Shown one piece after another: positions 1 to 64,000 of a DNA stretch of 64,000 bases (its first letter is position 1; the number at the start of each line of letters is the position of its first letter). Source of the stretch: Acutalibacter muris (GTDB lineage Bacteria > Bacillota > Clostridia > Oscillospirales > Acutalibacteraceae); contig NZ_CP021422.1 in assembly GCF_002201475.1 (NCBI RefSeq), forward strand, positions 372,001-436,000. Direction: 5' to 3'. The notes under the pieces were generated by a model, which saw only the letters and a list, made by a program, of their open reading frames with translations, was not told the DNA's origin and made no database searches. Both the position numbers and the translations under genes were made by a program.

Positions 1-631
1 GTAGTATGTGTCGATAATGCGAATGCCCACGCTCTCCGCCGCTGGGTGGGTCTCGTCCTCGTGGAAGAAGGTCATGTCCTTCATGCCGTCTTTCTTAGAC
101 TGGTTCAGGGCCCGGACCATAAGGGTACGGAAGTCCTCGGCGTTGAAGCGGTCGTTCTCGAAGTCCACGCCGAATATCTCCATGGAGCCGTCCACAAAGC
201 GCAGCACCCCCACAAGGCTGACCTCCTCCCGCTCAAAGTCCAGGCTTTCCAGGGCCTCCACGGCCCCGGTGTTTGTCCTTGACACGCCGAAGTGCAGCTC
301 GTAGCCCGGGAACCGCATGTGCAGATACTCCACAAACTCCCGCACCGCCCGGCCGTAGTCCCGCTTTATGCAGAAGATGTCCGGCTGGACGTACTTGTCA
401 TCGTCCCACACGTAGAACTGGATAAGCCCCAGGGGCTCGCCGTCCTGCTCATAGAGGAGCATGGTATAGTTGTCCCGCTGGAAAGGAGCGCGCGGCGTGG
501 GCGTTGAAGTCCGCCCGGGTCTTGAGCCCATCTGCATACGTTGGATAGCAGGAGCGGCTCATGTCCAGGGCCAGCTCATATGCAGAGTCCAGATACTGCA
601 TATACTCATCTTGGGCTAATTGTCTTAGCAT
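1..631 (-). pseudogene. GNAT-like acetyltransferase, frameshifted and cut by the window edge
   Basis: The ATG at 631 overlaps the murF stop (ATGCTAA), so the gene is translationally coupled to murF. The first frame runs to a stop at 449-451 (its last residues are LYHAPL). The adjacent frame is open from about 520 to the left window edge and carries a plausible acetyltransferase-like continuation, for example LLYEQDGEPLGLIQFYVWDD and later FGVSRTNTGAVEALESLDF. The frames join at a GCGCGC-rich stretch around 485-505, so one base has been gained or lost there. The GNAT assignment is a judgement from overall character, not from a full motif match. It may be a true pseudogene or a sequencing/assembly error; the 3' end lies outside the window. 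Confidence 0.6.
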
Positions 632-1983
632 ATATGGTTCTCCTTGATCTTTTCGACTATCCCCTCGGTCTTCATCCCCCTGGAGCCCTTTACGAGCACA
701 GCGTCCCCGGGCCTTAGAAGTTCCCTCAAAAGCTCCCAGGCCTGGGCGTTGTCCTTCGCGCATATGGCCCCGGGGCCGTACCCCTCGGCAATTATCTCAC
801 CAAGCTCGCCCACGGCGATAAGGGTATCTATGCCCAGCTCCTTCGCATACGCGCCGGTCTCAAGATGGCCTTGTTGGGTATAGTCCCCCAGTTCCCGCAT
901 ACCCGCCAGCACCGCGAACCTTTGCCCGGATATTTCCTGTCCGGCCAGCAGGCCGAGGGCGCTGCGCATGGAGTCGGGGCTGGCGTTGTAGCTGTCGTCG
1001 ATAAGCAGCACGCCCCCCTCCTGAGAGATGACCTGGCGCATTTTCGGCGGGATATATCCCGCCAGCGCCCGAGCCGCGTCGGGGAGCGGTACCCCCAGCC
1101 AGTCGGCAGCAGCCAGCGCGGCCAGCGCATCGCAGGCCATATGGCTGCCCGGCGCCGGTAGGCGCACGGACTGTGTGCGGCCGTCGGGGGTGCGGCAGAG
1201 GAAGCTCTGGCCCCCGCTGTCCGTTTCTAGGTCCGTGCCCCGCCACATACACCCTTCAGAAAGGCCGAAGGTCACAATTCTATAGCGGCCCCCGCTGTCT
1301 AAAGAAGACAGCAGGTCGTTGTCCCCCGAGACGAACAGGGGAGCGTCAGACTTGAGATAGTCCGCAAGCTTCACCTTCTCTGCCATGATATTCTCTCGGG
1401 TTTTCATGAACTCGATATGGGAGGTGCCGATGGTGGTGATTATCCCGCAGGTGGGTTTTACCACCCGGGCGATGCGCTCCATCTCCCCGGGCATACTTAC
1501 GCCCATCTCCACCACGGCGGCGGTATGCTCCGGCTCTAGGCCGCAGACGGTTATGGGCACGCCCACCTGGCTGTTGGCGTTGCCGGGGGTCTTCCATACC
1601 TTATGCCCCGCGCCTATGGCCAGGGCGGCCATCTCCTTGGCGGTGGTCTTGCCCACGCTCCCGGTTATGCCCAGGATAGGGAGGCTGAACCTCTCCCGGT
1701 ACTTCTCCGCTGCCCTCTGTAAGGCGGCCCGGCAGTCCTCCACCAGCACCAGGGGGCCCTCCGCCTCCATGGGGTGGTCCGTAAAGCTGGCGGCGGCGCC
1801 GTTTCTAAAGGCGGAGCCTATGAAGTCGTGGCCGTCGTTATTCTCGCCCCTTATGGGCACGAACATCAGCCCGGGTCCCGCGCACCGGCTGTCGGTAAAA
1901 AAGTTCGTCACCACCGCGCCCGGGTCGCCGCGTAATATTCTGCCGCCGGCAAGGCCGGCAATTTCGAAAAGCGTAAGCTTCAT
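625..1983 (-). CDS. murF: UDP-N-acetylmuramoyl-tripeptide--D-alanyl-D-alanine ligase
   Basis: Cytoplasmic peptidoglycan precursor enzyme that adds D-Ala-D-Ala to the UDP-MurNAc tripeptide, using ATP. The product is 452 residues, normal for MurF. An N-terminal substrate-binding domain is followed by the Mur-ligase ATP loop GITGSVGKTT at about residues 105-114 and the central and C-terminal domains (LIDDSYNASPDSM near residue 330). ATG at 1983 is preferred over an in-frame GTG at 1992 because AAGGGG lies about 10 bases before it. It sits between pepC and a coupled downstream acetyltransferase-like gene. Other mur genes lie close by (murE at 3.5 kb, murD at 17 kb) rather than in one dcw cluster. 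Confidence 0.95.
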   Translation of the reverse strand: MKLTLFEIAGLAGGRILRGDPGAVVTNFFTDSRCAGPGLMFVPIRGENNDGHDFIGSAFRNGAAASFTDHPMEAEGPLVLVEDCRAALQRAAEKYRERFSLPILGITGSVGKTTAKEMAALAIGAGHKVWKTPGNANSQVGVPITVCGLEPEHTAAVVEMGVSMPGEMERIARVVKPTCGIITTIGTSHIEFMKTRENIMAEKVKLADYLKSDAPLFVSGDNDLLSSLDSGGRYRIVTFGLSEGCMWRGTDLETDSGGQSFLCRTPDGRTQSVRLPAPGSHMACDALAALAAADWLGVPLPDAARALAGYIPPKMRQVISQEGGVLLIDDSYNASPDSMRSALGLLAGQEISGQRFAVLAGMRELGDYTQQGHLETGAYAKELGIDTLIAVGELGEIIAEGYGPGAICAKDNAQAWELLRELLRPGDAVLVKGSRGMKTEGIVEKIKENHIC

Positions 1984-2014
1984 TGGAGCCACCCCTTGTT
2001 GTAAAGTTTATTCG

Positions 2015-3349
2015 TTATGCCAGCGAGCCCATAGGGTCCCAGGGCTCCAGCTCGATGGGAGCCTGGTCCAGCTCGGCCCGCTGCTCGTCGGTCAGGTACT
2101 TCTTATGTACCACTACCTGATAGGTGTACTCGGTAAACCAGTCGTCGCTCATGACAAAGTACCCCTTCTCCCCGGGCTCGTCACCCCAGCTGTTCTCTAC
2201 CTTCCAGCGGTCAGGAGCGCCGTTCTCGTCCAGGTTCACCCCCTGGAACACCATGGCGTGGGTCATCAGGCTGTCGCCGTAGTCCAGGCGCTGGGCCTTA
2301 TCCATGCCGAACTCCACCCCGAAAAGCTGGTCCGGGCGCAGGGCCTCCAGGTCCATGATGCCGGTCTTCCTGGTGGAGCTCTTGCCCACGTCGCAGCCGA
2401 ACCAAACCGGCGCGCCGTCCTGCATCTGGCGTATGGCGGCCTTCTTCAGGTCCTCAACGGGCAGGTTTAGGTACTTCACGGGCCTGCCCTCCTTCACGTT
2501 GCCCAACAGCTTCACGGTAAAGGTTTTATGGAAGGGCTTGTCAGCGGTGGTGGCGTTTATCAGGCTGACGTAGTCCGAGAGCTCCCAGCCTACATATTTT
2601 TCATAGAAGCTCCGCCCGGTCATATCTGTCTCCCGGATAAACGTCTTGTCCTTGTCCCTGGCTTCAAAGGTGAAGGTTTTGGGCGGGTTGCCAAAGGCGA
2701 TGCAGAGCATATTGTAGATGGTGCAGAGCATAGCTTCCTTCATTTCCCGCAGCTGCTCCACGGTCTTGCCCCCGGCATGGCCGGTGCGTAAAACGCGGGC
2801 GAACTCCCGAAGCTTGCGGGTCATGTAGGAGGTGACCTCCCAGGTGCCCGAGGAGCAGGCTGTCTCGGGCATGGCGTCCTTGGGCACAACGCCGTACTTA
2901 TCCACCAAATTGCACAGCATATCCCACTGACCGCCATCGTTCAGGGGCGCGCCCAACAGGTGGGCTATCACCCGGCCGTTGGTGGGTTCATCAAGGGTAT
3001 CTAAGATACTCTCAAGGAAGTAGTTGGACTTCTCCAGCTTGTCGTAAAAGAGCAGGTAATTCTGGGAGAGCTCGAAATCCTCCAGGTTCAGCTTTCTCAT
3101 GACCTCCACCCGCATGGTGTTCAGCGCCGCGAACATCCAGCAGCGCCCCGAGGATTTCTGGTTGGTGATATGCCCGGTCTTCAGCTCCACCGAGAATTGG
3201 AAGCGGTCCCGCCGGGCGGCAAAGGGATCTGTGGCGCTCTGGTTCACGCCGTTTGCTGTTACCGCCAGCTGGGCCACCCGCTTTGCCGGGTCCCGGTGAA
3301 AATCCTTCTCGAACTCCTCAAGCTGTGTCAAACTGATGCCTTTGTTCAT
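2015..3349 (-). CDS. pepC: Aminopeptidase C / bleomycin hydrolase family cysteine peptidase
   Basis: Cytoplasmic papain-fold (C1B) aminopeptidase that trims oligopeptides. Length 444 residues is typical. The catalytic triad is visible: Cys70 in QKSSGRCWMFAAL, His364 in THAMVFQGV and Asn386 in KVENSWG. No signal peptide is seen, as expected for the family. The start has a GGAGG site seven bases upstream. It is followed by murF after about 30 bases, so the two are probably cotranscribed. The 200-base gap before murE on the same strand (3350-3549) holds no gene; an AT-rich stretch with TATATAAT-like bases just before the gene could be its promoter, but no clear -35 was found. Confidence 0.95.
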   Translation of the reverse strand: MNKGISLTQLEEFEKDFHRDPAKRVAQLAVTANGVNQSATDPFAARRDRFQFSVELKTGHITNQKSSGRCWMFAALNTMRVEVMRKLNLEDFELSQNYLLFYDKLEKSNYFLESILDTLDEPTNGRVIAHLLGAPLNDGGQWDMLCNLVDKYGVVPKDAMPETACSSGTWEVTSYMTRKLREFARVLRTGHAGGKTVEQLREMKEAMLCTIYNMLCIAFGNPPKTFTFEARDKDKTFIRETDMTGRSFYEKYVGWELSDYVSLINATTADKPFHKTFTVKLLGNVKEGRPVKYLNLPVEDLKKAAIRQMQDGAPVWFGCDVGKSSTRKTGIMDLEALRPDQLFGVEFGMDKAQRLDYGDSLMTHAMVFQGVNLDENGAPDRWKVENSWGDEPGEKGYFVMSDDWFTEYTYQVVVHKKYLTDEQRAELDQAPIELEPWDPMGSLA

Positions 3350-3549
3350 TGCAGATTCCTCCGTAAAATTATATATTCCCTTATTACACTTTAAGATAAG
3401 GCTGTTTGATATGCTGCTTTTACCCGCGCTTTATGGGTATCCGCATCTCGTGCCGGCTCCACTGTTCCGGCAAACTTGTTACACCATGCCGTCCAGACGG
3501 AACAGATAGGTAATAACTCCCCTTTCGTCCGTTTTCTCTCTCCTTGAAT

Positions 3550-5004
3550 TTATTTCAGGCTATCAAGTATCTCCCTGATGACCACCCGCTCGTCAAAGGG
3601 GTACCTGACGCCCTTTATCTCCTGATAGTCCTCGCTGCCCTTGCCCGCCAGCACGATGATATCGCCGTCCTGGGCGTGCTCTATGCACCAGCGGATGGCC
3701 TCCCGCCGGTCGGGTATCTCGATATATTTCCCGTCGGTCTTGTTCATGCCTATCTTTATATCCTCGATAATGTCCAGCACGTCCTCAAACCGGGAGTTGT
3801 CGGCGGTTATAACCGACAGGTCGGCAAGCCTTCCGCTGGCCTCGCCCATCTCGTACCGGCGCACCTTGGGCCTGTTGCCACCGGCCCCGAACAGGCAGAT
3901 AAGACGCTTCGGCTCATACTCCCGAAGGGTGCTCAGGAGGCTCTCCATGCTCACGGCGTTGTGGGCGTAGTCCAGCAGCAGGGTGTAGTTCCCCGGTACG
4001 GCCACCGGCTCCACCCGACCCTTTACCTTCACGCCCCGCAGTCCCTCCAGCAGGGCCTCCTTGGGTACGCCCAGCTTATGGCAGCAGGAGACGGCGGCCA
4101 GGGCATTATAGGCGTTGAACCGCCCGGGTATGCCCACCTTCGGCGAAAGCTCCAGGTCCCCGCTTATGTCAAACTCCACGCCCAAAAGCCCGGGCTGATT
4201 TAAGTGCCGGCAGTTATCTCCGTTCATATCCCCGCGGCCCTCCATGCTGAACCGATAAACCTCACAGGTGCTGCTTTCAAGGAGTTTTTCCGTTGCGGGA
4301 TCGTCGGCGTTCACAACGCCGGTTTTACACATGGAGAAGAGCAGGGCCTTGCACTGCAGATACTCCTCCATGTCCTTGTGCTCTACCCCGCCGATATGGT
4401 CCTCAGAAAAGTTGGTGAATACCCCCACCTCAAAGGGCAGGCCGTACACCCGGTGCTCCCTAAGGGCGATGGAGCTCACCTCCATGACGGCGTACTCGCA
4501 CCCCGCGTCCGCCATTCTTCTGAGCTGACGGAAAACCTCATGGCTTATGGGCGTGGTATTGTCAAGAGGCTCGATATTGCCGTCAATATCCGCGCCGATG
4601 GTGCCCATCACCCCGGTCTTATGCCCGGCGGCCTCCAGAAGGGCTCGGGCCATATAGGCGGTGGTGGTCTTGCCCTTGGTGCCGGTTATGCCTATGACCC
4701 TGATAGCTCCCTTCGCGGGCTCCCCGAAGAAAGCCGAGCTCATTAAGGCCAGGGCCTTTTTGGTGTCGGGCACAAGTATCACCTGGGCGGTTTTAACCTC
4801 CACCGGCTCCTGGGCGATGATGACAGCCGCGCCGGACTCCGCGGCCTTCCCGGCGAATTTATGTCCGTCTGAGGCAGAGCCCTTCAGGCACACAAAGGCG
4901 CAGCCGGGCACGGCTTTGCGGGAGTCATAGGCTATATCGGTGATATCGGTATCGGTGAACCCCTCTTTTATGCCGAGAGGGCGGAGAAGCGTTGAAAGCA
5001 GCAT
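3550..5004 (-). CDS. murE: UDP-N-acetylmuramyl-tripeptide synthetase
   Basis: Adds the third residue of the peptidoglycan stem peptide to UDP-MurNAc-L-Ala-D-Glu. Length 484 residues. The Mur-ligase ATP loop GITGTKGKTTTAYM starts near residue 105 and the C-terminal domain has GKGSEDYQEI near residue 454. The position that reads DNPR in meso-diaminopimelate-adding enzymes reads DNSR here (residues 402-405), with the Arg kept. The late Glu that contacts diaminopimelate in E. coli MurE is also present (Glu458). Diaminopimelate is therefore the likely substrate but is not certain. The start has AAAGGA nine bases upstream. It follows the YhhN gene by 25 bases and probably shares its promoter. Confidence 0.9.
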   Translation of the reverse strand: MLLSTLLRPLGIKEGFTDTDITDIAYDSRKAVPGCAFVCLKGSASDGHKFAGKAAESGAAVIIAQEPVEVKTAQVILVPDTKKALALMSSAFFGEPAKGAIRVIGITGTKGKTTTAYMARALLEAAGHKTGVMGTIGADIDGNIEPLDNTTPISHEVFRQLRRMADAGCEYAVMEVSSIALREHRVYGLPFEVGVFTNFSEDHIGGVEHKDMEEYLQCKALLFSMCKTGVVNADDPATEKLLESSTCEVYRFSMEGRGDMNGDNCRHLNQPGLLGVEFDISGDLELSPKVGIPGRFNAYNALAAVSCCHKLGVPKEALLEGLRGVKVKGRVEPVAVPGNYTLLLDYAHNAVSMESLLSTLREYEPKRLICLFGAGGNRPKVRRYEMGEASGRLADLSVITADNSRFEDVLDIIEDIKIGMNKTDGKYIEIPDRREAIRWCIEHAQDGDIIVLAGKGSEDYQEIKGVRYPFDERVVIREILDSLK

Positions 5005-5029
5005 ATGAAAGTATCCTTTCTGTTAAGTT

Positions 5030-5677
5030 TTATACTAGCCAGAGCGCCGAGGAGATAAGGTACAAAGCGCCCCAGTACAGCAGCATTATGGGCTTCTGCC
5101 ATTTTGGGTCCAGGCCCGAGAGCTCAGATTTAGCCACCATCATGTCAGAGACAAAAAAGCACAGAGTCCCCACAGCCAGCGGCCAATAATCCGGCCCGGC
5201 GGTAAAGGGCAGCGCCGCTCCCAGGGCCAGTGACCCGCCAAGCAAGGCAGGGTACAAACAGAAGGGGACGAGAAGCTTATGAAGCCTTGGCAGCTCTTTT
5301 CTGAAGAGCCAGGCCGTCGCTGCGTAGGCGGCAAGCCAGACTATCAGGCTTGCCCAGCCCGCCGGGGCCAGCCCCCAGAGCCAGAGAATAAGGCATATAT
5401 GTGCCCCGCCGAACAGCAGCATCCCCGGCACAAAGCTTATCTCCAAGAGGGCGTCCGCGGCGGTGCACAGCACAAAGAACCAGAAAACAGGCTCCCGTAT
5501 AGGTGACGCTCCGCTTAGGTACAGCCCCAGCCCAGACGAGACGACGGAGAGGAAGCTTCCCAAGCACTTTGCTATAAGGCTCTCCCTCATGAGTCCGGCT
5601 CTCCTCAGGATAAAGTACAGCACGAACGCTGCGCCCCAGACCGGCAGGGCACATAGGGAATACATCAGAAAGTTCAA
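5030..5677 (-). CDS. YhhN/TMEM86 family membrane protein (lysoplasmalogenase-like)
   Basis: A 215-residue, very hydrophobic protein with about seven or eight membrane segments. The family pattern is visible: an early ADALLE after a hydrophobic segment, GGAHICLILW, then FFVSDMMVAKSE and a closing LLYWGALYLISSALW. In animals TMEM86 members hydrolyse lysoplasmalogens; the bacterial role is less settled. TTG at 5677 is preferred because AAGGGGG sits seven bases before it; an ATG at 5665 lies too far from that site. It is the first gene of a minus-strand run leading into murE, with its own promoter at 5716-5744. Confidence 0.8.
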   Translation of the reverse strand: MNFLMYSLCALPVWGAAFVLYFILRRAGLMRESLIAKCLGSFLSVVSSGLGLYLSGASPIREPVFWFFVLCTAADALLEISFVPGMLLFGGAHICLILWLWGLAPAGWASLIVWLAAYAATAWLFRKELPRLHKLLVPFCLYPALLGGSLALGAALPFTAGPDYWPLAVGTLCFFVSDMMVAKSELSGLDPKWQKPIMLLYWGALYLISSALWLV

Positions 5678-5715
5678 ACGGGCCGCCCCCTTATATGGAT
5701 ATTAGACTACTCTCC

Positions 5716-5744
5716 ATTATAAGCCCAAACCCCGGTTAATTCAA
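5716..5744 (-). promoter_or_regulatory. Sigma-A promoter for the YhhN-murE run
   Basis: On the minus strand TTGAAT (5744-5739) and TATAAT (5721-5716) are separated by 17 bases. It points toward the YhhN gene and is divergent from the promoter at 5817-5845. Confidence 0.75.
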
Positions 5745-5816
5745 TGGTAAAATGCCCGGAAGAGTTACAAAATGGCAACAACTTTGTAAACAGAATGAAA
5801 ATTCCTGCGGTATGAG

Positions 5817-5845
5817 TTGCAACCTTGCCAAAAATCGTGTACAAT
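5817..5845 (+). promoter_or_regulatory. Sigma-A promoter for the zinc-ribbon gene and galU
   Basis: TTGCAA (5817-5822) and TACAAT (5840-5845) with a 17-base spacer, about 35 bases before the start of the downstream gene. Confidence 0.7.
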
Positions 5846-5880
5846 AACCTTTAGGATACTCAAATAATAAAAGGAATGGC

Positions 5881-6957
5881 ATGTTAAGTATGATAAACTT
5901 TACAGGCATCAAATGCCCGGTCTGCGGCAAAGCCTTTACCGACGAGGACGATATTGTTGTCTGTCCCAAATGCGGCGCGCCCTATCACCGGGAGTGCTAC
6001 CAGGAGAAGGGCCAGTGCATTTTTGACGACCTGCACGAGAAGGGGAGGGAATGGGCCCCTCCGCCGCCCCCAAAGCCCCCGGTCACGGCTGAGGTAAAAG
6101 ACCGGGAGTGCCCTGTCTGCGGCGGGCTCAGCGCCCATAGCTCCAGGTTCTGCGACCACTGCGGCGCGCCGCTGCCGGGACAGAATCCCTTCGCCCCGGG
6201 CCCCCAGGCCCCTTTCCAGGGACAGGGCGGAGGCAGCCGGCCGCCGGTCCAGAACCCCTACCAGCCGGGCGGGACGCCACAGGGCCGGTATTATGGGCAG
6301 ATGCCCTTTATGTTCGACCCTATGGGCGGCGTGAGCCCTGCGGATACCCTGGATATGGGGGTAAGCTATGGTGATGCTTCCAAGCTTGTTAAGCAGAACA
6401 CCACCTACTATATGCCAACCTTCCGCTATATAAAGCAGACCGGCAGAAACAAGTTCAATTTCTGCGCCTTCCTGTTCTCGGGGGCCTGGATGCTGTACCG
6501 CAAGCAGTATAAGTACGGAATTGTGGTCACAGCGCTGATGTTTCTCTTATACCTTCTGTACCTGGCCGCGTCTGTGTTCGTGGCCACGCCGGCCCTTCTG
6601 GGCCTTATGCAGCAGGCGGGCATAGACGTGTCGGCGGGGCTCTCCACGGGCCTTACCAACGAGCAGCTTTTGGTGATAAGCCAGCTTATCACCGAGGAAC
6701 CCTCCCTGTACCTGGAGCTCTGCCTGCCGATGATGTGCCTTCTGCTTATGCTGGCGCTGATGATATTCATAGGCGTCAGGGGCAACAAGATGTATATGCG
6801 CCACTGTATAGTCACCGTGCGCAGGGTCAAGTCTGCGGACCTTTCCATAGAGCCCAATATGACCCTGGACCAGAAGGGCGGGGTGAACACCTCCGTTGCC
6901 GTGTGTATGTTCGTGTGCTATTTTTTGCTGGTGAATGTGGTGCCGCTGCTGCTGTAA
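5881..6957 (+). CDS. RING/zinc-ribbon and DUF2628-like membrane protein
   Basis: A 358-residue protein of unknown function. The N-terminus holds a bacterial RING-like zinc module (CPVCGKAF, then CPKCGAPYHRECY, residues about 12-40). A second zinc ribbon follows (CPVCGGL and CDHCGAPL, about residues 80-105), then a Pro/Gly/Gln-rich linker to about residue 165. The C-terminal half resembles DUF2628: a conserved NKFNFCAFLFSGAWMLYRKQ motif followed by three or so membrane segments. AAGGA is five bases before the chosen ATG; a second ATG at 5890 is possible. The next gene, galU, starts 26 bases later, so the two are probably cotranscribed. The zinc modules are predicted to face the cytoplasm. Confidence 0.85.
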   Translation: MLSMINFTGIKCPVCGKAFTDEDDIVVCPKCGAPYHRECYQEKGQCIFDDLHEKGREWAPPPPPKPPVTAEVKDRECPVCGGLSAHSSRFCDHCGAPLPGQNPFAPGPQAPFQGQGGGSRPPVQNPYQPGGTPQGRYYGQMPFMFDPMGGVSPADTLDMGVSYGDASKLVKQNTTYYMPTFRYIKQTGRNKFNFCAFLFSGAWMLYRKQYKYGIVVTALMFLLYLLYLAASVFVATPALLGLMQQAGIDVSAGLSTGLTNEQLLVISQLITEEPSLYLELCLPMMCLLLMLALMIFIGVRGNKMYMRHCIVTVRRVKSADLSIEPNMTLDQKGGVNTSVAVCMFVCYFLLVNVVPLLL

Positions 6958-6983
6958 CTTCCCGAGAGAAGGAGACGATACAG

Positions 6984-7859
6984 GTGAAAAAGATACGCAA
7001 GGCCGTTATACCCGCTGCGGGGCTGGGTACACGGGTGCTGCCGGCCACAAAGGCCATGCCAAAGGAGATGCTGCCCATTGTGGACAAGCCCGCCATACAG
7101 TATATCGTTGAGGAGGCGGCGGCCTCGGGCATTGAGGACGTGCTTATCATAACAAACCGGGGCAAGGGGCTTTTGGAGGACCATTTCGACCGGGCCCCGG
7201 AGCTGGAGGAGCGCCTTTCGGCCGATCCCAATAAGTCCGACGTGCTCGAGCAGGTTATAGGCATTTCAAGGCTCTGTAACGTCTGGTACGTGCGGCAGAA
7301 GGAGACAAAGGGTCTGGGCCACGCGGTGAACTGCGCCAGGGCCTTTGTGGGCGGCGAGCCCTTTGCGGTGCTGTATGGAGACGACGTTATAATGGGTGAG
7401 GAGCCCGCCTGCGGTCAGCTTATCAGGGCCTATGAGAAATACGGCCTGGGCGTGGTGGGGGTTAAGGAGGTTACCGCCGAGGCCATACGCAAGTATTCCT
7501 CCCTGCTGGTGGAGCCCTTAGAGGACGGCTGTCTCAGGTGCACGGATATGGTAGAGAAGCCGAAGCCCGGGGAGGAGTTCTCCCTCTATTCTATACTGGG
7601 CCGTTGCATACTGCCGCCGGAGATATTCGATATGCTGGACAACACTCCGCCCGGTGCGGGCGGGGAGATACAGCTTACGGACGCCATGAAGGCCCTGGCC
7701 CGCGAGAAGAGTATGATAGCCGTGGACTTTACCGGCACCCGCTATGACATGGGCAGCAAGCTGGGGGTTATGCAGGCCAACGTGGAGACGGCCCTTACAC
7801 ACCCGGAGATCGGGGCGGCCTTCAGGGAATATTTAAAGGAGCTGGCTGCGAGGCTTTAA
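6984..7859 (+). CDS. galU: UTP--glucose-1-phosphate uridylyltransferase
   Basis: Makes UDP-glucose from UTP and glucose 1-phosphate for cell-surface glycans. The protein is 291 residues, the usual length. The nucleotidyltransferase signature AAGLGTRVLPATKAMPKEML is near the N-terminus, followed by IVDKPAIQYIVEEA; YGDDV around residue 130 is the metal/nucleotide site and VEKP near residue 190 is the second conserved lysine region. The start is GTG at 6984 with GAAGGAG upstream; the open frame extends further back to 6735 but that part overlaps the preceding gene in another frame and is not coding. A bidirectional terminator follows. Confidence 0.96.
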   Translation: MKKIRKAVIPAAGLGTRVLPATKAMPKEMLPIVDKPAIQYIVEEAAASGIEDVLIITNRGKGLLEDHFDRAPELEERLSADPNKSDVLEQVIGISRLCNVWYVRQKETKGLGHAVNCARAFVGGEPFAVLYGDDVIMGEEPACGQLIRAYEKYGLGVVGVKEVTAEAIRKYSSLLVEPLEDGCLRCTDMVEKPKPGEEFSLYSILGRCILPPEIFDMLDNTPPGAGGEIQLTDAMKALAREKSMIAVDFTGTRYDMGSKLGVMQANVETALTHPEIGAAFREYLKELAARL

Positions 7860-7872
7860 GCTTAAAAATGAC

Positions 7873-7915
7873 TAAAACCAGACGCACCGGGATACACAGT
7901 GCGCCTGGTTTTTTA
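7873..7915. terminator. Bidirectional terminator between galU and nrdR
   Basis: A stem of about 13 pairs with one mismatch (AAACCAGACGCAC against GTGCGCCTGGTTT) is followed by TTTTT on the plus strand and by TTTTAGT on the minus strand. It serves the convergent galU and nrdR genes. Confidence 0.85.
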
Positions 7916-7933
7916 GTTGGGCCTTACAAAAGC

Positions 7934-8398
7934 CTAGTTCCCCTGCTTCTGGCTGATGATCTTGTTCAGCTCCTCCATAAAGCTGTTGATATCTCTAAAC
8001 TGCCTGTAGACCGAGGCGAAGCGCACATAAGCCACCTCGTCCACGCTCTTGAGCTTCTCCATGGCGTAGGTGCCGATGCGCTGGGAGGAGACCTCCTTAT
8101 CCAGGGAATTCTGGAGCAGGACCTCGATCTCTCCCACGATATGCTCCAGGGTGTCCAGAGACACCGGCCGCTTTTCACAGGCGCGCAGCAGGCCGTTTAA
8201 TAGCTTCTGCCGGTCGAAGGCCTCTCTGGACTTGTCCTTCTTAATGACGACGATTGGTACGCTCTCTATAACCTCATAGGTGGTGAAGCGTTTGCCGCAT
8301 TTCAGGCACTCCCGGCGCCGCCGGATGCGCTCGCTCTCGTCAGTGGGGCGGGAATCCACGACCTTGCTCTCGGTATAACCGCAATAGGGGCATTTCAC
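7934..8398 (-). CDS. nrdR: Transcriptional repressor NrdR
   Basis: Zinc-ribbon and ATP-cone repressor of ribonucleotide reductase genes; it senses ATP/dATP. 154 residues, the standard size. The N-terminal zinc ribbon is [17 protein letters not shown] with a second pair in [12 protein letters not shown]. The ATP-cone starts at [19 protein letters not shown] (about residue 50). The start is GTG at 8398, with GGGAG upstream. No nrd gene is visible in the window, so its targets must lie elsewhere. Confidence 0.96.
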
Positions 8399-8436
8399 AG
8401 TGACTACATCTCCCTTAAAAAGAACTATTACTTTAA

Positions 8437-8465
8437 ATTATACACTATATGTGGCGTAAAAGCAA
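8437..8465 (-). promoter_or_regulatory. Sigma-A promoter for nrdR
   Basis: Minus-strand TTGCTT (8465-8460) and TATAAT (8442-8437) with a 17-base spacer, about 40 bases before the nrdR start. Confidence 0.75.
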
Positions 8466-8523
8466 GGCTTATTTATAAAATACTTTACATAAAAATTGTG
8501 TTCCAGGGATATTTTACCACTAT

Positions 8524-8551
8524 TTGACAAATCGCCGGGATATGCTATAAT
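8524..8551 (+). promoter_or_regulatory. Sigma-A promoter for the ABC-F/mtaB pair
   Basis: Perfect TTGACA (8524-8529) and perfect TATAAT (8546-8551), spacer 16 bases, about 45 bases before the ABC-F start. Confidence 0.85.
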
Positions 8552-8595
8552 AAAATGGCCTGTCCACATGATATATAAGTTGAAAAGGAGACAAT

Positions 8596-10521
8596 ATGGC
8601 TATCCTCACCGTTTCAGATATATCCCTTGCCTTTGGCGAGGAGACCATAATAGAAAACGTCAGCTTCGAGCTGCAAAAGGGCGAGCACGTCGGCCTGGTA
8701 GGAGTAAACGGCTCCGGCAAGACCACACTGTTCAAGACCCTGACCGGCGAGTATTCCCCGGATACCGGCTCGGCCATATTCTCAAGAGAGACCGTGCCCG
8801 GGTATATGGAGCAGCATGTCTGCCGGGACCTCCATAAGACCGCTTTTGAGGAGGTCATGACCGTATTCACCCATCTTACGGACATGGAGAGAGAACTGGA
8901 GGAGGTTTCAAAGCGCCTTTTGCAGTCCCCGCCCAAGGAGGAGATGGACGAGCTTATCCTGCGCCAGGACCGGCTCAACGAGGAGTACGCCGCGGGCGGC
9001 GGGCTCACCTGCCGCTCACGGGCCCGATCGGCCCTGATGGGCCTGGGGCTCACAGAGGAGCAGATAGGAAATAAGGTGGGGGTCCTCTCCGGCGGGCAGA
9101 AGGCCAAGCTCCAGTTGGCGAAGATGCTTTTAAGCGGCGCGAACCTGCTGCTTTTGGACGAGCCCACGAACCACCTGGACCTCCAGTCGGTGGAGTGGCT
9201 GGAGGGGTTCCTCTTGAACTATCAGGGGGCATATATCGTCATATCCCATGACCGTTATTTTCTCGATAAAGTCACCGAGCGCACTTTGCTCATGCAGAAC
9301 AAGACCGTGGAGAGCTATAAGGGCAACTACTCAAGGCACCTGGAGCTAAAGGCCGAGAAGCGGCTGGCCCTGGAGCGGGTCTATGAGAACACGAAAAAAG
9401 AGATAAAGCGCATAGAGGGCATTATCGAGCAGCAGAAACGCTGGAACCAGGAGCGCAACTATGTGACCATCGCCAGCAAGCAGAAGGCCATTGACCGGCT
9501 GGAGGCCACCCTGGAAAAGCCCGACGCGGACCCGGAGAGCATACGTTTCCAATTCAGCGCCAGCAGGAGGAGCGGCGACGACGTGCTGACCGCAGAGGAA
9601 CTGAGCCTGAGCTTCGGGGGGGCGAAGATATTTGAGAAGGTCAGCATCGAGATAAAGCGGGGGGAGAAGATATTTCTTATCGGCCCCAACGGCTGCGGAA
9701 AGACCAGCCTTTTCAAGATACTTTTGGAGCAGTACCGGCCCGATACCGGCTTTGTAAAGCTGGGGGCGGGGGTGGACCTGGGCTATTACGAGCAGTCACA
9801 GATGAGCCTGCACGACGGCAAGGAGGTCCTCGACGAGATATGGGACGAGCACCCGCGCATGACCGAGACCCAGGTGCGAAACGCCCTGGCGGTGTTCCTC
9901 TTCAAGGGAGAGGACGTGTTCAAGCCCGTGGGGGCCCTCTCCGGCGGGGAGCGGGCTCGGGTGCTTCTATTAAAGCTTATGCTCTCAAAGGCAAACTTCC
10001 TGCTTTTGGACGAGCCCACAAACCACCTGGATATCGGCTCCTGCGAGGCTTTGGAGGACGCCCTCTCGGGCTATGACGGCACCCTGTTCGTGGTGAGCCA
10101 CGACCGCTATCTTATCAACAAGCTGGCCGATAAGGTGTACGCCCTGACTCCGAAGGGAGCGGAGCTCTACCACGGCAACTATGACTATTATCTCGAGAAG
10201 CGGCAGGTGCAGCTTGAAAAAGAGGAGCAGGAGGCCCCTCAGAAGGTGAACCTCTATAAGCAGCGCAAGGAGCGGGAGGCGGAGCTTCGGCGTATGCGCA
10301 CGGCGCTTAAAAAGCTGGAGCAGGAGATAGAGGGGAACGACGCAAAGCGCGGGGAACTGGAGGAGCAGCTAAACCACCCGGAGGTGGCCGCAGACTATGA
10401 GGAACTGACCAGGGTCACGGAGGAACTGACAAAGCTGAACGCAAGGAGCGAGGAACTGCTTTCAGAGTGGACGGAGCTTTCGGAGGAGCTGGAGCGGCAG
10501 GAGGCGGAGAGTGAAGGTTAG
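8596..10521 (+). CDS. ABC-F family ribosome-associated ATPase
   Basis: A 641-residue protein with two ABC ATPase domains and no membrane segments, hence the ABC-F class that acts on the ribosome. Walker A motifs are GVNGSGKTTL (about residues 36-45) and GPNGCGKTSL (about residue 360). Both domains have an LSGGQ/LSGGE signature and LLLDEPTNHLD Walker B. Between the domains lies the charged linker that reaches the ribosome in this family (KKEIKRIEGIIEQQKRW). A C-terminal coiled coil (about residue 545 on) resembles that of Uup/YdiF-type proteins. A strong AAAAGGAG site precedes the ATG. Whether it is a house-keeping translation factor or gives antibiotic protection cannot be told from the sequence. 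mtaB overlaps its end. Confidence 0.93.
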   Translation: MAILTVSDISLAFGEETIIENVSFELQKGEHVGLVGVNGSGKTTLFKTLTGEYSPDTGSAIFSRETVPGYMEQHVCRDLHKTAFEEVMTVFTHLTDMERELEEVSKRLLQSPPKEEMDELILRQDRLNEEYAAGGGLTCRSRARSALMGLGLTEEQIGNKVGVLSGGQKAKLQLAKMLLSGANLLLLDEPTNHLDLQSVEWLEGFLLNYQGAYIVISHDRYFLDKVTERTLLMQNKTVESYKGNYSRHLELKAEKRLALERVYENTKKEIKRIEGIIEQQKRWNQERNYVTIASKQKAIDRLEATLEKPDADPESIRFQFSASRRSGDDVLTAEELSLSFGGAKIFEKVSIEIKRGEKIFLIGPNGCGKTSLFKILLEQYRPDTGFVKLGAGVDLGYYEQSQMSLHDGKEVLDEIWDEHPRMTETQVRNALAVFLFKGEDVFKPVGALSGGERARVLLLKLMLSKANFLLLDEPTNHLDIGSCEALEDALSGYDGTLFVVSHDRYLINKLADKVYALTPKGAELYHGNYDYYLEKRQVQLEKEEQEAPQKVNLYKQRKEREAELRRMRTALKKLEQEIEGNDAKRGELEEQLNHPEVAADYEELTRVTEELTKLNARSEELLSEWTELSEELERQEAESEG

Positions 10522-11815
10522 GTTTTTGACATTGGGCTGCAAGGTGAACCAGTATGAGACCGAGGCCATGAGGGAGAGGCTGGAGGGCCGGGGCTTTGCC
10601 GCCGCCGGCGACAATGAGCCCGCCGATGTGCTTATTGTGAACTCCTGCACGGTTACGGCCCAGAGCGACCAGAAAGCAAGGCAGGCCCTGCGGCGGCTTA
10701 AGCGGCAGAACCCGGACGCGGTGACGGTGCTCACCGGCTGCTGGCCCCAGGCCTTCCCCCATGAAGCGGAGAAGCTTATGGAGGCGGACATAATTCTGGG
10801 CAACTCGAAAAGAGGAGAGCTGGCGGACAGGATAATGGAGTACCTATCCACCAAGCAGCGGATAGTGGACGTGGCCCCACGCACCAAAGGCGAACCCTTC
10901 GAGCCCATGAGCGTGCGGGGGCTTTCGGGGCATACCAGGGCCTTTTTGAAGATAGAGGACGGCTGCGAGCGGTACTGCGCCTACTGTATAATCCCATATG
11001 CCCGCGGACATGTGCGCTCGAAGCCCATGGGCGATATTCGGGCCGAGGTGGCGGGGCTGTCTGAAAGGGGCTATAAGGAGGTGGTGCTCACCGGGATAAA
11101 TCTGCCCGCCTATGGACAGGACCTGGGAATCACCCTCTGCGACGCGGTAGAGGCGGCATGTTCAGTGGAGGGAATAAGCCGGGTGCGGCTGGGGTCCTTA
11201 GAGCCGGAGCGGCTGACCCCGGAGGTCATTGAAAGAATGAAGCGGCAGGACAAGCTCTGCCCCCAGTTCCATCTGTCGCTGCAAAGCGGCTGTGACGCGA
11301 CACTGCGGCGTATGCACAGGCATTATACTTCTGCTGAGTATATGAGGATAGTGGAGGAGCTGAGGGCGGCGTTCCCCAACTGCGCTGTTACCACCGATGT
11401 GATGACGGGCTTCCCCGGAGAGACCGAGGGGGAGTTTATGGAGTCCCTGGACTTTTGCAAAAGGGTGGGCTTTGCAAAGGTACACGTCTTTGCCTACTCA
11501 AGACGGCCCGGCACCGTGGCCGACAGGGCCCCGGATCAAGTGTCAAACGCCGTGAAGGAACGCCGCAGCCGTGTGCTCTCGGAGGCCATGGAGGCCTCCC
11601 GGCTCAGTTTTCTGCGTTCCCAGGTGGGCCGCACGGAGCAGGTGCTTATAGAGCGTGAGGCAGGCCCCGGAATATGGGAGGGCCTGACGGCCAATTACAC
11701 CCCGGTGCAGGTGGAGGCCCCGGGAGAGCTTGGGGGGCAAATGATGCGGGTGCGCATAAAAGAAGTGCGGGATAATTGCTGTTTTGGTGAAAAAAGCCTG
11801 GATTTTCATGGGTAA
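10511..11815 (+). CDS. mtaB: tRNA t6A37 methylthiotransferase
   Basis: Radical-SAM enzyme that converts t6A37 to ms2t6A37 in tRNAs reading ANN codons. 434 residues. The N-terminal UPF0004 domain carries cluster ligands Cys10, Cys46 and Cys77 (LTLGCKVNQYE, VNSCTVTA, LTGCWPQ). The radical-SAM motif CERYCAYC is at residues 152-159 and is followed by IIPYARG. A C-terminal TRAM-like region ends the protein. The LGCKVNQYE signature distinguishes MtaB from MiaB. The GTG start at 10511 lies inside the end of the ABC-F gene, an 11-base overlap that implies coupling. Confidence 0.95.
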   Translation: MKVRFLTLGCKVNQYETEAMRERLEGRGFAAAGDNEPADVLIVNSCTVTAQSDQKARQALRRLKRQNPDAVTVLTGCWPQAFPHEAEKLMEADIILGNSKRGELADRIMEYLSTKQRIVDVAPRTKGEPFEPMSVRGLSGHTRAFLKIEDGCERYCAYCIIPYARGHVRSKPMGDIRAEVAGLSERGYKEVVLTGINLPAYGQDLGITLCDAVEAACSVEGISRVRLGSLEPERLTPEVIERMKRQDKLCPQFHLSLQSGCDATLRRMHRHYTSAEYMRIVEELRAAFPNCAVTTDVMTGFPGETEGEFMESLDFCKRVGFAKVHVFAYSRRPGTVADRAPDQVSNAVKERRSRVLSEAMEASRLSFLRSQVGRTEQVLIEREAGPGIWEGLTANYTPVQVEAPGELGGQMMRVRIKEVRDNCCFGEKSLDFHG

Positions 11816-11867
11816 ATATGTTATAATGTCTCCATCAAATCCTAAGATTATCACTGAGGTGAGCAAT

Positions 11868-13340
11868 ATGCTTAAAAATTGGATACGTCCGGCGCGCCCG
11901 GAGAAGGACGAGGTAAAGGCGCGGCTGAAGGCCGCCCAGGAGAAGCTGGCCGTACAGCAGATGCAGCTAAAGGATAAGAAGCTGCCGGTGCTGGTGCTTA
12001 TAGAGGGCTGGGGCGCCGCCGGGAAGGGCAGCGCCATCGGCCGGATAATCAGGAACATCGACCCCAGGTTCTTCAAGGTGTTCTCCATGGCCGCCCCCAC
12101 CGCCGAGGAGCGCCGCAAGCCCTTTTTAACCCGGTACTTTGAGAAGATACCCGAGGAGGGAAAGTTCACCTTCCTGGACTCCGGCTGGATGGACGAGATA
12201 ACCAAGGAGACCCTTTCAGGGGTGTTAGACGGCGGGGATTACGCCCAGCGTGTGGACAGCGTGAAGCGCTTTGAGCGTCAGCTCACCGATAACGGCTATC
12301 TGGTGCTAAAGTTCTTCTTCCATATCAGCAAAAAGGAGCAGGCCGGACGGATAAACGCCCTGATGGACAATAAGGACACCGCCTGGCGGGTGAGCCGGGG
12401 GGACGTTTGGCAGAACAGCCACTATGACCGGTGCCTGGACGTGTTCGACAAGTATCTGGAGGACACCAACACCCCCAGCGCCCCTTGGTACATTGTGGAC
12501 GCGAAGAATAAGCGCTTCGCTGAGCTTCAGGTGATGGAGGCACTGTGCACGGGGATAGACACAGCCCTGCACAACGGCAGCCTGGCTGTGCCCCTTTTGC
12601 AAAACGTGTTCCCGCTTGTAAAGATGCCCAAGCTCAGGGAGGTGGAATTAAAGAGCAAGACCATCACCGACGAGGAGTACAAGACTAAGCTCAAGGAGCT
12701 CCAGGGCAAGCTGGGTATGCTTCATAATAGGCTTTACCGCAAGCGTGTGCCGGTGGTGATAGTGTACGAGGGCTGGGATGCGGCCGGCAAGGGCGGCAAT
12801 ATCAAACGCCTGACCGGAGCCATGGACCCCCGGGGCTTCGAGGTGCACCCCATCGCCAGCCCCGAGCCCCATGAGAAGGCAAGGCACTATCTGTGGCGGT
12901 TCTGGACAAGGCTCCCAAAGGACGGGCACATAGCCATCTTTGACCGCAGCTGGTACGGCCGGGTGATGGTGGAGAGATTGGAGGGCTTCTGCACGGAAAA
13001 CGACTGGCAGCGGGCCTTCTACGAGATGAACGAGTTTGAGCAGGAGCTCTCGAACTGGGGGGCGGTGGTGCTGAAGTTCTGGGTGCAGATAGACAAGGAC
13101 ACCCAGCTCCTGCGCTTCACCGACCGGCAGAACACCCCCGCCAAGCAGTGGAAGCTTACAGACGAGGATTGGCGCAACCGGGAGAAGTGGGACGTGTACG
13201 AGGCGGCCATAGACGAGATGTTGGAGAAGACCAGCACCACCTATGCGCCTTGGCATATTTTGGAGTCGGTGGATAAGAAGTACGCCAGGATAAAAGCGCT
13301 GGAAATTGTGGTGGAGGCGCTGGAGAAGGCGTTGAAATAA
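11868..13340 (+). CDS. Two-domain polyphosphate kinase 2 (polyphosphate:AMP phosphotransferase type)
   Basis: Two PPK2 domains in tandem in a 490-residue protein. The first has the P-loop IEGWGAAGKGS (about residue 46) and the second YEGWDAAGKGGNIKR with FDRSWYGRVMVERLEGF. Two-domain PPK2 proteins (PPK2 class II, PAP) transfer phosphate from polyphosphate to AMP; the second domain is the better conserved and probably the catalytic one. ATG at 11868 is preferred because a TATAAT at 11822-11827, within the short gap after mtaB, would place the transcript start after the upstream candidate ATGs. A strong terminator follows, so this looks like a single-gene unit. Confidence 0.9.
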   Translation: MLKNWIRPARPEKDEVKARLKAAQEKLAVQQMQLKDKKLPVLVLIEGWGAAGKGSAIGRIIRNIDPRFFKVFSMAAPTAEERRKPFLTRYFEKIPEEGKFTFLDSGWMDEITKETLSGVLDGGDYAQRVDSVKRFERQLTDNGYLVLKFFFHISKKEQAGRINALMDNKDTAWRVSRGDVWQNSHYDRCLDVFDKYLEDTNTPSAPWYIVDAKNKRFAELQVMEALCTGIDTALHNGSLAVPLLQNVFPLVKMPKLREVELKSKTITDEEYKTKLKELQGKLGMLHNRLYRKRVPVVIVYEGWDAAGKGGNIKRLTGAMDPRGFEVHPIASPEPHEKARHYLWRFWTRLPKDGHIAIFDRSWYGRVMVERLEGFCTENDWQRAFYEMNEFEQELSNWGAVVLKFWVQIDKDTQLLRFTDRQNTPAKQWKLTDEDWRNREKWDVYEAAIDEMLEKTSTTYAPWHILESVDKKYARIKALEIVVEALEKALK

Positions 13341-13350
13341 GGGATATTCG

Positions 13351-13390
13351 AAAAGAGATAGTTTCCGGCTTTTGGGAAACTATCTCTTTT
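13351..13390 (+). terminator. Terminator after PPK2
   Basis: Perfect stem of 16 pairs (AAAAGAGATAGTTTCC with GGAAACTATCTCTTTT), eight-base loop, ending in TTTT. Confidence 0.9.
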
Positions 13391-13410
13391 GTTATAAAAC
13401 CAAAATAAGA

Positions 13411-13434
13411 AGGGAGCCGGAGGCTCCCTTTTTA
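13411..13434. terminator. Second, bidirectional terminator between PPK2 and nagA
   Basis: AGGGAGCC and GGCTCCCT pair around a three-base loop. TTTTTATTTT follows on the plus strand and TTCTTATTTT on the minus strand, so it can also end nagA transcripts. Confidence 0.8.
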
Positions 13435-13444
13435 TTTTGTGATT

Positions 13445-14605
13445 TTACGCCTTCTTCACCGCGCACTGGGTTTCCTCCCCATGGCTTATCCACACGGCGG
13501 ATATCTCCAGGTCCTTGTCCAGTATCACAAGGTCCGCGTACTTGCCGGGCTCAATGCTCCCAATCTCCTTATCAAGGCCAATCTGCAGGGCGGGGATAAG
13601 ACTGGCGGACTTCACCGCCGTCTCCAGGGGCACGCCCCAGCTTACAAGGTTCTTGACCTCTTGATGGAGGTTGCTGACGGACCCTGCGATGGTGCCGTCC
13701 TCCAGTACGGCCTTGCCGCCGGAGACGGTGACCATTTGGCCGCCCAGGTCGTAGGCAGTACCCTCGGGCATACCGTTGGCGCGCATGGAGTCGCTGATAA
13801 TGAGCAGCCTGTCGCCCATAAGCCGGAAGGCCGTCTTCAGCACTGCGGGATGGATATGCTGGCCGTCGCAGATTATCTCGGCCCGGACGCGCTCGTCGTC
13901 AAAGACCGCCCCCACCACGCCAGGATCCCGGTGGTGCAGGCCATTCATGGCGTTGAAAAGGTGAGTGGCATGGGTTATGCCCCAGTCGAAGGATTCCTTG
14001 GCCGTGTTATAGTCGGCGGTGGTGTGGGCGATGGACACCCGGCAGAGTTCCTTTGCCCGCTTTACAAAGTCCTCGCCGCCTGGCTGCTCCGGGGCCACGT
14101 CTACCAGCTTCACAAGGCCGCCGGAAAGGTCGAAGAGCTCCCTGAACATCTGAAAGTCCGGGGCGACGATGTCGTCCTCTCTCTGGGCCCCCTTACGAGC
14201 GGCGGAAATGAAGGGGCCCTCCATGTTCACCCCGGCCACCTTTGCGCCGTCTTCTATGGGGCTCTCATGGACGCTTTTGGCGGCAAGCAGGGCTTTCTCA
14301 ATAGTGGGCCGGTCCACGGTCATGGTGGTGGGGCAGAAGGAGGTCACGCCGTGGGCCAGGAGGAACCGAGCCATCTTTTCAAGGGCCTCGGGGGTGCCGT
14401 CGCAGGTATCCGCGCCGTCGCAGCCATGGATATGCACGTCCACAAAGCCGGGGACGATGGTGTAGTCCGCCGCGTCTATGGCCGTGTCCCCGTCATTGCG
14501 GGGCAGGTGGGGGCCGCAGGCGGTTATCCTGCCGTTTTCAATCTGAAGGTCGCCTTTTACAAGGTGGAAATCCTTATCAAGGTAGGTGGTGTTGATGATG
14601 AACAT
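13445..14605 (-). CDS. nagA: N-acetylglucosamine-6-phosphate deacetylase
   Basis: Cytoplasmic amidohydrolase of amino-sugar and wall recycling: GlcNAc-6-P to glucosamine-6-P and acetate. 386 residues. Motifs: VDVHIHGCDGADTCDG (metal-site His-x-His) near residue 56, NMEGPFISAARKGAQ (metal Glu), HLFNAMNGLHHRDPGVVG, CDGQHIHP and the catalytic Asp in IISDSMRANG. GAGGGAAG precedes the ATG. No nagB lies nearby. It follows the small BofA-like gene by 27 bases and probably ends the minus-strand run that begins with the ABC exporter at 20.3 kb. Confidence 0.95.
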   Translation of the reverse strand: MFIINTTYLDKDFHLVKGDLQIENGRITACGPHLPRNDGDTAIDAADYTIVPGFVDVHIHGCDGADTCDGTPEALEKMARFLLAHGVTSFCPTTMTVDRPTIEKALLAAKSVHESPIEDGAKVAGVNMEGPFISAARKGAQREDDIVAPDFQMFRELFDLSGGLVKLVDVAPEQPGGEDFVKRAKELCRVSIAHTTADYNTAKESFDWGITHATHLFNAMNGLHHRDPGVVGAVFDDERVRAEIICDGQHIHPAVLKTAFRLMGDRLLIISDSMRANGMPEGTAYDLGGQMVTVSGGKAVLEDGTIAGSVSNLHQEVKNLVSWGVPLETAVKSASLIPALQIGLDKEIGSIEPGKYADLVILDKDLEISAVWISHGEETQCAVKKA

Positions 14606-14632
14606 TTTGACTTCCCTCGCTTCTTATTAAGA

Positions 14633-14809
14633 TTATAGCAGTATCGTGTTTAAAATTACCATAAGGGTAACGCCGGGCACGCCCAGAAGGCCGGAGACCG
14701 CCACAGACAGGCGGGTGACGGCCAGGGCTACGCCGGTGTATTGGGCGGTCAGGTTGACGGCGGCCAGGGCCGCAAAGCCCAGCACGCCGGAGAAGATGAA
14801 GCTTTTCAT
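14633..14809 (-). CDS. Small BofA-family-like membrane protein
   Basis: A 58-residue ORF with ATG at 14809 and GGAAGGG nine bases upstream. The product starts MKSFIFSGVLGFAALAAVN and ends with GLLGVPGVTLMVILNTILL. The N-terminal hydrophobic segment with a conserved-looking Asn and the closing LG-PGV-L hydrophobic pattern match BofA, the inhibitor of pro-sigma-K processing in endospore formers. It is shorter than B. subtilis BofA (87 residues), lacking the N-terminal membrane segment; the frame is open further upstream without a usual start codon. It sits between rnr and nagA on the same strand. Confidence 0.6.
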   Translation of the reverse strand: MKSFIFSGVLGFAALAAVNLTAQYTGVALAVTRLSVAVSGLLGVPGVTLMVILNTILL

Positions 14810-14905
14810 AAAGTATGCCCTTCCATGTAAAAGTTTTTGGGGGTTCTTAAAGGGTGGCGGGCGAAGCCTCGCCAGTAAATACCTATGAAAAGCTAAGTCA
14901 AAATA

Positions 14906-17116
14906 TCACGGCTCCTCGGGCATAAAGTCTATGCGCCCGGTGGCCACGTCCGCCCCGGCGATAATAATGGCCAGCTCCTGGCCCATCATCAGGGTCTTTC
15001 CGCTGCGGCGGCACTTATGGCAGATCTCGCCGTCGAACTCGAAGTCACAGCTCTCGAAATCCCCAAGGCTTATAAAGCCCTCGGCGTTGTTCTGAAGCTT
15101 TACAAATATGCCCTTCGGGGTAACGCCGTTTATGACCCCAACATGATGCTCGCCCAGGTGAGCCCGCATATATTCGGCCATATAGCAGTCCTCCGCGTCC
15201 CGTTCGCCGGTGACGGCTCTGACCTCGTTCTTGGAGCTCTCTATGGCCGACTCCTCGGCAAAGGTCTTGTACTTCTTTCGTATGCTCCCCTTATCCTCGC
15301 CCCGGACAACATCGCTCAAAATGCGGTGGATAGAGGTGTCCGGATAGCGGCGTATGGGGGAGGTGAAGTGGCTGTACTCATTTAGAGCCAGGCCGAAGTG
15401 GCCAAGCTCCCGGTGGTCGTACCGGGCCTTGTCCATGGTGCGCAGTATACGCTGGTTTACAAGGGACTCCTTCCCGGTGCCCTTTACCCGACTGAGGACT
15501 TCCGCGAAGTCCTTTGCGCTGGGACTGCCCTTTTTAAGCTCGCCGCATTTTACCCCCAGCCGGTCAAAGAGGTCGCAGAGCTCATAGACCCTGTCGGGGT
15601 TGGGCTTCTCGTGGACTCTGTATAGGAAGGGTATCTCCGCGTCAAGGCTGGCCTTGGCGGCGGCGCAGTTGGCGGCCACCATCAGCTGCTCGATAAGCTC
15701 CTCGGATATGCCCTGGGTGCGGGGCAGCAGGTCTATGCACACGCCGTCCTCGTTGAGGAGGAACTTGGTCTCGTCGCTGGTCAGGTCCATCTGGCCCCGG
15801 GATTTGCCGTTATGCTGCAAAATATCCGCAAGTTCCTTGGCGGCCATAAGGCTGTCCATGACCGGGGAGTATTTTTCCAGTATCTTTGGGCTCGCAGTGC
15901 CCTTAAAAATCTCGTTTACCTCGCTGTACACGCCCCGGACCTTTGAGTTTATAACCGTCTTTTCAAAGCGGTAGTCTATCATATTGCCGTCAAGGTCGAA
16001 ATCCATCAGCGCCGAAAAGGTCAGCTTCTCGGTGCCCGCATTCAGAGAGCAAACGCCGTTTGAGAGGGCTTCGGGAAGCATGGGTATCACCCGGTCCGCA
16101 AAGTACACCGAGGTGCCCCGGAGAAAGGCCTCGGTGTCGATGGGCGTGCCCGCCTTCACATAGTGGGACACGTCCGCGATGTGCACCCCCAGGGTGTAGC
16201 CGTCAACGGTCTTCATGGCTGACACCGCGTCGTCCAGGTCCTTTGCGTCGGCGCTGTCGATGGTGAAGATGGGCTCGTCCCGAAGGTCCAGGCGCTCGTC
16301 TATATCCGCCTGGGTTACGGTCATTCGGGATATCTTCTCCGCCTGGGCCATGACCTCGGAGGGGAACTTCGTAGGTATGCCGCAGCGCTCTATTATAGCG
16401 TCGGCGCATACCCGAGCCCGGTCCCCGGTGCCGAAAACATATTTCACGGCGGCCTGGCTCCAGTCCCCTCGGCCGTCCTGTATGGGCTCTATGAGCACCT
16501 TGTCGCCGTCCTTTGCGCCGCCAAGCCTTGCGGCCTGGACCTCCATATCATAGCGCACAGGGCCGTCGGGGGTCACAACAGCGGAGCCGTGCTCGTTTAT
16601 GTGCACCGTGCCGGTGAGCTTATTCTCCTTGCGCTCCACTATGCGCTTGACCTTGCCGCTAGGCCCCCTGTCCCGCTTTTGCAGGTCCCAGAGTATCACC
16701 TTATCCCCCAGAAACGCGCCGTTCAGATCCCGGCCGGGGATAAAGATGTCCTCGCCGATCTTCGGCTTTGCGAAGCCGAAGCGGGCGGAGAGAGAGACTA
16801 TTTCCGCTTCTATCTCCTTTGCCGGGGGCACAAGCTTTACCCAGTGGTCCTTGTCTACCGTGACCTCCTTCAGTTCCTCAAGGCTCTTTAAGGCCTTGTA
16901 GAAGCTGTCCTTGTCGCGTATGCCCGCCTCCCGCTGGAGGGACTTGCTGGGTACGCCGTCCCCGCCGCAGCGCTTGAGAGCGCCAAGCAGGAGCAGCTCC
17001 TCGGGGGTGCTGGCGGCGCTGGGCAGCCGGTAGGCGTCCTCAGCGGGGGCGCCGAATACCCGGCGGGGTTCGCCGAAGCCGCGGCCGCCCTTATGTGGTC
17101 CTCTGTTGTTCTTCAT
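14906..17116 (-). CDS. rnr: Ribonuclease R
   Basis: 3'-5' exoribonuclease of the RNase II family that degrades structured RNA. 736 residues. Order: a basic N-terminus and winged-helix-like region, cold-shock/OB domains (SLSARFGFAKPKIGEDIFIP near residue 110), the RNB catalytic core with FTIDSADAKDLDDAVSA (the metal-binding Asp cluster) and GVHIADVSHYV, HFTSPIRRYPD, and a C-terminal S1 domain. GAGGAAG precedes the start. It lies 40 bases after murD. No smpB or tmRNA is adjacent. Confidence 0.96.
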   Translation of the reverse strand: MKNNRGPHKGGRGFGEPRRVFGAPAEDAYRLPSAASTPEELLLLGALKRCGGDGVPSKSLQREAGIRDKDSFYKALKSLEELKEVTVDKDHWVKLVPPAKEIEAEIVSLSARFGFAKPKIGEDIFIPGRDLNGAFLGDKVILWDLQKRDRGPSGKVKRIVERKENKLTGTVHINEHGSAVVTPDGPVRYDMEVQAARLGGAKDGDKVLIEPIQDGRGDWSQAAVKYVFGTGDRARVCADAIIERCGIPTKFPSEVMAQAEKISRMTVTQADIDERLDLRDEPIFTIDSADAKDLDDAVSAMKTVDGYTLGVHIADVSHYVKAGTPIDTEAFLRGTSVYFADRVIPMLPEALSNGVCSLNAGTEKLTFSALMDFDLDGNMIDYRFEKTVINSKVRGVYSEVNEIFKGTASPKILEKYSPVMDSLMAAKELADILQHNGKSRGQMDLTSDETKFLLNEDGVCIDLLPRTQGISEELIEQLMVAANCAAAKASLDAEIPFLYRVHEKPNPDRVYELCDLFDRLGVKCGELKKGSPSAKDFAEVLSRVKGTGKESLVNQRILRTMDKARYDHRELGHFGLALNEYSHFTSPIRRYPDTSIHRILSDVVRGEDKGSIRKKYKTFAEESAIESSKNEVRAVTGERDAEDCYMAEYMRAHLGEHHVGVINGVTPKGIFVKLQNNAEGFISLGDFESCDFEFDGEICHKCRRSGKTLMMGQELAIIIAGADVATGRIDFMPEEP

Positions 17117-17155
17117 TTATCTGACTTCCTCTCTTTTTGGATAGGTTCCTTAGTT

Positions 17156-18526
17156 TTAAAGCCGGTTCACAAGCTCCTTGAAGTGCCGCCCTCGGGCCTC
17201 GAAGCCCGGGTACAGGTCAAAGGAGGCCGAGGCCGGGGACAGGGATACCACGTCCCCAGGGGCGGCCAGCTTATGGGCCAGGGCAACGGCCCCTGGCATA
17301 TCGCTTACATGGTGGATACTGGGAAGGCCCTCGCTGTACTCTGGGCAGGAGACTACGGCCTGCTCTATCTTTTCCGCCGTGTCGCCCATGAGTATCAGCT
17401 CCTTCACACGCTCACATATGGGTGTGCCCAGGGGATCATAGGGGATATGCTTGTCATAGCCGCCGCAGATGAGTATCAGGTTTTTGTCATAGCAGCTAAG
17501 GGTCCCGGAGATAGTCCGGCTGGGGGAGCTGGCAATGGAGTCGTTATAGTATTTTACCCCGCCCAGCTCCCGCACAAACTCCATCCTATGCTCAACGCCG
17601 CCGAACTCCCTTGCCACCTTGCGCATATTCTCCGGGGACACGTCACCCCATGCGGCGGCTATGGCGGCCATGTAGTTTTCCACGTTGTGCCAGCCGGGAA
17701 GCTTTATTTCCCCAACGTTCATAAGCGGCTGGCCGTTCACCGTTATCTTTTCGCCGTCACAAAAGGCCCCCCGGGCGGGCTCGGTCACTCGGGAGAACTG
17801 CCAGCAGTCCCCGCGCACAAGGTCCTTAAAGCCGGCGGTTATCTCATTATCGGCGTTTAATACCGTGCGGGAAAAGCCGTCCTGGTGCAGGACAAGGTTC
17901 TTCTTCGCGTCCACATACTCTTCCATGTCCTTGTGTATGTCCAGGTGGTTGGGGGCAAGGTTGGTGACCACGGCCACGTCCGGGCCCTGGCGCATGGAGA
18001 TTAGTTGGAAGCTGGAGAGCTCGGCCACCACTACATGGTCCGGGGAGATGGACTCTATCTCCGGCAGCAGGGGCCTGCCTATATTCCCACCCAGGTGCAC
18101 GGTCTTACCCTCGGCCTTTAAAAACTCCGAGAGGAGGGTGGTGGTGGTGGTCTTACCGTCGCTGCCGGTGACAGCATATATCTTGCAGGGGCAGAGCTTA
18201 AAGAAGAGCTCCATCTCGCTGGTGACCGCCTGGCCGTGCTTGCGGGCGGCCTCCAGCTCCGGCAGATGGAAGGGCATACCCGGGGTGCGGAAAATTATAT
18301 CCTCATTAAGATCATGGAGGTAATCCTTGCCCAGTATCAGATCTATGCCAAGGTCCTGGAGTATCCGGCCGTTTTCCCCCAGCTCCTGGAAACTGCGGCG
18401 GTCCCGGGCAGAGACTATCGCCTCATGCTTCTTAAAGAGCTCCATAAGGGGCATATGGCTGCGTCCTATGCCGCAGAAGGCGACACGTTTGCCAGCTATG
18501 CTCTTGAAAAACGCTGTGGCGTCCAT
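17156..18526 (-). CDS. murD: UDP-N-acetylmuramoyl-L-alanine--D-glutamate ligase
   Basis: Adds D-Glu to UDP-MurNAc-L-Ala in peptidoglycan synthesis. 456 residues. An N-terminal Rossmann-like UDP-binding domain (VAFCGIGRSHMPL) is followed by the ATP loop AVTGSDGKTTTTTL near residue 118 and a C-terminal domain with NDSIASSPSRTISGTL and ICGGYDKHIPY. AAGGAGG precedes the ATG and overlaps the stop region of the upstream ABC exporter gene (two bases apart), so the two are coupled. ftsW and murG, frequent neighbours, are absent here. Confidence 0.95.
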   Translation of the reverse strand: MDATAFFKSIAGKRVAFCGIGRSHMPLMELFKKHEAIVSARDRRSFQELGENGRILQDLGIDLILGKDYLHDLNEDIIFRTPGMPFHLPELEAARKHGQAVTSEMELFFKLCPCKIYAVTGSDGKTTTTTLLSEFLKAEGKTVHLGGNIGRPLLPEIESISPDHVVVAELSSFQLISMRQGPDVAVVTNLAPNHLDIHKDMEEYVDAKKNLVLHQDGFSRTVLNADNEITAGFKDLVRGDCWQFSRVTEPARGAFCDGEKITVNGQPLMNVGEIKLPGWHNVENYMAAIAAAWGDVSPENMRKVAREFGGVEHRMEFVRELGGVKYYNDSIASSPSRTISGTLSCYDKNLILICGGYDKHIPYDPLGTPICERVKELILMGDTAEKIEQAVVSCPEYSEGLPSIHHVSDMPGAVALAHKLAAPGDVVSLSPASASFDLYPGFEARGRHFKELVNRL

Positions 18527-18528
18527 CT

Positions 18529-20298
18529 TTAATCCTCCTTGTCTCCGCTGTAGGTGTTGTATAGATTATAGTACACGCCGCCCTTTGCCATGAGCTCTCC
18601 ATGGGTGCCCTTTTCCTCAATGCCCTTTTCCGTGAGCACAAGTATCACCGTGGCGTTCTTGATGGTGGAAAGCCTATGGGCAATGGTGAAGGTGGTGCGG
18701 CCCTTTGAGAGCTTCTCCAAGGACTCCTGCACTATCTTCTCGCTCTCGTTGTCAAGGGCCGAGGTGGCCTCGTCCAGTATCATGATGGGCGGGTTTTTAA
18801 GGAACGCCCGGGCGATGCTTATCCTCTGCTTCTGTCCGCCGGAAAGCTTTACGCCCCGCTCACCCACGTATGTATCATACCCATTGCTGAGCTCGGTTAT
18901 GAAGCCGTGGGCCCCGGCCTGTTTGGCGGCGGCTATGACCTGGTCCCGGGTGGCCCCGGGCCTGCCGTACTCGATGTTCTCAAAGACGGTGCCGGAAAAC
19001 AGGTATACGTCCTGCTGCACAAAGCCTATCTGCTCCCGAAGGGACTTGAGGGTGACGTTTTTGATGTCCTGGCCGTCGATGTTTATGCGGCCCTCGGTCA
19101 CGTCGTAGAAGCGGGGGATAAGGTTGCACAGGGTGGTCTTGCCGCTGCCGGAGGGCCCCACTAAGGCCACGTTCTGGCCGGGTTTTACGTCCAGGTTTAT
19201 CTCGCTGAGCACCTGCCTGCCGTCGTCGGCATAGGAGAAGCCCACGTGCTCGAAGTGGACGCCGCCCTCCTTTATCTCAAGGGGCTTCGCACCGGGCTCG
19301 TCAAAGATGTCCACGTCCGCGTCCAGTATCTGGAAGAAGCGCTCGATGCCGGTCATGCCCTGCTGGAACTGCTCGGCAAACTGGACCAGCTGGCGGATGG
19401 AGGTAATGAGGGTGCCCACGTAGAGCATATAGGCCACCAGGTCCGCGGGCTGGACGCTGCCGTTTATCATGAATATAGCGCCCACTAACAGCACCAGGAA
19501 GTGCATAAGGCCGTCGAACATACGGTTTGTGGCCTCGAAGCCGCCCATCAGGTAGTATCGGCCCCGCTTGATGTTGAAGAACTTTTTGTTGCCTGCCTCG
19601 AACTTCTCGGTCTCCACGCCCTCGTTGGCGAAGGATTTCACCACCCGCACACCCAGAAGGCTGTCCTCCACCTGGGCGTTTATCTCGCCTATCTGGCTGC
19701 GCTGCTGGCGGAACTGGCTGCGCATCTTCATGTTGAAATAGGCGGCGGCCAGCACCATGAAGGGCACCACGGAAAAGACTATCAGCGTCAGCGGCACACT
19801 CATACCGCAAAGGATGATAAACGCGCCCACAATTTTTATCGTTGCCATGAATATCTCCTCGGGACAGTGGTGGGCGAATTCCGTCACATCGAAGAGGTCC
19901 GAGGTTATGCGGGACATTATCTGTCCCACCTTCATGTTGTCAAAGTAGTTGAAGCTGAGCTTTTGCAGGTGGGCAAAGAGCTCGGTGCGCATATCCGTCT
20001 CCATCCTCGCGCCCATTATATGGCCGATGGAGGCCCGGAAGAAGGTGGCCCCCGCGTCCACAAGGCACAGGAACAGATAGAGCATACCTATCCTTATGAC
20101 CACCTGCAAGGTCAGGGCCCCCAGGTCGTTTATGCCCATATCCGTCACGTACCGCATTAAAAGCGGCAGTGTAAGCTCGCAGACCGTAGTGAGCGCGGCG
20201 CAGAACAGGTCGAAGACCATCACCCATACGTACTTTCTGAAATATGGCAGGAACCTTCTTACAAGGCCCTTCTGACGTCTATTGAGGCTTTCCTCCAT
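18529..20298 (-). CDS. ABC exporter half-transporter (MsbA/LmrA type)
   Basis: 589 residues: an N-terminal six-helix type I exporter domain (to about residue 330) and a C-terminal ATPase. Walker A is GPSGSGKTTLC, signature LSGGQKQRISIARAF, Walker B MILDEATSALD, H-loop IAHRLSTI. All key residues are present, so a homodimer can be active. The substrate is unknown; drug or lipid export is typical. AAAGGAG precedes the start, and a promoter at 20331-20359 lies immediately upstream. It leads a minus-strand run with murD and rnr. Confidence 0.92.
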   Translation of the reverse strand: MEESLNRRQKGLVRRFLPYFRKYVWVMVFDLFCAALTTVCELTLPLLMRYVTDMGINDLGALTLQVVIRIGMLYLFLCLVDAGATFFRASIGHIMGARMETDMRTELFAHLQKLSFNYFDNMKVGQIMSRITSDLFDVTEFAHHCPEEIFMATIKIVGAFIILCGMSVPLTLIVFSVVPFMVLAAAYFNMKMRSQFRQQRSQIGEINAQVEDSLLGVRVVKSFANEGVETEKFEAGNKKFFNIKRGRYYLMGGFEATNRMFDGLMHFLVLLVGAIFMINGSVQPADLVAYMLYVGTLITSIRQLVQFAEQFQQGMTGIERFFQILDADVDIFDEPGAKPLEIKEGGVHFEHVGFSYADDGRQVLSEINLDVKPGQNVALVGPSGSGKTTLCNLIPRFYDVTEGRINIDGQDIKNVTLKSLREQIGFVQQDVYLFSGTVFENIEYGRPGATRDQVIAAAKQAGAHGFITELSNGYDTYVGERGVKLSGGQKQRISIARAFLKNPPIMILDEATSALDNESEKIVQESLEKLSKGRTTFTIAHRLSTIKNATVILVLTEKGIEEKGTHGELMAKGGVYYNLYNTYSGDKED

Positions 20299-20330
20299 TT
20301 TCCCACTCCTTTGTGTGTTTTTCTCCCTCT

Positions 20331-20359
20331 ATTATACCATAAGTTTCCAGGATTTACAA
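20331..20359 (-). promoter_or_regulatory. Sigma-A promoter for the ABC exporter-murD-rnr run
   Basis: Minus-strand TTGTAA (20359-20354) and TATAAT (20336-20331), 17-base spacer, with an extended TGG before the -10. The -35 overlaps the end of the sirtuin gene. Confidence 0.8.
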
Positions 20360-21082
20360 ATCCGCCGTATCTGCCAGCACTTCGGCTAAATCCTCCCTGA
20401 GGATAAGCTGGGCGCGGCTGTCATAGGGGGTGGGGTCCCGGTTGAGTATCACAAGCTTCGCCTCCTTACAAAGGTACTGCACCAGCCCTGCCACCGGATA
20501 TACCACCAAAGAAGTACCGCCAACTATCATCAGGTCCGCGTCATAGGCGTACTGCACCGCCCGGCCCAGGTCACGCTCCTTCAAAGCCTCGCCGTAGAGC
20601 ACCACATCGGGCTTGAGCACCCCGCCGCAGGAGCAGAGGGGTATACCCTTGCAGTCCATCACGTAGCGCATATCGTAGACTTTGCCGCACTTTACGCAGA
20701 TATAGCGGTTCTCGTTGCCATGGAGCTCTATGACATTTTTGCTGCCCGCCATCTGGTGCAGGCCGTCTATGTTCTGTGTTATCACCACCTCCAGCAAGCC
20801 CTCCCGCTCAAGCTTAGAGAGGGCATAGTGGGCGGGGTTGGGTTTTGCGTCGGGATAGAGCATGACCTTCCTTAAAAAGTCGTAAAACTCCTCTGTGTGG
20901 GCGCGGTAGTAATCTATTGACAGCATCTCCTCATAGGATATGCCGGACTTTTTCTGCATATACAGCCCGTGGGCGCTGCGAAAGTCCGGGATACCGCTGG
21001 CGGTGGAAACGCCCGCACCCCCCAGGAACACGGTGTGCCTACTCTCTTTAAGCCAGCTTTTCAGTGCGTTGATATCAGGCAT
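20354..21082 (-). CDS. cobB: NAD-dependent protein deacylase (sirtuin)
   Basis: Removes acyl groups from lysines using NAD+. 242 residues. NAD motifs: [15 protein letters not shown] near residue 21 and [12 protein letters not shown] near residue 103. The catalytic His is in IELHGN. A Cys4 zinc module follows (CVKCGKV then CSCGG), then VVLYGEAL, and [12 protein letters not shown] closes the NAD site. The gene start overlaps the end of the exonuclease III gene by eight bases, so they are cotranscribed. CobB is used as the general symbol; substrate preference cannot be read. Confidence 0.93.
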
Positions 21083-21845
21083 TTTCGTCCTCCTTTAAGA
21101 TAAGGCAGACCGGACAGTGGTCGCTGCCCGTGTACTGAGGCAGTATCAGGCTGTCCTCTATCCTGCTTTCCAGGCGCTTGTCACAGAGGAAATAGTCGAT
21201 GCGCCAGCCTGTGTTGTTCTCCCGGGAGTTGCTGCGGTAGCTCCACCAGGAATACGCCTCCTCTTTGTCCGGGTACAGATAGCGGAAGGTATCTGTCATG
21301 CCGCTGGCAAGTAATTCGCTGAACTTGCCCCGCTCCTCATAGGTGTAGCCCGCGTTGCCGATGTTTGACTTGTCGTTCTTCAAATCTATAGGCCTGTGGG
21401 CCACGTTCAGATCCCCGCAGACCACCACGGGCTTTTTCTCCCGGAGCCTATAGAGGTACTCCCGAAGCTTGTCCTCAAAGACCATGCGGAAGGGCAGCCG
21501 CTCCAGGCCCCGCTGGGAGTTGGGGGTGTATATTGTCACCAGGCAGAAGCTCTCATACTCCAGGGTGATAGCCCGGCCCTCCCGGTCGTAGTCCTCGCAG
21601 CCTATGCCGTAGGCTGCGCTTATGGGCTCGGTGCTGGTAAAAATGGCCGTGCCGGAATAGCCCTTCTTCTCGGCGGAGTTCCAGTATTCAAGGTAGCCGG
21701 GGAATTGGAAGTCCGCCTGCTCCCGGAGCATTTTAGTCTCTTGTAAGCATATGGCGTCGGGCTGCTCCTGCTCTATAACGTCCATGAACCCCTTGCCCAT
21801 ACAGGCCCTAAGACCGTTTACATTCCATGAGATAAGCTTCATCAT
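21075..21845 (-). CDS. xth: Exodeoxyribonuclease III / AP endonuclease
   Basis: DNA repair enzyme of the EEP fold; 256 residues. It begins MMKLISWNVNGLRA, with ICLQETKM (metal Glu) near residue 36, VCGDLNVAHRPIDLKN in the middle, WWSYRSNSRENNTGWRIDYF, and a final TGSDHCPVCL with the catalytic Asp-His. The ATG at 21845 (or the adjacent 21842) has AAAGGA upstream; the frame is open to 21896 but that extension has no family resemblance. It is cotranscribed with the overlapping sirtuin gene. Confidence 0.95.
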   Translation of the reverse strand: MMKLISWNVNGLRACMGKGFMDVIEQEQPDAICLQETKMLREQADFQFPGYLEYWNSAEKKGYSGTAIFTSTEPISAAYGIGCEDYDREGRAITLEYESFCLVTIYTPNSQRGLERLPFRMVFEDKLREYLYRLREKKPVVVCGDLNVAHRPIDLKNDKSNIGNAGYTYEERGKFSELLASGMTDTFRYLYPDKEEAYSWWSYRSNSRENNTGWRIDYFLCDKRLESRIEDSLILPQYTGSDHCPVCLILKEDENA

Positions 21846-21948
21846 TTCCGTCCTTTCTTGTAAACCCGGGTTCACAAATGGGATTCGTGAACTCACTGTT
21901 AATAAATTATAAAATTACGGCAGGGGGCTATGCTTTCCCCGGCTTTTA

Positions 21949-21957
21949 TGTTATAAT
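21949..21957 (+). promoter_or_regulatory. Extended -10 promoter for ppiB
   Basis: TGTTATAAT (TGn plus a perfect -10, 21952-21957) lies 45 bases before the ppiB start. No good -35 is seen at the expected distance, as is usual for extended -10 promoters. Confidence 0.6.
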
Positions 21958-22001
21958 GAAAAAATGAAGTAAGGCAAACTTGAAAAATGGAGGTTTAGAA
22001 A

Positions 22002-22526
22002 TTGCAGAATCCCATCGTCACCATTGAGACAAACCAGGGCATTATCAAGGTGGAACTCTACCCCGAGATTGCTCCCAACACGGTGAACAATTTTATCTCC
22101 CTTGTAAAAAAGGGCTTTTATGACGGCACCATATTCCACCGGGTCATCCCCGGCTTCATGATACAGGGCGGCGACCCCGAGGGCACCGGTATGGGCGGCC
22201 CGGGCTACGGCATAAAGGGCGAGTTTGCCGCCAACGGCACCCAGAACCCCTTAAAACATACCACCGGCGTTATCTCCATGGCCCGCTCCCAGATGCCCGA
22301 CAGCGCGGGCAGCCAGTTCTTCATAATGGTGGCGGACGCGGCGTACCTTGACGGCCAGTACGCCGCCTTCGGCAAGGTCACCGAGGGCCAGGAGGTGGCC
22401 GACGCCATCGCCCACGCGAGCCGCGACCGGGACGACAGGCCCGACTCCGACCAGATAATGGAGAAGGTCACTGTTGAGACCTTCGGCCAGGAGTACCCGG
22501 AGCCCAAGGTGGGCCCGGAATACTAA
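22002..22526 (+). CDS. ppiB: Cyclophilin-type peptidyl-prolyl isomerase
   Basis: Cytoplasmic prolyl isomerase, 174 residues, no signal peptide. Cyclophilin motifs: FHRVIPGFMIQGGDP (catalytic Arg), GSQFFIMVADAAYLDGQYAAFG. The start codon is TTG at 22002, chosen because GGAGG lies eight bases upstream. Its stop codon overlaps that of the convergent pdp gene by a few bases, leaving no room for a terminator between them. Confidence 0.95.
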   Translation: MQNPIVTIETNQGIIKVELYPEIAPNTVNNFISLVKKGFYDGTIFHRVIPGFMIQGGDPEGTGMGGPGYGIKGEFAANGTQNPLKHTTGVISMARSQMPDSAGSQFFIMVADAAYLDGQYAAFGKVTEGQEVADAIAHASRDRDDRPDSDQIMEKVTVETFGQEYPEPKVGPEY

Positions 22527-23830
22527 ATACCTATCCGCTCTATTATGAGGGGCCGGGCTTCCGGCTCCTCTTTTTCTATGCTGAGGGCCGAGAGGAAACG
22601 CTCCTTCGCCCTCTCGCACCGGCCCTCGGATCCGGCGTAGAGCCTCGCTATGGGCTGGCCCTGCTCCACCTTGCTGCCTTTATTTGCAAGGAGCTCTATG
22701 CCCGCGCCATAGTCTATTTCGTCCTCCTTGCTCTCCCGGCCCGCGCCAAGTTCCATTGCCGCAAGGCCGCAGGCCTCCGCGTCCAGGGCGGCGATATAGC
22801 CGGACTCGGCTGCCGTGACCGTGAGCCCGCAGGGGGAGAGGGGGAGCTTGCCTGTATCTTCAAGGCAGGAGGAATCTCCGCCCTGGGCCGATACCATATC
22901 GCAGAGGACCTTGAACGCCCGGCCTGTTCTTATGGCTTCACGGGCCTTAGAGAGCGCGTCCTCTCGGGTTTCGGCCAGCCCAGCCAGAACTATCATCCCG
23001 GCGGAAAGCTCCAGGCAGAGCTCCGTCAGGCGCTTGTCCCCCGTGCCGTGGAGTATCTCCACGGCCTCCCTGACCTCCAGGGCATTGCCTATGCACCGTC
23101 CCAGGGGCATATCCATATCGGTTATCAGGGCGGCAGTACGCCGTCCGGCTTTATTGCCGGTGTCCACCATGAGCTTTGCCAGCTCCACCGCTTCGGGCAG
23201 GGTCTTCATAAAGGCCCCGGAGCCCAGCTTCACGTCCAGCAAGATCGCGTCCGCCCCGGCGGCAAGCTTTTTGGACATAATGCTGGCGGCGATAAGAGGC
23301 AGGCTGTCCACGGTGGCGGTCACATCCCTTAAAGCGTAGAGCTTCTTATCGGCGGGGCATAAGCTGCCGGACTGACCCACGATGGCTATGCCGGTCCTGT
23401 TCACTATCTCATAGAACCTCTCCCGGGGGATATCCATACAGAGGCCCGGTATGCTCTCCAGCTTGTCCACCGTGCCGCCAGTATGGCCCAACCCCCGGCC
23501 GCTCATCTTCGCTATCTTCACCCCGCAGGCGGCGGCGATGGGTCCCACTATCAGCGAGGTCTTGTCGCCCACCCCGCCGGTGGAATGCTTGTCCACCTTG
23601 GCCCCGGGTATGGGGGACAGGTCCGCCATGTCCCCGGAGCGGGCCATCTCCCAGGTGAGGTCCACGGTCTCATCGGGGGTCATGCCCTTAAAGTATATGG
23701 CCATCAATAGGGCGGATATCTGGTAGTCGGGCACAGAGCCCTCCGTGACGGCCCTTACCAGCCAGCTTATCTCCTCTGTGGAAAGCTCTCCGCCCTCGCG
23801 TTTCTTGTGGAGGATATCGTACATACGCAT
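22523..23830 (-). CDS. pdp: Pyrimidine-nucleoside phosphorylase
   Basis: Cleaves uridine, thymidine or deoxyuridine with phosphate to base and (deoxy)ribose 1-phosphate. 435 residues. Signature: KHSTGGVGDKTSLIVGPIAA near residue 80 with MSGRGLGHTGGTVDKLESI just after. The C-terminal domain (KEDEIDYGAGIELLANKGSK) is the usual swivelling domain. The ATG at 23830 with CCGGAGG nine bases upstream is preferred over the longer open frame. It is 16 bases after cdd, so together they form a pyrimidine salvage pair. Confidence 0.95.
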   Translation of the reverse strand: MRMYDILHKKREGGELSTEEISWLVRAVTEGSVPDYQISALLMAIYFKGMTPDETVDLTWEMARSGDMADLSPIPGAKVDKHSTGGVGDKTSLIVGPIAAACGVKIAKMSGRGLGHTGGTVDKLESIPGLCMDIPRERFYEIVNRTGIAIVGQSGSLCPADKKLYALRDVTATVDSLPLIAASIMSKKLAAGADAILLDVKLGSGAFMKTLPEAVELAKLMVDTGNKAGRRTAALITDMDMPLGRCIGNALEVREAVEILHGTGDKRLTELCLELSAGMIVLAGLAETREDALSKAREAIRTGRAFKVLCDMVSAQGGDSSCLEDTGKLPLSPCGLTVTAAESGYIAALDAEACGLAAMELGAGRESKEDEIDYGAGIELLANKGSKVEQGQPIARLYAGSEGRCERAKERFLSALSIEKEEPEARPLIIERIGI

Positions 23831-23846
23831 TGTAAAAACCTCCGGC

Positions 23847-24266
23847 TTACGCCAAGTCGTCGGGCCCAAAGGCCATGGGTAAGAGTTCCTCAAGGGTCAT
23901 AACTTTTATATCCTTGCCGTCGGTCATGATTATCTCGAAATCCGGCTTGCAGAACTCCCGCATCACCTGCCTGCACACGCCGCAGGGGGTGCAGAAGAAG
24001 TCGGGTTCCTGCTCCTTCCCGGCCCCCGCTACGGCTATAGCGGCAAAATTTCTATGTCCGTCCGCCACGGCGGAGAAGATGGCCGTGCGCTCGGCGCAGC
24101 AGCCGTTGAAGGCGGCGGTCTCCACGTTGCAGCCGGTGTATACCGTGCCGTCATTGCAGAGCAGCGCCGTGCCTACGGCGAAATTCGAGTAGGGGCAGTA
24201 GGAGCTCTCCCGGGCTTTCAGCGCCTGGGATATTAGCTCCCTCGCTTTTCCTTCGGATAGCTTCAT
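23847..24266 (-). CDS. cdd: Cytidine deaminase
   Basis: Zinc enzyme converting cytidine or deoxycytidine to uridine forms; 139 residues. NVETAAFNGCCAERTAIF carries the catalytic Glu and the first zinc Cys; CTPCGVCRQVMREF carries the other two Cys. SSYCPYSNFAVGTALL binds the sugar. ATG at 24266 overlaps the kdgK stop as ATGA and has AAAGGTG upstream; a GTG at 24275 is a possible alternative. Confidence 0.96.
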   Translation of the reverse strand: MKLSEGKARELISQALKARESSYCPYSNFAVGTALLCNDGTVYTGCNVETAAFNGCCAERTAIFSAVADGHRNFAAIAVAGAGKEQEPDFFCTPCGVCRQVMREFCKPDFEIIMTDGKDIKVMTLEELLPMAFGPDDLA

Positions 24267-25216
24267 CTTGCACACACCTTTCCGGCGGCTAAGACCGCCC
24301 TCAGCTCCTCCCGGGTGGGGAGGCCCTCATTGTCGCTCTTATGGCTTATCTGTATGGCCCCGATGGCGTTGCCCCGGCGGGCGGCTTCACTGAGGGGCAG
24401 GCCCTCTATAAGGGCGCTTATGACCCCCACTGCGAAGCCGTCACCGGCCCCCACGGTGTCCACTATCCGCTCCACCTCTATGCCGGAGGCATAGCCGCTG
24501 CCGCCGGAGTTGGCGGAGTAGTACGCGCCATCGCCCCCCAGCTTCACTATCACCGAAGGGGCCCCCCTGCTGTGATAATACGCGGCGATGTCCCGCTCGT
24601 GCCCATGCCCAGTCAGAAGCTTTCCCTCGCCTATGCCCGGCAGCACCACCTGGGCGTAGCCCGCCAGCCGGTTCAGGGCGCTGACCATGGTCCTTTCGTC
24701 CGGCCAGAGCTGGGGCCGCAGGTTGGGGTCGAAGCTTACAGGTATGCCCAGGGCTGAGACCCTGTCCAAGAGACGCACTGTGGCGGACATGGCGCTGTCC
24801 GATACGGCGGGGAATATGCCTGTGACGTGCAGCCAATCTATGCCGGAGAGGTCCAGCCTATCCACGTCCCGGGGGGCCATTTTGGAGGCCGCCGAGCCCT
24901 GGCGGTAGTAGGCTATCTCTGGGTCGCCCTCCTGTGTGCTGCCCTTGAGCATCAGGCCGGTGGGCTGTTCGTTGGTACGCGAGACCAGCCCCGTGTCTAT
25001 ATGGTTTTCGGCCATGCCGTCAAGTATCTGCCGACCTATGGGGTCTTCCCCCAGCCGTGTGCAGTACACCGGGGTATGGCCCAGCCGAGAGAGTCCCACG
25101 GCCACGTTGTACTCCGCTCCGGCAATGGAGCTTATAAAGCGGTGGGCCTTATAAAGAGGGCCCGGCTCCTCTGCCATAAACAGGCCCATGGACTCCCCTA
25201 TCAGTAATACTTTCAT
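24263..25216 (-). CDS. kdgK: 2-keto-3-deoxygluconate kinase (PfkB family)
   Basis: Probable KDG kinase: KDG plus ATP to KDPG. 317 residues. PfkB motifs: AGAEYNVAVGLSRLGH near residue 33 and DTVGAGDGFAVGVISAL near residue 248 (catalytic Asp in GAGD). The assignment to KDG rather than another sugar rests on overall likeness to KdgK and on the presence of kduI, kduD and eda in the same window, although those lie over 20 kb away. It starts three bases after manA and overlaps cdd, so it is cotranscribed with both. Confidence 0.85.
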   Translation of the reverse strand: MKVLLIGESMGLFMAEEPGPLYKAHRFISSIAGAEYNVAVGLSRLGHTPVYCTRLGEDPIGRQILDGMAENHIDTGLVSRTNEQPTGLMLKGSTQEGDPEIAYYRQGSAASKMAPRDVDRLDLSGIDWLHVTGIFPAVSDSAMSATVRLLDRVSALGIPVSFDPNLRPQLWPDERTMVSALNRLAGYAQVVLPGIGEGKLLTGHGHERDIAAYYHSRGAPSVIVKLGGDGAYYSANSGGSGYASGIEVERIVDTVGAGDGFAVGVISALIEGLPLSEAARRGNAIGAIQISHKSDNEGLPTREELRAVLAAGKVCAR

Positions 25217-25219
25217 TAT

Positions 25220-26185
25220 TTACTCTCCCTTTACGCTCACAGCCACTAAGGCGGATTTACCCTTTACCGTGACCGCGCCGGTGTCCGCCGGTATGAATAC
25301 GGTGTCCCCGGTGGCAAACTCCACGGTGTTCTCCGGGCCTATGATCTGGCCGCTGCCCTTAACGGCTGTCAGGGACATGAAGGAGCAGCCGCCCACATCA
25401 AGGCAAATCTCGCTGTCCACCGTATAGCGGTCGGTGGTGAAATACTTACACTGCCCGAGCCGAGCCGCGCTGCCGCCGCTGATGGCTTTCTCCTCCGGAA
25501 CAGCGCCCGCGCCCTCTGCGGGGGTGAGCTTACTTACCGCCAGGGCCTTCTCTATGTGCAGCTCCCGGGGCTTTCCGTCTGCCCCCAGGCGGCCGTAGTC
25601 ATAGACCCTATAGGTGCAGTTGGAGTTCTGCTGTATCTCGCAAATCAGTATGCCCGCGCCGATGGCGTGCAAAGTCCCGGCTTCTATAAAGAACACATCC
25701 CCGGGGTGGACCTGTGCCCGGTTGAGCACCTCCTCCACAGTGTTGTCCTCAATGCGCTTTCTGAACTCCTCTGGGGTAATGGCCCGGTTCACGCCGAAGT
25801 ACAGGCTGGCCCCGGGGTCGCAGTCCACAATATACCACATCTCGGTCTTGCCGTACTCGTGCTCGTGCTCCAGGGCGTATTCGTCGCTGGGGTGCACCTG
25901 TATGGACAGAGGGGATTTGGCGTCTATAAGCTTTATAAGCACCGGGAAGTTATCGAACCTCCGCACGTTTTCCCCCAACACCTCAGGGTGAGCCTTAAAG
26001 TATTCGTTGAGCGTCATGCCGTCAAACTCCCCGCCGGAGATACGGCTCTCGCCCGCCGGGTGGGTGGACAGCTCCCAGCTCTCGGCCACCTTGTCAAAAT
26101 CACAGGGCTTACGGTAAACGTCCCGCAGCTTCGTGCCGCCCCAGAGGTAGTCCTTAAAGGCCGGGGTAAGCTTTTCTATCTTCAT
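25220..26185 (-). CDS. manA: Mannose-6-phosphate isomerase, class I
   Basis: Zinc isomerase linking mannose 6-phosphate and fructose 6-phosphate. 321 residues, the short class I form. Metal-site motifs: SIQVHPSDEYALEHE near residue 95 (Gln, His) and EIQQNSNCTYRVYDYGR; PGDVFFIEAGTLHAIGAG is the conserved cupin core. GGAGG precedes the ATG. It heads a sugar/nucleoside run with kdgK, cdd and pdp. Confidence 0.94.
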   Translation of the reverse strand: MKIEKLTPAFKDYLWGGTKLRDVYRKPCDFDKVAESWELSTHPAGESRISGGEFDGMTLNEYFKAHPEVLGENVRRFDNFPVLIKLIDAKSPLSIQVHPSDEYALEHEHEYGKTEMWYIVDCDPGASLYFGVNRAITPEEFRKRIEDNTVEEVLNRAQVHPGDVFFIEAGTLHAIGAGILICEIQQNSNCTYRVYDYGRLGADGKPRELHIEKALAVSKLTPAEGAGAVPEEKAISGGSAARLGQCKYFTTDRYTVDSEICLDVGGCSFMSLTAVKGSGQIIGPENTVEFATGDTVFIPADTGAVTVKGKSALVAVSVKGE

Positions 26186-26252
26186 CTTCTCTCCTCCGTA
26201 TATAATAATTTTAGAGCGGGGAGGGGCCCTCCCCGCTCAGGGTAGATTGCGT

Positions 26253-27602
26253 TCAGTATATAAGCTCCTTGAGCACCGCGCTCACAACGCCGCCCGCGGC
26301 CCCAAGGCTGTTGTTGCTCTCCTCCACCAGCACGGCGAAGGCGATGGGATAGTTGTCATTGTCGCAGAAGCCCACCATCCAGCAGTTGGGCTCCTGGGTT
26401 TCGCTGACCTCGCCTGTGCCGGTCTTGGCGCAGACGTTAAGCCCCTCGGGGAAAAGCCAGTCGCCGTAATAGCCGGAGACAGTGTCCCGCATCATGGCTT
26501 TAAGGTTATTGGCCTGGGCTGCGGTCATAAGGCTGCCTCCGGTGGCGCTGCCGCCCCCGAACAGGCCGCCGTCCTCGGTGAGCCGGGGCTGCACGTATGT
26601 GCCGCCGTTTGCTATGGCCCCCATCACTGTCATCATGTGATATGGGTTCACAAGCACCGTGTGCTGGCCCACCCCGGCCCAGCCCAGCTGGTTGGGGTTC
26701 GCGCCGGAGAGCTTACACTCGCTCTCGGCTATCTCAATGGAACTGAAATCCAGAGACTTATTGAAGCCCAGCTTCTCCGCCGTCTTTTGCAGGTCCTCCG
26801 CCCCGATATCATTTGCCAGCTTCGCGAAGTACAGGTTGCAGGAGTTTCCAAGGGCCGTCTGCATATCCTGCTCCCCATGGTACCCGAGGCAGGTGATATT
26901 GCTGCCTCCAATCTCCTCGCTCTCATAGCAGTCATAGTAAAGCTCCGTCCAGGTGTCCGGCCACTTCTCCATGGCGGCCAGGGAGGTCACCAGCTTGAAG
27001 GTACTGCCCGGGGTAAAGGCCCCGGAGAGAGTGTTGTCCAGGTACGCCCCCTTATATTCCGGGTCGCTGTCGATGTTCTCCGGCACGTTCATGGGGTCAT
27101 AGCCCGGGGCGCTGACCTTGCAGAGGATATCGCCGGTCTTGTAGTTATAGAAGATGGCCCCGCCGTTATGACCCTCCATGGCGTTATATGCCGCGGTGCA
27201 GGCCCCCGAATCCAGGGTGAGCTTTACGGTGCTGCCAAGGTCCGAAAAGACGGTGCGGTTAAGGCCGAAGATGGGGTTATAGCCGGTGAGCTTATCCTGC
27301 AGGGTGTACTGGATGCTTGTACTGATGAACCCCTTGGTGTCGCCCACGGTGTGCAAAAGCGCCCGGCGGGTGGTCTCGCTTTCGCTGTAGGTGCGCTGGC
27401 CGTTCTCGGTATGGGCTAAAACATTGCCGTCCCTGTCCTCGATGTCTCCCAGGGAGCCGTCCACGTAAATATGGGCGTTATAGGGCTGCGCGGCCCACTG
27501 GCTGCCGCGTATAAACAGGTTCAGCACCAGCCAGCCCACGCCGCCCAGAAAGGCGAACAGCAGGATATACAGCACGATAGAGCGCAGGCCAACAGTTTTC
27601 AT
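26253..27602 (-). CDS. Penicillin-binding protein (monofunctional transpeptidase)
   Basis: 449 residues with one N-terminal membrane anchor (SIVLYILLFAFLGGVGWLVL) and an extracellular transpeptidase domain. Active-site motifs are all present: STFK in TPGSTFKLV, SCN in GNSCNLYFA, and KTGTGEV. The N-terminal non-catalytic part is short, with the region SLGDIEDRDGNVLAHT typical of PbpA-like class B enzymes rather than full FtsI/PBP2. ATG at 27602 with AGAGGTG upstream is preferred; the frame is open to 27674 but that part is the hairpin region. A role in cell-wall cross-linking is inferred from the family. Confidence 0.92.
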   Translation of the reverse strand: MKTVGLRSIVLYILLFAFLGGVGWLVLNLFIRGSQWAAQPYNAHIYVDGSLGDIEDRDGNVLAHTENGQRTYSESETTRRALLHTVGDTKGFISTSIQYTLQDKLTGYNPIFGLNRTVFSDLGSTVKLTLDSGACTAAYNAMEGHNGGAIFYNYKTGDILCKVSAPGYDPMNVPENIDSDPEYKGAYLDNTLSGAFTPGSTFKLVTSLAAMEKWPDTWTELYYDCYESEEIGGSNITCLGYHGEQDMQTALGNSCNLYFAKLANDIGAEDLQKTAEKLGFNKSLDFSSIEIAESECKLSGANPNQLGWAGVGQHTVLVNPYHMMTVMGAIANGGTYVQPRLTEDGGLFGGGSATGGSLMTAAQANNLKAMMRDTVSGYYGDWLFPEGLNVCAKTGTGEVSETQEPNCWMVGFCDNDNYPIAFAVLVEESNNSLGAAGGVVSAVLKELIY

Positions 27603-27638
27603 TAAGACACCTCTTTTTCTCAGTACATTTACGGCCTC

Positions 27639-27671
27639 CGGGGTCTCGGGGGGCTTTGCCCCCGAGACCCC
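27639..27671. terminator. Strong GC hairpin between ectB-like gene and PBP gene
   Basis: About 13 pairs (GGGGTCTCGGGGG against CCCCCGAGACCCC) around a short CTTTG-type loop. It lacks a T run on either strand, so it may be a weak terminator or an mRNA-stabilising hairpin after the ectB-like stop. Confidence 0.5.
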
Positions 27672-27681
27672 CACAAGGTGC

Positions 27682-28962
27682 CTAACGCACCTTGACTGCG
27701 TCCCTGACTGCGTCAGTCAATATGTCTAACCCTTTGCGTAATGTTTTCTCGTCTATCAGCAGCTCTGGCATGACCTTTATAACGGAGTTGCCACGGCCCA
27801 CGCGCTCCACTATCAGGCCGTTCTTAAAGGCAATATCCAGCACCCGCTTGCTCGTGGTCCCCGGAGCCTTATCCCCGTCGCAGCCCGCAAGGTCCACGCC
27901 CCAGACATATCCCACGCCCCGGGTGCTTATCTTACCCGGCGCCAGGTCCTCTATCTTCTTCATGTACTCCTCGAAGATATGGGCCCTGCCCTGTACCTTC
28001 TCCTCAACCCTCTCATTAAGCATTATCTCAAGCCCGGCCTTTGCCGCCACCATGGAGAGTTGATAGCCCCTAAAGGTGCCGTTATGCTCCCCGGGCTCCC
28101 ATATGTCCAGCTCCGGCTTTATGAGCACCAGGGCAAAGGGCATACCGTAGCCCCCGATGGACTTCGACTGTGTGACGATATCCGGCACTATCCCGGCGCG
28201 CTCGAAGGAGAAGAACCAGCCTGTCCGCGCGCAGCCCACCTGCACGTCGTCCACGATAAGCAGGAGGTCGTGCCTGTCGCAGAGCTCACGGAGCCCCCTG
28301 AGCCACTCGGCGGGCATCGGGTATATGCCGCCGTCGGCCTGGGTGGTCTCAAGTATGAAAGCGGCGGGCTTCTCCACGCCGGAGTGGTCGTCAGTCAAAA
28401 GCGTCTCTATATATTTCAGCGTGTCCAGCTCCGGGAACATATATGGCGCGGGCACGTGGGTCACGTGCTCCAGGGGCACGCCTGCCCCCGCCCGGCTGGC
28501 TGCGTCGGTAGTCAGCGCAATGCTTCCAAGGGTCATGCCGTGGAAGGCCCCCATCAGGGCGAATATCCCGGGCCGTCCCTTCACCTTCCGGGCCAGCTTT
28601 AAGGCGGCCTCTACGGCGTTGGTGCCGGTGGGGCCGGGGAACTGGAGCTTGAAGTTCAGCCCCCGGGGCTTTAAAACTTTTTCTTCGTAGAACTCAATAA
28701 ACTCCCGTTTCGGCCGGGTGTACATATCCAGGGCGTGCATAACGCCGTCGCACTGGAGGTACTCCACCAGCCGGTCGCGGATAAGGTCCGGGTTATGGCC
28801 GTAGTTCAGGGCCCCGGCCCCGCAGAAGAAGTCGATGTACTCCCTTCCCTCCTCGTCATAGAGGAGGGGCCCCTTGGCCCGGGTGAACACCGTGGGGAAG
28901 TTGCGGCAGTAGGACCGCACCTCTGACTCGTAGCTCTCGAAGATATTTGTGTTTGCGTTCAT
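27682..28962 (-). CDS. ectB: Diaminobutyrate--2-oxoglutarate transaminase-like (EctB family)
   Basis: PLP-dependent class III aminotransferase, 426 residues. Motifs typical of EctB: LQFPGPTGTNAVEAALKLAR, GAFHGMTLGSIALTT, LLIVDDVQVGCARTG, the PLP lysine in TQSKSIGGYGMPFALV, and EPGEHNGTFRGYQLS. EctB makes L-2,4-diaminobutyrate from aspartate semialdehyde and glutamate. No ectA, ectC or siderophore gene is adjacent, so the product's use is unknown. Its 5' leader holds two strong hairpins. GAAAGGA precedes the ATG. Confidence 0.82.
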   Translation of the reverse strand: MNANTNIFESYESEVRSYCRNFPTVFTRAKGPLLYDEEGREYIDFFCGAGALNYGHNPDLIRDRLVEYLQCDGVMHALDMYTRPKREFIEFYEEKVLKPRGLNFKLQFPGPTGTNAVEAALKLARKVKGRPGIFALMGAFHGMTLGSIALTTDAASRAGAGVPLEHVTHVPAPYMFPELDTLKYIETLLTDDHSGVEKPAAFILETTQADGGIYPMPAEWLRGLRELCDRHDLLLIVDDVQVGCARTGWFFSFERAGIVPDIVTQSKSIGGYGMPFALVLIKPELDIWEPGEHNGTFRGYQLSMVAAKAGLEIMLNERVEEKVQGRAHIFEEYMKKIEDLAPGKISTRGVGYVWGVDLAGCDGDKAPGTTSKRVLDIAFKNGLIVERVGRGNSVIKVMPELLIDEKTLRKGLDILTDAVRDAVKVR

Positions 28963-28981
28963 GCTTTACCATCCTTTCTAC

Positions 28982-29037
28982 CATGGGAGCTGCCCATGAT
29001 TCAGCGATCAACGACGTTCAGCCTGCGGCTGAAGTCG
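28982..29037 (-). repeat. Two hairpins in the leader of the ectB-like gene
   Basis: CATGGG and CCCATG (28982-28998) pair just upstream of the ribosome site, and CGAC-TTCAGCC pairs with GGCTGAAGTCG (29012-29037, one bulged base). Neither has a T run. The first could hide the ribosome site region; no known riboswitch class was recognised. Confidence 0.4.
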
Positions 29038-29154
29038 GGGCTAAATAAAGCGGCAAATAAATTTGCAGGCCAATACGTTTAAATTTTTGGATTTTGGCCT
29101 AAATATTATTCTATCACAAACCATCAGGAAATGGAAGGGTATGGAGAAAAGTTT

Positions 29155-29183
29155 ACAAAAAAGCTCCCCGGAGGGGGAGCTTT
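29155..29183 (-). terminator. Terminator of the prfB-GNAT-GNAT operon
   Basis: AAAGCTCCCC and GGGGAGCTTT pair around a four-base loop; on the minus strand the stem is followed by TTTTTTG, immediately after the last acetyltransferase gene. Confidence 0.88.
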
Positions 29184-29190
29184 CCACGCT

Positions 29191-29622
29191 TTATATTCGT
29201 TTATTGAACCTAAACGAAGTTTTCTGATAGCCCAAACGCTCGTAAAACTCATGGGCCTCCGTCCGCTGAAAGCCCGAGGCGAGCTCGACAAGTGAACTGC
29301 CCCGCTCCTTTGCCAGCTCCTCAACATATGCCATAAGCATTTTACCTATGCCGCGGCGCCGGAATTTAGGCAGCACGGCAAGACTGTTTACCTTTATATA
29401 CCCGTCCGGCAGGTTGATGGCCAGAGCCTCAACGGTCGAAACAAAACCGACAACTTTGCCGTCGACTTCCGCGACAAATATGCGGTAGCGGCTGTCGCCC
29501 TCCATTTTCTTGCAGGCAGTAATAAGGGCTTCGTCGGTTAAAGGGACAAACGCTTCGTGCCAAACTGACGCCACAGATAAATAGTCTTTGCTCTCGATAT
29601 CCCTGATAAGAACGGCGCTCAT
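29191..29622 (-). CDS. GNAT family N-acetyltransferase
   Basis: 143 residues, full-length GNAT fold. The acetyl-CoA binding motif is VLPKFRRRGIGKMLMAYVEE (about residues 86-105), followed by SLVELASGFQRTEAHEFYERLGY, the usual motif B end. The substrate is unknown; protein or small-molecule amines are both possible. Its ATG overlaps the stop of the preceding acetyltransferase gene (ATGA), and it ends a three-gene operon with prfB. Confidence 0.88.
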   Translation of the reverse strand: MSAVLIRDIESKDYLSVASVWHEAFVPLTDEALITACKKMEGDSRYRIFVAEVDGKVVGFVSTVEALAINLPDGYIKVNSLAVLPKFRRRGIGKMLMAYVEELAKERGSSLVELASGFQRTEAHEFYERLGYQKTSFRFNKRI

Positions 29623-30134
29623 GTCGCGACCACCTTTACAGTCTCAAAAAACAGCACCTGCGCCGCCGAGCCGTCCGGGTAGGCGAGGTCGGGGCGCTCC
29701 TCCCGGCGGTAGCCGCCCTGGGAGTGCTTTTCGGCTATGCGGTTCCAGAACTTTGCCGAGGGCACGTTCTTCGGGTGGTACTTTATCTGCCAGGAGCCGG
29801 GGAACAGCCCGAACAGCCGCGCCGCCGCAAAGGAGCCCAGCCCGCAGCGCCGGTACTTGTACATGACGAAGAACTCGGCCATGTTGTAGTCGGTCTTTCC
29901 CGCCTCGAGGTAGTTGTTCACCAGGGCGAAGCCCGCCAGGTTACCGTCCGCTTTTAGGAAGAAGGCCCAGCGGCCCGGGTCCCTCCAGTAGGCGTCCAGC
30001 CACGAGTAGCCGTAGAGGCCCAGGGGATTCACGTCCTCATGGGTGTACTGGGTGAACTCGTAGTCGTATTTCTCCATCAAGTTCCGAAGTATCTCTTTTT
30101 CGTACTCCTTTATGGTGGTCAGTTCAAAATTCAT
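29619..30134 (-). CDS. GNAT-like N-acetyltransferase
   Basis: 171 residues. The central part FFVMYKYRRCGLGSFAAARLF fits the acetyl-CoA loop of GNAT enzymes, and NVPSAKFWNRIAEKHS is the usual later motif. The substrate is unknown. The start overlaps the prfB stop as ATGA and its stop overlaps the next acetyltransferase start, so all three are cotranslated. One could speculate on acetylation of a translation component, but the sequence shows only the linkage. Confidence 0.85.
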   Translation of the reverse strand: MNFELTTIKEYEKEILRNLMEKYDYEFTQYTHEDVNPLGLYGYSWLDAYWRDPGRWAFFLKADGNLAGFALVNNYLEAGKTDYNMAEFFVMYKYRRCGLGSFAAARLFGLFPGSWQIKYHPKNVPSAKFWNRIAEKHSQGGYRREERPDLAYPDGSAAQVLFFETVKVVAT

Positions 30135-31258
30135 TCTATATTCTCCCCAAGGGTCCCCTGACTCTTGGCGGTGAGATAGGCGTTTATGAAGCCGTCCAGG
30201 TCGCCGTCCATGACGCCGTTCACGTTGCCGGTCTCAAAGCCCGTGCGGTGGTCCTTCACCATGGTGTAGGGCATGAACACGTAGGAGCGTATCTGGCTGC
30301 CCCAGGTTATCTCCTTCTGCTCGCCCTTTATGTCCGATATCTTCTCCAGGTTCTCCCGCTCTTTTATCTCCACCAGCTTCGAGATGAGCATTTTCATGGC
30401 CACGTCCCGGTTCTGGTACTGGCTGCGCTCCACCTGGCAGCTGACCACTATGCCGGTGGGTATGTGAATGAGGCGCACCGCCGAGGAGGTCTTGTTGACC
30501 TTCTGTCCCCCCGCGCCTGAGGCCCTATAGACCTCCATCTTGATGTCGTCGGGGCTTATCTCGACTGAGTTGTCCTCCTCTATCTCGGGCATGACCTCAA
30601 GGGAGGAGAAGGAGGTGTGCCGCCGCCCTGCCGCGTCGAAGGGCGACACCCGCACCAGCCGGTGCACCCCGGCTTCACTTTTCAGGTAGCCGTAGGCGTT
30701 CTCGCCCTCTACTAAAATAGAAGCGGACTTCAGCCCCGCCTCGTCTCCGTCCAGATAGTCCAGGGTGGTCACCTTAAAGCCCCTGCGCTCGGCCCAGCGT
30801 CCGTACATACGGAAGAGCATCTCCGCCCAGTCCTGGGCCTCGGTGCCGCCGGAGCCCGCGTGGAAGGTGAGAATGGCGTTGTGGCCGTCGTACTCCCCGG
30901 TGAGCAGGGTGGAGAGCTTCATATTGGCTATTTCCCCCGCCACGCCGTCGATCTCCGCCTGAATCTCCTCGATAAGGGACAGGTCCTCGGCCTCGTCACC
31001 AAGCTCGATAAGCGCCGCCGCGTCCTCGCAGCGGGAGCACAGCTTCTGATAGCTTTCGTCCTTCGCTTTCAGTCCGGCCATGCGCTGGGTCACCTTCTGG
31101 GCGTTCGCCATATCGTCCCAGAAGCCCGGCTCCGCGGACTTGAGCTCCAGCATTTCAACCTCCTCCCGCAGACGCTCAAGGCCCAAAGAATCCCCCAGCT
31201 CAGTAAGCGCCTGCCGCTGGCCCGAAAGCTGGCGGCTCAGCTCTTCAAATTGCAGCAT
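30131..31258 (-). CDS. prfB: Peptide chain release factor 2
   Basis: Recognises UGA and UAA stop codons. 375 residues. The catalytic GGQ is in SGAGGQKVNKTSSAVRL and the RF2-specific SPF tripeptide is in VRVSPFDAAGRRHTSF. Unlike most bacterial prfB genes, the frame is continuous from the ATG: where a CTTTGAC frameshift site normally follows about 25 codons there is SLGLERL with no UGA. An AAAGGGGA ribosome site and the promoter at 31312-31340 precede it. Two acetyltransferase genes follow with ATGA overlaps. Confidence 0.96.
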   Translation of the reverse strand: MLQFEELSRQLSGQRQALTELGDSLGLERLREEVEMLELKSAEPGFWDDMANAQKVTQRMAGLKAKDESYQKLCSRCEDAAALIELGDEAEDLSLIEEIQAEIDGVAGEIANMKLSTLLTGEYDGHNAILTFHAGSGGTEAQDWAEMLFRMYGRWAERRGFKVTTLDYLDGDEAGLKSASILVEGENAYGYLKSEAGVHRLVRVSPFDAAGRRHTSFSSLEVMPEIEEDNSVEISPDDIKMEVYRASGAGGQKVNKTSSAVRLIHIPTGIVVSCQVERSQYQNRDVAMKMLISKLVEIKERENLEKISDIKGEQKEITWGSQIRSYVFMPYTMVKDHRTGFETGNVNGVMDGDLDGFINAYLTAKSQGTLGENIE

Positions 31259-31311
31259 ATCTCTATCCCCTTTCCAAAGTGTGGAAACTGTTTCGCGTAT
31301 ACTTAAATAAT

Positions 31312-31340
31312 ATTATACCAAAAAGGAAGGGGAATGTAAA
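31312..31340 (-). promoter_or_regulatory. Sigma-A promoter for prfB operon
   Basis: Minus-strand TTTACA (31340-31335) and TATAAT (31317-31312) with 17-base spacer and an extended TGG. Confidence 0.8.
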
Positions 31341-31369
31341 CAGGTAAATTGGGGCCCTCGGAGGCAGGG

Positions 31370-32410
31370 CTATTTCTTCTCCGGCGCTTCCCCGCAGCCC
31401 AGGACTCCTGAGAGGAACGCCAGCGCCAGCCCCTGGCCCCAGCCCTGTATCCAGTCCCGGCTGATGTTCCGATAGCCCTCCCGGTCCCGCATCACCGCCG
31501 TGCCCCCGGACACGTTCAGCACCCGGCCCTCGGTGCTGACGTTTTCCAGCACGCCTTCTATGGCCCGCTGGACATACTTTGTGTGCAGGGGGTTGCCGTT
31601 ATCTATCATGGCCGCCGCTATGCCGCAGGAGGCCGAGATCTCCTCATAGCTGCCGGGGTCGTCCAGTATGGTGCGCCAAAGGCCGTTTTCCGTCTGGCAG
31701 AGCTTCAGGGACGGGAGCAGCTCTGAAAGGCTGCCTTGTACGTCCATGAACCGGGGGTACAGATAGGCCTCGGGCAGTGTCTTGCCCACCCGGGACATGG
31801 TGTACGCCGCCCAGGCGTTGGCCCTGCCCCAGTGAAAGCCGGACATATGGTCCCTCTGTATGTTGTTATAGCCGTGGTACCAGAGCCCGGAGGAGGGCTC
31901 CTGCAAGTATTCTATGTGCCAGTAGTATTGGTCCAGCGCGTCGTTTATCAGGGCTTCGTCCTTAAGCTCCACGCCAACCCTCAACAGGAAGTACGCCGCC
32001 ATGAACAAGGTGTCCGCCCAGGCCTGCTCCGGGAAGTCGTTGCCGGTGGAGACCGTGTGCTGCAATACCCGCTGGCCGAAGCGCAGGGCCTTATTCTCCA
32101 GGTAGTCCACCTTGCTCATGACGATATCCAGGTGCTTTTTCTCCCCGGTATGCTTATACAGCGACAGGCAGCAGTGGCCCATGGCGCAGGTGTTCACCGT
32201 CCACTCCGGGAGCCCCAGCTCCGTATACTCGTCCACCCGGGCCCGGACCATGTCCAGATACTTCTGCTGCCCGGTGGCCTCATAGGCACGGCATACCCCG
32301 TAATAGGCCACTCCGCAGGGCCAGTCCCAGGTCATGTCCATGCGCATGGTGCGCGTCACTATTGCGTCTATTGTTTCCTCTATGCGGCTGTGGTCAAAGG
32401 CCAGGTCCAT
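31370..32410 (-). CDS. Glycoside hydrolase family 105 (unsaturated uronyl hydrolase)
   Basis: 346 residues, (alpha/alpha)6-barrel type. Family motifs: MTWDWPCGVAYYGVCRAYE near residue 27, FPEQAWADTLFMAAYFLLRV near residue 125 (catalytic Asp) and HMSGFHWGRANAWAAYTM near residue 190. GH105 enzymes remove the unsaturated galacturonyl end left by pectin or rhamnogalacturonan lyases. There is no signal peptide, so it acts on imported oligosaccharides. GAGAGGA precedes the ATG. It is the first of the uronate-related genes in the window. Confidence 0.9.
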   Translation of the reverse strand: MDLAFDHSRIEETIDAIVTRTMRMDMTWDWPCGVAYYGVCRAYEATGQQKYLDMVRARVDEYTELGLPEWTVNTCAMGHCCLSLYKHTGEKKHLDIVMSKVDYLENKALRFGQRVLQHTVSTGNDFPEQAWADTLFMAAYFLLRVGVELKDEALINDALDQYYWHIEYLQEPSSGLWYHGYNNIQRDHMSGFHWGRANAWAAYTMSRVGKTLPEAYLYPRFMDVQGSLSELLPSLKLCQTENGLWRTILDDPGSYEEISASCGIAAAMIDNGNPLHTKYVQRAIEGVLENVSTEGRVLNVSGGTAVMRDREGYRNISRDWIQGWGQGLALAFLSGVLGCGEAPEKK

Positions 32411-32437
32411 AATATCCTCTCCCCAGTTTTTTTATTT

Positions 32438-32474
32438 AAAAAGGGTGCGCTCTCTTTTTAAGAAAGCACACCCT
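32438..32474 (-). terminator. Terminator of the hemolysin III gene
   Basis: AGGGTGTGCT and AGCGCACCCT (minus strand) pair with one wobble; TTTT follows. It separates the hemolysin III transcript from GH105. Confidence 0.75.
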
Positions 32475-32520
32475 AATTCTAAACCTTTTCAGAATATAAT
32501 GCAACCGTAAAACGTATATA

Positions 32521-33234
32521 TTACGCCACAAGCTGGTATATGCACACCGCGTGCAGCACACTGCCCATGAGCACGAACAGGTGGAACACCGAGTGCATAT
32601 AGGGTATCTTTTTGCCCACGCCGTACAGCAGGGCCCCAATAGTATAGAGTATGCCGCCTATAAGCAGGCACCAGAAGCCTACGCCGCTGAGGTTCCGCCG
32701 CAGGGTGCCCATGCAGAGCACCACCACCCAGCCCATCATAAGGTAGCATATCATGGAGACCACCTTGAAGCGCTCCACGCTTATGGCGTTGAGTATCACG
32801 CCCGCTATGGCCGCCGCCCAGACCCCGGCAAGCATAAGCGTCCCCTGCCAGCCGCCAATGCACACAAGGGTTATGGGGGTATAGGTGCCGGCTATCAGCA
32901 GGAAGATGGTACAGTGATCCAGGGACCTGAAGACTATCTTGGCACGGCTCAGTCCCAGGCCCAGGCCGTGGTATATGCAGGAGATGGCGTAGAGGGTCAC
33001 CATGGCGCCGCCGTATACCGCCACGGAGGCTATCTTTATGGGGGTCTTCTCGCAGAACACCAGCAGCAGCGCCAGGGCCGCTATGGCCCCCAGGGCCGAC
33101 ACCCCGTGGGACACGGAGGAGAATATCTCCTCCCCAAGGGAGTATCTGGGCAGCCCCATCCTCTCACAGCGCTCCCGGCGCAGCTGGGCCCGGACATGGC
33201 GGGTGTCTGCGGTTAGCCGCATCGTGTTTTCCAT
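32521..33234 (-). CDS. Hemolysin III family (PAQR) membrane protein
   Basis: 237 residues with seven predicted membrane segments. Family motifs: SSVSHGVSALGAIAALA near the N-terminus (first His), ISCIYHGL in segment two, LDHCTIFLLIAGTYTP, and a final HLFVLMGSVLHAVCIY (last His). These His and Asp residues form the zinc-site of PAQR-type proteins. Function in bacteria is unclear; hemolysis is only the historical name. ATG at 33234 with AAAGGAGCG upstream is preferred over an upstream ATG at 33258. Confidence 0.9.
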   Translation of the reverse strand: MENTMRLTADTRHVRAQLRRERCERMGLPRYSLGEEIFSSVSHGVSALGAIAALALLLVFCEKTPIKIASVAVYGGAMVTLYAISCIYHGLGLGLSRAKIVFRSLDHCTIFLLIAGTYTPITLVCIGGWQGTLMLAGVWAAAIAGVILNAISVERFKVVSMICYLMMGWVVVLCMGTLRRNLSGVGFWCLLIGGILYTIGALLYGVGKKIPYMHSVFHLFVLMGSVLHAVCIYQLVA

Positions 33235-33382
33235 ATGGCACGCTCCTTTCGTGTGCACCGCGTTATGTAGTTTTAAAAACCTTATCTAACTGTATTATAT
33301 ACCCCTCGAAGAGAAAATGCAAGGGGTTAGCAATATTTTTTACAGTTTGAAAACAAATAGTACACAAAATTGAGCTCACCCC

Positions 33383-33411
33383 TTGACTTTCCCTAAAGCC
33401 GGTGATATTAT
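33383..33411 (+). promoter_or_regulatory. Sigma-A promoter for the ABC exporter operon
   Basis: TTGACT (33383-33388) and TATTAT (33406-33411), 17-base spacer. It predicts a transcript start near 33418 and a 5' leader of about 155 bases before the first ABC gene. Confidence 0.8.
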
Positions 33412-33444
33412 AACAACAACCGTCACATCAAAAACTAAGAATAT

Positions 33445-33555
33445 ATGCCCCTGCCCGTGTACGTTGCGCGGGCGTTGGCGCAGTATCGCTCCTGTCCCCT
33501 GGAAGCTCCTCCGTGTCTGCGGCTTTCCGGCGGGGGTGCGTACTGCGTTTTTTAA
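33445..33555 (+). CDS. Putative 36-residue leader peptide of an attenuator
   Basis: ATG at 33445 to TAA at 33553-33555, all within the predicted 5' leader of the ABC exporter operon. The product begins MPLPVYVARALAQYRSC and ends LSGGGAYCVF. The stop codon lies in the T run of the terminator hairpin at 33479-33553, so a ribosome translating it would melt that hairpin. This geometry matches leader-peptide attenuators such as those before tet(M) and bmrCD. No strong ribosome site is seen before it, which is a weakness. Confidence 0.6.
   Translation: MPLPVYVARALAQYRSCPLEAPPCLRLSGGGAYCVF
33479..33553 (+). terminator. Intrinsic terminator inside the ABC operon leader (attenuator)
   Basis: CGCAGTA-CGC (33479-33489, one bulged base) pairs with GCGTACTGCG (33538-33547); inner CCCC/GGGG pairs extend the stem, and TTTTTT follows at 33548-33553. 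It lies between the promoter and the first structural gene, so it should limit read-through. Confidence 0.7.
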
Positions 33556-33574
33556 TGCGAGCGAGGTACTTATA

Positions 33575-35371
33575 ATGAAAAAGAAAAAACAGAAGAAATC
33601 CAGTATCCTGCGCTTCTACCCCTATACAAAGGGGTTCCGCGGGAACCTGCTGCTTGCCATGCTGACAGTGATAATCTCCTCGGCGGCAAGCTATATGACC
33701 CCACAGATAATCCGTGTCACGGTAGACTCGGTAATAAACGACGAGCCCTTCTCCCTGCCGGGCTTTATACTCTCTTGGATAGAGAGCTTCGGCGGCCGGG
33801 AGGCCCTGCGTTCCCATATAATAATATGCGCAGCGGCGGCGCTGCTGTTCGCGGTGATAGCGGGCGTTGCCAACTATGCCTCCCGGATGAACCTGGCAAA
33901 GGGCTGCGAGGGCACGGTGGAGTGTATGCGCAACACCCTCTTTGGGCATATCCAGCGCCTGCCCTATGCCTGGCACAATTCCCACCAGACCGGCGATATT
34001 ATACAGCGCTGCACCCAGGACGTGGAGCTTATCAAGAACTTTGTCAACGAGCAGCTTATGACCGTGATACGCACGGTGCTGGCCATTGTCATCTCACTTA
34101 CGCTGATGTTCATGATGAATGTCCAGCTCTCTCTGGTGGTGCTCTGCTTCATACCCCTGGTGCTGGGGTACTCCATGATATTCTTTGTGCTGGTGGGCAA
34201 GAAGTTTGACCAGGCCGACCAGACCGAGGGGCAGCTTACCGCCCTTGTACAGGAGAATCTTACGGGAGTGCGGGTGGTACGTGCCTTTGGGCGGGAGCGC
34301 TTTGAGATAGAGCGCTTCAATAAAAAGAACCAGGAGTTTGCCGACCTCTGGTCCCATCTGGGGAAGATACTGGGCGTGGACTGGGGCCTTGGGGAATTGT
34401 TCGCGGGACTGCAGGCCCTGGTGGTGATAGTTATAGGCGTGTTCTTCGTGGAGAACGGCTCCATCACCGAGGGGGAGTTTCTGGCCTTCACGGCCTATAA
34501 CTCCATGCTGGCCTGGCCCGTGGCCCAGCTGGGTAGGGTTCTGAGTGAGCTCAGCAAGACCTCCATCAGCTCCACCAGGCTTTTTGACATTCTGGACGCC
34601 AAGGAGGAGCAGGATAAGGAGCACCCCCGCACCCCGCCCATGGACGGGGACATCGTCTTCGACCACGTGAGCTTCGGCTACGGCGAGGGCGGCGAGGTGC
34701 TTGAGGACGTGAGCTTCACCGTGAAAGCGGGCACCACCTTCGGCATCTTAGGCGCTACCGGCAGCGGCAAGTCCACTCTCATGTACCTTCTGGACAGGCT
34801 CTACGAGCTGCCCGAGGGGCAGGGGCGGATAACCGTGGGCGGCGTGGACATCAGGGACATAGGGCTCTCCCACCTGCGCCACGGCATAGGTATGGTGCTC
34901 CAGGAGCCCTTCCTGTTCAGCAAGACGTTTAGAGAGAGCATAGCCGACGGCTCTAGGCGCTCCGACCTTGAAACCGTGAGGAAATACGCCCGCATGGCCG
35001 TTATAGACGACGCCATAGAGGGCTTTGCTCAGGGGTATGAGACCCCCATCGGCGAGCGGGGAGTCACCATCTCCGGCGGACAGAAGCAGCGGGTGGCCAT
35101 AGCCAGGATGCTAATGCAGGACACGCCCATAAAAGTGTTTGACGACTCCCTCTCCGCCGTGGACATGGAGACCGACGCGAAGATACGCCAGTCCATAAAA
35201 GAGAACGTCCACGGCACCACGATACTTATAGCCCATAGGATAACCACGCTGATGAACGCCGACTGTATACTTGTCCTGGAAAAGGGCAGGGTGGCCCAGA
35301 TGGGCACACACCAGGAACTGATAGCGCAGGACGGCATTTATAAGCGCATATTTGACATACAAAAGAGTTGA
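33575..35371 (+). CDS. Heterodimeric ABC exporter subunit with degenerate Walker B
   Basis: 598 residues: six-helix exporter domain (about residues 15-320) and an ATPase. Walker A is GATGSGKSTLMYLLD and the signature ISGGQKQRVAIAR, but Walker B reads IKVFDDSLSAVD, with Asp where the catalytic Glu should be. This is the pattern of the degenerate subunit of heterodimeric exporters (BmrC, LmrC, TM287). The ATG at 33575 follows GAGG; the frame is open to 33383 but that is the promoter and leader. The partner gene follows nine bases after its stop. Drug efflux is the likely role. Confidence 0.92.
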   Translation: MKKKKQKKSSILRFYPYTKGFRGNLLLAMLTVIISSAASYMTPQIIRVTVDSVINDEPFSLPGFILSWIESFGGREALRSHIIICAAAALLFAVIAGVANYASRMNLAKGCEGTVECMRNTLFGHIQRLPYAWHNSHQTGDIIQRCTQDVELIKNFVNEQLMTVIRTVLAIVISLTLMFMMNVQLSLVVLCFIPLVLGYSMIFFVLVGKKFDQADQTEGQLTALVQENLTGVRVVRAFGRERFEIERFNKKNQEFADLWSHLGKILGVDWGLGELFAGLQALVVIVIGVFFVENGSITEGEFLAFTAYNSMLAWPVAQLGRVLSELSKTSISSTRLFDILDAKEEQDKEHPRTPPMDGDIVFDHVSFGYGEGGEVLEDVSFTVKAGTTFGILGATGSGKSTLMYLLDRLYELPEGQGRITVGGVDIRDIGLSHLRHGIGMVLQEPFLFSKTFRESIADGSRRSDLETVRKYARMAVIDDAIEGFAQGYETPIGERGVTISGGQKQRVAIARMLMQDTPIKVFDDSLSAVDMETDAKIRQSIKENVHGTTILIAHRITTLMNADCILVLEKGRVAQMGTHQELIAQDGIYKRIFDIQKS

Positions 35372-35380
35372 GGTAAAAAT

Positions 35381-37216
35381 ATGGAGATAAACAAAACTGA
35401 GAATATACCAAAGGAGCGCTTCCATACCTTCAAGGTATGGGGGAAGATGCTCCCATATATAAAGCCCTACCGCAAGTGGGTGGCCGTGATAATCGCCGCC
35501 ATGCTTATGGACGCGTGCATAGCTGTGTTGGACACCCTCATAGCCGGTTACGTGGTGGACCGCTTTATCACCCCGCGCACCCATCAGGGCATAGCCGTCT
35601 TTGCCCTATTATATGCGGGCATGACCCTTATGCGCACCCTTGGGCAGATAGTCCTTGGCACCCTGGCCCTGCGGCTGGAGATGTATATCGGCAGGGACAT
35701 GAAGCGGGATCTGTTCGTACACCTGCAGACCCTCAGCTTCTCATATTACAACCAGACCCCAGTGGGCACCATAGTGGCCCGGGCCCTGAACGACCCGGCG
35801 CGTATTGCCGAGAGCATACCCTGGATGATGGTGGACGGCGTGTACTGCGGCGTGTATATTGTCGCGTGCCTTGGGGCCATGCTGGTGATAAACTGGAGGC
35901 TTGGGCTCCTGGTGCTGGCGGTGGTGCCCTTTATCACGGCCTTCACAGTGTATTTTGAGAAGCGTATACTCAAGGTGAACCGCAAGGTAAGAAAGATAAA
36001 TGCCGAGCTTACGAAGAACTATAACGAGGGCATTTCCGGGGCGAAAACCTCAAAGACCCTGGTTATTGAGGACAAGAACCTGGAGAGCTTTAAGGAGGTC
36101 AGCGGGCGTATGCGCCGCACCAGCATTAAGGCCGTCATGCTGGACGCCATATATATCCCGGTGATAAGCTTTCTGACGGCTCTGGCGGTGTCCTTTGTAA
36201 TAACCGGCGGGGGCAATATGGCCATGCTGGGCGGCATAAGCATCGGGCAGCTGACTATCTTCGTGAACTTCGCCCTGCGAATAGCCGACCCGGTGGGGGC
36301 TCTGGCCTATCAGGCCACGCGCTTCGTATCCACCCAGGCAAATATAGAGCGTGTGACGGAGCTCCTGGAGCTTCAGCCCGAGATAACCGACACACCCGAG
36401 GTCATAGAGAAGTACGGTACATCGCTTGAGCCTAAAAGAGAGAACTGGGAGCCGCTAAAGGGCGACATCACCTTCGAGGACGTGACCTTCATGTACCCGG
36501 ACGGCCACGAAAACGTGCTGGAGCACTTCGATTTGCAGGTGCCCGCCGGGTCCACAGTGGCGATAGTGGGCGAGACCGGGGCGGGGAAGTCTACCCTTGT
36601 GAACCTTGCCTGCCGGTTTTTTGAGCCCACAGGCGGGCGCATACTTATCGACGGCCGGGACTATCGGGAGCGCAGTATGCTCTGGCTGCACACCAGCATA
36701 GGGTATGTGCTCCAGACCCCGCACCTGTTCTCGGGCTCCGTAAAGGACAATATACGCTATGGGCGCTTGGACGCCACTGACGAGGAGATAGAGAACGCCG
36801 CAAAGCTTGTGAACGCCCACGAATTTATCATGGGCATGGAGAAGGGCTATGACAGCGATGTGGGCGAGGGCGGCGGCCAACTGTCCACCGGGGAGAAGCA
36901 GCTCATAAGCTTTGCCCGGGCTGTGCTTGCCGACCCCAGGATATTTGTGCTGGACGAGGCCACGGCCTCCATCGACACCAAAACCGAGGCCCTTATACAG
37001 GAGGCCATCTCAACGCTGCTTGAGGGCCGTACCTCCTTCCTTATCGCCCACAGGCTCTCCACCATCCGCAAGGCCGACATGATTCTGGTCGTGCGGGACG
37101 GCAGGATCATTCAGCGGGGCACCCACAGGGAGCTGATGGAACAGGGGGGGTACTACGCGGACCTGTATAATAAGCAGTTCGAGACGGAGAGCGCGGAGAC
37201 GGTGTTTAACGGGTAA
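35381..37216 (+). CDS. Heterodimeric ABC exporter subunit with canonical Walker B
   Basis: 611 residues, same domain order as its partner. Walker A is GETGAGKSTLVNL, Walker B FVLDEATASID with the catalytic Glu, but the signature reads LSTGEKQLISFARA instead of LSGGQ. A degenerate signature here together with the degenerate Walker B of the partner forms the one inactive ATP site expected in a heterodimer. GAGG precedes the ATG. Both subunits share the attenuator-controlled promoter at 33.4 kb. Confidence 0.93.
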   Translation: MEINKTENIPKERFHTFKVWGKMLPYIKPYRKWVAVIIAAMLMDACIAVLDTLIAGYVVDRFITPRTHQGIAVFALLYAGMTLMRTLGQIVLGTLALRLEMYIGRDMKRDLFVHLQTLSFSYYNQTPVGTIVARALNDPARIAESIPWMMVDGVYCGVYIVACLGAMLVINWRLGLLVLAVVPFITAFTVYFEKRILKVNRKVRKINAELTKNYNEGISGAKTSKTLVIEDKNLESFKEVSGRMRRTSIKAVMLDAIYIPVISFLTALAVSFVITGGGNMAMLGGISIGQLTIFVNFALRIADPVGALAYQATRFVSTQANIERVTELLELQPEITDTPEVIEKYGTSLEPKRENWEPLKGDITFEDVTFMYPDGHENVLEHFDLQVPAGSTVAIVGETGAGKSTLVNLACRFFEPTGGRILIDGRDYRERSMLWLHTSIGYVLQTPHLFSGSVKDNIRYGRLDATDEEIENAAKLVNAHEFIMGMEKGYDSDVGEGGGQLSTGEKQLISFARAVLADPRIFVLDEATASIDTKTEALIQEAISTLLEGRTSFLIAHRLSTIRKADMILVVRDGRIIQRGTHRELMEQGGYYADLYNKQFETESAETVFNG

Positions 37217-37253
37217 GCCGGAGACATAAATATATCACGAAGGGAAGAAGAAA

Positions 37254-37460
37254 ATGGACATCTATGTATCTGCAAAGGCCCCCCGGGGCGGGGACGGCAC
37301 AAGGGCAAAGCCCTTTAAGACCATCAACCAGGCCGCGGCGATAGCGGAGGCCGGGGACACGGTGGTCGTCGGCCCCGGCGTTTACCGGGAGTGGGTGGAC
37401 CCCCAAAACGGCGGCACATCGGACGGCTGCCGGGTAAGGTACATCTCGGAGGAGCCCCTT
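37254..37460 (+). pseudogene. Beta-helix protein gene, 5' fragment
   Basis: The first 69 codons of a DUF1565-type right-handed beta-helix protein (MDIYVSAKAPRGGDGTRAKP, later AGDTVVVGPGVYREWV). After RVRYISEEPL at 37460 the homology stops and mobile-element sequence begins. The 3' part of the same gene is at 43741-45338. There is no signal peptide, so the intact protein was probably cytoplasmic. A GAAGGGAAGAAG stretch precedes the ATG. It may have been cotranscribed with the ABC genes. Confidence 0.8.
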
Positions 37461-37825
37461 AGGCTTTTTGTCAAGAGGAACTTTTCAAGGGATGGGAAAA
37501 ATCAGGCGGGAAAAGCCCCGTGGACGGTTAAAAGCCGTTTTCGTGGGTGGGTAGCATAAAACCCTTACCCCGCCCTGCATCGGGGCTTGGAGCGCCCCAG
37601 GAAGCCGTATTCATGGGGGTTTGGGGGCTGTGCCGCAAGCCTAAATGTCCACGCCCGCCGGTTGTGCGGTGGGCGGAATGGATGTAAAGCGGTGATTGTT
37701 TTCGTCAGGGAGATGTGCTATACTTAAAGTCTAAAAGTACATCACCGCCCTTGTGCTGGCGGGGGCCTATGTCCTGCTGCTGTGTGGTGTGTTTTGGTGA
37801 AAAAAGCAAAGAGAGGTTCGCAGGT
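37461..37825 (+). other. Non-coding left end of the mobile element
   Basis: About 365 bases without a convincing gene. It contains the expected left attachment end, GC-rich short inverted repeats, and TAAATGTCCACGCCCGCCGG near 37650, which recurs at about 38485. A promoter sits at 37696-37724. Confidence 0.6.
37696..37724 (+). promoter_or_regulatory. Element cargo promoter, copy 1
   Basis: TTGTTT (37696-37701), 17-base spacer, TATACT (37719-37724) with extended TGC. The block GATTGTTTTC...GGGAGATGTGCTATACTT is repeated at 38795-38823. It precedes the lipoprotein gene by about 100 bases. Confidence 0.75.
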
Positions 37826-38488
37826 ATGGCGAGACAGAAAAGGCAATTACGAAAGAGGGCCGCGCTTACCCTGTCGCTTTTGCTCCTGCTCGGTTCGCTG
37901 GCAGGCTGTGGGGGCAAGCCGCAGGAGGATGCGTCCGGCGCAGACGGGCCGACAAATACATACACGCCCCCGGTAAATGAGGACGGTCAAATCGTCATTA
38001 CTATGCCTAAGACACTATTGGGAGGAAAGACCGCCGAGGAACTGGAAGCGGAAGATAAAAAGCAGCGTCCAACAGTGGCCAATCAAGCGGTTTACAATGC
38101 GCTGCTGGCAAATGGGGATGGCACTTTCAGCTACTATCTCACAACGGAACAGTACCCAAAGCTGAAAGCGGCGTATTATTGGCTGGGCTGTTTGCGTGAC
38201 CCTGTTACCGCTGAAATTTCGCAGGAATTTGTAACGGCGGCGGATTATACAGATTTGGACGAAAACGGAGTCCCTTGGGGGCTTACAGTTTCGGTGGACG
38301 CCGAGACTTATCACTCTGTGGAAATATGGTACTCTGCTGTGGTCACGGTTGCACCGGCGGTCATGCTGGGGCGGTATCAAGTATTATGCGGGATTTCCGG
38401 TGATGAATGGGCCGTCCATGTGACCGTGAAAGATGCTGACAGCGGCGAGGTGATTTCAGAACACGACTTCCCCACCCGTGGCGAGTAA
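37826..38488 (+). CDS. Element-borne lipoprotein of unknown function
   Basis: 220 residues. A basic N-terminus (MARQKRQLRKR) precedes a hydrophobic segment and the lipobox LAGC, so the mature protein should be anchored to the outer face of the membrane at Cys27 or so. The mature part has TVANQAVYNALLANGDGTFSYYLT and YHSVEIWYSAVVTVAPAVML but no recognised domain. The ATG at 37826 is preferred because the signal peptide starts there; AGAGG is about ten bases upstream. It has its own promoter, the same sequence as that of the next cargo gene. Confidence 0.75.
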   Translation: MARQKRQLRKRAALTLSLLLLLGSLAGCGGKPQEDASGADGPTNTYTPPVNEDGQIVITMPKTLLGGKTAEELEAEDKKQRPTVANQAVYNALLANGDGTFSYYLTTEQYPKLKAAYYWLGCLRDPVTAEISQEFVTAADYTDLDENGVPWGLTVSVDAETYHSVEIWYSAVVTVAPAVMLGRYQVLCGISGDEWAVHVTVKDADSGEVISEHDFPTRGE

Positions 38489-38873
38489 ATGTCCACGCCC
38501 GCCGGGGACGCATTTGCCCTTATCCTGTTCTTTGGGAGAGGCCGGGGGCGCGGGGGCAGAGCCACCGCAAAACCTACCGGTAGCCGCCGCAGTAGTGCAG
38601 ACGGTTTTGCCGTTAAAATGGAGCGGACGAAAGCGGGGGGCAGGATTGTCAAATCCTGTTCCCCGTTTTCGGCGGCGAAATGGCAACGGCAAAAATCCAG
38701 ACAGTCAAGGGGGCAGAGTGGAGATTTTTTGCGGAGCAAAAAATACTACTCGTCCCTTGACGGTCTGGATAGTCGGAACGGCGTGGAACGGGGATTGTTT
38801 TCAGTGGGGAGATGTGCTATACTTGAACCGATAAATCAACCGGCAAATCGGGACTTATGAGGGGTGATATATT
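38489..38873 (+). other. Non-coding spacer with large palindrome in the mobile element
   Basis: About 385 bases. Two ORFs here overlap in different frames and have no ribosome site, so they are not called. It holds an inverted repeat GTCAAGGG/CCCTTGAC around 38703-38762 enclosing ATTTTTTGC-GGA-GCAAAAAAT (38724-38744), and a GGGGGCAGGATT/AATCCTGTTCCCC hairpin near 38635-38665. Confidence 0.6.
38795..38823 (+). promoter_or_regulatory. Element cargo promoter, copy 2
   Basis: TTGTTT (38795-38800) and TATACT (38818-38823), 17-base spacer, extended TGC; near-identical to copy 1 at 37696-37724. It drives the 38874 gene. Confidence 0.75.
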
Positions 38874-39227
38874 TTGGATAACAACAGACTTACTCAACAA
38901 AAAGATTTGTTAGAATCAGTCTTGGAAGTATTAAATATTTTGAAACTACGATGCCCCGACTTGAATACAAGCACGATTCCCCAACTTACAGCAGTCCAAG
39001 CGTTGTTGACCAAAGATAATTTATCAAACGATGATTTAGAACAGATTGATAAAGTGATTAGGTATTTATGTCATTTCAAATGCTTATATGATTTTTGCCC
39101 ATTGGAACTTTTGGACGGGGAGACAGAGCAGGAGTGTTGGGGACGATGGTATCAAATTTTAGATCGAATGAGAAATCGAGCCGACTTGCTTTGTAATGGC
39201 ACTAAGAAAAAAAGGAAACATAAATGA
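38874..39227 (+). CDS. Hypothetical element-borne protein
   Basis: 117 residues, TTG start with GAGGGG upstream. The product begins MDNNRLTQQKDLLESVLEVL and ends in a basic tail KKKRKHK. It looks helical and soluble, with Cys residues in LCHFKCLYDFCPLELLDG; no domain is recognised. The sequence is clearly more AT-rich than the host genes. A GC hairpin lies downstream between it and the convergent mobA gene. Confidence 0.65.
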   Translation: MDNNRLTQQKDLLESVLEVLNILKLRCPDLNTSTIPQLTAVQALLTKDNLSNDDLEQIDKVIRYLCHFKCLYDFCPLELLDGETEQECWGRWYQILDRMRNRADLLCNGTKKKRKHK

Positions 39228-39291
39228 TTGCACGAATAATGCGATATCGAAGGGTAAATTTGGTTTTATCGGGCAGGTGAAGTGCCGAAAC

Positions 39292-39329
39292 AGGGCGGCG
39301 GGGCTAATATTGACTATCCCCGCCGCCCT
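39292..39329. terminator. Hairpin between convergent element genes
   Basis: A perfect 12-pair stem, AGGGCGGCGGGG with CCCCGCCGCCCT, loop of 14 bases, just after the mobA stop. No T run, so termination strength is uncertain. Confidence 0.55.
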
Positions 39330-39334
39330 CCCTG

Positions 39335-40741
39335 TTACCGCTCCACATCCTGCGCCCTGCGGGGCTGCTGCTCCCGCTGTTCCTGCCGCAAGATGTTGTA
39401 AACGCTCCTGCGGATTTGCTCGGCTTCTTTCACTTCCCCTTTCAAAGCAAGATACCGCCGGTTGAGCGTTTCCCGTTCGGCGGTCAGCTTGGCATACTCC
39501 GCTTTCCATGCCTTTACCGGCAGGGCGGTCTTGCCGTTCATCACGCCTTTCAGATAGTCGTGCGCCGCCGTAAACAGGATTTGCTCGGCCTCGGTCAAAT
39601 GCTTTTTTCCCTTATACTTGAAATAAATCTCGGCCTGCTCGATGTGCTTTTTCAGAGTGCCTAACCGCCGGTCAATGGGTTTCAGTTTGTGCTGAATGTC
39701 AAGCTGTTCCCCTATCATAGACTTGAATTTTTCATCAAGCCCCGCCATATCCATGATGTTGTTGGCTTGCAGGAAGTTCAGCATTTTCGCCGCGTCCTTG
39801 AGGTTATAGATGGATTGGGAAGTCTGCGATTTTCCCTCCCGCGCCCTGCGGGACAGGATGCCCTGGATATAGTCGGCAAGAGTGGGCGGCTCGGTGTTCT
39901 CCTGTTCCTCTTTCAGCCACTTTTGCAGTTTGGCGATACGGGCTTTCAGTTGCCGGAGTTTCTGATTTGTCACTTCGATTTCCCGGTTCAGATCGCCGCG
40001 CTCGGTGCGGATGCCGCGCTTCTCCATAGCGGAAGCGGCAACGCCTAAATGGACGGTGGGTATCTGGTCGATGCCCTGCCGCTCATAACTGCGGTGGTCG
40101 ATGCGCTGGTTGTGTCCGTACTGCTCCAACGCCTGGTTGCAAAGCTGCGCCCACGCCGCCCGCCATTCCTCGGCCTTGGTCTGCTCGTTCCAGTCGGTGG
40201 CGGGGATGGCCTTGCACTTGTACTGCCGCTTTTTCGGGTCATAGATTTTCTTCCCCTGCGGGTCAAGAATGTACTCCTTTTTCTGCTTCGCTCCCCATGC
40301 GCCGCCCTGCTGGATGGGGCGCATTGTCAGCATGATATGGGCGTGGGGATTGCCGCCGCCTGTGTCGTGGATGGCAAAGTCGGCGCACATTCCCGCATTG
40401 ACAAACTGCTCTTTCACATACTCGCGGACAAGAGAAATGCCCTGCTCCCTTGTCAATTCACAGGGCAGGGCAATCTCAATTTCTCTTGCAAGCTGGGCGT
40501 TTTTCGCTTTCTCGATTTTCTCCACCGCGTTCCACAAAACCGCCCTGTCAGAAAAGGCGGCGGGGGCGTGGCCGGGGAGTAAAATCTCGGTATGGATAAC
40601 GCCGCCCTTGTGGGTGTAGTCGTGGGTTTCCCCGTCAAAGTCGTTGGTGAGTTTCTCCCCCGCCCGGTAAGCGGCGGCGGCAACGGCGGATTTGCCCTTG
40701 CCGCGGGAGATGATTTTGATACTGCAATGGTAGATTGCCAC
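39335..40741 (-). CDS. MobA/MobL family (MOBQ) relaxase
   Basis: 468 residues. The N-terminal relaxase domain starts MAIYHCSIKIISRGKGKSAV, with a conserved GGNPHAHIMLTMRP (metal-binding His-x-His, near residue 130) and IDHRSYERQG near residue 215. The C-terminal half is a charged coiled coil. It nicks oriT and pilots DNA during conjugation, using a transfer machine supplied by another element. GTG at 40741 has AAAGGAGG eight bases upstream. The oriT at 40778-40867 lies just upstream of the gene. Confidence 0.92.
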   Translation of the reverse strand: MAIYHCSIKIISRGKGKSAVAAAAYRAGEKLTNDFDGETHDYTHKGGVIHTEILLPGHAPAAFSDRAVLWNAVEKIEKAKNAQLAREIEIALPCELTREQGISLVREYVKEQFVNAGMCADFAIHDTGGGNPHAHIMLTMRPIQQGGAWGAKQKKEYILDPQGKKIYDPKKRQYKCKAIPATDWNEQTKAEEWRAAWAQLCNQALEQYGHNQRIDHRSYERQGIDQIPTVHLGVAASAMEKRGIRTERGDLNREIEVTNQKLRQLKARIAKLQKWLKEEQENTEPPTLADYIQGILSRRAREGKSQTSQSIYNLKDAAKMLNFLQANNIMDMAGLDEKFKSMIGEQLDIQHKLKPIDRRLGTLKKHIEQAEIYFKYKGKKHLTEAEQILFTAAHDYLKGVMNGKTALPVKAWKAEYAKLTAERETLNRRYLALKGEVKEAEQIRRSVYNILRQEQREQQPRRAQDVER

Positions 40742-40777
40742 GGGCTGTCCTCCTTTCTGCGGGTCGTTCCCCCGTCC

Positions 40778-40867
40778 TTTTGTGCCGAGAGGCACAAAAC
40801 GCCGTCTGCAAGACCGCACATACCACATTCATGTGGTATATAAGTGCGCCCTTGCCGGGGGCAAGGG
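40778..40867 (+). other. oriT: Origin of transfer (oriT), MOBQ type
   Basis: Three inverted repeats in a row: TTTTGTGCC/GGCACAAAA (40778-40799), ATACCACAT/ATGTGGTAT (40820-40839), and CCCTTGCC/GGCAAGGG (40849-40867). The second is followed at 40841-40852 by TAAGTGCGCCCT, the nick-region core of the RSF1010/pGO1 (MOBQ) oriT family. It lies upstream of the MOBQ relaxase gene, as expected. Confidence 0.88.
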
Positions 40868-40880
40868 ACGGGGCGCACGC

Positions 40881-40962
40881 CCGTTACCCTTGCACCCCGC
40901 CCCCGTCTTTGTCTTCGCTTGTGCCGTCCTCCTGCGCTGTGTGGGCGGTCTTGGCGGCGGTT
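40881..40962. repeat. Direct repeat, copy 1, flanking cargo genes
   Basis: CCGTTACCC...CCGTCCTCCTGCGCTG...GGCGG matches the block at 42508-42578 over most of its length, with short gaps. The two copies bracket the three AT-rich cargo genes. Confidence 0.65.
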
Positions 40963-40968
40963 GCAACG

Positions 40969-40997
40969 AAAAACGCCCCTACCGAAGTAGGAGCGTT
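40969..40997 (-). terminator. Terminator after cargo gene at 41010
   Basis: On the minus strand AACGCTCCTAC and GTAGGGGCGTT pair (one mismatch) around a TTCG loop and are followed by TTTTT. Confidence 0.85.
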
Positions 40998-41009
40998 AGG
41001 TTTGCGTAT

Positions 41010-41537
41010 TCAAATTTTTCTGAAAATGTCCAATGTGTCCGAAGTGCCTACGGCTATGTAATTTCCGCATTTGCTAAATCCAAATGCCTTTATTTCATAA
41101 TCCTCAAAGATAATGGTACATTTCTCTGGATTTAGAGTGTAAAGCGCATATTGGGGCATAAATATGATTTTCACCATCGGCCAAAAGGGAGCTACTGACA
41201 CCAATGTGTTTCCGTCTTTGGAAAATCGCCGCAAACCGCCGCCACCATCCCCAGCGATTGGCACAATTTCATCCCCCAATTCTTCAGCGAGGGCAATCAA
41301 ATCATCTTCATCATAATTTTCAGTACAATATGTTTTACTGCCTGCTTTGCAATCAATAATGCTTTGCCTTTGGCTCGATATGACAACTAATTTCTCGGTA
41401 TGTATGTTTGAAAAGCCTAAATATGTTAAACCACCGACTGCATAAGTAATTTTTTCCCACCCATCAGGGACACCCGTTGGAATGCGCTGGATGATACCCT
41501 GCATCTTTTTTCTATGCTCAATCTCATTTGCGTCCAT
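41010..41537 (-). CDS. Hypothetical cargo protein
   Basis: 175 residues, soluble, no signal peptide. It begins MDANEIEHRKKMQGIIQRI and contains TYAVGGLTYLGFSN, NYDEDDLIALAEELGDE and a repeated beta-rich pattern (FGFSKCGNYIAVGTSDTLDI) that could suggest a small WD/propeller-like or immunity-type fold; no family is recognised. ATG at 41537 is preferred, with GGAGG seven bases upstream; the in-frame ATG at 41543 is too close to that site. AT-rich compared with the host. Confidence 0.7.
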   Translation of the reverse strand: MDANEIEHRKKMQGIIQRIPTGVPDGWEKITYAVGGLTYLGFSNIHTEKLVVISSQRQSIIDCKAGSKTYCTENYDEDDLIALAEELGDEIVPIAGDGGGGLRRFSKDGNTLVSVAPFWPMVKIIFMPQYALYTLNPEKCTIIFEDYEIKAFGFSKCGNYIAVGTSDTLDIFRKI

Positions 41538-41584
41538 AACCATACCTCCGTTACATTTTTTATCCGATGCTTATAATCAGCCCA

Positions 41585-41800
41585 TTAGAATGAATAAAAT
41601 CCCTCTCTCAAAATGATTGCTAAGATGTAAAGTGCGAAAAAAGCGCAGAAACCACCCAAAAGCAGAGGGATAATTGCCAAAATTTTGAACCGCGCCTTTT
41701 TCCAGATTTCCCACGCCGCTTTTAGCAAAACAACTGCTATCCCCGCCGCGCCCAATATCACAATAAAAATGGAAAAATAAGCTAATCCCACGGTTCTCAC
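41585..41800 (-). CDS. Small membrane protein (cargo)
   Basis: 71 residues with two membrane segments (AYFSIFIVILGAAGIAVVLL and FKILAIIPLLLGGFCAFFAL). The overlapping frame at 41577-41810 is less plausible. The start is GTG at 41800 or 41791; the latter has AGGTGAG at better spacing. It follows the next membrane protein gene by six bases and is probably cotranslated with it. Function unknown. Confidence 0.6.
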   Translation of the reverse strand: MRTVGLAYFSIFIVILGAAGIAVVLLKAAWEIWKKARFKILAIIPLLLGGFCAFFALYILAIILREGFYSF

Positions 41801-41806
41801 CTACTT

Positions 41807-42373
41807 TCAACGCTCATCCAATGCAACTGAAATTGTTTCGTTCTCTCCGGCCCCATTAGAAACCGATAATATCACTGTATCTCCATCCCAAACAAGCGAG
41901 TATTCGCCAGCACAGATTGGTCTATGACCATCATCGGTGATAATGCGTTCTTTTGGATAAATCAGAAATGGATTGACCCGCTCAAATAAAACAACTTGCC
42001 CGGAAATCAAGCTGACATTTTCCATAATAACGATGGTATGCGTGTTGTCTGGTGAAGTGAAGCTATGGTATTCCTCCGCCCCATTAAGAAGGACACAAAG
42101 AAAATTCCAACATAACAATACAAGAGCCACACCACCAGCAATCACCGCAAGTGTTATTTTATTTTTCAATGCTTTTTCGGTTTCTCGATAATGCAGAAAC
42201 ACAAGTGTTATTCCACAAACCGCCGCAATGCAGTTTAGTATGCCCTGTATACGAAATGCCGTTCCCGTAGTGCCAATCAGCAGATTATAGTCCATCATCC
42301 AAATAATGATTACGATGCAAGGGAAAGCAAGCCACAGGGCAAGATACACATTCAAAAATCTTCGCAATTTCAT
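41807..42373 (-). CDS. Membrane protein of unknown function (cargo)
   Basis: 188 residues: about three or four membrane segments in the first 110 residues (YLALWLAFPCIVIIIWMM, GILNCIAAVCGITLVFL, ITLAVIAGGVALVLLCW), then a hydrophilic beta-rich domain (DGHRPICAGEYSLVWDGDTV) probably outside the cell. No family recognised. GGAGATAAG precedes the ATG. It leads a two- or three-gene cargo transcript from the promoter at 42417-42445. Confidence 0.7.
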   Translation of the reverse strand: MKLRRFLNVYLALWLAFPCIVIIIWMMDYNLLIGTTGTAFRIQGILNCIAAVCGITLVFLHYRETEKALKNKITLAVIAGGVALVLLCWNFLCVLLNGAEEYHSFTSPDNTHTIVIMENVSLISGQVVLFERVNPFLIYPKERIITDDGHRPICAGEYSLVWDGDTVILSVSNGAGENETISVALDER

Positions 42374-42416
42374 TTTCGCTTATCTCCACAACAGCCTTTG
42401 GGCGTTTCTGTGATGT

Positions 42417-42445
42417 ATTATAGCATAGAGGATAAAATTTTTCCA
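42417..42445 (-). promoter_or_regulatory. Promoter for the cargo genes
   Basis: Minus-strand TGGAAA (42445-42440) and TATAAT (42422-42417), 17-base spacer, extended TGC. Confidence 0.65.
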
Positions 42446-42463
42446 CTGGTTTTCTGCCGGTCA

Positions 42464-42498
42464 AGGGGTGTCCATGCTGGTACTGCATAGACACCCCT
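42464..42498 (-). terminator. Hairpin after the DUF3847 gene
   Basis: AGGGGTGTC-ATGC pairs with GCAT-GACACCCCT (14 positions, one mismatch), loop of seven bases. No T run follows on the minus strand; it may still separate the DUF3847 transcript from the cargo promoter. Confidence 0.45.
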
Positions 42499-42507
42499 CC
42501 ACATACA

Positions 42508-42578
42508 CCGTTACCCCTGCGCCGCGCTCCCGTCTGCGCCGTCCTCCTGCGCTGGATGGGTGGTTTTGGCGGCGGGCT
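42508..42578. repeat. Direct repeat, copy 2, flanking cargo genes
   Basis: Counterpart of the repeat at 40881-40962; the shared core is CCGTCCTCCTGCGCTG with a similar GGCGG end. It lies immediately after the DUF3847 stop. Confidence 0.65.
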
Positions 42579-42583
42579 GGGTG

Positions 42584-42895
42584 TTAATCCCTCCCCGACG
42601 ATTCCTCGCCCTGTGCGGGGGCTGTGGCGGCATTCTGGGTGGTCAAGCCGTCCAGGATACGGCGGCTGTGGTCGGCGGCGATGGTCTGCTCTACAAAGGT
42701 CTTGAACTGCTCCTCGGTCAGAGGGATGGTGTCGGGCAGCAGCTTCTCGATAAACCCCATGCGCTTGCAGAGGCGGTTCGTCCTGTCCTTGCGCTCCTGC
42801 TCTTTCTGCTCCTGGATCAGCCGCTTTTTCTTGTTTTCAAGCTGCTTGATTTCTTCCTCGATGCTTGCGATTTTCTCAATTTTGGTCTTTGCCAT
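42584..42895 (-). CDS. DUF3847 family protein
   Basis: 103 residues, charged and coiled-coil rich at the N-terminus (KIASIEEEIKQLENKKKRLI), then LCKRMGFIEKLLPDTIPLTE and FVEQTIAADHSRRIL. This matches DUF3847, a small protein regularly found between relaxase and recombinase genes in mobilizable elements of Clostridia; its role is unknown. ATG at 42895 with AAAGGAG upstream. Confidence 0.8.
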   Translation of the reverse strand: MAKTKIEKIASIEEEIKQLENKKKRLIQEQKEQERKDRTNRLCKRMGFIEKLLPDTIPLTEEQFKTFVEQTIAADHSRRILDGLTTQNAATAPAQGEESSGRD

Positions 42896-42984
42896 TGTCA
42901 ATTTCTCCTTTCAATTTTTCAGTCTGGAATGGATAGGAATGGAAAAGCCGCCACGCTCTTTTTGGCATGGCGGCTCGGTGGGGT

Positions 42985-43740
42985 TCAGATGGCGGCATGG
43001 GCGGCTCCGGCTTCCTGCGGCCTGATTTCGTAGGCTGTGCCTTTCAGGATTGCCGCCCGCTGTGCTTCCTTGGCGGCTTTCTTGGCGGCTACCTTTCGGG
43101 CATAGCGTACCTTGTCCCGCTCACGCAAAGCCGCCCGCTGTTCCTCCGTCATTTCGTGGCGGCGCTTTTTCTTGCTCTTTCTTACCGGCGTTTCCTCCGG
43201 CTGTTCCTCCTGTTCGGGCAGGTCAAATTTGCCGATAAAGTTCAGATAGATTTCAACCTCCTGCTCCCGCACTCCGTTTACTTTGGTGGCCTCATGGACG
43301 ATTATCTTCTCCACAAATTCATTCAGCAGGGAAGCGGAAAACTCGTTAAACTCGGTGTGCCGCTTCACCAGTTCGATAAACTTGTCGGCCCTCACGCTGT
43401 CGGTGTTGTAGCGGTCGATTTCGGCCTGCAATCTCTCGATTTCCCCGTCAAGGGTTTTCTGCTCGGTGTCGTAGCCGGTCAGCAGTTCGGAAAAGTGGTT
43501 TTCGGGTATCTTCCCCGTGGCGTAGGCTTCATAAAGTTTCTTTATCAAGCCGCTGATTTCCTCCCGCCGCCGCTTGGCCTTTGACAGCTTTTTGCGGCTC
43601 TCCCTTACCGCCGCCTCCTGTTGTAACTCCGATTTCTCCCGGACGCGCTCGATAAACTCCGCTTCGTTTTCCCGCACATATCCGCTCACCCGCCGTATGG
43701 CTTCCAGCACCAGGCTTTCCACAACGCTGACGCGGATATA
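42985..43740 (-). pseudogene. Large serine recombinase, C-terminal fragment
   Basis: About 250 residues of the C-terminal part of a TndX/TnpX-like recombinase. The frame starts abruptly at HYIRVSVVESLVLEAIRRV, which in intact proteins lies after the catalytic and zinc-ribbon domains, then runs through a coiled coil (SKLSKAKRRREEISGLIKKL-like region) and ends with a basic tail. The catalytic Ser and the resolvase domain are missing because the frame meets host sequence at about 43740. An internal ATG at 43722 without a good ribosome site is not a credible start. The element can therefore not excise with its own enzyme. Confidence 0.85.
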
Positions 43741-45338
43741 GTGACAGGTGCAGCTTCGGGAATAGTGGCGGTAGCTGGAACAGACATACCTGGTACACTG
43801 AGCAGGACGCCGAAAAGGACGAGACCCTGCTGTACGCCAACTTCCACGGCCTGGACCCCAACGCCGAGAACGTGGAGATAAGCGTGCGCCCGGCCTGCTT
43901 CTACCCCAGGAGGGAGGGCGTTGGCTATATAACCCTGTCCGGCTTCACGGTGTGCAGGGCCGCTACCCAGTGGGCTCCGCCCACCGCGTACCAGGAGGGC
44001 ATGATAGGCCCCCACTGGTCAAAGGGCTGGGTGATAGAGGACTGCGAGATATACGAGTCAAAGTGCAGCGGCATCTCCCTTGGCAAGTACAGGCAGCCGG
44101 ACAACGACAATAAGTGGCTGCACAAAAAATACAAGGACGGCACCCAGACCGAGCGGGAGTGCATCTGCCGGGCCCAGTACGAGGGGTGGACAAAGGAGCG
44201 CATTGGTTCCCATATTGTGCGGCGGTGCAATATCCACGACTGCGGCCAGACCGGCATAGTGGGCCATCTGGGCGGGGTGTTCTCACTTATCGAGGACAAC
44301 CATATCCACCATATAAACAACAAACAGAACCTGGCCGGGGCGGAGATAGGCGGCATCAAAATGCACGCCGCCATCGATGTTATTATCCGGCGCAACCATT
44401 TCCACCACTGCACCCGGGGCCTTTGGCTGGATTGGCAGGCCCAGGGCACCAGGGTGACCGGGAACTTTTTCCATCATAACACCCTGCCCAACCTCAGCGA
44501 GACTGAGGAGCCGGACCCCACTGCCTTGATGGGCATGGGCGAAGACATCTTCGTGGAGGTCTCCCACGGGCCCACCCTGATCGACAACAATATCCTGCTC
44601 TCCCATCGGTCCATGAAGCTGGCCTGCCAGGGAGTGGCAGTGGTACACAACCTTATCGGAGGCGGCCTTGCGGCGGTGGGCATTGGCACGGATAACGGCG
44701 CAAAGACTCTCAGTTCGCTCCGGTACACCCCCTATCATGTGCCCCACAGGACCGAGGTGGCGGGCTTTATGACCTTCCTGCACGGGGATATGCGGTTCTA
44801 TAACAATATCTTCGTCCAGCAGCCCATGCACCCGGTGCTAAAGGCCGCCATGGAGGCCATGAAGGGGGGAAGCGGCTGGGACGACGGCAACGTAGCCGTG
44901 GGCACCTTCCCCTATGACGGCTATCCCACCTATGAGGAGTGGGACAGAGAGTTCGAGGGCTACTGCGGCATGGGCAGCGAGCCCAGCGACAGGTACTATA
45001 TGCACCTGCCGGTCTGGGCCGGGGGGAACGTCTATGCCAACGGTGCCGTGCCCTGGGAGAAGGAAAAGGACTTTACAAAGATAGAGGGCGTGGAGCTTTC
45101 GCTCGGCTATGAGAACGGCGAATATACCCTGAAGACCAACCTATACGAGTTGCTGCCAAAGCTGGATACGCCGATGGTGTCCACAGAGCTGCTGGGCGAG
45201 GCTTTTGAGCCCGAGCAGCGGTTCGAGGGGCCGGACGGCGAGGCTATCGTGTTCGACAGCGATTACTTCGGAGAGCATAGGGGCATACGGCCGGTGCCGG
45301 GGCCCTTTGAGAGCGCGGGGGCCGTTTTGAAGCTGTAA
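43741..45338 (+). pseudogene. Beta-helix protein gene, 3' fragment
   Basis: The frame is open from 43731. Host-like sequence becomes clear at TWYTEQDAEKDETLLYANF and continues to the stop at 45338 (about 525 residues): SGFTVCRAATQWAPPTAYQE, SKGWVIEDCEIYESKCSGIS, IVRRCNIHDCGQTGIVGHLG, then further beta-helix coils with HHCTRGLWLDWQAQGTRVTG. It belongs with the 5' fragment at 37254. Compared with intact relatives as I recall them, some tens of codons between the two fragments are missing. The family occurs in carbohydrate-degradation loci; the kduI gene follows. Confidence 0.82.
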
Positions 45339-45483
45339 ACTGGAGCCGGCAGGATCAAAACCGTGCCGGGCTGTGAACCAAAGGCTTTATACAGATGGTT
45401 TGTATGGATATGCAGAGGGCGATATGGAAATTGGCGCGGTCCTGGCAAGATAAATGTATAAATGTGCAGAAAGGAAGATTCAA

Positions 45484-46326
45484 ATGGACATTCGCTACAG
45501 CGCAAATCCTAATGACGTAAAACGCTACACCACCGAGGAGCTCCGCCGGGAGTTCCACATCACCGGCCTCTACCGGCCGGATACGGTGCAGGCCGTCTAC
45601 AGCCACGTTGACCGCATGGTGACTCTGGGGGTTATGCCGGTAAATGAAACAGTGCCCATTGACAAGGGCATAGACGTGTGGGCGAACTTCGGCACCCGCT
45701 TTTTCCTGGAACGCCGGGAGGCAGGGCTGTTCAACCTGGGCGGCGCAGGTGTTGTGGCGTGCGAAGGCACAGAATACAAGATGGGGTATAAGGACTGCCT
45801 GTACATCGCAATGGGGACAAAACAAGTCACTTTTAAGAGCGAGGACAGCAGCAATCCTGCACGGTTCTACGTGGTCAGCGCACCGGCTCATCGCGCCTAT
45901 GAGACGAGACTTATTACCCTTGAGGAGGCCGCAAAAAAGCCGTTAGGCTCTGCTGAAAGTTCAAATAAGCGGGTGATAAATCAGTTTATCCACCCGGACG
46001 TGCTTCCCACCTGCCAGCTTTCCATGGGCATGACCTGCCTGGAGCCCGGCTCCGTCTGGAACACCATGCCCTGCCATACCCACGAGCGGAGAATGGAAAT
46101 TTATACATACTTTGAGATACCCGAAGACAACGTAGTATTCCACCTGATGGGCCAGGGGGACGAGACCCGGCACATTGTCATGCAGAATTTCGACGCTGCC
46201 ATCTCCCCAAGCTGGAGCATACACGCTGGTTGCGGCACGTCAAATTATACCTTTATCTGGGCCATGGGCGGGGAGAACCAGGCCTTTGACGACATGGATG
46301 TGATACCTACAACGGACTTGAAGTGA
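45484..46326 (+). CDS. kduI: 5-dehydro-4-deoxy-D-glucuronate isomerase
   Basis: Isomerises 4-deoxy-L-threo-5-hexosulose uronate to 3-deoxy-D-glycero-2,5-hexodiulosonate in uronate breakdown. 280 residues. The cupin metal site is visible: PCHTHERRMEIYTYF (His-x-His and Glu) near residue 195 and SIHAGCGTSNYTFIWAMGGE (His) near residue 245. ATG at 45484 with AAAGGAAG is preferred to the ATG at 45454. kduD follows nine bases after its stop, forming an operon. Confidence 0.95.
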   Translation: MDIRYSANPNDVKRYTTEELRREFHITGLYRPDTVQAVYSHVDRMVTLGVMPVNETVPIDKGIDVWANFGTRFFLERREAGLFNLGGAGVVACEGTEYKMGYKDCLYIAMGTKQVTFKSEDSSNPARFYVVSAPAHRAYETRLITLEEAAKKPLGSAESSNKRVINQFIHPDVLPTCQLSMGMTCLEPGSVWNTMPCHTHERRMEIYTYFEIPEDNVVFHLMGQGDETRHIVMQNFDAAISPSWSIHAGCGTSNYTFIWAMGGENQAFDDMDVIPTTDLK

Positions 46327-46335
46327 GGCAATAAA

Positions 46336-47136
46336 ATGAATATTCTGGATAATTTTTCATTAAAGGGCAAGACCGCTCTGGTGACGGGCGCGTCCTACGG
46401 GATCGGTTTTGCCATCGCCAGCGCCTATGCTGAATCCGGGGCCACGGTGGTTTTTAACGACATCAATCAAGATTTGGTGGACAAAGGACTTGCCGCATAC
46501 CGGGAGAAGGGTATCAAGGCCCATGGTTACGTCTGCGACGTGACAGACGAGCAGGCTGTCCAGACACTGGTAAAGCAGATTGAAACTGATGTTGGCACTA
46601 TCGACATTCTGGTTAATAATGCAGGCATTATACGCCGGGTCCCCATGCTGGACATGAGCGCCGAAGAGTTCCGCAAGGTGATCGACGTGGATTTGAACGC
46701 CCCGTTCATCGTGGCAAAGGCCGTGCTGCCCGGCATGATAGCGAAGGGCCACGGTAAAATTATCAACATCTGCTCCATGATGAGCGAGCTGGGCCGGGAG
46801 ACCGTCAGCGCCTACGCCGCCGCCAAAGGCGGGCTGAAAATGCTTACCCGGAACATCTGCTCCGAATATGGCTGCAGGAATATACAGTGCAACGGCATTG
46901 GCCCGGGCTACATCGCCACGCCACAGACCGCACCCTTGCGGGAGACCCAGCCCGACGGCAGCCGCCCTCCCTTCGACCAGTTCATCGTGGCCAAGACCCC
47001 CGCCGCCCGCTGGGGCACGGTGGAGGACCTCGTGGGTCCGGCGGTGTTCCTGGCAAGCGACGCCTCCAACTTTGTAAACGGACAGATATTGTATGTGGAC
47101 GGCGGGATTTTGGCTTATATTGGCAAGCAGCCTTGA
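46336..47136 (+). CDS. kduD: 2-dehydro-3-deoxy-D-gluconate 5-dehydrogenase
   Basis: Short-chain dehydrogenase, 266 residues, reduces 3-deoxy-D-glycero-2,5-hexodiulosonate to KDG. Motifs: TGASYGIGFAIASA near residue 18, VNNAGIIRRVPMLD, catalytic Ser in NICSMMSE and YAAAKGG with the catalytic Tyr and Lys. Being next to kduI settles the KduD assignment among SDR enzymes. GAGG precedes the ATG. A terminator follows at 47155. Confidence 0.94.
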   Translation: MNILDNFSLKGKTALVTGASYGIGFAIASAYAESGATVVFNDINQDLVDKGLAAYREKGIKAHGYVCDVTDEQAVQTLVKQIETDVGTIDILVNNAGIIRRVPMLDMSAEEFRKVIDVDLNAPFIVAKAVLPGMIAKGHGKIINICSMMSELGRETVSAYAAAKGGLKMLTRNICSEYGCRNIQCNGIGPGYIATPQTAPLRETQPDGSRPPFDQFIVAKTPAARWGTVEDLVGPAVFLASDASNFVNGQILYVDGGILAYIGKQP

Positions 47137-47154
47137 GGTGGGAAACAAAACAGC

Positions 47155-47189
47155 AAAAAAGCGCTCGGCTACCGGCCAAGCGCTTTTTT
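47155..47189. terminator. Bidirectional terminator between kduD and GH88
   Basis: AAAAAAGCGCT and AGCGCTTTTTT with inner GGC/GCC pairs; T run on both strands. Confidence 0.9.
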
Positions 47190-47196
47190 CTATGTC

Positions 47197-48340
47197 TTAC
47201 CAGATAACCAGTTCTTTGCCACAGAGCTTCATCAGTGCCTCCAAAAAATAGTAGTCCCCATAAATGATGGAAAACTCATGTTCCTTGTCATGGTAAGCCC
47301 CGGTGCATTTGGTGAGGAAATTGTCCTCGTCCTCGTTCCAGTTGAAACTGTGCTTTTCCAAGGCTTGCAGCAGCTTTACCGCCGCGCTTAAGTACACATC
47401 GCTCTGCCTGCCGTCAGAGAGTTTACTGAGCTCGATGAGCCCGCAGGCGGCGATAGCGGCGGCGGCGGAGTCCTCCCAGGCGGGCTCGGTGGGCTGGCGG
47501 AAGTCCACGGGGATAAGGCCGCTCTCGGGGATATTCGCCATGAAGTAGTTGGCGATACGCTCTGCGGCGCTCAAAAACTCCGGGTTCTTGGTATGCAGAT
47601 AACTGAGGGTAAAGCCGTACAGCCCCCAGGCCTGACCCCTGGTCCAGGAGGAGCCGGTCTCGTACCCCTGCCCGCCGTAGGTGGTGACATACTCGCCGGT
47701 ATGGGTGTCAAACTCTACGATATGGTTGACGGAGCCGTCTCCGCGCACAAAATGCTGTGCCGCCGTATGGGCGTGGTTCTCGGCGATTTGGGAAAAGCGT
47801 GGGTCGCCGGTCTCCTCGCTGGCCCAGTACAGCAGGGGCAGGTTCATCATGCAGTCGATGATGGCCCAGCCGCTGCGGTCCACGTCCGAGCCTTCCCAGT
47901 CGTTCCAGGCGCGGAGGAATTTCCCGGCGGGGTTATAGCGCCCTGCCAGTACCTCTGCCGCCAGCAGCCCCCCGCTTTTTGGAACGCTCGTTCCCGGTGA
48001 CCCGGTAGTCGGCAACTGCGGTGGGCAGCCACTTGAAGCCGTTGTCGTGGTCCATCATATCGTAGTGTAGGAAACAGGTATCAAACTTTTCCTCGCTCCA
48101 GCGGGCGATTTCCTGATAGCGCTTCTCGCCGGTGAGGACGTGCATCTGCCACATTATGCCGCCCCAGAAGCCGTTGGTCCACCAGCTGATATTCCTCTCG
48201 TCGGACTTGTCCGCATGGATGCCGTCCTTGGTGTCGTAGGGTATCTTCTCTGCCGAGCGCTCCCGCACCTTCTCCATTTTCTTTGCCATGCGGCTGGGGG
48301 TTTCCTCGACCCATTTGCTTTGATTTTCAGTCAGCTTCAT
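47197..48340 (-). pseudogene. GH88 unsaturated glucuronyl hydrolase, frameshifted at a G run
   Basis: The ATG at 48340 (AAGGAG upstream) opens MKLTENQSKWVEETPSRMAK, with ISWWTNGFWGGIMWQMHVLT and HDNGFKWLPTAVADYRVTGN. The frame is lost at a run of six G (C6 at 47968-47973 on the plus strand). Removing one G joins it exactly to the next frame as NERSKKRGLLAAEVLAGRY and on to the stop at 47197 (FLRAWND, SSWTRGQAWGLYGFTLSY, the usual GH88 active-site region). Without the shift the protein would be about 380 residues, the family norm. The role would be release of unsaturated uronate from oligosaccharides in the cytoplasm. Confidence 0.85.
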
Positions 48341-48454
48341 ACCTATCACTCCTTATATTCTCACTGCTCATATTTTGCGTCGGTCAACTGGATTTGGCCT
48401 GTCAGGCATGGGTTCTCCCGTCCATGCAGCTCTTTCCCGTACTTTCTTTTTAAA

Positions 48455-48483
48455 ATTATACCATATTGACAGACAGAAAGCAA
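48455..48483 (-). promoter_or_regulatory. Sigma-A promoter for GH88
   Basis: Minus-strand TTGCTT (48483-48478) and TATAAT (48460-48455), 17-base spacer, extended TGG. Confidence 0.8.
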
Positions 48484-48610
48484 TTGTCAGCGGCAGGAGG
48501 GGCGGTCTTCCCGACCCGAGAGGGAACGCATCCCGGGCCGAGGCGGCGCAGAGGGGGAGGAAATATATTGTCATAAGCGAATAACCCCTTTCGTAATCGG
48601 GCAGTTCTGC

Positions 48611-48645
48611 AAAATGCACATCTGTTTTGAAAAGATGTGCATTTT
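48611..48645. repeat. Perfect palindrome in the GH88/Gfo-Idh divergent region
   Basis: AAAATGCACATCT and AGATGTGCATTTT, 13 pairs, nine-base loop. It lies 12 bases before the -35 of the plus-strand promoter, so it is either an operator or a terminator-like hairpin. The rest of the divergent region (48484-48610) shows no gene. Confidence 0.6.
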
Positions 48646-48656
48646 CGCGTCCACCC

Positions 48657-48685
48657 TTGACTTTCAGGGCCCGCTGTGGTATAAA
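48657..48685 (+). promoter_or_regulatory. Sigma-A promoter for the Gfo/Idh gene
   Basis: TTGACT (48657-48662) and TATAAA (48680-48685), 17-base spacer. Confidence 0.8.
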
Positions 48686-48689
48686 AAAT

Positions 48690-48744
48690 AAATGCGGAAG
48701 AACTCTCCCGCCCCGCTTTTGGGGCTTCATGCTCTTCCGCATTT
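48690..48744 (+). promoter_or_regulatory. 5' stem-loop of the Gfo/Idh transcript
   Basis: AAATGCGGAAGA and TCTTCCGCATTT (12 perfect pairs) enclose an inner GCCCC/GGGGC hairpin. The predicted transcript start (about 48692) falls at the base of the stem, so the mRNA would begin with this structure, 28 bases before the start codon. Confidence 0.6.
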
Positions 48745-48772
48745 AATATTACAACCTGCGAGGAGAAATATT

Positions 48773-49828
48773 ATGTTAAAAAGCAAAAAAATCATACGAG
48801 TAGCCGTTATCGGTGGGGGCGCCGTGGCCCAGCGCAGGCATCTGCCGGAGTATGCTGAAAATCCCAATGCGGAGATCGCCGGGGTCTTAGATTTCAATAT
48901 GGACCGGGCGAAGGAGCTGGCGGAGATATATGGCGGCAGGGTCTACGGCTCCATGGAGGAGGTGCTCTCTGACGGCTCGGTGGACGCTGTGAGCGTCTGT
49001 ACCCCCAACGCCACTCACGCCGAATACAGCATAAAAGCCCTTGAAGCTGGCAAGCATGTGCTTGTGGAAAAGCCCATGGCCCTAAGCCTTCAGGAGACCA
49101 GGGCCATGATGGCGGCCCGGGAGAGGTCGGGGAGGACCATGATGCTGGGCCATAACCAGCGGCTGATAAGGGCCCATACAAAGGCAAAGGAGCTGTTGAA
49201 GGCCGGCTCTATTGGGGAGCTGCTGTTTTTCCAGAGCAGCTTCAAGCATCCCGGCCCCGAGACCTGGTCCGCCGACCCCGGGGCGGACACGTGGTTCTTC
49301 CAAAAGGACAAGGCAAACTTTGGCGTTATGGGGGACCTGGGGGCCCATAAGATAGACCTGATACGGTATCTTACCGACTCCGAGATAAAGAGTGTGTTCG
49401 CGGATATGCGCACCCTTGACAAAAAATACGCCGACGGCTGCCCCATAGAGCTGGAGGACAACGCCGTGTGTATGTTCAACATGGAGAACGGCCTGCCGGG
49501 CATAATGCACTACAGCTGGACCAACTATGGCCGGGAGGACAACTCCACTATAATCTACGGCACCAAGGGCGTGATGAAAATATTCGGCGACTATGCTGAC
49601 GATATCGTTTTGGAGATGCGCGACGGCATACAGGTAAAGTACACCGTGGGCGGCATCGCCACAAACGCCAACCAGACCAAGAGCGGCGTTATCGACGAGT
49701 TTATCGCGGCCCTCCTAGAGGGCCGTGAGCCCATAGTCACGGCGGTGGACGGTCATAACACTCTGGCCGTTATAGAGACCGCCATGCGCTCCGCCCGGGA
49801 GAAGAAATGGCTTGATATAGCGTACTGA
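48773..49828 (+). CDS. Gfo/Idh/MocA family oxidoreductase
   Basis: 351 residues. N-terminal NAD(P) fold: VAVIGGGAVAQRRHLPEYAE; DAVSVCTPNATHAEYSIKAL and GKHVLVEKPMALSLQE follow (EKP is the family catalytic-region motif). The C-terminal substrate domain includes FGVMGDLGAHKIDLIRYL (His near the active site). The substrate is not recognisable; a sugar acid, inositol or glycoside derivative is likely given the neighbours. ATG at 48773 with GAGGAG upstream; the longer open frame covers the promoter and 5' stem-loop. Confidence 0.88.
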   Translation: MLKSKKIIRVAVIGGGAVAQRRHLPEYAENPNAEIAGVLDFNMDRAKELAEIYGGRVYGSMEEVLSDGSVDAVSVCTPNATHAEYSIKALEAGKHVLVEKPMALSLQETRAMMAARERSGRTMMLGHNQRLIRAHTKAKELLKAGSIGELLFFQSSFKHPGPETWSADPGADTWFFQKDKANFGVMGDLGAHKIDLIRYLTDSEIKSVFADMRTLDKKYADGCPIELEDNAVCMFNMENGLPGIMHYSWTNYGREDNSTIIYGTKGVMKIFGDYADDIVLEMRDGIQVKYTVGGIATNANQTKSGVIDEFIAALLEGREPIVTAVDGHNTLAVIETAMRSAREKKWLDIAY

Positions 49829-49837
49829 CCTTGTGCT

Positions 49838-50305
49838 CTACAGCCTAAGCCTCGAGAAGTCGGCGCAGGCCTCGATGGAGCTGACTACTATGCTCAGCCC
49901 CTCCTCGTCCTCCTCGCTGAACCGGCCTCTCTCCGGGCTGTCGATATCCAGCACGCCTACTATCCTCCCGCCGCTGCAAAGGGGCAGAACTATCTCCGAC
50001 CGGGAGGCGCTGTCGCAGGCGATATGCCCGGGAAACCTGTGCACGTCCTCCACCCGGAGGAGGCGCCCCTCACGCACCGCCGTGCCGCATACGCCCTTTC
50101 CGATCTCTATCCTGACACAGGCGGGACTGCCCTGGAAGGGGCCAAGAAGCAGGCTGCCATTATCAATAAGGTAGAAGCCCACCCAGTTTATGCGCTCAAT
50201 ACCCTCGTTTAAAACAGCCGAAGCGTTGGAAAGCAGGGGGAGGAAGTCCCCGCAGACCCCAGCCAGCGCTTCGATTTGTTTTGCCATAAGCTTATAGTCA
50301 GGCAT
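49838..50305 (-). CDS. Free methionine-(R)-sulfoxide reductase (GAF domain)
   Basis: 155 residues, a single GAF domain of the fRMsr type. INWVGFYLIDNGSLLLGPFQ and the three conserved Cys (in SPACVRIEIGKGVCGTA and HIACDSAS) are visible, with the end motif GVLDIDSPERGRFSEED. It reduces free Met-R-sulfoxide. It starts one base after the stop of the C39-like SLH protein gene, so the two are cotranscribed. Confidence 0.92.
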   Translation of the reverse strand: MPDYKLMAKQIEALAGVCGDFLPLLSNASAVLNEGIERINWVGFYLIDNGSLLLGPFQGSPACVRIEIGKGVCGTAVREGRLLRVEDVHRFPGHIACDSASRSEIVLPLCSGGRIVGVLDIDSPERGRFSEEDEEGLSIVVSSIEACADFSRLRL

Positions 50306-50306
50306 T

Positions 50307-51554
50307 TTATATCCCCTTCTGCTCCATATAGTTTTTCAGCACCACGGCAATCTCCGCCCGGGTCATGCTGCTTCCGGGGTCGAAGCGGTTGCCGCTTTTC
50401 CCTTGGATTATTCCCTTATCCCTGGCCCAGTCCACTGCGGCGGCGGCATACCCTGAGATATCCCCCTCGTCCTCAAAATCCTGCGCAGGGGAGGGCTCCG
50501 GCTCGCCCTCATAGCGCCAAAGGGTGGCTACGACCTGTTCACGGGTCACCGGGTCGTTCGTTCCGAAAAGGCCGTTTCCATAACCCTCCATAACTCCGGC
50601 CCCATAGGCCCACAGGACGCCGTCGGTATACCACTGCCCGGGCCGGACGTCCGCAAAGGGATTTTCCTCCGGGAGCTTTGACCCGCCCGCTACCCGATAC
50701 AGCACGTTTGCCAGCATGGCCCGGGTCATGGTGCCGCCGGGGGTGAAGCGGCTGTCCCCGGTCCCGCTCATGAGCCCCTTGTCCCGGCAGTATACCACCG
50801 CGTTTGTATACCATCTGCCGTCTGGTACATCGGTGTACCCTGACTTATATACCGACTCCTCTAGTATCATGCACTGCCGGCCCCGGGACCTGAACACGGA
50901 CTCGAACCGGCTTCGGCTGTAGGTCACCCTTCCGGCCAAGGGGTCGGCAAGGGTGACTGTTGTGGGGGTATAGCCGATGAGCACCGCCCCGTGGTCATCG
51001 TGGCTTATGCTCATGAGCTTATTGCTTGGAGAGTACCAGCTAAAGTATGAATGGCGGTCCACCATGCCTATAGTCACCAGGACCACCACCGGGACGCCCT
51101 GCTCTACAAGGGAGTAGAGCTGCCCAGGTGTGGAGCCGGTCATATCCTTGGCGTGCATACGCACGTTATTGGCCTGGAAGTATCTGTCTGCGGCGGTGCA
51201 GAGGGCCGGAGCGCCGCAGATATAGCCCGACAGGGAAAAGGGGTTCCCCACAAAATAATTGTCCATGTCTGGGCCGTACAGTCTGCCGTCGCTGCCGTAG
51301 TGGAAGCTGGGGGAGGCGGTGGGAAGATACCGGCCCGCCATGGTGGTTTTGCTGACCTTATACCCATAGTAATGCATTGCCATTGTAAGGGCGGTGACCT
51401 CACAGCCGGTGGGAAGCTCGGGCATTTGGTAGACGATGGGGAAACCGCTGATGGTATGGCTGCCCCCGGTTTGGGAGGCGGCCGGGACCCTAAGGCCCGC
51501 AGCAATATAGACTGCCGCCAGCAGAAATACGGCATACCTCTTTAACCTTGTCAT
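50307..51554 (-). CDS. Secreted C39-like peptidase with three SLH domains
   Basis: 415 residues. A signal peptide (MTRLKRYAVFLLAAVYIAAG, then Ala-rich cleavage region) is followed by a Peptidase_C39_2 domain: FPIVYQMPELPTGCEVTALT with the catalytic Cys near residue 54, the His probably in SHDDHGAVLIGY, and DP in LADPLAGRVTYSR. The C-terminal 180 residues are three SLH repeats (FTPGGTMTRAMLANVLYRV, FGTNDPVTREQVVATLWRY, FDPGSSMTRAEIAVVLKNY) that attach the protein to secondary wall polymers. The peptidase substrate is unknown. Confidence 0.9.
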   Translation of the reverse strand: MTRLKRYAVFLLAAVYIAAGLRVPAASQTGGSHTISGFPIVYQMPELPTGCEVTALTMAMHYYGYKVSKTTMAGRYLPTASPSFHYGSDGRLYGPDMDNYFVGNPFSLSGYICGAPALCTAADRYFQANNVRMHAKDMTGSTPGQLYSLVEQGVPVVVLVTIGMVDRHSYFSWYSPSNKLMSISHDDHGAVLIGYTPTTVTLADPLAGRVTYSRSRFESVFRSRGRQCMILEESVYKSGYTDVPDGRWYTNAVVYCRDKGLMSGTGDSRFTPGGTMTRAMLANVLYRVAGGSKLPEENPFADVRPGQWYTDGVLWAYGAGVMEGYGNGLFGTNDPVTREQVVATLWRYEGEPEPSPAQDFEDEGDISGYAAAAVDWARDKGIIQGKSGNRFDPGSSMTRAEIAVVLKNYMEQKGI

Positions 51555-51623
51555 AAATAATTCCCCATTCCCATGTGTTATATGTCAATTATAGCGCAGA
51601 GCGCGGAAAATATCAAGTACAGG

Positions 51624-51652
51624 TTGAAACCTCCACACGCCTATGGTATGAT
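51624..51652 (+). promoter_or_regulatory. Sigma-A promoter for the dehydratase-aldolase operon
   Basis: TTGAAA (51624-51629) and TATGAT (51647-51652), 17-base spacer, extended TGG. Confidence 0.75.
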
Positions 51653-51694
51653 AAGCGTAACCGATATGCCAGCGTGAAAGGAGCGTTAAAGCCT

Positions 51695-53455
51695 ATGCTT
51701 ATAAGTCAAAAGATGAGGGAGCTCTCGCCGGAGCTGGACCCGCTGCGCCTGGGCACCGGCTGGAGGCCCGAGGAGCTTTCTAAACCACAGATATTCATTG
51801 AGAGCACCTTCGGCGACAGCCACCCGGGCTCCGGGCATTTGGATAAGCTGGTGGAGGCCGCCAAAGAGGGCATAGCCGAAGCCGGCGGCCGCGGGGCCAG
51901 ATACTTCTGCACGGACATATGTGACGGCGAGAGCCAGGGCACCGACGGCATCAACTACTCCCTTATGAGCCGAGAGATGATAGCCAATATGATAGAGATA
52001 CAACAGAGCGCCACCCCCTTTGACGCAGGGGTGTATATTGCCAGCTGTGACAAGGGCCTGCCAGGGAACCTGATGGGGCTTATGCGTGTAAATATCCCGG
52101 CGGTAGTGGTAACCGGCGGCACCATGGCGGCGGGGCCCCAGCTGCTTACCCTGGAGCAGCTGGGCATATACTCCGCAAGGTACGAGCGGGGGGAGATAGA
52201 CGAGAGCGAGCTAAACTGGGCAAAGCGAAACGCCTGTCCCAGCTGCGGGGCCTGCTCCTTTATTGGCACGGCCTCCACCATGCAGATAATGGCCGAGGCC
52301 CTGGGGCTGGCCCTTCCCGGCAGTGCCCTGCTGCCCGCCACAAGCCCGGACCTTTTGGAGTATGCGAAAAGCGCGGGGAGGCTTGCGGTAAAGCTGGCAA
52401 ATAGCCAGGGCATGAGGCCCTCGGACATAGTGACCCTAGAGAGCTTTGAGAACGCCATACTGGTCCACGCGGCGGTGTCCGGCTCCACGAACTGCCTTCT
52501 GCACCTTCCGGCCATGGCCCACGAGCTGGAGCTGGAGATAACCGGCGACACCTTCGACCAGCTGCACAGGGGAGCCCGCTACCTTCTGGACGTGCGCCCT
52601 GCGGGGCGCTGGCCGGCGGAGTTCTTTTACTATGCCGGGGGCGTGCCGGCTATAATGGAGGAGATAAAGGGGCACATGCACCTGGACGCCATGACCGTCA
52701 CAGGGAAGACTTTAGGGGAGAACCTGGAGGAGCTGAAAGCCGGCGGTTTCTATGATCGGTGCCAGGAGTGGCTGGAGAAGGCCAATAAGAAGCACCATAC
52801 AAGCATAACCCGCGAGGACGTTATCCGGCCCTATGACAGGGCTTTGGGCACGGACGGCTCTATCGCCATTTTAAAGGGCAACCTGGCCCCGGAGGGGGCT
52901 GTGATAAAGCACACCGCCTGCCCAAGAGAGATGTTCTCCGCCACTCTTACTGCCCGGCCCTTTGACAGCGAGGAGGAGTGCATAGACGCGGTGCTACACC
53001 ACAGGGTGAAGCCCGGGGACGCGGTGTTCATCCGCTATGAGGGGCCAAAGGGCTCGGGTATGCCGGAGATGTTCTATACCTCCGAAGCCATATCCTCGGA
53101 CAAGGAGCTGGGCCGCAGCATTGCCCTTATCACCGACGGCCGCTTCTCCGGGGCCTCCACCGGTCCGGCCGTAGGCCATTGCAGCCCAGAGGCCCAGGTG
53201 GGCGGGCCCATAGCCTTAGTCGAGGAGGGAGACCTTATACGCCTGGACGTTAAAGAGCGGGTGCTGGAGATAGTGGGCGTGAAGGGGGAGCGGAGGACCC
53301 CGGAGGAGATAGACGCGATACTGGCGAAGAGAAAAAAGCGCTGGAAACCGAAGCCGGTGAAATATAAGCGGGGAGCGCTGCGGCTGTTCTCAGAGCTGGC
53401 GGCTTCGCCCATGAAGGGCGCGTACCTTGACTATGGCAATTTTGATAAAGAATAA
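51695..53455 (+). CDS. IlvD/Edd family dehydratase (YjhG/YagF-like sugar-acid dehydratase)
   Basis: 586 residues, Fe-S dehydratase. Cluster-ligand Cys are in CDGESQG, ASCDKGLPGNLMGL and NACPSCGACSFIGTAST; DGRFSGASTGPAVGHCSPEA is the C-terminal signature. The central part (ENAILVHAAVSGSTNCLLHL) is closer to E. coli YjhG/YagF xylonate dehydratases than to IlvD as I recall them. Next to KDPG aldolase, a role in making a 2-keto-3-deoxy sugar acid is more likely than branched-chain amino acid synthesis. The ATG at 51695 has AAAGGAG upstream; a GTG at 51674 is also in frame. Confidence 0.8.
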   Translation: MLISQKMRELSPELDPLRLGTGWRPEELSKPQIFIESTFGDSHPGSGHLDKLVEAAKEGIAEAGGRGARYFCTDICDGESQGTDGINYSLMSREMIANMIEIQQSATPFDAGVYIASCDKGLPGNLMGLMRVNIPAVVVTGGTMAAGPQLLTLEQLGIYSARYERGEIDESELNWAKRNACPSCGACSFIGTASTMQIMAEALGLALPGSALLPATSPDLLEYAKSAGRLAVKLANSQGMRPSDIVTLESFENAILVHAAVSGSTNCLLHLPAMAHELELEITGDTFDQLHRGARYLLDVRPAGRWPAEFFYYAGGVPAIMEEIKGHMHLDAMTVTGKTLGENLEELKAGGFYDRCQEWLEKANKKHHTSITREDVIRPYDRALGTDGSIAILKGNLAPEGAVIKHTACPREMFSATLTARPFDSEEECIDAVLHHRVKPGDAVFIRYEGPKGSGMPEMFYTSEAISSDKELGRSIALITDGRFSGASTGPAVGHCSPEAQVGGPIALVEEGDLIRLDVKERVLEIVGVKGERRTPEEIDAILAKRKKRWKPKPVKYKRGALRLFSELAASPMKGAYLDYGNFDKE

Positions 53456-53471
53456 AGCGGGAGGAATGCAG

Positions 53472-54119
53472 ATGGACAAGCTGAGTCAAAGGATTTCAGA
53501 GATAGGCATAGTGCCGGTGATAAAGCTTACGGACCCGGAGCGGGACGCGGTAAAATTGGCACAGGCCCTTTGCGCCGGTGATGTGCCCGTGGCCGAGGTC
53601 ACCTTCAGGGCAAGTGGGGCCGAGAGGGCAATACGGCTGATGAAGGAGGCCCGGCCGGACATGATAGTGGGCGCGGGCACGGTTACAAGCACGGAGCAGA
53701 TAGACGCGGCCCTAAACGCGGGGGGACAGTTTATCGTCACCCCGGGCTTCGACCCGGAGCTGGTGGAGTATGCCCAGAAAAATGGAGTGCCCATATACCC
53801 CGGCTGCACCACCCCCACGGACTACCACGCCGCCTTGAAATTCGGGCTGGAGCTTATCAAGTTCTTCCCCGCCGAGCAGTCCGGGGGACTTCCGAAGATA
53901 AAGGCCATGAGCGCGCCCTTCCCCCAGTTTAAGGTGATGCCCACAGGGGGTATCTCCATCGGCAACCTGCGGGAGTATATAAGCTGCCCGGTGATAGCGG
54001 CCTGTGGGGGCTCCTACATGGTGACAGGAGAACTCGTCGAGGGGCAGAGATGGGAGGAGATCACTGAGCTCTGCCGGTTATCAAGAGAGATAGTCAAGTC
54101 GGCCAGAAGCGAAGGGTAA
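53472..54119 (+). CDS. eda: 2-dehydro-3-deoxyphosphogluconate aldolase
   Basis: Class I aldolase cleaving KDPG to pyruvate and glyceraldehyde 3-phosphate. 215 residues, TIM barrel. Schiff-base Lys is in ELIKFFPAEQSGG; EVTFRASGAERAI carries the catalytic Glu, GAGTVTSTEQ and TPGFDPELVEY follow, MPTGGIS binds phosphate. GGGAGGA precedes the ATG at 53472. It ends the pathway from kduI, kduD and kdgK and is cotranscribed with the dehydratase 16 bases upstream. Confidence 0.95.
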   Translation: MDKLSQRISEIGIVPVIKLTDPERDAVKLAQALCAGDVPVAEVTFRASGAERAIRLMKEARPDMIVGAGTVTSTEQIDAALNAGGQFIVTPGFDPELVEYAQKNGVPIYPGCTTPTDYHAALKFGLELIKFFPAEQSGGLPKIKAMSAPFPQFKVMPTGGISIGNLREYISCPVIAACGGSYMVTGELVEGQRWEEITELCRLSREIVKSARSEG

Positions 54120-54160
54120 AAAAAGGGTACGGACCCGCAGAAGGTCCGTACCCTTTTTTT
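54118..54160. terminator. Bidirectional terminator after eda
   Basis: AAAAGGGTACGGACC pairs with GGTCCGTACCCTTTT around a seven-base loop; T run on the plus strand and, for the convergent isomerase gene, on the minus strand as well. Confidence 0.92.
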
Positions 54161-54167
54161 ATTCTGT

Positions 54168-54992
54168 TCAGATACCCAGCACGTCCCGAAGGTAAATCCG
54201 GGAGACCTCCGCCGAGTGGAAGTTGCAGACCTCGGGCCGGTCCAGTTCCACACAGAGCACCCCGTCAAAGCCTACCTCAGTGAGGGCGGCCTTCACCGCC
54301 GGGAAGTCCACCGTGCCGTGGCCAAGGGCCCTAAAGCTGGCCATCTTTTCCCGGCCTTGGGCTTTGGAAAGGGCATATGTGTCCACGTCCTTCAGGTGCA
54401 TATAGGCAATGCGGCCACCATACTGCCGGATAAGCGCCGCCGGGTCCATGCCCGCCAGGGTGGTGTGGGCGGTGTCGAAGCAGAAGCTGACATACTCCGG
54501 CTCGGTGTGGGCGGCAAAGTAGTCGATGTCGCTTTGGGAGAACACGCAGGTGCCATAGTGGGGGTGGAAACAGACGGTCACGCCCTTCTCACTGGCGTAT
54601 TTTCCAAGGCGGTTCACAATCTCACAGATGGTATCTATCATCTTTGGGTCGGTGGGCCGCTCGAAGGGCTCCTCTCCAAAGCCGCCGTGCTGGCAGTTGT
54701 ACCATTTGCCGCCTATTTCTGAGAGAAAGTCCACCTGCTCCATGGCCCGCTTTAACGAGCCCTCAATGTCCAGGTCGAAGTGGCCGTAGAGGTTCACAAG
54801 CTCTACCCCGCAATCATCGGCCAGCTTTCTCAGCTCGCCGGGGTCGCCCTTATAGTAGTCACGGATAAAGGCAAAGTTCTCCACGGTGTCGTAACCCAGG
54901 AACTTGCACTCCTTGAAGCTTTGCTCAAGCTGGCGCTTTGCGGTCTCCTGGTCGCCGTGTATCCAGGTCCAGCCGGTATATGCTGCTTTCAT
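54168..54992 (-). CDS. Sugar phosphate isomerase/epimerase (TIM-barrel, AP-endonuclease-2 like)
   Basis: 274 residues of the xylose-isomerase-like TIM barrel family. Likely metal ligands: Glu in ENFAFIRDYY, CFHPHYGTCVFSQSDID, FCFDTAHTTLAGMDP and YMHLKDVDTYAL, Glu in VELDRPEV. The family includes inosose dehydratases and sugar epimerases; the substrate cannot be read. It lies downstream of a Gfo/Idh oxidoreductase gene (16-base gap), a frequent pairing in sugar catabolism. AAGGAGG precedes the ATG. Confidence 0.85.
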   Translation of the reverse strand: MKAAYTGWTWIHGDQETAKRQLEQSFKECKFLGYDTVENFAFIRDYYKGDPGELRKLADDCGVELVNLYGHFDLDIEGSLKRAMEQVDFLSEIGGKWYNCQHGGFGEEPFERPTDPKMIDTICEIVNRLGKYASEKGVTVCFHPHYGTCVFSQSDIDYFAAHTEPEYVSFCFDTAHTTLAGMDPAALIRQYGGRIAYMHLKDVDTYALSKAQGREKMASFRALGHGTVDFPAVKAALTEVGFDGVLCVELDRPEVCNFHSAEVSRIYLRDVLGI

Positions 54993-55008
54993 TGTATTGT
55001 CCTCCTTA

Positions 55009-56214
55009 TTATTCGTCTAAAATTCCGTGCATGGGGTTGTTCTTCATGGGCGCGGTGCGGCTGTACTTGGTAGCGATAGGCACGTAGGCCTTCCGCTCGC
55101 TGGACTTGGAGAAGGCCGTCATTATCTCCAGCACGTGGCGCTGCTGCTGGAAGTTCGCCCGGTGGTCCCGGCCGGTGCGCAGGGCCTTGCACATATCCGC
55201 AAGCCCTAGCCCCCGGCTGTTCTCCGGGTAGTCGTACATCAGCGGCATCTCCCGCCAGCCCGCGTAGAAGTCGGGCACACCGTGGCGCATAAGGCCCGGG
55301 TCGGTCTTGGGGGCGGCCGCAAAGTCCTCGGGCCGCAGAAGCAGTACCGGCCCGCCGAAGGTGTTGGGGTCCGGCACCATCATGCTGCCCCTTGTGCCAT
55401 AGACCTCAAAGCGGGACTGGGCGGTGTAGTGCACGTCGAAGGTAGTGAAGACCTGGGCGATGGCCCCGCTCTCAAACTCGATATTCCCCGAAAGCCATGT
55501 GTCCACGTCCACATTTATCGTCTCTCCCCGATGAGGCTCGGAGGTGATGAGCCGCTCTGTAAAGGAGCGCTTGGTCATGCCCGTCAGTCCCTTTGCTTCC
55601 CCCAAAAGCTGCACCAGGGCTGTGATGTAATAAGGGCCCATATCCAGCATGGGACCGCCGCCCCGCTTATAGTAGAACTCCGGGTCCGGGTGCCAGGTCT
55701 CGTGGCCGCGGCAGACCATGGCACAGCTGACCCCCACTATGTCGCCTATGTAGCCGTCGTCGATAAGCCTGCGGGCAGTCTGTATGCCCGCGCCCATAAA
55801 GGTGTCCGGCGCGCCGCCCAGCCGCAGGTTCTTCTCCTCCGCCAGGGCTATGAGAGCACCGGCCTCCTCCATGTCCACCCCCAGGGGCTTTTCCGAGTAC
55901 ACGTGCTTGCCGTGGAGAAGGGCCTGCTTCGTGACCTCGAAGTGCTCATAGGGGCGGGTAAGGTTCAAGATAACTTCAACCTCCGGGTCGTTAAAGGCTT
56001 CGTACATATCCTTATACATTTTGGGTTCCCGGACGCCGGCGCCCTGCTCGATTTCAGCCTTCACATAGGCAGCGCCCTTCTCGGCCCTATCGGGGATAAG
56101 GTCGCAGACCCCCACCAGCTCCACCTCACGGAAGGTATGGGTGATGTTCTGCAGATAGATACCGCTGATGGCGCCCACGCCTATCATGGCAGCTTTTACA
56201 GGCCTATACTTCAT
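55009..56214 (-). CDS. Gfo/Idh/MocA family oxidoreductase
   Basis: 401 residues. NAD(P) fold at the N-terminus (AAMIGVGAISGIYLQNI) with VILNLTRPYEHFEVTKQALL and HVYSEKPLGVDMEEAGALIA. The C-terminal domain has PMLDMGPYYITALVQLLGE. Its length and the GGGPMLDMGPYY motif suggest a sugar or inositol-type dehydrogenase different from the one at 48773. The start overlaps the end of the membrane protein gene by 11 bases; AAAGGAAG precedes the ATG. Confidence 0.88.
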   Translation of the reverse strand: MKYRPVKAAMIGVGAISGIYLQNITHTFREVELVGVCDLIPDRAEKGAAYVKAEIEQGAGVREPKMYKDMYEAFNDPEVEVILNLTRPYEHFEVTKQALLHGKHVYSEKPLGVDMEEAGALIALAEEKNLRLGGAPDTFMGAGIQTARRLIDDGYIGDIVGVSCAMVCRGHETWHPDPEFYYKRGGGPMLDMGPYYITALVQLLGEAKGLTGMTKRSFTERLITSEPHRGETINVDVDTWLSGNIEFESGAIAQVFTTFDVHYTAQSRFEVYGTRGSMMVPDPNTFGGPVLLLRPEDFAAAPKTDPGLMRHGVPDFYAGWREMPLMYDYPENSRGLGLADMCKALRTGRDHRANFQQQRHVLEIMTAFSKSSERKAYVPIATKYSRTAPMKNNPMHGILDE

Positions 56215-57763
56215 TTTCTGTCTTCCTTTCTAATTTGGTTTTGATAAACTGGAGCCCATAAAGAGCAAGAAGGATATAGATGGGCACATAGGTGAACAGG
56301 TACCTTGCCCTGGCTTCAAACAGCAGCTCGAAAAGGGTGAGCCCGACGACGGATAGCAGCATCATATCCTTCTCGGGATTTTTTGGGGGGAACATGGCAA
56401 TAATAGCAAGGAAAAGCACCGACAGCCAGACCATCTGGGCAAAATTCGTCCAGAGGGGGTAATATTTGCCGGGTTCCTCCCCGCCGTAGTACACCCCCCG
56501 GAGGAATTCGCAGAAGGGGTTGGCTTTCGGCTCGTTCATGCCGGAGAAGAAATACCCCTCCCCGCCCCAGGCGAAGGTGCCGTCATAGTAGTTTGTAAGG
56601 GTCTTCCTGGCCCCGTGTTTCATAAGGCCTATGGGGCCCATTTCCCTGATACGCTCAAGGGCCAGCTTCATATTTCCCCGGTTGCGCTCCTTGACGCTTG
56701 AGAAGGTGTTGGAGTACAGGTTGTCGTCGCCGTTATACGCGCCCATGGTCTCGGTATTGAGCCCCATCATGAAGAAGTGGGCGGCCCCGAAGGCGCCCTC
56801 CCTGTCCACGGGGAAGTTCATGCTCCGTATGGCCAGCTTGCAGAACATGAAGGAGCCCGCAATCCCCACTATCACCGCGCAGCCCCCGGCGGCAAGCCTC
56901 TGAAGGCTCTCCTTTGTAAGGCCGTTTTTAAGCCAGCGGAGCGCTTCGGCTATGAGCACGGCGATAAACGCTATCAGTACCTGGGGCTTTATGCGGTAGC
57001 CTATTACCCCAAGGGCCGCCATACAGAGCCATGGCAGCCACCGATAGCGGCAGCGCTCCCGGTTCACATATATAGCGGCGGTTGCCAGCGGGAAGGGCAG
57101 GGCCATGGAGTCCGAATAGGGGACAGTCACCCAGGGGGAGATACCCACAAGGAAGAGGTACAGCGTATATCCCAGTATGGCCATGCTCCTGCTTTTAAAG
57201 AGCCTGTGGACCACCTGGACCAGCAAAAGGCCGCAAAGGGAATTTAAAAGGCACTGTATGCAGATGATAAAGAAATACTCCTGCTCATGCAGGCCCATAA
57301 TGTGGGCGGCCCGGTAAAAAAGGGAGAAGATCCAGACCAGCATAAGGTTATTGGGGAACTCCGAGAAGTACCAGCGTATCTTTGAGAGGTATTCCCCCTC
57401 CCCGTGGGCGATAGCGCTGGCGGTGTTGTTTACGGTGGGCACGTCCCAGGCGGTGCGGAACCAGTATTGGGAGGCTGCGAAGACCTGTAGGAAAAACAGC
57501 AGCGCTGTGGCAATAAAAAGGGCTCTTTTGCCCGGGCCGAGCCCCGCCAGTATGGAGCTGTATCGGTGCAGCGAGAAGACCAGCAGCAGCCCAATGGCCA
57601 GCAGCATAAAGGCCGGCAGAAACTGGGTGGTAAGGTATTTCCTGGAGAAATTTATATGGGACAAAAACAGGCACACAAAAAGGCTCCCGCCAAGTATCAG
57701 CCCGTACAGCCACCCAAGGGCTTTTTGAAGCCCGTCCGCGGCCCTTTCCCGGCTCCCGTTCAT
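56204..57763 (-). CDS. Polytopic membrane protein, GT-C glycosyltransferase-like
   Basis: 519 residues with about twelve membrane segments and a large extracellular loop near residues 295-425 (FMMGLNTETMGAYNGDDNLY, YYDGTFAWGGEGYFF). An early acidic site (TAWDVPTVNNTASAI) after the first segments and the late FEARARYLFTYVPIYIL resemble GT39/GT-C enzymes that use polyprenyl-phosphate sugars. No specific family is certain. The promoter at 57810-57838 drives it, and the Gfo/Idh gene overlaps its end. Confidence 0.7.
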   Translation of the reverse strand: MNGSRERAADGLQKALGWLYGLILGGSLFVCLFLSHINFSRKYLTTQFLPAFMLLAIGLLLVFSLHRYSSILAGLGPGKRALFIATALLFFLQVFAASQYWFRTAWDVPTVNNTASAIAHGEGEYLSKIRWYFSEFPNNLMLVWIFSLFYRAAHIMGLHEQEYFFIICIQCLLNSLCGLLLVQVVHRLFKSRSMAILGYTLYLFLVGISPWVTVPYSDSMALPFPLATAAIYVNRERCRYRWLPWLCMAALGVIGYRIKPQVLIAFIAVLIAEALRWLKNGLTKESLQRLAAGGCAVIVGIAGSFMFCKLAIRSMNFPVDREGAFGAAHFFMMGLNTETMGAYNGDDNLYSNTFSSVKERNRGNMKLALERIREMGPIGLMKHGARKTLTNYYDGTFAWGGEGYFFSGMNEPKANPFCEFLRGVYYGGEEPGKYYPLWTNFAQMVWLSVLFLAIIAMFPPKNPEKDMMLLSVVGLTLFELLFEARARYLFTYVPIYILLALYGLQFIKTKLERKTENEV

Positions 57764-57809
57764 AACCGTTCAACCCCTTTTTCTTTAAATGAACCGTCAG
57801 TTTTTCTTT

Positions 57810-57838
57810 ATTCTACCACACTTGATAACTGTTGACAA
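57810..57838 (-). promoter_or_regulatory. Sigma-A promoter for the GT-C-like gene
   Basis: Minus-strand TTGTCA (57838-57833) and TAGAAT (57815-57810), 17-base spacer, extended TGG; divergent from the riboswitch promoter. Confidence 0.75.
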
Positions 57839-57856
57839 GAGAAAAAGCAAAGACTC

Positions 57857-57885
57857 TTGACAAGCCGTTTCAGCTCTGGTATAAT
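57857..57885 (+). promoter_or_regulatory. Sigma-A promoter for the riboswitch-exchanger unit
   Basis: Perfect TTGACA (57857-57862) and perfect TATAAT (57880-57885), 17-base spacer, extended TGG. The transcript should start near 57892. Confidence 0.88.
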
Positions 57886-57898
57886 ATGCCTACAATCG

Positions 57899-58070
57899 AA
57901 AACCCATGGGGGAGTAGTTAGGCGCGTTTCGCGTGGCAAGTCAACATACCCGGCGTTCTGCCTGGCTTGTCTTAAATAACGAGACTCATGTATGGCTGAA
58001 AGCCGTACATGCGCGGATTTGTCTTCTTGGGCTCACGTATGGCTTTGGGGCTGTGCGTGGGCCTTTTCGT
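57899..58070 (+). promoter_or_regulatory. yybP-ykoY (manganese) riboswitch with terminator
   Basis: The aptamer carries the class hallmarks: GGGGGAGTAGTT (about 57908-57919), AAGTCAACAT, a GGCAAG...GGCTTGTC helix, and AACGAGACTCATG (about 57977-57990). A following hairpin CATGTA-GGCT/AGCC-TACATG shares the CATG of the closing helix (57987-58011). A ten-pair terminator follows (58030-58039 with 58054-58063) and TTTTCGTTT. Metal binding to this class normally favours read-through. The controlled gene starts at 58103. Confidence 0.92.
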
Positions 58071-58102
58071 TTGGAATTAAAAATGGAGGAGAGGGAAAGG
58101 AA

Positions 58103-59080
58103 ATGGAACTGGCACTGGTAATTTTTCTGTTCGTCGTAGGTATTGTGTTCATCGTCAAGGGGGGCGACTACTTTGTGGACGCGGCCTCCTGGATAGCGGA
58201 GGTCAGCGGTATACCAAAGCTGATAATCGGGGCCACAATCGTAAGCCTTGCCACCACCCTGCCGGAGATGCTGGTCTCGGTGATGGCCGCAGCCCAGGGG
58301 AAGGTGGACATGGCTATCGGCAACGCCGTGGGCAGCGTGACGGCCAACATTGGCCTTATAATGGCCATCTCTATCCTGTGTATGCCTGGTAAGGCCCGGC
58401 GGAGGGACTATCTTAAAAAGTCCGTGCTCATGCTGGGGGCCGCGCTGATAGTGGTGCTCTCCGGGTTCATGGGGCAGATGGGGATAGTGGTAGCTATCGT
58501 AATGATAGCCATCTTCGCCGTATTCATGGCCGACAATATCCTTGAGGCAAAACGCTCCATGAGCGCCACCCGCACGGACAGCACACGGGCTATAGAGCGG
58601 CCAAAGCCGGAGCGCAGGGAGATAATCGTCAATATAATCAAGTTTGCTGTGGGCACCGTGGGCATTGTCTGGGGTGCGGACCTGCTGGTGGACAACGGCA
58701 GCGAGCTTGCAAGGTTTATAGGTATCTCAGAGCGGATAATCGGCGTGACTGTGATAGCCGTGGGCACCTCCCTGCCGGAGCTTATCACCACCATCACGGC
58801 CATAGTGAAGAAGGAGTCCTCCCTGTCGGTGGGCAATATACTTGGGGCCAACATCATAGACCTTACGCTTATACTGCCCATCAGCGCCCTGGTCTCCGGC
58901 AAAGCCCTGCCCATTGCCCCGGCCTCCGCCCTGCTGGACCTGCCCGCCTGCCTGCTGGTGGGGGGCGTGGCAATTATACCCACAATATTTACCCAGAAAT
59001 TCTCAAGGGTCCAAGGTGTGCTGCTGCTGGCCATATATACCGTGTATGTGGCCATTACCTGTGTGGTAATAGGGGCATGA
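58103..59080 (+). CDS. CaCA-family cation exchanger (YrbG type)
   Basis: 325 residues with about ten membrane segments in two inverted repeats. The alpha repeats are GATIVSLATTLPEMLVS with IGNAVGSVTANIGLIMA, and GVTVIAVGTSLPELITT with VGNILGANIIDLTLIL, carrying the paired acidic residues of Ca2+/Na+ exchangers. GAGGGAAAGG precedes the ATG at 58103; the frame is open upstream through the riboswitch but that is not coding. Its position under a manganese riboswitch suggests Mn2+ export or Mn-linked Ca2+ exchange. Confidence 0.9.
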   Translation: MELALVIFLFVVGIVFIVKGGDYFVDAASWIAEVSGIPKLIIGATIVSLATTLPEMLVSVMAAAQGKVDMAIGNAVGSVTANIGLIMAISILCMPGKARRRDYLKKSVLMLGAALIVVLSGFMGQMGIVVAIVMIAIFAVFMADNILEAKRSMSATRTDSTRAIERPKPERREIIVNIIKFAVGTVGIVWGADLLVDNGSELARFIGISERIIGVTVIAVGTSLPELITTITAIVKKESSLSVGNILGANIIDLTLILPISALVSGKALPIAPASALLDLPACLLVGGVAIIPTIFTQKFSRVQGVLLLAIYTVYVAITCVVIGA

Positions 59081-59187
59081 AAAAATTTTTTTATCTGTGC
59101 AAGGAAACGCCCTTTTCAACCGTATTATAGTCAGAGCCGTTTAAAAACGGCCCGTGAAAACGGCAAATATATCAGGAGGAAGGTCAC

Positions 59188-59574
59188 ATGAAAAGGTTAA
59201 TGACAGGATGTATTATGGCGGCGCTTATACTCAGCTGCGCCACAGTAAGCGCTTCGGCCCGGCACGGCTGCATGGACACGGTCTGCGGCGGGTTCTCTAT
59301 CGGGTGCGGGCCGGCCGTCTGCGTGAGCCAGGAGAGGGTTAGGCTACACAGCTGTGTGGATGAGGACGGCGACGGGGTCTGCGACAACTACGACCCCGAC
59401 CGCTGCCCCGGAAACGGCATAGGCGGCGGATATGTGGATACTGATAACGACGGAGTCTGCGACAACTATGACCCGGATTACTGCCCCGGCTATGGCAGCG
59501 GAAACGGCATGGGCTATGGCAACGGCGGCCATCATGGCGGCGGCCGGGGGCATCACGGCGGCAGGCACTGCTGA
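59188..59574 (+). CDS. Secreted protein with calcium-loop repeats and His/Gly-rich tail
   Basis: 128 residues. Signal peptide at 1-24 (cleavage near SASA). The mature part has eleven or so Cys, two copies of a thrombospondin-3/EF-loop-like repeat (DEDGDGVCDNYDPDRCPG at about 58-75 and DTDNDGVCDNYDPDYCPG at about 84-101), and a tail rich in Gly and His (GGHHGGGRGHHGGRHC). The acidic loops should bind Ca2+ and the His tail could bind Zn, Ni or Cu. AGGAGG precedes the ATG. The ECF sigma gene starts nine bases after its stop. Confidence 0.75.
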   Translation: MKRLMTGCIMAALILSCATVSASARHGCMDTVCGGFSIGCGPAVCVSQERVRLHSCVDEDGDGVCDNYDPDRCPGNGIGGGYVDTDNDGVCDNYDPDYCPGYGSGNGMGYGNGGHHGGGRGHHGGRHC

Positions 59575-59583
59575 TACGGACAT

Positions 59584-60066
59584 ATGCGCAGCGAGCAGGA
59601 GACGGCAGAGGCAATAGACCGGCACGCCGACATGGTGCGCAGGCTATGCCTTATACATCTGAAGAACCAAGCCGACTCTGAGGACGTGTTTCAAACGGTG
59701 TTCATGAAATACGCCCTCAGCTCTGTTGTGTTTGAAAATGAGGAGCATGAGAAGGCATGGTTCCTCCGGGTGACCATCAACGCCTGCCGGGACCTGCTGC
59801 GAAGCTTTTTCAGAAGCCGCACGGTCCCCTTGGAGGAGCTTATCGAGCTGCCGGACGAGACCTCCGGCGACTCCCGGGAGGTGCTCCGGGCGGTGCTGGA
59901 GCTGCCGGACAAGTACAGGGAGGTGGTGTACCTGCACTACTTCGAGGGCTACACCGCGCCGGAGATAGCCGGGCTCATGAGGAAAAATGTGAACACTGTA
60001 TATTCTCTGCTGGCACGCGCGAAGAAGCTGCTTAGGGGAAGGCTGGGAGGTGACGAGGATGCGTAG
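59584..60066 (+). CDS. ECF-type RNA polymerase sigma factor
   Basis: 160 residues: sigma region 2 (SEDVFQTVFMKYALSS) and region 4 (VVYLHYFEGYTAPEIAGLMR with KNVNTVYSLLARAKKLLRG), joined by a short linker, the minimal ECF layout. No extra domain. There is only a weak ribosome site; translation is probably coupled to the upstream secreted-protein gene. The anti-sigma gene overlaps its 3' end by eight bases. Confidence 0.92.
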   Translation: MRSEQETAEAIDRHADMVRRLCLIHLKNQADSEDVFQTVFMKYALSSVVFENEEHEKAWFLRVTINACRDLLRSFFRSRTVPLEELIELPDETSGDSREVLRAVLELPDKYREVVYLHYFEGYTAPEIAGLMRKNVNTVYSLLARAKKLLRGRLGGDEDA

Positions 60067-60625
60067 CAGGCTGCAAAGCGCTTTCTCGGCGGTGCGTGCC
60101 GAGAGTGGGCTTAAAGAGAGGACCCTCCGGCGTATCTACGCCCCGGCGCGGCGCGGCAAAAAGCGTCCGCTCGCCCTTGCGGCGGCCTGCCTTGCGGTGC
60201 TGCTCTGCCTTGGGGGCGGGCTGTTCTTCACGCCGGTTTCAGCCATCGGCATTGAGATAAATCCGTCGCTGCGGCTGAAGGTCAACCGCTTCGACATAGT
60301 TATCGGGGTCGAGGGGCTGAATCGGGACGGCGAACGCATAGCGGAGAACACCCAGGTCCTATTTTCCGAATACTCCAAAGCTATCGATACCCTTCTCTCC
60401 GACCCACAGCTCCGGGTATATCTCGAGGAGGGCCGGGACATGGAGATATATGTTGAGTGCGAGGACGAGCAGCGGTGCAACAGGATGCTGGAGCGAGTGG
60501 AGGGCTGCGTAAACGGCGAAGGGAACGTTACCTGCCACGCCGGCAGCGGCTCGGGCCATGGAGAAGGGCACGGCGGGGGCCACGGGAGGTGTCACAGGCA
60601 TCGGGGCGGCCAGGAGACAGATTAA
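60059..60625 (+). CDS. RsgI-like membrane anti-sigma factor with His-rich tail
   Basis: 188 residues. A short cytoplasmic part (about 1-36) that would bind the sigma factor, one membrane segment (about 38-58), then an extracellular domain opening with IEINPSLRLKVNRFDIVIGV and EGLNRDGERI, typical of the RsgI middle domain. A Cys-containing region (CEDEQRC, about 134-140) leads to a Gly/His tail (about 162-184: SGHGEGHGGGHGRCHRHRGG). The ATG at 60059 has GGAGGTGA six bases upstream. The tail resembles the tail of the secreted protein two genes upstream. Confidence 0.85.
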   Translation: MRSRLQSAFSAVRAESGLKERTLRRIYAPARRGKKRPLALAAACLAVLLCLGGGLFFTPVSAIGIEINPSLRLKVNRFDIVIGVEGLNRDGERIAENTQVLFSEYSKAIDTLLSDPQLRVYLEEGRDMEIYVECEDEQRCNRMLERVEGCVNGEGNVTCHAGSGSGHGEGHGGGHGRCHRHRGGQETD

Positions 60626-61971
60626 GACTCCTTCAGGCTCATGGCCAGCACTCGGCAGGCCTCGTCTATAAGAGCGTCGACGTCGCCCTCGGTATAGCCG
60701 GTGTGCACGTCTAAACAGTCGCTCTCCAGGTTATAAAGCCCGAAGGTCACCGTGTCGAAGAAGTTTACGGCGGTTATCGCGTCCCGCACCGCGCAGAGCC
60801 CCTGGAAGTTCTCGTCGGTCAGGCTCCATTTCTTGGCCCCTCCGGCAAGGCTCACCGGGTATTCCTCGCTCATGAGCCGCGAGTCCATGGGGAAGCCCAG
60901 GAAGGTCCCTTCTCCCGCCAGGAACTGGTTGTAGAAGCCCGTACCCTGCTGGCTCTCAAGGCCCAGAAGGTAGTCCAGCACCAGGAAGGCCTCCTCCTTA
61001 TGTCTGCTGCCCGCGCTTATGGCGGCGTAGCTGCGCACCGCGGCGGTGACCCCGCCGGGCTTGGAGTAGAGGGGGATATAGGTCAGGGGAACGTCCTCTT
61101 TAACAGTGTCGGCAGCATGGATATAGAAGCTGGAGACGCCGGTATTGAACCCCGGGCCCACCAGGGCCTGATAGTATGTGGGGGTGTCGCCGAAGCTCTC
61201 ATTGTCGGAGAGGTCCATCAGTTCAAGGTTCTTATGTATGCGCGCTTTCACCTCGTCGGCGGTGAAAAGCAGTTCCTCCTTGTCGTAGTCCGCAAGCTTC
61301 CCCAGAGTATTGTGCACCGTCCTGTCGCCGATGGACAGCTTTTTCTGTGGGGAGCCGCCGTCGAAGCTTATGCTGGCAAGGTCTATGATATCCTCGCTTG
61401 CGGCCATCTGCTCCCAGGTCATGTCCGTACTTGGGTTATGGGTCACGTCCTCCTTCAGAAAGCAGCTCATGTTGAACTGGTAGCTAAGCGGGATGATGAA
61501 CTGGCCCTTCTCGGTCCTACCGGCGTTCAGGACGGTCTGGACCTGCTGGTCCCAGTCTGTGTACTGGGACTTTTCCATGAGCTTGTCCAGGTTCAGAAGA
61601 AGGCCGTTCCGGGCGGCCTTCTCCGGGTATGGGAACACCAGGTCGTCCTGCCAGCCGGAGTTGATGATGAAAAGGTCCGGGCCATCGCCGCTCATTATCT
61701 CCGTGTGCAGCCGGGTCAGGGCCCCCATGCGCTCCTCACCCTCGGGGGGTACCAGCTCTATTTCAAATTCCTGCGCTCCTCCGGACTCCGCCAGTGTCTC
61801 AAGAATCTTCTCGAAGTCGTGGGTGGCCTGGTTCACCATGGTGTCGCGGATGTCCAGGTCCAGGCAGATGCGAAGGGGACCTTTGTCCTTGGGTCCACAG
61901 CCGGGAAGGCATAGGGCCATGATCAGTGCCAGGGTGAGTAAAGCTGTCAGTGTGCGCTTGACGTTTTTCAT
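60622..61971 (-). CDS. Extracellular solute-binding lipoprotein (ABC sugar type)
   Basis: 449 residues. Signal peptide with lipobox LPGC near residue 25, then a family-1 binding-protein fold (TEIMSGDGPDLFIINSGWQD, MTWEQMAAS, and a late YTEGDVDALIDEACRVLA). No permease or ATPase gene is in the window, so it is an orphan. ATG at 61971 follows GCGAGG. Its stop overlaps the stop of the convergent anti-sigma gene. Two GTTGGTTGC repeats lie upstream. Confidence 0.88.
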   Translation of the reverse strand: MKNVKRTLTALLTLALIMALCLPGCGPKDKGPLRICLDLDIRDTMVNQATHDFEKILETLAESGGAQEFEIELVPPEGEERMGALTRLHTEIMSGDGPDLFIINSGWQDDLVFPYPEKAARNGLLLNLDKLMEKSQYTDWDQQVQTVLNAGRTEKGQFIIPLSYQFNMSCFLKEDVTHNPSTDMTWEQMAASEDIIDLASISFDGGSPQKKLSIGDRTVHNTLGKLADYDKEELLFTADEVKARIHKNLELMDLSDNESFGDTPTYYQALVGPGFNTGVSSFYIHAADTVKEDVPLTYIPLYSKPGGVTAAVRSYAAISAGSRHKEEAFLVLDYLLGLESQQGTGFYNQFLAGEGTFLGFPMDSRLMSEEYPVSLAGGAKKWSLTDENFQGLCAVRDAITAVNFFDTVTFGLYNLESDCLDVHTGYTEGDVDALIDEACRVLAMSLKES

Positions 61972-62008
61972 AACCAAAACCTCGCTTAAATTTTTTGACA
62001 GACGGCCT

Positions 62009-62059
62009 GTTGGTTGCGCCTGTCATATATAAGAAGTGAGGTTTTTTACCGTTGGTTGC
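62009..62059. repeat. Direct repeats upstream of the solute-binding protein gene
   Basis: GTTGGTTGC occurs at 62009-62017 and 62051-62059, 42 bases apart (about four helical turns), either side of a TATATA stretch. A regulator-binding pair is possible. Confidence 0.4.
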
Positions 62060-62093
62060 ACAGAAGCATAAATGTTTACAGAATGTTCATATT

Positions 62094-62939
62094 TTACATC
62101 CCCAGCAGCCCGGCGGCGTTCCCGCCCAGTATCATATGGAGCTCCCCCTGAGAAAGGGGCTGGGCCCTTATCCAATCAAGGCTCTCCCTCTGGCTGCTCC
62201 AGGGGCTGTCGCTGCCAAAGAGCACTCGCCCCGGGCCGAAGGCTTTGACCAACTCCATGAAGCCGTCACTGTCCAAAAGCTGAAGCTCCTCCTCTGAGTA
62301 GTGGCTGTCTATGGGGGTCCTCCTGCCGGTAGAGAAGCTGGTGTCGATAAACACCGGCAGCCCCGGCAGCAGTTCCAGTACCTTGTCCCAGCAGCGCCAG
62401 CCGCCCATATGGGCCAGCACCAGCTTTACAGGGCCCGCCTGCTTCACGGCGTTTTTCACCATCTCCGGGGAGCAGCGGACCACCCCGGGGAAGCCTATGT
62501 CCAGGCCCGCGTGGGTGACAACGATAAGTCCCAGCTCCCCGGCCCGGTCCAGTATACGCAGGGTGCGGGGGTCGTCAAAGTCCACCCCCTGATAGACCGG
62601 GTGGAGCTTTATGCCCCGGAGCCCCAGGCTCTTTATGCGTGCAAGCTCCTCATGCCAGCCCTCATAGTCCGGGTGCATACAGCCGAAGGAGAGAAGCCCG
62701 GCCTCCCGGAAATTTTCGCTGATGGCGGCGGAGGAATCATTTATATGCTCCACCTGCCGGGGAGCCGTGGCCACTGGGAGCACAACGGACAGGTCCACTC
62801 CGGCTTCACCCATGGAGGCCCGAAGCCCCTCCGGGGTGCCGTCGGTGAAGGGGAGTGTATGGCTCATGGCGCTGAGCTTACTGAGGGTGGACGCGGCTAT
62901 TTTGGGCGGGAAGGTGTGGGTGTGGAAGTCGATTATCAT
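62094..62939 (-). CDS. Metal-dependent hydrolase of the amidohydrolase superfamily
   Basis: 281 residues, TIM barrel. Metal ligands: IIDFHTHTFPPKI at the N-terminus, LRGIKLHPVYQGVDFDD, THAGLDIGFPG, LAHMGGW and FGSDSPWSSQRESLDWI at the C-terminus. This is the decarboxylase/lactonase-like (Amidohydro_2) group; the substrate is unknown. AAAGGAG precedes the ATG, ten bases after the stop of the bile-salt-hydrolase-like gene, so the two are cotranscribed. Confidence 0.85.
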   Translation of the reverse strand: MIIDFHTHTFPPKIAASTLSKLSAMSHTLPFTDGTPEGLRASMGEAGVDLSVVLPVATAPRQVEHINDSSAAISENFREAGLLSFGCMHPDYEGWHEELARIKSLGLRGIKLHPVYQGVDFDDPRTLRILDRAGELGLIVVTHAGLDIGFPGVVRCSPEMVKNAVKQAGPVKLVLAHMGGWRCWDKVLELLPGLPVFIDTSFSTGRRTPIDSHYSEEELQLLDSDGFMELVKAFGPGRVLFGSDSPWSSQRESLDWIRAQPLSQGELHMILGGNAAGLLGM

Positions 62940-62949
62940 GCTGTCTCCT

Positions 62950-63927
62950 TTAGTTCATATACCGCACCTGCTGGACCTCCTCCAGGGGATAGAGGGTCAG
63001 CGAGGGGGCGCTGACGTTCTTTTCTGTCATGCGCACGGCGGTAAGCTGTGAGTTCGAGTAGGTCTTATAATAGTATATTCCTCTGGTGGTGTTCATGCAG
63101 CAGGCATAGGTGGTGGTGTTGCAGACGTTGCCCTTGAGCATAGTGGAGCCCCGCACCAGCCAGACGTTGTCCAGGATATGGAAGAACTGGGAAACGGAAG
63201 CCTCCTCGCTGTCCCCGCAGAGGGAGTTCATCCTGTTAAAGCAGGCCCGCACGAAGCGGGAGGTGGGGGAGTTGTCCCCGGGCAGACCGATGGAGCCCAT
63301 ACCGCTGCCGAAGGCGCAAAGATCCAGGCCCTTACAGAAGCGGTTCTGGGGCGGCTGGGAGGTGAGGTTCATAAAGCTGTTCAGGTTCATGCTGTGATAG
63401 GGGAAGGTGGGGTTATTGGTCAGCACGCCATAGGGATTGTCGTATACCCGGAAGCCCTCCTCTCTGGTCTGCTCCACCACAAGGCTGTCCGCGCCGTCGC
63501 TTATCATCCAGTGCAGCGGCGCGGTGGGGGTGCCCGGGTCTATGGGGATATCCACCAGCCAGACAGAGGGCAGTTCCCTTTTAAGGTCCTCTACCGTGGC
63601 GAAGGTGCCCAGCACCCAGAGTATGAACTCATAGGGGGCAAGGTTTCGTTTCCCGGGAACCGGCTCGCCGTACCAGGCGTTTTCCGGGAAGTTGAGTCCG
63701 GCCATGGAGAGGCCCTTCTCGTTGGTGGCCTCGGCATAGAGGGGATATCCCCCCTTGGCGGTGGCCATGCCTATCATGGCGTACCAAGTCTCAAAGCTGT
63801 CCCCGGACTTCAGGGGGACGCGGTAGTTCCTGGGGGTGACGGCCACCTGCTCGCCGAAGCGGTAGTGGAGGTCCATGGTGCGGCCAAAGTATACGTCCCG
63901 GGTTTTCATGGTGATGCAAGTGCACAT
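62950..63927 (-). CDS. Choloylglycine hydrolase family protein (bile-salt-hydrolase-like)
   Basis: 325 residues, Ntn hydrolase. Removal of Met1 exposes the catalytic Cys2 (MCTCITMKT). Other family residues are visible: Arg16 and Asp19 in GRTMD, TNNPTFPYHSMNLNSFMNL (Asn171/172), and GLPGDNSPTSRFVRACF with Arg224. The NNPTF and GLPGD...SRFVR forms resemble bile salt hydrolases more than penicillin V acylases, but substrate is not proven. ATG at 63927 is chosen because Cys must be residue 2; an in-frame ATG at 63945 would abolish that. No signal peptide; cytoplasmic. Confidence 0.85.
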   Translation of the reverse strand: MCTCITMKTRDVYFGRTMDLHYRFGEQVAVTPRNYRVPLKSGDSFETWYAMIGMATAKGGYPLYAEATNEKGLSMAGLNFPENAWYGEPVPGKRNLAPYEFILWVLGTFATVEDLKRELPSVWLVDIPIDPGTPTAPLHWMISDGADSLVVEQTREEGFRVYDNPYGVLTNNPTFPYHSMNLNSFMNLTSQPPQNRFCKGLDLCAFGSGMGSIGLPGDNSPTSRFVRACFNRMNSLCGDSEEASVSQFFHILDNVWLVRGSTMLKGNVCNTTTYACCMNTTRGIYYYKTYSNSQLTAVRMTEKNVSAPSLTLYPLEEVQQVRYMN

Positions 63928-64000
63928 ATATGTCCCGCCTTTCATACTGGGTATAGTTAACGCAGTTCAAAAGAGATAAATACCTTTTTTCAAGTGCGTT

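Follow-up and report, generated by a model that had tools for sequence, protein, structure and literature searches.

Organization of the locus

The window analyzed here, a stretch of 64,000 nucleotides of Acutalibacter muris DNA, contains three consecutive genes that form one conserved unit; all features described below lie on the + strand. The first gene, sec (59188..59574), encodes a small protein of 128 amino acids, judged by eye from its translation to carry a signal peptide and to be secreted. It is followed by sig (59584..60066), encoding an ECF sigma factor of 160 amino acids, and by anti (60059..60625), encoding a membrane anti-sigma factor. Translation of anti from the likely start, ATG 60059, gives 188 amino acids and an overlap of 8 nt with sig; an alternative start, GTG 60050, would give 191 amino acids. 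An ECF-type promoter (59099..59126; −35 GCAAGG, 16-nt spacer, −10 CGTATT) precedes the unit. The 5′ UTR of sec contains an inverted repeat, GCCGTTT/AAACGGC, read from the sequence (59136..59151), and several relatives have a similar repeat in the same region. A CaCA exchanger gene (58103..59080, likely start ATG 58103) lies further upstream, as a neighbor outside the unit.

The neighboring exchanger and its leader

A preliminary description of this DNA proposed a metal-responsive unit of four genes, in which a manganese-sensing yybP-ykoY riboswitch and the exchanger it controls belong together with sec, sig, and anti. The exchanger itself was correctly recognized, matching TIGR00367 with 218.6 bits at a cut-off of 179.65. 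Its gene has a sigma-A-type promoter, TTGACA-17-TATAAT (57857..57885), that is identical in three relatives. The riboswitch assignment is weaker than proposed. By eye, the leader shows the motifs GGGGAGUAG and GUCAACAUAC within a yybP-ykoY-like aptamer closed by a P1 helix (57905..57990), followed by a strong terminator (58029..58067), and the leader is conserved in the three relatives that have the exchanger. However, the Rfam model RF00080 scores the leader at 11.3 bits at a lax threshold, short of the gathering score of 45 bits, and Rfam returns no yybP-ykoY match in these three relatives, despite their near-identical leaders.

Folding predictions point to a possible switching mechanism. 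The stretch 58028–58082 that includes the terminator has a predicted free energy of −26.2 kcal/mol. A hairpin (57987..58011) between aptamer and terminator has bases in common with P1, and its 3′ arm (58002–58011) can pair with part of the 5′ arm of the terminator (58034–58043) with one mismatch. As judged by eye, the leader could therefore act as an ON switch, in which formation of P1 would free the antiterminator arm.

Conservation of the cassette

The sec, sig, and anti genes are conserved as a three-gene unit, as the preliminary description had supposed for this part of its scheme. Within the same group, 17 loci have both the sigma factor and the anti-sigma factor (L052–L068), and a sec-like gene precedes the sigma factor gene in 17/17: it is clear in 15, lies at a contig end in L061 (genome G016), and is a variant with Cys/His repeats in L058. 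Two further loci, L069 and L070, lack a match to the sigma factor and have no cassette. A more distant locus, L071, from a genome related only at the level of the taxonomic order, has an ECF sigma factor and an RsgI-type anti-sigma factor without sec. There, a promoter of the cassette kind sits directly 5′ of the sigma factor gene, and the anti-sigma tail is rich in Ser, Asn, and Asp, with a few His residues close to its end. The sigma/anti-sigma pair can thus exist without sec, which is not indispensable.

A wider set of 75 loci was collected by an anti-sigma alignment search of the named genome collection, and 71 remained after four outgroup loci (L150, L156, L157, and L158) were set aside. 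In three of these outgroup loci (L150, L156, and L158), the upstream sigma factor is best matched by SigI models; in L157, no upstream sigma factor was read, and the anti-sigma factor resembles that of L156. The outgroup loci include none with sec (0/4), and their anti-sigma tails are K/D/E-rich or mixed. By contrast, sec is present in 67/71 loci of the wider set, 65 called by script and two (L128 and L145) by eye. The other four comprise two loci that begin at a contig edge (L101 and L123), one with no sec visible (L136), and one with only a signal-peptide-like remnant running into the sigma factor gene (L142). A separate sigma factor gene was called beside anti in 65/71 loci. The sigma factor and anti-sigma factor share a single frame in L088, the sigma factor gene is cut in L101 and was read by eye in L145, and no sigma factor gene lies beside anti in L096, L127, and L134, although for two of these three a sigma homologue is found elsewhere in the genome.

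Carriers of the cassette include Oscillospiraceae, Lachnospiraceae, Butyricicoccus, Faecalibacterium, and Erysipelotrichaceae, as well as Atopobiaceae, Olsenella, Eggerthellales, and a Treponema bin; many are metagenome bins. Named relatives are Butyricicoccus pullicaecorum DSM 23266 (L133), whose anti-sigma factor lacks an Asn-Pro site, and Frisingicoccus caecimuris DSM 28559 (L124), in which the site is present. An anti-sigma profile matched 107/291 sampled genomes of the class, with most of the matches listed aligning only from about position 25–50. Among the matches listed, the alignment begins by position 6 at the latest in 10 places, indicating that the cassette is patchy in the class.

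The same surveys bear on the proposed four-gene unit. In the window, and also in three close relatives, the exchanger adjoins the cassette; the three relatives are the only such cases in both sets (3/17 same-group loci, L052–L054; 3/71 wider loci, L084–L086, from the same three genomes). By the reasoning of the preliminary description, a sigma/anti-sigma pair mostly found away from its supposed partners would make the link accidental, and this is the outcome for the exchanger, while sec stays with the pair. At least one gene further upstream of the exchanger is also conserved in L052–L054, so the adjacency is best read as plain synteny. No terminator was noted between the exchanger and sec, and some read-through is possible; the cassette, however, has its own promoter. 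As a general unit, the four-gene arrangement is refuted by the neighborhood counts, and a metal unit that includes the manganese riboswitch and the exchanger is very improbable.

Other metal genes were also considered as conserved neighbors. The scan covered 111/164 neighboring ORFs, the 53 left out including those of L084–L086; the ORFs were chosen by length, and some may be spurious. Families with at least two members were ABC_tran (4), Phage_integrase (3), and SUFBD_core (3), with MatE, MerR, TetR, sigma-70, calcineurin-like, and SMC at two each (111 ORFs, 116 families). No metal-transport family recurs among these 111 ORFs, and metal genes were rejected as conserved neighbors of the cassette.

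The cassette promoter and its targets

The cassette promoter has a consensus with fixed spacing, TGAATGGATTT...CAATCGTATTATA.GTGAA, in 14 same-group loci including the window and in wider loci. Motif and spacing are kept 5′ of sec in 13 relatives, giving the operon an ECF-type promoter of its own as the predicted sigma site. A loose promoter expression matched 55/65 upstream regions, compared with 11.7 expected from shuffled sequences; at least four of the 55 matches (L091, L113, L127, and L134) are chance matches elsewhere in the region. In some loci, the promoter stretch can be read as the start of an ORF (MNGF...NRI); this reading was rejected as non-coding, with a stop in L106 and a differing sequence in L097.

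Additional evidence came from loci in which the sigma factor is unlinked. The unlinked sigma factor gene L230 and the sec-anti pair L134, from the same genome, have identical −35 and −10 elements and spacing (TTGAATAA, 16 nt, CGTATTA). No such site was seen before the unlinked sigma factor gene L231 of another genome.

Genome-wide searches found few matches away from the cassette. In the organism's own genome (3.80 Mb, single contig), the fitted pattern has one exact match, at the cassette operon; at three mismatches, there are 11 matches, the same as the 11 for a reversed control. Across 60 relatives, 6/7 exact matches are at the cassette, and with one mismatch 12/47 matches listed are at the cassette, the 35 elsewhere being fewer than the 70 of the reversed control. 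In 41 carrier genomes, 27/31 matches with at most one mismatch are at the cassette, with four elsewhere compared with five in the control. These 41 genomes were hand-chosen from the 71, mostly those whose promoter showed in the scan with the loose expression, and 14 of them have no match to the strict pattern, so targets elsewhere whose sites deviate further from the pattern could have escaped the search. In the own genome and the 41 carriers, promoter matches at metal genes do not exceed background, and no wall gene was found with the cassette promoter. Conservation of the promoter, together with the scarcity of matches elsewhere, makes it very probable that the sigma factor acts on its own cassette, with hardly any further targets at this motif stringency.

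The sigma factor and the RsgI-type anti-sigma factor

Family models agree with the earlier naming of both regulators. The sigma factor matches Sigma70_r2 and Sigma70_r4_2, having ECF regions 2 and 4 only, and scores 67.8 bits against TIGR02937 (cut-off 42.9); SigI models are absent from its best 25 NCBIfam matches. The anti-sigma factor, conserved beside sig, matches RsgI_M (PF23750) with 50.4 bits (cut-off 25.3), as do 52/52 hand-picked homologues, although the window protein lacks the greater part of this domain's C-terminal half. PF12791, which we take to be the RsgI N-terminal inhibitory domain, has no match in anti at E values up to 1 and none at 0.01 in the 52 homologues.

A predicted transmembrane segment at about residues 37–55 (60167..60223), placed by hydrophobicity and coinciding with a model helix at residues 37–50, separates the N-terminal part of anti from an outer domain at residues 59–162 (60233..60544). 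In a structure model built from 52 sequences, the outer domain has the RsgI-type (SEAL) fold, and the position aligned with Pro69 is the start of five RsgI PDB chains, with alignment letters available for three. An earlier model from 17 sequences (pLDDT 66) gave weak matches resembling ribosomal S11, with no RsgI chain among the best 50, and was replaced. The outer domain is predicted, by analogy with these chains, to cut itself between Asn68 and Pro69 (60260..60265). The Asn-Pro pair is present in 65/71 loci and absent in six; its invariance in the 52-sequence alignment is partly a matter of choice, since that alignment was hand-picked and known homologues lacking the pair were excluded. The outer domain is followed by a Gly/His tail (residues 165–188, 60551..60622), which has low confidence in the structure model and is predicted to be disordered.

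The secreted protein and the matching tails

The features earlier described for the secreted protein are borne out by its translation, with two Ca-type loops (DEDGDGVCD, residues 58–66, 59359..59385; DTDNDGVCD, residues 84–92, 59437..59463) and a Gly/His tail (residues 111–128, 59518..59571). In the second loop, D84, D88, G89, C91, and D92 are invariant in 18 aligned homologues. One to seven loops of the DxDGDGxCD type occur in 53/58 homologues, which have many Cys residues and a Gly/His/Arg tail; in L058 and L097, CPTCGLQHC-type repeats replace the loops. The loops resemble the calcium loops of TSP3 and EF-hand-like proteins in this pattern, and sec is predicted on this basis to bind calcium. 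It differs in that TSP3 has no match in the 18 homologues and in the Cys/His repeats of L058 and L097. No Pfam family matches the window protein above cut-off, and the 18 homologues give stray weak matches only, among them EF-hand_1 in 1/18 (E 0.00034). The closest PDB profile match is weak (5wtl, E 0.064), and no paper on the secreted protein was found in the open-licence literature searched.

The tails of the sensor and of the secreted protein are alike in kind, as had been noticed in the window, and the likeness is conserved. Over 58/71 loci (13 were omitted because no secreted or sigma ORF was called or because the locus was cut by a contig end or broken in frame), the His content of the anti tail correlates with that of the sec tail with a rho of 0.50. 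When the loci are dereplicated at 70% sigma identity, leaving 24, the correlation is 0.57; it is 0.50 once nearest relatives are subtracted, a rough correction for relatedness. Given GC, it is 0.52 (permutation p 0.0005) and 0.61 (p 0.0025), p values that are indicative since the permutations ignore the tree. Control correlations are 0.05 and 0.20 for the sec tail with the sigma factor, 0.25 and −0.02 for the sec tail with the anti core, and −0.25 and −0.24 for the anti tail with the sigma factor. Covariation of Gly and Asn is weaker than that of His.

One alternative is that the tails are neutral low-complexity sequence, alike only through composition and relatedness. Length and order vary in both tails, and the Asn correlation falls from 0.53 to 0.35 with GC taken out, as expected from such a model. 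The His correlation, by contrast, survives both GC and the subtraction of nearest relatives and exceeds the controls, the largest of which are +0.25 and −0.25; neutral tails are therefore an improbable explanation. Covariation beyond chance between a sensor tail and an output protein suggests that a single ligand is probably common to both.

One candidate for this ligand is a metal. A transition metal or calcium on the His tail of anti could trigger release of the sigma factor, with sec as a secreted metal buffer. His covariation fits such a homeostat, as do the Ca-type loops of sec and the Cys/His-containing repeats that take their place in two loci. However, His is absent from 3/58 anti tails and 19/58 sec tails, the 111 neighboring ORFs show no recurring metal-transport family (MerR has two members and SufBD core three), and the promoter searches do not single out metal genes. 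The metal homeostat is thus doubtful, as is a metal in general as the ligand of the tails.

An alternative model, which is slightly more probable than the metal homeostat but still unlikely, is a cell-wall or mechanical sensor like RsgI of Bacillus subtilis, with a flexible, wall-spanning, Gly-rich tail that is pulled or freed by wall defects. The secreted protein would repair or coat the wall, and the tails would match through their common contact with it. In its favor are the RsgI-type domain of anti, the predicted disorder of its tail, and the three cassettes in which neither tail has His; moreover, a review passage (PMC10202637) describes B. subtilis RsgI as constitutively cut and as a sensor of the wall. 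While these points are consistent with a wall sensor, the model by itself leaves unexplained why His, rather than Gly alone, covaries, and the searches run placed the cassette promoter at no wall gene.

Proposed mechanism

The reading we prefer is that sec, sig, and anti form a self-contained, autoregulated envelope signaling cassette with a sensing tail and feedback through a shared ligand. Taken whole, this model has about an even chance of being correct; the cassette, the SEAL fold, and control of its own operon are together highly likely. The anti-sigma factor would hold the ECF sigma factor at the membrane, with its outer SEAL domain already cut at Asn68/Pro69 and the two halves held together by the β-sheet, as in RsgI. 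The Gly/His tail outside the cell would be the sensing end. A ligand that loads or pulls the tail would make the cut halves part. By homology, the sigma factor would then be freed by a site-2 protease (RseP) followed by a cytoplasmic one, and would transcribe mainly its own operon. The output, sec, with a like tail and predicted Ca-type loops, would most likely bind the same ligand and damp the signal. These data are compatible with the idea of the preliminary description that sec acts as a competitor or buffer for the sensor tail. The ligand may be a metal ion, a cell-wall component, or another class of molecule.

The shared-ligand step, in which both tails would bind the same ligand to give negative feedback, is more tentative, its probability falling somewhat short of even. 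Several observations weigh against the cassette model as a whole: Asn-Pro is absent in 6/71 homologues; 19 of the 58 sec tails lack His, yet 16 of their partner anti tails have it; and L071 and L136 lack sec, with only a remnant in L142. The secreted protein could instead be the direct ligand of anti, binding the matching tail and activating its own operon, in a positive feedback that would report cell density. The tails do match, and sec is the sole other product of the operon; however, some additional brake would be required to hold such self-activation in check, and this explanation is less probable even than neutral tails.

A broader version of the preferred cassette model is speculative, and rather unlikely as it stands. 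It would make the cassette a new kind of surface homeostat, with an ECF sigma factor dedicated mainly or solely to its own operon and a force-sensitive, autocleaved SEAL anti-sigma factor whose tail imitates that of the product. The cell would thereby read the extracellular state of the product, that is, its amount, metal loading, or assembly.

Relation to known systems

The cassette spans several families of gut Firmicutes and some Coriobacteria. It joins an RsgI-type, predicted self-cutting domain to ECF sigma factors, and its sigma factor apparently has one main target, making it a clean test case for how RsgI-type domains are triggered.

There are parallels with known regulatory systems. 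Like SigI-RsgI of B. subtilis and Clostridium thermocellum, the cassette has a membrane anti-sigma factor encoded beside its sigma factor, and the two share the RsgI_M domain, the fold, the Asn-Pro site, and an outer tail or sensor part past the domain. The cassette differs in having an ECF sigma factor rather than SigI, in the lack of a match to the RsgI N-terminal domain, in the loss of most of the RsgI_M C-terminal half from the window protein, and in an operon with a dedicated secreted protein whose tail matches the Gly/His-rich anti tail. The ECF pairs SigW-RsiW and SigV-RsiV of B. subtilis are released by regulated intramembrane proteolysis. The cassette resembles them in its ECF sigma factor, membrane anti-sigma factor, own promoter, and a site-2 protease encoded in the genome; important differences are the RsgI-type outer domain with a predicted self-cut, in place of a regulated site-1 protease, and a sigma factor with apparently a single target operon. 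In systems of the CnrYXH type, metals sensed outside the cytoplasm trigger the release of an ECF sigma factor. The cassette shares with these the idea, hypothetical here, that extracytoplasmic metal sensing frees an ECF sigma factor, but the proteins are different. What sets the cassette apart is the coupling of an RsgI-type outer domain to an ECF sigma factor and to one secreted product with a sensor-matching tail.

Variation in cassette composition

The cassette of secreted protein, ECF sigma factor and anti-sigma factor occurs among relatives in incomplete and rearranged forms. On the minus strand of locus L071 (6102-7644), an ECF sigma gene and an RsgI-type anti-sigma gene follow a cassette-type promoter without a secreted gene; the anti-sigma tail is rich in Ser, Asn and Asp, and the locus may represent an ancestral form. 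In Erysipelotrichaceae-type loci (L134, at 5440-5650; L096; L127), the secreted and anti-sigma genes are paired without a sigma gene. One such genome carries an unlinked sigma gene (L230, from 1444) with the same promoter as L134 (5440-5650), so that the operon is naturally split there.

The secreted gene itself varies. In L058, whose genome is shared with L097, it precedes the sigma gene, and its product retains the HHGG tail despite the replacement of the DxDGDGxCD loops by CPTCGLQHC-type Cys/His repeats. Near 2802-3050 of L142, only a signal-peptide-like start is left, continuing into the sigma gene.

Two loci have altered anti-sigma frames. A single open frame of 399 residues spans sigma and anti-sigma in L056 (7394-8593; the same locus as L088), either because the two genes are naturally fused or because a stop codon has been lost. 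In L067 (5016-5929), two frames make up a broken anti-sigma gene, with the secreted and sigma genes still open.

Leader of the neighbouring exchanger gene

The yybP-ykoY-like leader at 57905-58067 of the window scores far under Rfam's gathering score, with a conserved core and a neat putative antiterminator/terminator layout. It may represent a subtype missed by Rfam.

Anti-sigma outer domain and Asn-Pro site

In most aligned anti-sigma homologues, a helical part (SxGKYxAxLELxxLD...MTMREI) precedes the tail. The window anti-sigma factor (60059-60625) and its small clade lack this part, and the RsgI_M match of the window protein covers only model positions 2-81 of 133. The predicted Asn-Pro autocleavage site is absent from six homologues (L125, L133, L151, L152, L153 and L155). 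Triggering in homologues lacking Asn-Pro must proceed without a cut at that site; C. thermocellum RsgI8 likewise lacks it.
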